From an uncultured Ruminococcus sp. (GTDB lineage: Bacteria; Bacillota; Clostridia; Oscillospirales; Ruminococcaceae), in assembly GCA_946537565.1 (NCBI GenBank), contig CAMNFW010000016.1, positions 1-16,271 of the forward strand: a DNA stretch of 16,271 nt, written 5' to 3'. Position 1 is the stretch's first letter. Each line of letters starts with the position of its first letter. The position numbers and the translations under genes were made by a program. The notes below the pieces were generated by a model. The model was not told where the DNA came from. It did not search any database and saw nothing but the letters and a program-made list of their open reading frames with translations. Below are positions 1 to 16,271 of this stretch, piece by piece.

Positions 1-201
1 AATAGTCTCGAAATCGCAGATCAGGGCGATGGTGTAGTTATTATCGGGAGCATCTTTTGAGTTGATAACGAGTTCACCATTTTTAAGTTCCTTTACATTA
101 GCGATAACGTTGTCAAAACGCTTTTGAGCTTCGAGGGCATTTTCGTATTCACTTTTGCCGTCAGCAGCCTTAAGCTTGAACATTACAATATGCTTGATCA
201 T
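1..201 (-). CDS. Dabb-family (stress-responsive alpha/beta barrel) protein, N-terminal 67 residues only
   Basis: The reading frame starts at ATG 201-199 and runs off the left edge of the window, so the C-terminus is missing. The first residues, MIKHIVMFKL, are the typical opening strand of Dabb proteins, small dimeric ferredoxin-like barrels of about 100 residues. The rest (AQKRFDNVIANVKEL, then an NYTIALICDFET strand) fits the same fold. Dabb proteins are widespread and their exact role is mostly unknown; 'stress-responsive' comes from a plant homologue. An AAGGAG ribosome site lies just upstream, and the start is only 10 bases after the stop of the MmcQ/YjbR gene, so it is very probably the third gene of the valS transcript. 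No catalytic residues can be named. Confidence 0.85.
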   Translation of the reverse strand, partial: MIKHIVMFKLKAADGKSEYENALEAQKRFDNVIANVKELKNGELVINSKDAPDNNYTIALICDFETI

Positions 202-211
202 GATTTTCTCC

Positions 212-559
212 TTATTGCGTCATTTCATAGCTCTGATCCATGAGATTGAACAGAGAGGCTTCATCAACACTGCCGTCCAGCAGCACAGAAGTCCATTGTT
301 TTTTATTCATATGATAAGCAGGAAAAGCCTTTCCTTCGGCTATGAGACATTCTCTTTCAGGGATATGGCATTTAAGATTGACCACCCAGACCATTCCTTC
401 GCCCAGACCGAAGACGGAGCGTTTCACTTCCATGAACAGCGCAAACCATTTCCTGCTTTTAGTGTGACGGAGAACGGCGCATTCCGGAGAGCTTTCCCAG
501 GGATAGTCCGGAATGCAGCCATAATTCTCTCTGACATATTCAAAAATTTTATCTTTCAT
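212..559 (-). CDS. MmcQ/YjbR family protein
   Basis: This is a 115-residue protein matching the usual length of the MmcQ/YjbR family (CyaY-like fold, sometimes called double-wing DNA-binding). Visible family landmarks are the early Y-P-W motif (DYPWESSP), RHTKSRKWFALFMEV, VVNLKCHIPE, and the C-terminal block AYHMNKKQWTSVLLDGSV followed by LMDQSY. The family is annotated as DNA-binding on structural grounds, but a biochemical role is not established. The ATG (559-557) shares one base with the TGA stop of valS (TGATG), which points to translational coupling. It sits between valS and a Dabb gene in a leftward operon, so its expression would follow valine tRNA charging through the upstream T-box. 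Nothing about the protein itself suggests a link to aminoacylation. Confidence 0.9.
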   Translation of the reverse strand: MKDKIFEYVRENYGCIPDYPWESSPECAVLRHTKSRKWFALFMEVKRSVFGLGEGMVWVVNLKCHIPERECLIAEGKAFPAYHMNKKQWTSVLLDGSVDEASLFNLMDQSYEMTQ

Positions 560-3180
560 CAGCTGCGGAAAGCCTGAAGAGATTGATTGATCTTGTCCAT
601 TTTTTCCTGAGCCTTAGCCAGCTTAGCCTTTTCAGCTTCGATGAGCTGAGCGGGAGCCTTAGCAATAAATCCCTGATTATTCAGCTTTCCGGTGAGGAAG
701 TCGATATCCTTCTGCACCTTAGCCTTTTCCTTTTCAAGGCGTGCGGTTTCCTTTTCCCTGTCAACCAGCTCGTCCATAGGAATGAATATACGGGCAGCAT
801 CTGTAACAGCATTTGCACAGTTTTCATGTGACATAGCTGCACCTACCTCAACTGTTGAAGCAGAAGCAAGCTTCTCAAAGAATACAGAGCAGCTGCTGAA
901 AATTTCAGGCTCAGCAGTTTCGATCATGATCTTAGCCTTTTTCGACGGCGGTACATTCATATCTGTACGGACATTGCGGACAGCCTTGATAGCAGAAATA
1001 ACCTTTTCAAAGGCATTTTCCTCAGCAGAATAATCTATGCTGCTGTCGAAAACGGGATAGCTTTCAAGGATTATCATTGATTTTTCGTTGTTGAGAACCT
1101 GCCAGATCTCCTCGGTGATGAACGGCATGAACGGGTGCAGCAGCTTAAGCATACCCTGCATTGCCCAGACGAGAACAGCCTGAGCCTTAGCCATTGTCTC
1201 ACCGCCAGCCTGGATCCTGGGCTTTGTAAGTTCGATGTACCAGTCACAGTAAACGTCCCAGATGAAGTCATAGATCTTCTGAGAAGCGACTCCAAGCTCG
1301 AATTTATCGAGGTTTTCGTTTACTTCCTTTGCCAGCTGGTTGAATTTATTGACGAGCCATTTATCCTCAAGCTCCAGTTCTTCCGGCAGACCGTTGAATT
1401 CAAAATCTTCCGGCAGATTCATCATGATGAAACGTGAAGCGTTCCAGAGCTTGTTGGCGAAGTTACGGGCAGCCTTGACCTTATCGTCGATATATCTCAT
1501 ATCATTTCCGGGAGAGTTGCCGGTAGCCAGCATAAAGCGGAGAGCATCAGCACCGTATTCATTGATAACTTCAAGGGGATCAATACCATTGCCCAGGGAT
1601 TTAGACATTTTTCTTCCCTGAGAATCACGGACGAGACCGTGGATAAGAACGGTGTCGAAGGGAACTTTTCCCATGTTCTCCAGTCCACTGAACATCATTC
1701 TTATTACCCAGAAGAAGATGATATCATAGCCGGTAACGAGGGTATTTGTGGGATAGAAATAATCCAGATCCTCTGTTTTTTCCGGAAATCCGAGTGTAGA
1801 GAAGGGCCAGAGGGCGGAGCTGAACCAGGTGTCAAGGGTATCAGGATCCTGTCTCATAGGCTTGCCGCACTTAGGACAAACTGCACTGCTTTCCTTTGTA
1901 ACGACCATTTCACCGCACTCATCGCAGTAAAAAGCAGGTATCTGATGACCCCACCAGATCTGACGGGAAATACACCAGTCACGGATATTATCCAGCCAGT
2001 GGAAGTAGATCTTGTCGAAGCGTTCAGGAACAAATTTGGTGTCGCCGTTTTTTACAGCGTCTATAGCGGGGCCGGCAAGGGGCTTCATTTTTACGAACCA
2101 CTGAGTTGAGACTTTGGGTTCAACAGTAGTACCGCAGCGGTAGCAGGTGCCGACGTTATGGCTGTAGTCTTCTATTTTAACGAGCGCGCCTTCAGCCTCC
2201 AGGTCTTCAACGATAGCTTTTCTTGCTTCATATCTGTCCATACCGGCATATTTCGGATAATCGTCAACGATAGTAGCATCATCGTTCATTACATTGATAA
2301 CGGGCAGGTTATGACGCAGACCAACTTCAAAGTCATTCGGGTCATGAGCAGGAGTGATCTTAACAACGCCGGTACCGAAGTCCATTTCAACGTATTCATC
2401 AGCAACAATGGGTATCTCACGGTGAACGATAGGCAGTATAAGCATTTTGCCGACCAGGTCTTTGTAGCGTTCATCGTTAGGATTTACAGCGACAGCAGTA
2501 TCGCCGAGAAGGGTTTCAGGACGGGTAGTAGCCAGCTCAAGATAACCGTCACTGTCTCTGAGCTTATAGCGCAGGTGCCAGAAATGACCAGCCTGATCTT
2601 CATAAGTTACCTCAGCATCGGAGAGAGATGTGCGGCATTTGGGGCACCAGTTGATAATACGCTCGCCACGGTAGATAAGACCTTTTTCGTAATATTTAAC
2701 GAAAACTTCCTTTACAGCCTTGGAGCAGCCTTCGTCCATTGTAAAGCGTTCTCTTGACCAGTCACAGGAAGAGCCGAGTTTTTTGAGCTGTTCAACGATA
2801 CGGCCGCCGTACTGTTTTTTCCATTCCCAGGCACGCTTCATGAAGCCTTCTCTGCCCAGGTCTTCCTTAGTAACGCCCTCTTTACGCATAGCTTCGACGA
2901 TCTTAGCCTCAGTAGCGATAGCAGCGTGGTCTGTGCCGGGCAGCCAGAGAGCGGAATAGCCGTTCATTCTCTTCCAGCGGATAAGGATATCCTGAAGGGT
3001 CTCATCGAGGGCGTGACCCATATGGAGCTGACCGGTAATGTTTGGAGGAGGGATAACGATAGTATAGGGTGTCTTTTTGGGGTCTGCCTCAGCACGGAAG
3101 CAGCCCTTTTCATTCCATGCGGCATAGATCCTGTCTTCAAAATCCTTAGGATCGTAGGCTTTAGCGAGTTCCTTTGCCAT
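559..3180 (-). CDS. valS: Valyl-tRNA synthetase
   Basis: This is a cytoplasmic class I synthetase that charges tRNA-Val with valine using ATP. At 873 residues it has normal family length. The HIGH motif appears as HMGH (residues 53-56) after PPPNITGQL, and KMSKS is at 524-528. The editing (CP1) domain shows TTRPETLLGDTAVAV (218-232) and a GTGVVKITPAHDPND block near 269. Metal-binding Cys pairs are seen at 179/182, 346/349, 419/422 and 435/438. DNIRDWCISRQIWWG (near 397-411) and a C-terminal Lys/Glu-rich coiled-coil arm (about 805-870) are also typical of ValRS. I chose ATG 3180 (MAKELAKAYD) because the AAAGGAG site is then 8 bases away; the ATG two codons upstream is only 2 bases from it. The frame stays open further upstream, but that part lies inside the T-box leader and terminator. 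Confidence 0.98.
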   Translation of the reverse strand: MAKELAKAYDPKDFEDRIYAAWNEKGCFRAEADPKKTPYTIVIPPPNITGQLHMGHALDETLQDILIRWKRMNGYSALWLPGTDHAAIATEAKIVEAMRKEGVTKEDLGREGFMKRAWEWKKQYGGRIVEQLKKLGSSCDWSRERFTMDEGCSKAVKEVFVKYYEKGLIYRGERIINWCPKCRTSLSDAEVTYEDQAGHFWHLRYKLRDSDGYLELATTRPETLLGDTAVAVNPNDERYKDLVGKMLILPIVHREIPIVADEYVEMDFGTGVVKITPAHDPNDFEVGLRHNLPVINVMNDDATIVDDYPKYAGMDRYEARKAIVEDLEAEGALVKIEDYSHNVGTCYRCGTTVEPKVSTQWFVKMKPLAGPAIDAVKNGDTKFVPERFDKIYFHWLDNIRDWCISRQIWWGHQIPAFYCDECGEMVVTKESSAVCPKCGKPMRQDPDTLDTWFSSALWPFSTLGFPEKTEDLDYFYPTNTLVTGYDIIFFWVIRMMFSGLENMGKVPFDTVLIHGLVRDSQGRKMSKSLGNGIDPLEVINEYGADALRFMLATGNSPGNDMRYIDDKVKAARNFANKLWNASRFIMMNLPEDFEFNGLPEELELEDKWLVNKFNQLAKEVNENLDKFELGVASQKIYDFIWDVYCDWYIELTKPRIQAGGETMAKAQAVLVWAMQGMLKLLHPFMPFITEEIWQVLNNEKSMIILESYPVFDSSIDYSAEENAFEKVISAIKAVRNVRTDMNVPPSKKAKIMIETAEPEIFSSCSVFFEKLASASTVEVGAAMSHENCANAVTDAARIFIPMDELVDREKETARLEKEKAKVQKDIDFLTGKLNNQGFIAKAPAQLIEAEKAKLAKAQEKMDKINQSLQAFRS

Positions 3181-3230
3181 TTTCATATCTCCTTTAATAA
3201 AAAGTTTTGATTTTTGCACTGTACAGCTGA

Positions 3231-3264
3231 AAATAAAAAAGCCCTGAGCGATTAAGCTCAGGGC
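3231..3264 (-). terminator. T-box attenuator terminator
   Basis: On the minus strand GCCCTGAGC and GCTCAGGGC form a perfect 9-bp GC-rich stem (3264-3241) with a 6-base loop. It is followed at once by a run of six T and more AT-rich sequence (3240-3231). It lies about 50 bases before the valS start and directly after the T-box sequence, the standard position of the intrinsic terminator that competes with the antiterminator. Confidence 0.93.
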
Positions 3265-3492
3265 GGAATATATCCGTGTTACCACCTGAATTCGGAGTTT
3301 TCTCCGCACTCTGCAAGGCAAAAACCTCTCTCCCTGTAACGTGGGAAAACGTCACGGATTACACAGCACAGCCTTCGCCCGTGAAGCTCAGAAGCTACTT
3401 CAGCTCTTCCCTCACACCGCTTTTCACCAAACAGCGGCTCTCTGAGATCGGGATAGGGAGCATACTCCTCTTCGTCGCAGCTTTTACACTAT
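3231..3492 (-). promoter_or_regulatory. T-box riboswitch leader of valS (valine specificity)
   Basis: The untranslated leader of valS carries T-box hallmarks on the minus strand. The conserved T-box sequence AGGTGGTAACACGG is at 3287-3274. Its TGGT would pair with an uncharged tRNA end ACCA, which fits a discriminator A as in tRNA-Val. A stem I region follows the promoter, with an AGTA loop-E element (in GAGGAGTATG) and an AGAGAG / TTTGGTG distal part. In the 3' strand of stem I, GAA is followed by GTA (3398-3396), a valine codon and the likely specifier. A terminator lies directly downstream. Uncharged tRNA-Val should favour the antiterminator and switch on valS and the two genes behind it. 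The left boundary is the end of the terminator; the right boundary is the inferred transcription start. The specifier assignment is less certain than the T-box call. Confidence 0.93.
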
Positions 3493-3498
3493 AAAACA

Positions 3499-3527
3499 AT
3501 TATACACGAAGATAAGCCGTTTGTCAA
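3499..3527 (-). promoter_or_regulatory. Sigma-A promoter of the valS operon
   Basis: Reading leftwards, a perfect -35 box TTGACA (3527-3522) and a perfect -10 box TATAAT (3504-3499) are separated by exactly 17 bases. Transcription would begin near 3492, just before the T-box stem I. The consensus match suggests strong basal initiation, with control exerted later by the T-box. Confidence 0.92.
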
Positions 3528-3858
3528 GCCTTTTTTAGACCGGCTGCGATAAAATCTCCCCCCTGCCGGCGGCTGTGGGAAATAATGATATAATATTCAT
3601 ACAGCCTGAGCAGCAAAAATATTTTATAGGTATTGCATTTTACTGAGCAATGTATTATAATAGTATATGGGAAAAACTGAGGCAGAGACAGTGCTTTTTT
3701 CGAACGTCACGATAGGAAATAGCTGGAAAAACAGGGGGGATTGGTGCATAGGGTTTACACTTTCTTCTCCGTAAAACTATTTTTCGATACAAGTGCTATA
3801 TAAAATATGTTGATTTTTGTGTATATTGCTTAAAATATTTTAATTATATATACCGCTA
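3528..3858. other. Intergenic region without a recognisable gene
   Basis: This stretch lies between the divergent valS promoter and the promoter of the secreted-protein gene. I see no convincing ORF on either strand. It is AT-rich on the right and has GC-rich patches (around 3560-3575 and 3735-3740). It contains one promoter-like pair (3633-3661) pointing right. I checked by eye for c-di-GMP riboswitch cores and tRNA-like folds and saw none. A small RNA or a long leader for the secreted-protein gene is possible but unsupported by a clear fold or terminator. Confidence 0.5.
3633..3661 (+). promoter_or_regulatory. Candidate distal promoter with no assigned gene
   Basis: TTGCAT (3633-3638) and TATAAT (3656-3661) are 17 bases apart. 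This is a good -10 box and a fair -35 box. The nearest rightward gene starts 335 bases downstream and has its own better-placed promoter, so this one would give either a long leader or a short untranslated RNA. Confidence 0.4.
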
Positions 3859-3888
3859 TTGACAAGATTATATATTATGATGTATAAT
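3859..3888 (+). promoter_or_regulatory. Sigma-A promoter of the secreted Thr-rich protein gene
   Basis: TTGACA (3859-3864) and TATAAT (3883-3888) are separated by 18 bases in a very AT-rich setting. The start would be near 3895, giving a leader of about 100 bases before ATG 3996. Both boxes match consensus fully; the spacer is one base longer than ideal. Confidence 0.8.
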
Positions 3889-3995
3889 TAAAGGTATCAG
3901 AAAACCTATTTTGTGATATTCGTCAGTTTTTGCCGAATTCTGTATCCCGGTTTTATGAAATCCATGAATGGAAAACTAAAAAGGAGAAAATTTAT

Positions 3996-4727
3996 ATGAA
4001 AAGCAATGTGAAAAAGCTAATGGTTTGTGCCGCTTCATTGGGTATGATCGCTGCAATGAGCGCAATGGCAGGTACTCCGACTCATGCAGAAGGTGAAGGA
4101 GCTACAGCTTACATTCGTATTCAGGCTGGTCAGAACAAGGATCTCCAGTACAACGGCGTGGGCGCTGTAAATAATACCCTTACTGATGATCAGGTAACAA
4201 ATGCAAAGATCACAGAAGACGGCAGCTATACAGTTAAGGTGAATGCAGATTCTCTTGGTGAGATCTATCTTCTGGAATTATGTCTCACGGATGTCAGCAC
4301 CGCTCCTGATGTACAGGCAAGCCTTGATTTCTTCAAAATAAACGGCGAAGAAGTTTCTCTTTCAGGCGAACCTGATATTTCAGCAAGTGATGACCACAAT
4401 TCTATTTCACTCCAGTTATACTATGAAGACGGCGGTGTAAAGCTCTTCAACAGAGATGATTACCTTGATGCAACAAGCATTGAGATCGGCTTCACTGTTA
4501 CAGGCTACCCCACAGAAGAAACTACTACAACTACCGAGGCTACAACTACTGCCGCTACAACTACAGCTGCCACAACTACAGCTGCAACAACTACCGCTGC
4601 TACAACAGCTCAGCCTAAAGAAAATCCTGCTGACAACAAAACTGGCGACAAGTCTGTTACAGGAATTGTTGTTACTGGAATTGCAGCAGCTGCTGTAATG
4701 TTCGCTGTAAGAAAAAAGGAAGACTGA
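3996..4727 (+). CDS. Secreted, probably surface-attached protein with Thr/Ala repeat linker
   Basis: This 243-residue protein has a signal peptide (MKSNVKK, a hydrophobic stretch, and a likely cut after THAEG or nearby, residues about 28-33). A globular region of about 145 residues follows, rich in beta-type sequence and acidic. Then comes a Thr/Ala linker (residues 178-202), a short polar part, one hydrophobic segment (about 222-238) and a positive tail RKKED. This layout resembles a sortase substrate, but no LPXTG is present; DNKTGD before the helix is a possible degenerate sorting signal, or the protein may simply keep its C-terminal anchor. I do not recognise the globular domain; a cohesin- or Ig-like sandwich is one guess. 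ATG 3996 is chosen for AAGGAG nine bases upstream and because the signal peptide then begins correctly. It has its own promoter and terminator, so it is probably monocistronic. Confidence 0.85.
   Translation: MKSNVKKLMVCAASLGMIAAMSAMAGTPTHAEGEGATAYIRIQAGQNKDLQYNGVGAVNNTLTDDQVTNAKITEDGSYTVKVNADSLGEIYLLELCLTDVSTAPDVQASLDFFKINGEEVSLSGEPDISASDDHNSISLQLYYEDGGVKLFNRDDYLDATSIEIGFTVTGYPTEETTTTTEATTTAATTTAATTTAATTTAATTAQPKENPADNKTGDKSVTGIVVTGIAAAAVMFAVRKKED
4527..4601 (+). repeat. Five tandem 15-bp units encoding TTT(A/E)A linker
   Basis: Five in-frame 15-base units begin at 4527, 4542, 4557, 4572 and 4587. Each encodes Thr-Thr-Thr-Ala-Ala, except the first (Thr-Thr-Thr-Glu-Ala). Differences fall mostly at third codon positions, so the units have drifted or were duplicated some time ago. 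They form the flexible linker of the secreted protein, and the copy number could vary between strains. Confidence 0.9.
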
Positions 4728-4742
4728 TAAAGTACATATTTT

Positions 4743-4786
4743 AAGCCGGTTGTGAGGGCAGAACACACTGCCTGTCCTGGCTTTTT
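4743..4786 (+). terminator. Intrinsic terminator after the secreted-protein gene
   Basis: The stem has an outer AAGCC/GGCTT pair and an inner GGGCAG/CTGCCT pair around a short ACACA-type loop, with mismatches between the two. It ends in a run of five T (4782-4786). It begins 16 bases after the stop codon of the secreted-protein gene. Confidence 0.7.
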
Positions 4787-4787
4787 G

Positions 4788-4843
4788 CAGGCATTTATTA
4801 TTGATAGCAGCTTGAGCTTTCAGCTGCATCCGATAAATGCCTG
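4788..4843. repeat. Nested inverted repeat in the leader region of the lipoprotein gene
   Basis: CAGGCATTTAT (4788-4798) and ATAAATGCCTG (4833-4843) are perfect 11-base complements. Inside lies a second stem, GCAGCT/AGCTGC (about 4807-4812 and 4822-4827). No T run follows on the plus strand, so it does not look like a rightward terminator. It could be an RNA structure in the leader of the downstream gene, a cruciform or a palindromic element remnant. I see no second copy in this window. Confidence 0.75.
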
Positions 4844-4914
4844 TTATATTAGCTGCACTGTGTTGAATCTGTGAAAAGACGGTGCTCGCAAGATCATATT
4901 TAGGAGGAAGTATT

Positions 4915-6795
4915 TTGTTAAACTTAAAGGGAAAACTGGTTCGTGTTTTTTCTGCCTGCTGCGCTCTCGTGCTGACAACAGCCTGCGGTGCGCTTCCTGA
5001 AACATATCCGACGGTAAAAGAATATATTCTTTCAGCAGAAAGCGAACCTGATAAGCAGAGATTTGATATCAATTTCTATTTCCAGAATAATGAGAATACT
5101 CATTGCATCAAGGGCGGAACAGCTAACGATTTCTTTAAGAATCTTTTTGGCGATGAGGACGGAAAAGCCGGAATCATCAGCAATATGAGAAATTCAGAAT
5201 CTGAGGATTATGTTCTTTCATATGACCCGACTACAAAACAGTATGGACTGGAGAAATACGATCCTGCTGAGTATGACAACAACAGTCTTATTTCAACTAT
5301 CGAGAATTATCGCATTGACGGCGCAAAGGGCGGAGATAAAGAGAATTTTTATATTCTTGGCGATAATTTCGGAGACATTGATTCCGGAGCCCGTTCCAAC
5401 GGCGGTATCCTCAAGCTCATTGTTAACGAAATGAAAAAATCTGTACCTCCTGCAAATGCTCCGGCTGAAGAGGGGGAAGCTCCTGAAGCAGATGAAGCAG
5501 CGGAAGAAACTGTTGATTCCATGTTCGACCCCGATGCAGTAAGCGTAATATTTACCGACCTTAGTGAAGGAGCTATCGGAGAAAGAGCAAAGGAGATTTA
5601 TCAGCTTTATTCTTCAAGACCGGAGTATTCAGCCTGCATACTCTCTGCAAAGCTTATCACCGAAGAGAATCAGCTTGTCTGGATAACAGCCTCCAACAGC
5701 TCTGAGCCTTCTTTTGCTCCAACAGAGAAAAGAGGCCGTATGTATTACCTGCTGATCCTCGGACCCAGCGCTGATATGGGTATATTCGTGGATAACTTCA
5801 AACAGACCCTTAACGATAAGGGCTGGGTTCAGAACGGCAAGCTTGAAACTGAAAACAGATCTTATTATATATCCGATCTTTATTTCAAGGTCGAGGATTT
5901 CAATTTTGACAATGATATAAAGTGCAATTCTCTCATTTCAGGTGAGGCGGACCTTTCAGGCATGGACGATCAGCAGATCTTTGAGAACTCTATCGTAAGA
6001 CTTGAAGAAGTTCCTGTGAAGGAGTCTGCATTTGCCGCAGATTCTTTACTCAGAGATCAGGTTCATGAGTACCGTTATGTCAAGGATACCGGAAACTACA
6101 AGATAAAGGGCTACAGAAGTGAAGGCCTTAGCTATGACGACAGTTCTACAAAGGATTTTGCTCTTACAATGGAGCTTGATAAAATAGTTGACAAGGGCAA
6201 TGTTATCTCTGACAATACCGATGTTAATTATACCTTTGGAAATGTTGAGAATATCGGTATTTACGTTGAAAAAGACGGAGAGTGGGTGCCTATGGACAAG
6301 ATCCACAAAGAACGTTTCTTCAAGCGTATTAACATAACAGATAAGTGCTTCAAGCAGGAAAATGATGAGTGGATAGAGATAACTCAGGAAGAGTATGATG
6401 AACTCATCAAGGTCAAGAATGATATCGCTATCACTGATTCACGCCGCAAGCCTGTACTGAAAAAGACCAGCGTGCTTAATATCATTTCTGATAATGCCGA
6501 TGAGTGCGATCAGCATAACGTTTATATCACAGTGCCGATATGCCAGCGTGCTATCCTGCCAAATTATATCATCAGTGAGCCTGGCTCAACAAACGCATGG
6601 GTTAACGGCTACTGCAATAACAGCGATAAGACAGCCAATACAGTAAAAACAAACTTCTTCAATGAATTCTATGAGGGATTATTTGACCTGGTAGTTGCAG
6701 GCTCCCGTGATGACAAGAATATCCGTGTTGATGAGTATACCGCAATTGATACTCAGATCGACGTAATGAAGATACTTATTGAAGACGTTCACTGA
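4915..6795 (+). CDS. Putative lipoprotein, 626 residues, function unknown
   Basis: I place the start at TTG 4915 because AGGAGG lies seven bases upstream and the product then begins with a compact signal sequence (KGKLVR, a hydrophobic stretch, then TTAC with Cys24 as possible lipidated residue). The lipobox is imperfect, since Thr sits where Leu/Val is usual. The mature part is acidic, with an Ala/Pro/Glu-rich insert (about 178-202). Straight after it, AVSVIFTDLSEG (208-219) resembles the strand and Asp loop of a von Willebrand A or related Rossmann-like domain. A later strand YYLLILGPS adds to that impression, but I see no clear DxSxS metal site. The C-terminal half shows no family I can name. 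It begins the plus-strand cluster, 11 bases before the GH3 gene. I see no clear promoter in front of it. Confidence 0.8.
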   Translation: MLNLKGKLVRVFSACCALVLTTACGALPETYPTVKEYILSAESEPDKQRFDINFYFQNNENTHCIKGGTANDFFKNLFGDEDGKAGIISNMRNSESEDYVLSYDPTTKQYGLEKYDPAEYDNNSLISTIENYRIDGAKGGDKENFYILGDNFGDIDSGARSNGGILKLIVNEMKKSVPPANAPAEEGEAPEADEAAEETVDSMFDPDAVSVIFTDLSEGAIGERAKEIYQLYSSRPEYSACILSAKLITEENQLVWITASNSSEPSFAPTEKRGRMYYLLILGPSADMGIFVDNFKQTLNDKGWVQNGKLETENRSYYISDLYFKVEDFNFDNDIKCNSLISGEADLSGMDDQQIFENSIVRLEEVPVKESAFAADSLLRDQVHEYRYVKDTGNYKIKGYRSEGLSYDDSSTKDFALTMELDKIVDKGNVISDNTDVNYTFGNVENIGIYVEKDGEWVPMDKIHKERFFKRINITDKCFKQENDEWIEITQEEYDELIKVKNDIAITDSRRKPVLKKTSVLNIISDNADECDQHNVYITVPICQRAILPNYIISEPGSTNAWVNGYCNNSDKTANTVKTNFFNEFYEGLFDLVVAGSRDDKNIRVDEYTAIDTQIDVMKILIEDVH

Positions 6796-6806
6796 TCGGA
6801 GAATGT

Positions 6807-8111
6807 ATGAAAAAAGAAGAAACTGAAGAAAAAAATGACTTGCTTCTTATTATAATATGTATAGTTCTTCTTGCAGTGGCTGTTCTTTCTATCGGATTCA
6901 CGATCACGATGATGCTTGCTGGTTCCGGAAATGTGGAAAAAGCAGAGGAAACCGCAGCTGAAACTGCACCTCCTGTTTTAACAGCTGTTCCCAGTGAAAC
7001 TCAGCCGCCGTCAGTACCAGAAGTGACTATTCCGGCTGATGCAACTGAACCTGCTGTTCCGGAAACCATGCCCACTGAAGATATTTCTGATGAGCCGGAG
7101 ACTGATGATCATTCAGAGGAAATAGAGGAGCTTATCAACAGCATGGAGCTGAGAGATAAGGTCTATCAGCTGTTTATAGTATCGACCTCTAAGTATAATG
7201 CTTATGATTATTCAGCTGCACCTGTCGGCGGAGTTATATATCTTGCTGATGATCTCACACCGAATCAGTATGAAACTCAGCAGATGATCGCTCAGGCACA
7301 GTCCAATGCTCAGAGCTATAACAGCGGAATCGGAATGTTCATATGTGTAGATGAAGAGGGCGGAGATATATCCAGAGTTTCAAATACCTACGGAATGAAC
7401 TCTATCTCAGCTGCGGCGACCCAGACTGCTGACGATGCGTATCAGAATTCAGTGTATATGTCAACATATCTGGAACAGCTGGGATTCAATGTAGATTTTG
7501 CTCCGGTGGCAGATGTTAATATAGGCGGCATGAGCGAACTTGTTGGAGATAACAGAATGTTTGGCTCAGATGCTGAGGATGTTGCAGATAAGGTCAGCAG
7601 TTTTGTTCAGGGTATGCAGCAGAGTGGAAAAGTCTCTGCCACACTTAAGCATTTCCCCGGTCTTGGTGCCGCAAGCGATAATACGCATACATCTCTTGTG
7701 GCTGATATCAACCGAACCCTTGATCAGCTCAGAGCTGAGGAATTTATTCCATTCAGTGCAGGCATAGAGGCAGGAGCTGATTTTGTGATGATCGGTCACC
7801 AGATGATAAGCGGCGCAGGCATTGATGAACCGGCAGATCTTTCTGAAACTGTTATCACTGACTGGCTCAGAGGTGAGCTGGGATTTGAAGGCATAGTGAT
7901 CACTGATGCTCAGAGCATGAACACTGTATCCGGAAACTATACCTCCGGAACAGCAGCTGTTGAATCCATAATGGCTGGAGTTGATATTGTTCTTGAACCG
8001 CAGTCTCTTGAAGAAGCTGCAAATGCAGTTATGAACAATATTGATGAAGAGATGATCAATGAGAGACTCAGGCGGATCTTACAGGTAAAATATAAATTAG
8101 GCTTGATATAA
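6807..8111 (+). CDS. Membrane-anchored GH3 glycosidase, NagZ-like beta-N-acetylhexosaminidase
   Basis: This 434-residue protein has one N-terminal membrane helix (about 11-38), a Pro/Thr/Glu-rich spacer (about 45-105) and a single GH3 barrel domain, suggesting a catalytic domain displayed outside the cell. Family landmarks are VDEEGG (181-186), FAPVADVN (231-238), GDNRMFGSD (247-255), KHFPG (281-285) and VITDAQSM (364-371), with Asp367 as expected nucleophile. The catalytic loop reads SDNTH, with His294 kept but Asn292 two residues before it, where NagZ enzymes usually have Asp. NagZ-type enzymes release N-acetylglucosamine from peptidoglycan fragments or related glycans; the substrate here is unknown. 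The start is supported by GGAG just upstream. The gene follows the lipoprotein by 11 bases and precedes a membrane protein by 27, consistent with one transcript. Confidence 0.9.
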   Translation: MKKEETEEKNDLLLIIICIVLLAVAVLSIGFTITMMLAGSGNVEKAEETAAETAPPVLTAVPSETQPPSVPEVTIPADATEPAVPETMPTEDISDEPETDDHSEEIEELINSMELRDKVYQLFIVSTSKYNAYDYSAAPVGGVIYLADDLTPNQYETQQMIAQAQSNAQSYNSGIGMFICVDEEGGDISRVSNTYGMNSISAAATQTADDAYQNSVYMSTYLEQLGFNVDFAPVADVNIGGMSELVGDNRMFGSDAEDVADKVSSFVQGMQQSGKVSATLKHFPGLGAASDNTHTSLVADINRTLDQLRAEEFIPFSAGIEAGADFVMIGHQMISGAGIDEPADLSETVITDWLRGELGFEGIVITDAQSMNTVSGNYTSGTAAVESIMAGVDIVLEPQSLEEAANAVMNNIDEEMINERLRRILQVKYKLGLI

Positions 8112-8138
8112 TTAGTTTAACAGAATGGAGTTTAAGTT

Positions 8139-8684
8139 ATGATACGTTTTTTTAGAGTGAATAATGGATTGCCAGCTACGGCAAGAGTGGCTCCTTTAAG
8201 AGCCAACGGTCTGGTTTTCGGCATAATAACAGGACTTATATTTGCACTTATAAATGCTGCTATCATGACATTCCTTATGCACAAGGGAATGCCTCTTGGA
8301 GAAAGATGCTTCTGCTCATGGTCAAAGGTGATAATTTTCTCTGTCGCAGTATTCATACTCATAGCAGTATTTGAATTTATCGGATTTGCAATATATCTCA
8401 GAAAATCCGCACAAATGGCAATGGTAAATAACCCGCAGATGAAAGCAAGATGGAATAACGGCGGAAGATTCAGATGGTTCCTTGGTACACTTCTGGGCTT
8501 CACACTTGTACCGCTGCTTATAATATTCTTTCTTGTTACATTTTTTGTAGACCAGAACAACAACTGGCTGTGGTTTTTCCACACAGATGCAGGAGTAAAT
8601 TTAATGGGCGTTCTTTGCGTGGTATGTGCTCTTATAGGCGCAGTGCTTACCGGTGTTCTTACAAGACTGGGATATTCAGTATAA
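8139..8684 (+). CDS. Four-helix membrane protein, function unknown
   Basis: The protein has 181 residues with hydrophobic segments at about 25-47, 64-87, 112-137 and 153-175. A polar, basic loop (about 88-113) contains MKARWNNGGRFRW. I do not recognise a family and see no catalytic motif. GGAG lies eight bases before the ATG. The gene starts 27 bases after the GH3 gene and ends 12 bases before the next membrane protein, so it is very likely co-transcribed with both. It is a different protein from the two paralogues that follow, although it shares their small multi-helix design. Confidence 0.8.
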   Translation: MIRFFRVNNGLPATARVAPLRANGLVFGIITGLIFALINAAIMTFLMHKGMPLGERCFCSWSKVIIFSVAVFILIAVFEFIGFAIYLRKSAQMAMVNNPQMKARWNNGGRFRWFLGTLLGFTLVPLLIIFFLVTFFVDQNNNWLWFFHTDAGVNLMGVLCVVCALIGAVLTGVLTRLGYSV

Positions 8685-8696
8685 GGGGGAGCTGGT

Positions 8697-9095
8697 ATGG
8701 GACATCATACAATAATGAGATTCTGGAAAGCTAACCGCAGCAGAGGAATATGTTCTATAATGCTTGCACTGCTCAGCTGGGCGGCATTCAGTGTGGTAGT
8801 ATACTTTGTTGGTGACGGAAGCTCATATCTTGCAGATGTGCTGATACTATGCGGAATACAGCTTGCCCTGATGATATGGCCGATGATAGAATACCTGTGG
8901 TTTTTCCATAGGGTCTCAAGTATGCACGACCGATACAAATGGTATATATGGGCAGTGGCAATGACGGTAGTATCGCTGATCGTTATATTTACCATAGACG
9001 GATACCTTTCTCATGTAGGACTTGAAACGATCCTCAGCATAGTCCAGGTATTATTGGTGATCTTCATACCGAGACTGGTGTGGACACCGGCTTGA
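8697..9095 (+). CDS. Small four-helix membrane protein, paralogue 1
   Basis: This 132-residue protein has hydrophobic segments near 18-38, 46-70, 83-101 and 110-127. It shares its layout and several blocks with the next gene: a RFWKAN..RGI..I.LALL.W start, PMIEYL..FHR...MHD.Y.W in the middle (residues 62-82), and IPRLVWTP at the end. The PMIEYL-FHR-MHD block is rich in charged residues and lies at the end of the second helix, so it is the best candidate for a functional site. I do not recognise the family. GGGGGAG lies five bases before the ATG. It is the fourth gene of the tightly spaced cluster. Confidence 0.82.
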   Translation: MGHHTIMRFWKANRSRGICSIMLALLSWAAFSVVVYFVGDGSSYLADVLILCGIQLALMIWPMIEYLWFFHRVSSMHDRYKWYIWAVAMTVVSLIVIFTIDGYLSHVGLETILSIVQVLLVIFIPRLVWTPA

Positions 9096-9126
9096 TACAA
9101 TATAAAAATAAGGAGATGATTTGTTT

Positions 9127-9555
9127 ATGAATAAAAGAACAATAGCTAAATTCTGGCGCTCATATAAGGATAAGGGTATAAAGAGCATAGTCTTAGCCCT
9201 GCTTCTCTGGATTGCTTCATCTGTTGGTATATTTTTTATACTACGCAGTTATGTTCCCAGCGATTTTGAAGTGTATTTTGACGATAACGTGCTTGCAGTT
9301 ACATTGATACTCAGCGGAGTGACATTAGTACTTACGATAGTTCCAATGATAGAATACCTCTTTATTTTCCACAGAAGAGCAGGAATGCACGACCCTTACA
9401 GGTGGTTCATATTTCCGATAGTATTCGGAATAATCGCACTTATCACAATTTGTGTACTGAATAATATTCTGATCTATTTAGGCTGGATAGCAGTTATACA
9501 GATCGCAGACATCGCACTGGTAGTATTGCTGCCCAGATTATTATGGGCTCCGTAA
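9127..9555 (+). CDS. Small four-helix membrane protein, paralogue 2
   Basis: The protein has 142 residues counted from ATG 9127. TTG 9121, two codons upstream, is an alternative start: AGGAG (9111-9115) is 5 bases from TTG and 11 from ATG, so both are possible. It matches the preceding gene in order and sequence: AKFWRSYKDKGIKSI.LALLLW, VPMIEYL.IFHRR.GMHDPYRW and LPRLLWAP. It carries a slightly longer loop between helices 1 and 2 (SDFEVYFDDNV). The pair looks like a tandem duplication, old enough that the middle parts have diverged while the PMIEYL/FHR/MHD block is kept. Two such proteins could form a heteromeric membrane unit. It is followed by the only larger gap in the cluster. Confidence 0.8.
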   Translation: MNKRTIAKFWRSYKDKGIKSIVLALLLWIASSVGIFFILRSYVPSDFEVYFDDNVLAVTLILSGVTLVLTIVPMIEYLFIFHRRAGMHDPYRWFIFPIVFGIIALITICVLNNILIYLGWIAVIQIADIALVVLLPRLLWAP

Positions 9556-9590
9556 AAGAACAAGCTGCTGATCAGACAATTCAATGGAAC

Positions 9591-9608
9591 AAATACATTC
9601 ATGTATTT
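9591..9608. promoter_or_regulatory. Perfect 8-bp inverted repeat, operator-like
   Basis: AAATACAT (9591-9598) and ATGTATTT (9601-9608) are perfect complements around a 2-base centre. A loop of two bases is poor for RNA folding, so a site for a dimeric DNA-binding protein is the more natural reading. It lies about 80 bases before the tubulin-like gene. No regulator gene is present in the window. Confidence 0.5.
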
Positions 9609-9648
9609 ATACGGCAATATACACAGGCATTAATTTAACTAATAATTA

Positions 9649-9665
9649 TTGACACCCACGGGTGT
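9649..9665 (+). promoter_or_regulatory. TTGACA box overlapping a 6-bp inverted repeat
   Basis: A consensus -35 sequence TTGACA (9649-9654) overlaps the inverted repeat ACACCC/GGGTGT (9652-9657 and 9660-9665, 2-base centre). No acceptable -10 box stands 16-18 bases downstream (that position holds the ribosome site AAAGGA), so the TTGACA alone does not prove a promoter. The dyad may be an operator. It lies 24 bases upstream of the tubulin-like gene start. Confidence 0.4.
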
Positions 9666-9689
9666 TTAAGAAAGGAATGAAGAACTAAA

Positions 9690-11510
9690 ATGAGAATCGA
9701 ATTCAAAGCGTACGGAGGTACTGGCTCGCTAATCGGAAAATCTTTTGTGACCCTGCTGGCTCTGAACTCAGCAAATCTTGCAGACAATACCAATGATGAG
9801 TGCGTTGTTTACATCATGGACTATGATGATGTAAAGAGTGCATCAGGTGTAACAGACGGCGAAGTTCTTTCAGATGCGATAGCAAATTACCAGCTCCTTC
9901 ATGACAGAGGACTTGGCTTCCTGGCTCCTGTAAAGCTTACTCAGGACACGACAACCCTTAAGGCTGTAAGAAATAAGGCGTACGGAATGGGCGAAACTGA
10001 ATACAGCCTTAATTCGCTTTTTGCAAAGGGAGCAAACAGCCAGGAGATCAAGGAACTGCTCACCTCTGCTTTCACCTCAGATCCTACAGACCCTGAGAAA
10101 AAGGCTGAATTTGAAATGTCCAATGCTAACGGCTGTTACGGTGACCTGGCAGTTAACGGATTCATCAGCGAGAGACTGCTGGCAAGCAAGGCATTTGAAA
10201 AAATGGGCGCTTATACTAATCTCGGAACTAATCTTAAAGATGCAAAGGTATTCTATGCTGGCTCTACTGACGGCGGTACAGCCAATACAATGATAGATAA
10301 AGATATAGAATCTCTCATAAACTTTATTAATACCAATACAAGTGAACCTACAGACGGAAGCCGTAGCTTTGGAATATACGGACTTCGTACAACTCCGTAC
10401 AGCAAGTTCAAGCTTGAAGGCGATCCAGCTCAGGTATCTAAAACCAGGGATATTCTCCGCAATAAATTTGAAATGGCAAAGGGCGTTCTGGAGAATATCG
10501 AAAACAGAAACAGTGCTTCTCTGAATGACCCGAATTTACCATCTTATTATTACCTCAGACAGAATGGTCAGGGTCACCCGTATTGGCTGGACGGTCTTTT
10601 CATTTCTTCAAATTCTCATCTTGATCTCACTGCAGATCAAGCTCATGCGGATCAGCAGTATCACCCGGCTCATATGGTAGAGTTTGCACTTGCACAGCAG
10701 GCAATGGACGTTATTGCAAACAGAGTTGACTTCGATTTAAATAAGGATCACATCTACTCCTACAATGACGGTGCTGACGAATCAACTGCAAGCCCGATCA
10801 CTCTCGGAAGTTTCTTTGAGAGTCAGCATGTAAACTACAATTTCACTTATTATACTTATGAAGTTGCAAACAGCGGAAGCACGAGCGTTAGCGTATCTCT
10901 TTCAGCTTATATCCGTGCAATTCTTCTTACTCTTGTAACTATCAGAAGCGACATGATAGGTGATTTCAGAAACTATGAGCAGACTGGAATGAGATACATA
11001 AGAGATTTATTCCACCATGCGAGAGGAGCTGAGACAGTTACCTGTCCCCTTGTTGCAGATGAGCTGGAGACATTCCTGGAGGAAGCAAAGTTCCTTGTTA
11101 TGAATCTGGTGGATATTCAGGAATATTCAAAGTTTGGCGGTACAAGACAGGTGGTAAATCTTGTTGAACCATGTATTAAGTTCCTTTATGATTCAGATAC
11201 ACTTGGCAATTCCATAACACCTCCTGCTGGAGCAAAGCTTTTTGTAAATCTGACAGCTAACGGAACATATGAGATCGTACTTGGACAGAACCAGATCCCT
11301 TCTATTCTGGCTGAATTTAACAGTATGCCATGGGCACCGGGTGGAGGATTATTTAAACTAAGTGGAATGCATCTTGATGATTACGATGTTTACGTTAACA
11401 GCAGCGCTCCTACTCCAAAGCAGACCGCAAGAAATATTGCACATAATATGATAAGACGTCTTTTTGAGGTTTATCTCGAAAAAATCAGAGCAACAGGAAC
11501 GGCTAATTAA
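9690..11510 (+). CDS. Divergent tubulin/FtsZ-like nucleotide-binding protein (predicted)
   Basis: This soluble-looking protein has 606 residues and no signal peptide. Landmarks appear in the order seen in bacterial tubulin-like 'GGTG' proteins: a first strand with glycine loop FKAYGGTGS (5-13), a second strand with acidic end YIMDYDDVKS (41-50), a Gly/Asp block ANGCYGDLAVNG (146-157), and a strand with a second glycine loop FYAGSTDGGTANTMI (188-202). The last corresponds to the tubulin signature loop (usually GGTGSG or GGTGA), here altered to DGGTANT. The fold call rests on this pattern and is inference; a Rossmann-type ATP/NAD-binding protein is the alternative. The C-terminal half (about 300-606) is mostly helical with no motif I know. 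AAAGGA lies 13 bases before the ATG. The next gene, a giant actin/Hsp70-like protein, starts 42 bases later, so the two are almost certainly expressed together. Confidence 0.85.
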   Translation: MRIEFKAYGGTGSLIGKSFVTLLALNSANLADNTNDECVVYIMDYDDVKSASGVTDGEVLSDAIANYQLLHDRGLGFLAPVKLTQDTTTLKAVRNKAYGMGETEYSLNSLFAKGANSQEIKELLTSAFTSDPTDPEKKAEFEMSNANGCYGDLAVNGFISERLLASKAFEKMGAYTNLGTNLKDAKVFYAGSTDGGTANTMIDKDIESLINFINTNTSEPTDGSRSFGIYGLRTTPYSKFKLEGDPAQVSKTRDILRNKFEMAKGVLENIENRNSASLNDPNLPSYYYLRQNGQGHPYWLDGLFISSNSHLDLTADQAHADQQYHPAHMVEFALAQQAMDVIANRVDFDLNKDHIYSYNDGADESTASPITLGSFFESQHVNYNFTYYTYEVANSGSTSVSVSLSAYIRAILLTLVTIRSDMIGDFRNYEQTGMRYIRDLFHHARGAETVTCPLVADELETFLEEAKFLVMNLVDIQEYSKFGGTRQVVNLVEPCIKFLYDSDTLGNSITPPAGAKLFVNLTANGTYEIVLGQNQIPSILAEFNSMPWAPGGGLFKLSGMHLDDYDVYVNSSAPTPKQTARNIAHNMIRRLFEVYLEKIRATGTAN

Positions 11511-11552
11511 AGTTGTACTTATTAATATATTTACGAAAGGAAGAAAACCAGT

Positions 11553-14500
11553 ATGAGTTATGTACATCCCTGCGATGGTGCGTTTACCGCAAAGGGTACT
11601 CAGCCTATTGATATAAATATGCTGAAGAGCGGCATTGAAGAGTGGGCGCGCAAGTCCGATGCCGAAATCAGCGGTGCACCTACATATAAATCCAACAACA
11701 ATACAGCAGCATATTTCAATTTTATGAGGATACAGGACAGAAACCTCAATATTAATGAGTTCGTCAGAATCCCTGACCAGCCAAGGTTCAATGATATCCG
11801 TAAGTTTGCGATCATCGCTGCAAATATCCTGCTCAGTCCCTTCAATGACAACCTTAATATCGGTGTTCGCGTGGTGGACTATAACGCCTTCTGCGGCAAT
11901 CAGACTGATCTTGCACAGGCTTTCAAAAAATGGGCAGATGAAATCGACCCGGAGGCAAACGGTGAACTGGTAGAGATATATGCAACTTCAGATAATGTTG
12001 ATTATCCTATTGCATTCTACTCTGAAAGCAGACTCAGAATATATCCCAGAAATACTATAAATCCTGTAGTTTCTCACAGCTTCTTAGGCTGGGACGATAG
12101 ACCGGCACCAGGACTCAATAACTATACCATGAAGGCTTTCAGGGAAGCACTTGTGGACGTTCCGCTGGGACCGAAAATGCTTTATGCAGAGCTTCAGGAT
12201 CCTAATGCAGGACTTAATCAGGTAAATGCTCTTCAGGCTCTTGCCCTCTGGCTGGCATCTCCTGAGAATGGTTATGAAGTACTCAATCCGAGGACAAGGA
12301 CACCAATGAAGCTTACAGGCGATCCTCTCTCTGTTATCATCGACAACAGAGCAGTTTCGATCAAGCTTCCTATGTTCCCTGCACCATACGGTATCGGAAC
12401 AGCAAAGGTGCCGATATTCTCGGAAAAGCTTCTTATCATCAATGATAACAAGAACGTTCAGGACGGCAAGTATGGTCTTTGCCAGCTGGATAACCAGAAG
12501 CTCGGAAAAAGTCCTGCTGACGGCAGATTTGCAGTTATTCCGCCTATAAGCCCTGAGCTTATCAAGGTAATAAAGGAAAACTCACAGAATGTAATATTCA
12601 AGGGCTGTTCTGTTGAAAAGAAGGACAAATGCTATTCTGTTACAATTATCCTGGATATTAACGGCACTCCTTGTATTTATCCCGGTGAGTATGCAGCCGG
12701 CAATGTTAAGTGGTGTGCAAACTTCCCGCTGTTCACCGTACTTTCAACATCTGACCAGCCGTTCCCGTCAAGACTTTACCGCTGCGATTATGCGCCGGTT
12801 GAACAGATGCCGAGATCATTCATCGACGGCAGAGATGAAAACCTTGAAATGGGCTTCAATCAGCTCAGACACGGTGCATTTGACAACTTCGAGATCAAGT
12901 GTGATCCTAACAACAGAAAGTTCTATCTTGACTTCAATCCTGTTCCGGACACTACTGTATTCTCATATTTTGGTGTAAGGTACTATGATAACGCTACCGG
13001 CAATGTGATCTCATTCGGTTATATGTTCTTCGATGTAACTGATCCTGCTAACTCATTGTACAGCACCTGTGCAAACGCTTCCTCTACAGCTGTAATTATC
13101 GACAATACCAATAATGTTGCCAAGATCGCCGTAATGAAGCCAAATGCACCTATCGAGGACTATGATGTCTATAACGATAAGATCCTCTTCTTCAACAGCA
13201 ATTCACGTTCTGACTTTAATGTTAACAATGGTATGTCATGGGGCGAAAACGGAAAGACTCTGTTCTCTGTAATGAACGATACCAGATTTGCCCTTGCACC
13301 GTTCAGCCGCGAATTTTCAAGAATGCTGGCAAATAAGAGCATCAGCATTACTGCTGCTGATCTCCATCCGTCAGGAAGCAACTGGGAATTCTCAGTAACC
13401 TTTGCACACACAAAGGGAGCAGCAATAATGCTTCAGGCTCCGATAAAGGTATTTGATTCTGAGCATCAGTATCTCTGTGAGAATCCTCCTTTCCTCTATG
13501 CTGTAGATACCTTTGATAATCAGAACAACTCCGGCTATGAGGTCGTTCTTGTTCCGAATATGAGAGTCGGCACAGAGACAAAGAACACTCTTGTACCTGT
13601 TGACTCTAATGAAATGACTTTCAGAATTGACAGAGATGAGCTTAATCCTTCACAGTTCATAACTGTTGATCCTTCTGATATTAATCCCAGCGCATATATC
13701 CAGGTATATATGGATAATAACAATTACTTCGGTCAGATAGGTCTTCCTATTAAGAAGTACAATTGGTCAGTAGGCTTCAATTCACTTACCGACTCCGCTA
13801 CAAACTGTGCAGCTGTACTTCTTGTAAATGACAAGGGACCTGGAGTTCCGAAGGAGATAATCACCGGACGAGTATTCGATGACAATATGCTGCTCATACC
13901 CATTGATGAGACCAGACTTTCAAGAGCCGGCAGCGATATCAAGGATAAGAATAATATTGTTGCAAGAAGCGATGAATTCAAGGCATGGCTGGACAGCGGA
14001 CTTATTGTAGGCGTTAATAATATGCCTAACAATAAGAACTATGCTGCTATATGTCCTCTCAGCATGAGAATGCTCCAGAATCTTACATCTGGTACTCTTA
14101 AGCTTTCAAGCCTTCAGCAGCCAGAGGTCGAGTTCAAGATCGACCAGCAGGACGAATACTATATCGCAAAGATATGGATAGAAGGCAAGACAGATCCTTT
14201 CGTAATGAAATATCATGAGGACGCAGTTGTAAAGTGCGACAACCTGCCTTACATCACTGCCCTTAAGGATAAGAGCGAGAGAGGATTTATCGCAAGATTT
14301 GAGAATGAGATCACTGCTAAGGATTCTTCAATGAGCCCTGACGCTATCGACAGCTCAACTATCGAGATCGACTGTATCGATGGTGAAAGAATAAGCAGAA
14401 TAAAAAAATCCAGCGTCAAGGAATCAAGCTATGTTGAAGTTGACGGCAAGGACGTTGTACTTCGCCTCAATGTAAAGCCAGGTGTTGTATGCCACACACT

Positions 14501-16271
14501 GTTCAGCATGGCAAATGCGTTCAACGAGGGTGTATACTGCGTAAAATCCGACTTCACCGGTTCACAGCATATCTTCGACTTCAACGTTGAGGAAAACGGA
14601 CAGGCGACAGTAAGAGAGGTTGAGGTATTCACTGAGTATATGCTCTGGACACCTATCGAAACCACAAAGTTTGCCAACGATGCAGATGCTATTGATCTGG
14701 GTAAAACCGGAAGAAACGACAGACGGCTTTATTCTATCCCGATCACTATGGAATTCTCCAAGCTCATGGAGGAGAGAAATATCAGCATTCCGGCATACTC
14801 CAATGTAAGCTATTATACAGACCCTGAGAAGCCGGAAAATGGTATCAGCACAAAGCCCACAGAAGCAAGAGCAGGACTTTATGTTGCTATCTCACTGACA
14901 GGTATCAAGGGTACAGCTTCCAAGATCGTTAAGAAATTTGATGATGCGAAGATCATCTCCTTTGATAAATATGCACTGCCTACACTGACAGTATTCCCGT
15001 TTGTAAACTTTGTTGCAGCGAGAAATAACAATACTGTCTCTGGCGGATTCGCTCCGCAGCTGGTAGGAAAGAGTCTCTGGAATGAATACTCCTATGCTAA
15101 ATTCACTCCTGCCAACAAGACACCGCAGGCTCAGAATCCGGGCAGAAGAGATCCTCTTGGCTCCCGTGTTGAATTCTGGATCGGCGGCAAGAGAGTTGAC
15201 TTCAAGGAGCGCTGCACAAAGATCATGGAAATGAACACAAGTGCAGACAGAGCTATTATGGAGATAGCAAAGGTTGACAGATGGGGCACATATATCCACA
15301 TGAAGTACGATGGCTCCAGCAAGTATGCTCCGGCTCAGCCGAATGATCAGCTGCTGGACGGCAAGGAGCTTGGCTGCATCATCATGAAGCCTCAGAAGGA
15401 AACACCTGTATATGCTGAGCAGGGTGCTGAGGTCGGTGTTGACTTCGGTACAAGAAATACTATCATTGCTATAAGAACTCCTAACGGCTGGAGCTACCCA
15501 TATCACGGACGTGTAGAGCTTCAGCAGACGATCATTCCCGGCATGGCTCCGTCTGTATTTGAGGAATTCTCAAACCTCAGCTATATACCTCATTTTGATC
15601 CGACAAGCCGTTCAACAGCAGTTGACCATGGTCTTGGAGTAGGTGAAGGTAAGTTCTCGTCAACTGTTATGCTTTATTCAGATGCTACAAGAGTTTCAAC
15701 TATACCTCTTACACCTTATGATCTTGGCTTTGTTCCTAATGTTCAGGGTGATGTTCTTGAGAAGCTGATGAATGGTCTCGGCGGCGGTGCAAACATGGGC
15801 AGTGCGCTGGGCTTCTACAGCGACCTTAAGATCTCTACAGCAAAGGGCAAGAGTTTTAATGCTGCTGTTATGGACAGAAATGTTAGACTGTTCATTAAGA
15901 GCCTTATGTTTCATATTATTCTTAACTGCTACCAGATGAGCTGCGGCTCTATAAGAATACGCATATCTGTACCTTCTGAGCAGTTTGTTGCAAGTATTAA
16001 GGAAGTATGGAAGGAAGCAAAGCAATTCATCAGCGGCCTTATGCCTGCTGGTGCAGGAGATAAGATCGAGATTGGTTATTATGATACCGAGGCAAGAGCG
16101 CTGTTCACATATCTTCAGAAATCGCCGAATATAGGTAACTATATACCTAAATATTCTGCTATTACTGACGGCGGTGACGGTACTTATGACTTCACTATAA
16201 ATGAGATCAAGGACGGCAAGCTGGTTCTCAGTAAGGACAGAGATTCTGCATTCTCACTGAGGTATGCTGGT
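11553..16271 (+). CDS. Giant protein with C-terminal actin/Hsp70-like ATPase domain, 3' end outside window
   Basis: The frame is open from ATG 11553 to the last base: 1573 codons without a stop, so the C-terminus is missing. AAAGGA lies 11 bases before the start. Residues 1 to about 1290 contain no domain I recognise; they lack a signal peptide and membrane helices and alternate short strands with Asp/Asn/Pro turns, suggesting serial beta-rich modules. At 1294-1304 VGVDFGTRNTI matches the phosphate-1 loop of actin/Hsp70 ATPases. IRIRISVPSEQF (about 1472-1483) matches the Hsp70 strand ending in V-P. TDGGDGTYDFT (1538-1548) matches phosphate-2, although the usual DGGGGTTDF has G to D and T to Y changes. 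The remaining ATPase half must lie beyond the window. It probably binds and hydrolyses ATP in the cytoplasm, partnered with the tubulin-like protein encoded 42 bases upstream. SrfB-type large Hsp70-like proteins are a possible distant comparison. Confidence 0.9.
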   Translation, partial: MSYVHPCDGAFTAKGTQPIDINMLKSGIEEWARKSDAEISGAPTYKSNNNTAAYFNFMRIQDRNLNINEFVRIPDQPRFNDIRKFAIIAANILLSPFNDNLNIGVRVVDYNAFCGNQTDLAQAFKKWADEIDPEANGELVEIYATSDNVDYPIAFYSESRLRIYPRNTINPVVSHSFLGWDDRPAPGLNNYTMKAFREALVDVPLGPKMLYAELQDPNAGLNQVNALQALALWLASPENGYEVLNPRTRTPMKLTGDPLSVIIDNRAVSIKLPMFPAPYGIGTAKVPIFSEKLLIINDNKNVQDGKYGLCQLDNQKLGKSPADGRFAVIPPISPELIKVIKENSQNVIFKGCSVEKKDKCYSVTIILDINGTPCIYPGEYAAGNVKWCANFPLFTVLSTSDQPFPSRLYRCDYAPVEQMPRSFIDGRDENLEMGFNQLRHGAFDNFEIKCDPNNRKFYLDFNPVPDTTVFSYFGVRYYDNATGNVISFGYMFFDVTDPANSLYSTCANASSTAVIIDNTNNVAKIAVMKPNAPIEDYDVYNDKILFFNSNSRSDFNVNNGMSWGENGKTLFSVMNDTRFALAPFSREFSRMLANKSISITAADLHPSGSNWEFSVTFAHTKGAAIMLQAPIKVFDSEHQYLCENPPFLYAVDTFDNQNNSGYEVVLVPNMRVGTETKNTLVPVDSNEMTFRIDRDELNPSQFITVDPSDINPSAYIQVYMDNNNYFGQIGLPIKKYNWSVGFNSLTDSATNCAAVLLVNDKGPGVPKEIITGRVFDDNMLLIPIDETRLSRAGSDIKDKNNIVARSDEFKAWLDSGLIVGVNNMPNNKNYAAICPLSMRMLQNLTSGTLKLSSLQQPEVEFKIDQQDEYYIAKIWIEGKTDPFVMKYHEDAVVKCDNLPYITALKDKSERGFIARFENEITAKDSSMSPDAIDSSTIEIDCIDGERISRIKKSSVKESSYVEVDGKDVVLRLNVKPGVVCHTLFSMANAFNEGVYCVKSDFTGSQHIFDFNVEENGQATVREVEVFTEYMLWTPIETTKFANDADAIDLGKTGRNDRRLYSIPITMEFSKLMEERNISIPAYSNVSYYTDPEKPENGISTKPTEARAGLYVAISLTGIKGTASKIVKKFDDAKIISFDKYALPTLTVFPFVNFVAARNNNTVSGGFAPQLVGKSLWNEYSYAKFTPANKTPQAQNPGRRDPLGSRVEFWIGGKRVDFKERCTKIMEMNTSADRAIMEIAKVDRWGTYIHMKYDGSSKYAPAQPNDQLLDGKELGCIIMKPQKETPVYAEQGAEVGVDFGTRNTIIAIRTPNGWSYPYHGRVELQQTIIPGMAPSVFEEFSNLSYIPHFDPTSRSTAVDHGLGVGEGKFSSTVMLYSDATRVSTIPLTPYDLGFVPNVQGDVLEKLMNGLGGGANMGSALGFYSDLKISTAKGKSFNAAVMDRNVRLFIKSLMFHIILNCYQMSCGSIRIRISVPSEQFVASIKEVWKEAKQFISGLMPAGAGDKIEIGYYDTEARALFTYLQKSPNIGNYIPKYSAITDGGDGTYDFTINEIKDGKLVLSKDRDSAFSLRYAG

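Follow-up and report, generated by a model that had tools for sequence, protein, structure and literature searches.

A conserved gene pair for a tubulin-fold protein and a giant actin/Hsp70-fold protein, linked to a lipoprotein gene, probably encodes an unstudied machine at the cell envelope

The best-known neighbouring actin and tubulin genes are ftsA and ftsZ, whose products cooperate at the membrane. That pair apart, we know of no described bacterial operon in which tubulin-family and actin-family genes are constant neighbours. Among the titles and opening lines of abstracts listed from the literature within reach, to which most subscription papers did not belong, none described a constant tubulin-actin gene pair. 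Makarova and Koonin (2010; PMC2875224) described operons of FtsZl1 (Tubulin_2), a vWA protein and a GTPase, with a predicted role in membrane remodelling; in the accessible portion of that paper, none of the six passages on actin assigns an actin-like gene to these operons, and the main text mentions neither MreB nor Hsp70. The overview of DO-GTPase/GAP1-N2 systems by Kaur et al. (2020; PMC7159879) combines GTPases with tubulin homologues and an HSP70-family protein, and in the available part of its detailed section the tubulin and HSP70 themes are non-overlapping. In the available text of a 2023 paper (PMC9871819), Tubulin_2 proteins are treated as divergent and sparse, and no word begins with "actin".

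Here we describe a stretch of DNA of 16,271 nucleotides (the window), which is the complete contig C16 of a 310-contig, 2.16-Mb draft genome (G000); the relatives that bear names are Ruminococcus and Oscillospiraceae metagenome genomes. From position 3930 to the contig end, the genes of the run lie on the + strand, in the order surface protein, lipoprotein (LP), GH3 enzyme, three small membrane proteins, tubulin-fold protein (TLP) and giant actin/Hsp70-fold protein (ALP), with intergenic gaps of 154, 11, 27, 12, 25, 134, and 42 bases (Table 1). What we take to be a valyl-tRNA synthetase gene has the opposite orientation. Because the contig ends within the ALP gene, the window's own 3' genes fall outside the data. 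The original prediction had singled out the last two genes as a pair, and the open reading frames bear out its coordinates, their order and their spacing. ORFs resembling the surface protein occupy the same position in loci L001 and L003; it has no Pfam match above cut-off, and small membrane protein 1 has no family above cut-off. The GH3 enzyme also matches the PRK05337 beta-N-acetylhexosaminidase model (E 2.7e-39, under NCBI's cut-off).

Table 1. Positions of genes, loops and module copies in the window
Feature	Positions	Strand	Basis
Promoter-like site, sigma-70-type, TTGACA-18-TATAAT, 5' of gene run	3859..3888	+	12/12 consensus positions; consensus match only
Secreted surface protein, 265 aa, Thr-rich stalk and C-terminal hydrophobic segment	3930..4727	+	ORF; topology by eye
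LP, vWA-like lipoprotein, degraded MIDAS motif, start codon uncertain	4882..6795	+	hhalign; MIDAS-region alignment
GH3 enzyme, beta-N-acetylhexosaminidase-like, N-terminal membrane anchor by eye	6807..8111	+	Glyco_hydro_3 E 2.2e-55
Small membrane protein 1, 181 aa	8139..8684	+	ORF; hydrophobic segments by eye
Small membrane protein 2, 132 aa	8697..9095	+	ORF; hydrophobic segments by eye
Small membrane protein 3, 144 aa	9121..9555	+	ORF; hydrophobic segments by eye
TLP, tubulin/FtsZ-fold protein, 606 aa	9690..11510	+	
TLP T1 loop GGTG	9714..9725	+	YGGTG in 25/25 A3 rows; aligns with GG(T/S)G of distant TLPs
TLP T4-equivalent loop GSTDGGTANT	10260..10289	+	Aligned to L012 GSMFGGTGAS
ALP, giant actin/Hsp70-fold protein, 1573 aa seen, cut by contig end	11553..16271	+	
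ALP module copy R1, residues 286-412	12408..12788	+	hhalign R1-R3 97.2%, E 3.6e-11
ALP module copy R2, residues 535-660	13155..13532	+	hhalign R2-R3 92.2%, E 5.9e-7; R1-R2 38.4%, E 3.3e-4
ALP module copy R3, residues 766-905	13848..14267	+	hhalign vs R1, R2
Possible fourth copy R4, residues 1020-1160, adjoins actin domain	14610..15032	+	Weak to R1-R3, best E 0.0067
Actin phosphate-1 loop VDFGTRN	15438..15458	+	9/9 in A2; D(F/L)GT in 11/11 aligned loci
Actin phosphate-2 loop DGGDGTYDF	16167..16193	+	9/9 in A2; distant members D(I/L/V)G(G/A)G(T/S)xD

The structure model of the TLP is confident (pLDDT 87), and all 50 structural matches listed for it are tubulin or FtsZ entries; the predicted structure is a tubulin fold, as had been proposed, and by Foldseek alone no match reached E <= 0.001. 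The motifs lie at residues 8 (YGGTGS) and 191 (GSTDGGTANT). AYGGTG and GGTANT are present in 21/21 rows of the TLP alignment A1, and GGTANT in 24 of the 25 rows of alignment A3. The loop motifs named in the original prediction are thus real in both proteins, and they are not chance occurrences, since those of the TLP are fixed in all 21 A1 rows and those of the ALP in all nine rows of alignment A2. Its reading of GGTGS as the tubulin glycine loop has to be shifted: alignment with distant relatives puts this motif in the T1 loop, which follows the first strand, and equates GSTDGGTANT with T4. In distant TLPs, T4 reads (G/S)SxFGGTGA, also FGGTG(A/S), and the window clade is altered from their GGTG. 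None of the 21 A1 rows has the classical tubulin signature GGGTG(S/T)G; GGTANT stands instead.

Three TLP profiles (from the three of nine loci that passed a motif filter), aligned by hhalign with three FtsZ sequences, gave E 0.038-0.15, which provides no sequence-level link to FtsZ; distant TLPs align over 27 columns only, around T4 (E 0.039), and the close clade is misaligned (E 0.038). Tubulin_2 (PF13809) matches 0/21 A1 members at E <= 1 and nothing in G000. Distant TLPs match it below cut-off (L094, E 1.1e-5; L097, 7.7e-5; L096, 1.1e-4; L012, 8.4e-4; L013, 0.22 only), the best with 25.3 bits against a cut-off of 27. An extended coiled coil is absent from the secondary structure of the TLP model, whose helices past residue 400 have at most 27 residues. 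For the window TLP and ALP, Pfam, NCBIfam, and PADLOC yielded nothing useful and a PDB sequence search only chance matches; scans of 21 TLP and nine ALP relatives yielded scattered weak matches only. The window TLP has no phage or plasmid match, and phage records have no match to the L094 ALP.

The C-terminal domain of the ALP has a predicted actin/Hsp70 fold (Foldseek E 7e-7, model of a relative), and both actin phosphate loops are present (VDFGTRN at residue 1296, DGGDGTYDF at residue 1539), with D(F/L)GT and a DxGxG-type loop in 11/11 aligned loci; the assignment of the giant protein to this superfamily is upheld. Full-length relatives have 1892-1936 aa. The model lacks the beta-sandwich substrate-binding domain of Hsp70; past its residue 761 it shows a low-confidence linker and then a mostly helical tail with two short strands. 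HSP70 is not among the five families matched by nine A2 members at E <= 1. The L094 ALP scores above Pfam's MreB_Mbl cut-off; a match of the L096 ALP to FtsA stays below threshold (E 1.5e-4). The 50 structure matches listed for the ALP do not include FtsA, an absence that excludes nothing. TriTu matched three of nine giant ALPs (best E 0.0012). An SrfB-like identity was considered and dropped; PF07520 had no match in Pfam scans of ALPs.

The N-terminal region of the ALP had been called large and unknown. When the protein was split into ten segments and all 45 pairs were compared by profile, the best three pairs were R1-R3, R2-R3, and R1-R2, and the next was R2-R4 (E 0.0067). These values indicate that the region holds diverged copies of a module of about 120 residues, three and perhaps four in number. 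The phosphate-1 loop is preceded by 519-598 residues in five distant ALPs (L012, L013, L033, L094, and L097) versus 1295 in the window, and the clade ALP profile aligns with the L012 ALP over 685 columns, R4 included (E 4.7e-14). Short distant N-termini together with this match argue that module amplification is probably a trait of the window clade.

The TLP gene lies directly upstream of the ALP gene in 16/16 examined genomes or plasmids from three phyla (Bacillota, Cyanobacteriota, and Bacteroidota), so homologues of the two genes are neighbours elsewhere, as the pairing had implied. Four of these genomes were found via the ALP alone: G134 (L013, L020), G151 (L012), G649 (L033, same class as the window), and G1371 (L094, same phylum). 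In all four, the ALP is preceded by a TLP, then a small membrane protein, then a lipoprotein. L001-L004 and the Prevotella record L097 were found via the TLP; an ALP follows it in 4/4 of L001-L004, and a profile built from four ALPs matches the gene after the L097 TLP (E 4.6e-21). Both genes led to G000, G027, and five cyanobacterial plasmids. The count of 16 includes G649, whose TLP gene is split over two frames; G027, whose TLP is cut by the contig start, whose ALP lies in several frames and whose upstream side is unseen; and two plasmids (H3, H4) judged from match coordinates only.

The order LP, membrane gene(s), TLP, ALP occurs in the window, L001-L004, L012, L013, L033, L094, L096, L097, and L098, with GH3 interposed between LP and TLP in the window and L001-L004; L095 keeps the order, but its lipoprotein gene is on the opposite strand. 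The ALP gene is usually followed by one for a membrane coiled-coil protein. TLP and ALP genes are separated by -1 to 66 bases in the eight distant loci measured. Identity between lineages is 11-31%, and pairwise identities of the two proteins covary (Spearman 0.78 over 11 loci, with 1/2000 permutations as high; 0.66 over six distant loci alone).

Since the best control pair in our homology grid reached E 0.0073, values of about 0.002-0.05 were not counted alone (LP to L013, L033, and L094; TLP to L013; ALP to L094), and the links across lineages rest on stronger intermediate pairs. For the TLP these are L012-L094 (E 1.1e-19), L094-L095 (2.3e-41), and L094-L097 (2.2e-19); direct comparison of the clade profile with the L094 TLP failed (E 0.12), and the two are linked via L012. 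For the ALP they are clade-L012 (as above), L013-L033 (1.2e-7), L033-L094 (8e-24), and L094-L095 (2.2e-47), and for the LP clade-L012 (2.2e-8), L012-L094 (3.4e-7), L033-L094 (3.5e-5), and L094-L095 (1.5e-6). The TLP and ALP of L094, which belongs to the window's phylum (Bacillota), are nearer to the cyanobacterial plasmid copies than to L012. This similarity suggests that the cassette has been transferred between lineages as a unit. We have high confidence in the folds and the pairing of TLP and ALP, and a common function of the two is likely.

Within the family, TLP profile A3 matched 2/197 genomes and ALP profile P0031 4/197; TLP counts by A3 are lower bounds, because G134 and G151 carry TLPs that it missed. 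Profile A5 matched 4 of 394 genomes of the order at E <= 0.001, strongly only in the window's own, and profile A6 matched one of 391 genomes of the class, G649. The ALP profile A10 matched 210/396 family genomes, four of them strongly (E <= 1e-66; next best 3.1e-7). The 206 further genomes match mostly through frames of about 340 aa, which were MreB in 3/3 scanned; G000 itself has a 341-aa MreB-like frame on contig C53, by profile match. At the level of the phylum, profile A12 matched 111/393, with G1371 (7.8e-19) the one standing out. Among the candidates scored, 286 are related to the L094 ALP at E <= 0.001. Nine of the 120 listed bear names, all Selenomonadaceae or Anaerovibrio, and "rod shape-determining protein" is the name of four of these nine. 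All nine genomes searched have an FtsZ-type gene at another place, so the TLP is not the divisome's only tubulin.

The clade LP profile aligns with the L012 lipoprotein (hhalign 95.3%, E 2.2e-8; six controls, E >= 0.11). In an alignment of lipoproteins from several loci, the first strand is vWA-like and a (T/S)D(L/M) strand follows later. The MIDAS position reads DGSGS in L095, DASGS in L096, DNTQS in L012, and DATYS in L094; in the window it is degraded, and the DxSxS motif is lacking. As Pfam's vWA model matches 0/8 lipoproteins scanned, we infer the vWA identity from motif and position. The Prevotella lipoprotein (L097) is linked only to that of L094 (E 2.2e-4) and weakly elsewhere. G134 encodes an additional, separate secreted VWA protein (E 3.9e-13).

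Wall enzymes are found near many copies, and the link varies by lineage. The arrangement LP-GH3-TLP is present in 5/5 window-clade loci, L094 has a GH3 gene downstream (E 1e-78), GH25-GH3 fusions lie upstream in the three loci scanned (L002, L003, and L004), and L033 and L098 have in common a TM2 protein and Beta-lactamase2-type serine hydrolases; none was noticed near the cassettes of L012, L013, and L097. The membrane and coiled-coil genes were equated mostly by position rather than homology: the small membrane genes show detectable likeness only between L094 and the cyanobacterial loci (E 6e-5 to 8e-4), and the coiled-coil genes none among loci. Downstream in the window clade (L030, L031, and L019) are coiled-coil proteins and kinase-type proteins. 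The latter match Pkinase in four of five scanned (three above cut-off) and lack the HRD motif in 5/5, and from these sequences they are likely pseudokinases. A DO-GTPase2 gene adjoins the cassette in L012/G151 (E 1.5e-8) and in G134 (L020/L013; E 3.1e-9), and was not found in G027, G197-G200, or G649; the only one in G000 is on another contig with HSP70 genes, unlinked to the cassette. A weak GAP1-M match in L012 falls short of the cut-off (E 0.0083), and Pfam does not recognise a GAP1 domain in the neighbour of the G134 GTPase.

The gene order recurs over three phyla, with two cytoskeletal folds, lipoprotein- and vWA-type signatures, and covariation of TLP with ALP. Altogether, this gene set probably makes an unstudied machine at the cell envelope. 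We give just under an even chance to a more specific reading, in which the cassette encodes a scaffold that is anchored in the envelope, is switched by nucleotide, and serves to sense or remodel the wall. By analogy with FtsA and FtsZ, the TLP (with GTP) and the ALP (with ATP) would together build one scaffold in the cytoplasm, with nucleotide as the switch for its assembly. Membrane and coiled-coil proteins would tether it, and the outer lipoprotein and adjacent wall enzymes would sense or remodel the wall; the enzymes concerned would be the GH3 enzymes of the window clade and of L094, the GH25-GH3 fusions of L002-L004, and the beta-lactamase-fold serine hydrolases of L033 and L098.

Module duplication has probably lengthened the ALP arm of the window clade, where likely pseudokinases have joined downstream and the vWA metal site and both phosphate loops have diverged. 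Duplication, diverged sites, and pseudokinases together suggest that this branch may be more scaffold than cycling NTPase. Its T4 and phosphate-2 loops are off consensus yet fixed (21/21 and 9/9), and such residues could mean altered or lost hydrolysis with binding kept. We regard the window clade as a derived branch, with duplicated modules and altered loops and without a linked DO-GTPase seen. A bolder version, in which TLP and ALP are obligate-partner tubulin and actin NTPases, distinct from FtsZ and FtsA, that co-assemble, couple through the membrane to the vWA lipoprotein and wall enzymes, and have moved as a whole cassette across at least three phyla, seems to us rather doubtful.

Other explanations bear on the same observations. 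The cassette could be a conflict (defence) system that depends on NTP and is of the DO-GTPase/GAP1 type, its tubulin-like and actin/Hsp70-like proteins assembling as effectors once an invader is sensed. The DO-GTPase2 genes adjoining the cassette in L012 and G134, the weak GAP1-M match of L012, the patchy and partly plasmid-borne distribution, and the published GTPase systems with tubulin or HSP70 genes (PMC7159879, as far as available) all agree with this, and the L012 and L013 relatives with DO-GTPase genes fit the published "conflict system" class equally well. However, DO-GTPase2 was not found in G027, G197-G200, or G649 and is unlinked in G000, the GTPase neighbour in G134 has no GAP1 Pfam match, PADLOC matched none of the window TLP, ALP, and lipoprotein, and no effector-like domain was recognised among the cassette neighbours examined; we consider a defence role unlikely. 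A cell-shape or division paralogue pair, FtsA-FtsZ-like or MreB-like and acting in morphogenesis, would account for the folds, which are those of FtsZ and FtsA/MreB, for a gene adjacency known from ftsA-ftsZ, for the nearby wall enzymes, for the sub-threshold FtsA match in L096, and for the name "rod shape-determining protein" among the listed L094-type ALPs. We judge it decidedly improbable given the rarity of the cassette in the family (four strong matches in 396 genomes), the separate FtsZ-type genes (9/9), the MreB-like frame on C53 of G000, and a linked lipoprotein that is not known from division gene pairs.

A pair for DNA or plasmid segregation, combining TubZ-like and ParM-like proteins, would suit the five plasmid-borne cyanobacterial copies, one on a record with a ParA gene about 8 kb from the cassette; yet two other copies sit on contigs of 0.8 and 2.2 Mb (G151:C7 and G1371:C1), every upstream flank that was read holds linked lipoprotein and membrane genes, and the window TLP matches neither phage nor plasmid, which makes segregation very improbable. 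Operon shuffling can preserve neighbours by chance at short distances, but that two independent genes should have become neighbours in this way is scarcely credible: the two adjoin in 16/16 cases across three phyla, identity between lineages being 11-31%, they lie -1 to 66 bases apart in the eight distant loci measured, and their distances covary.

If TLP and ALP co-assemble within the envelope scaffold favoured here, they would be a second, independent bacterial actin-tubulin partnership. Culturable cyanobacteria carry copies, among them plasmid copies in Picosynechococcus sp. PCC 7003 and Gloeothece PCC 7822, which makes the cassette directly testable, and it would give context to the 286 relatives of the L094 ALP, mostly nameless among those listed.

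Compared with the described systems, the cassette resembles the FtsZl1-vWA operons, as far as their description was available, in having a divergent tubulin-superfamily gene in an operon with genes for vWA and membrane proteins, joined in some cases by a kinase or GTPase gene, and in coexisting with a conventional FtsZ. An extended coiled coil and GGGTG(S/T)G mark FtsZl1, and the window TLP shows neither. An ALP may stand unrecognised among the unnamed associated families (A1-A2, B1-B9) of the supplement to PMC2875224. The DO-GTPase/GAP1-N2 operons, which in the available part of their description occur in Firmicutes and other groups, share tubulin-family, HSP70-family, vWA, and membrane genes with the cassette, and a GTPase lies beside the cassette in G134 and G151; here, however, both folds occur in one operon rather than as non-overlapping themes, an Hsp70 substrate-binding domain is missing from the ALP model, and the window clade yielded no linked DO-GTPase. 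CetZ, PhuZ, and TubZ differ from the window TLP in T4 loop and gene context and have no sequence-level match to it. The ALP is like MreB and Hsp70 in its phosphate loops, its predicted fold, and the MreB_Mbl match of L094, and unlike them in its large N-terminal region and in having a tubulin-like neighbour in every case examined. As in the ftsA-ftsZ arrangement, actin-family and tubulin-family genes are adjacent, but TLP and ALP are distinct proteins in genomes with an FtsZ-type gene elsewhere, and the ALP has 1,100-1,900 residues and is linked to a lipoprotein gene. The cassette is thus related to the FtsZl1-vWA and DO-GTPase systems and analogous to ftsA-ftsZ, with a TLP and an ALP of its own and a lipoprotein as constant neighbour.

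ALP, the giant actin/Hsp70-fold protein, has paralogues directly 3′ of its own gene in two loci (L002 and L030), neither of which matched any family in a Pfam scan. By eye, the shorter paralogue, from the downstream region of the window's clade (L030), has lost all of the actin domain except its C-terminal portion, which is accompanied by a module. Among the matches listed, four ALP relatives of 1,100–1,230 aa (P0057, P0061, P0104, and P0117) carry the public-record name "rod shape-determining protein," which is likely a misnomer and probably stems from a partial MreB match. The TLP (tubulin/FtsZ-fold) gene of G649 is split over two frames and the ALP gene of G027 (L014) is spread over several; these may represent assembly errors or decay.

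Upstream of the cassette, three loci encode GH25-GH3 fusions that look secreted (GH25 match, E 9e-27 to 3e-29). Downstream, in L030, the Pro/Glu-rich protein is built from near-identical repeats around GFGDLGEPVKKAEPKPEP, and the kinase/C-type lectin fusion lacks the HRD motif. On the minus strand of the window, a small protein that probably resembles MmcQ/YjbR-type proteins is encoded beside what is presumably the valyl-tRNA synthetase gene.

Features outside the core cassette genes, and the split TLP gene
Locus	Position	Strand	Feature
L002	1897-4299		GH25 lysozyme domain + GH3 domain, 800 aa
L003	1523-3922		GH25 lysozyme domain + GH3 domain, 800 aa
L004	1924-4326		GH25 lysozyme domain + GH3 domain, 800 aa
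L002	17632-20994		ALP paralogue, 1120 aa
L030	195-1610		ALP paralogue, 471 aa
L030	1594-3318		Pro/Glu-rich protein, 574 aa, just 3′ of cassette
L030	11250-13400		Kinase-type/C-type lectin fusion protein (Pkinase E 9.6e-11, Lectin_C E 1.8e-7)
L033 (G649)	11746-13196		TLP, split
Window	212-559	minus	115-aa protein
L018 (G000:C41)	1174-7878	minus	HSP70-VWA fusion, second HSP70, DO-GTPase2 (domain matches)

The window's own genome also encodes, separately from the cassette, a cluster (L018) in which an HSP70-VWA fusion (E 1.4e-93 for HSP70 and 1.2e-12 for VWA) is accompanied by another HSP70 and by a gene for a DO-GTPase2 (E 4.1e-8). This cluster looks like the published arrangement of GAP1-type systems with an HSP70 theme (PMC7159879).
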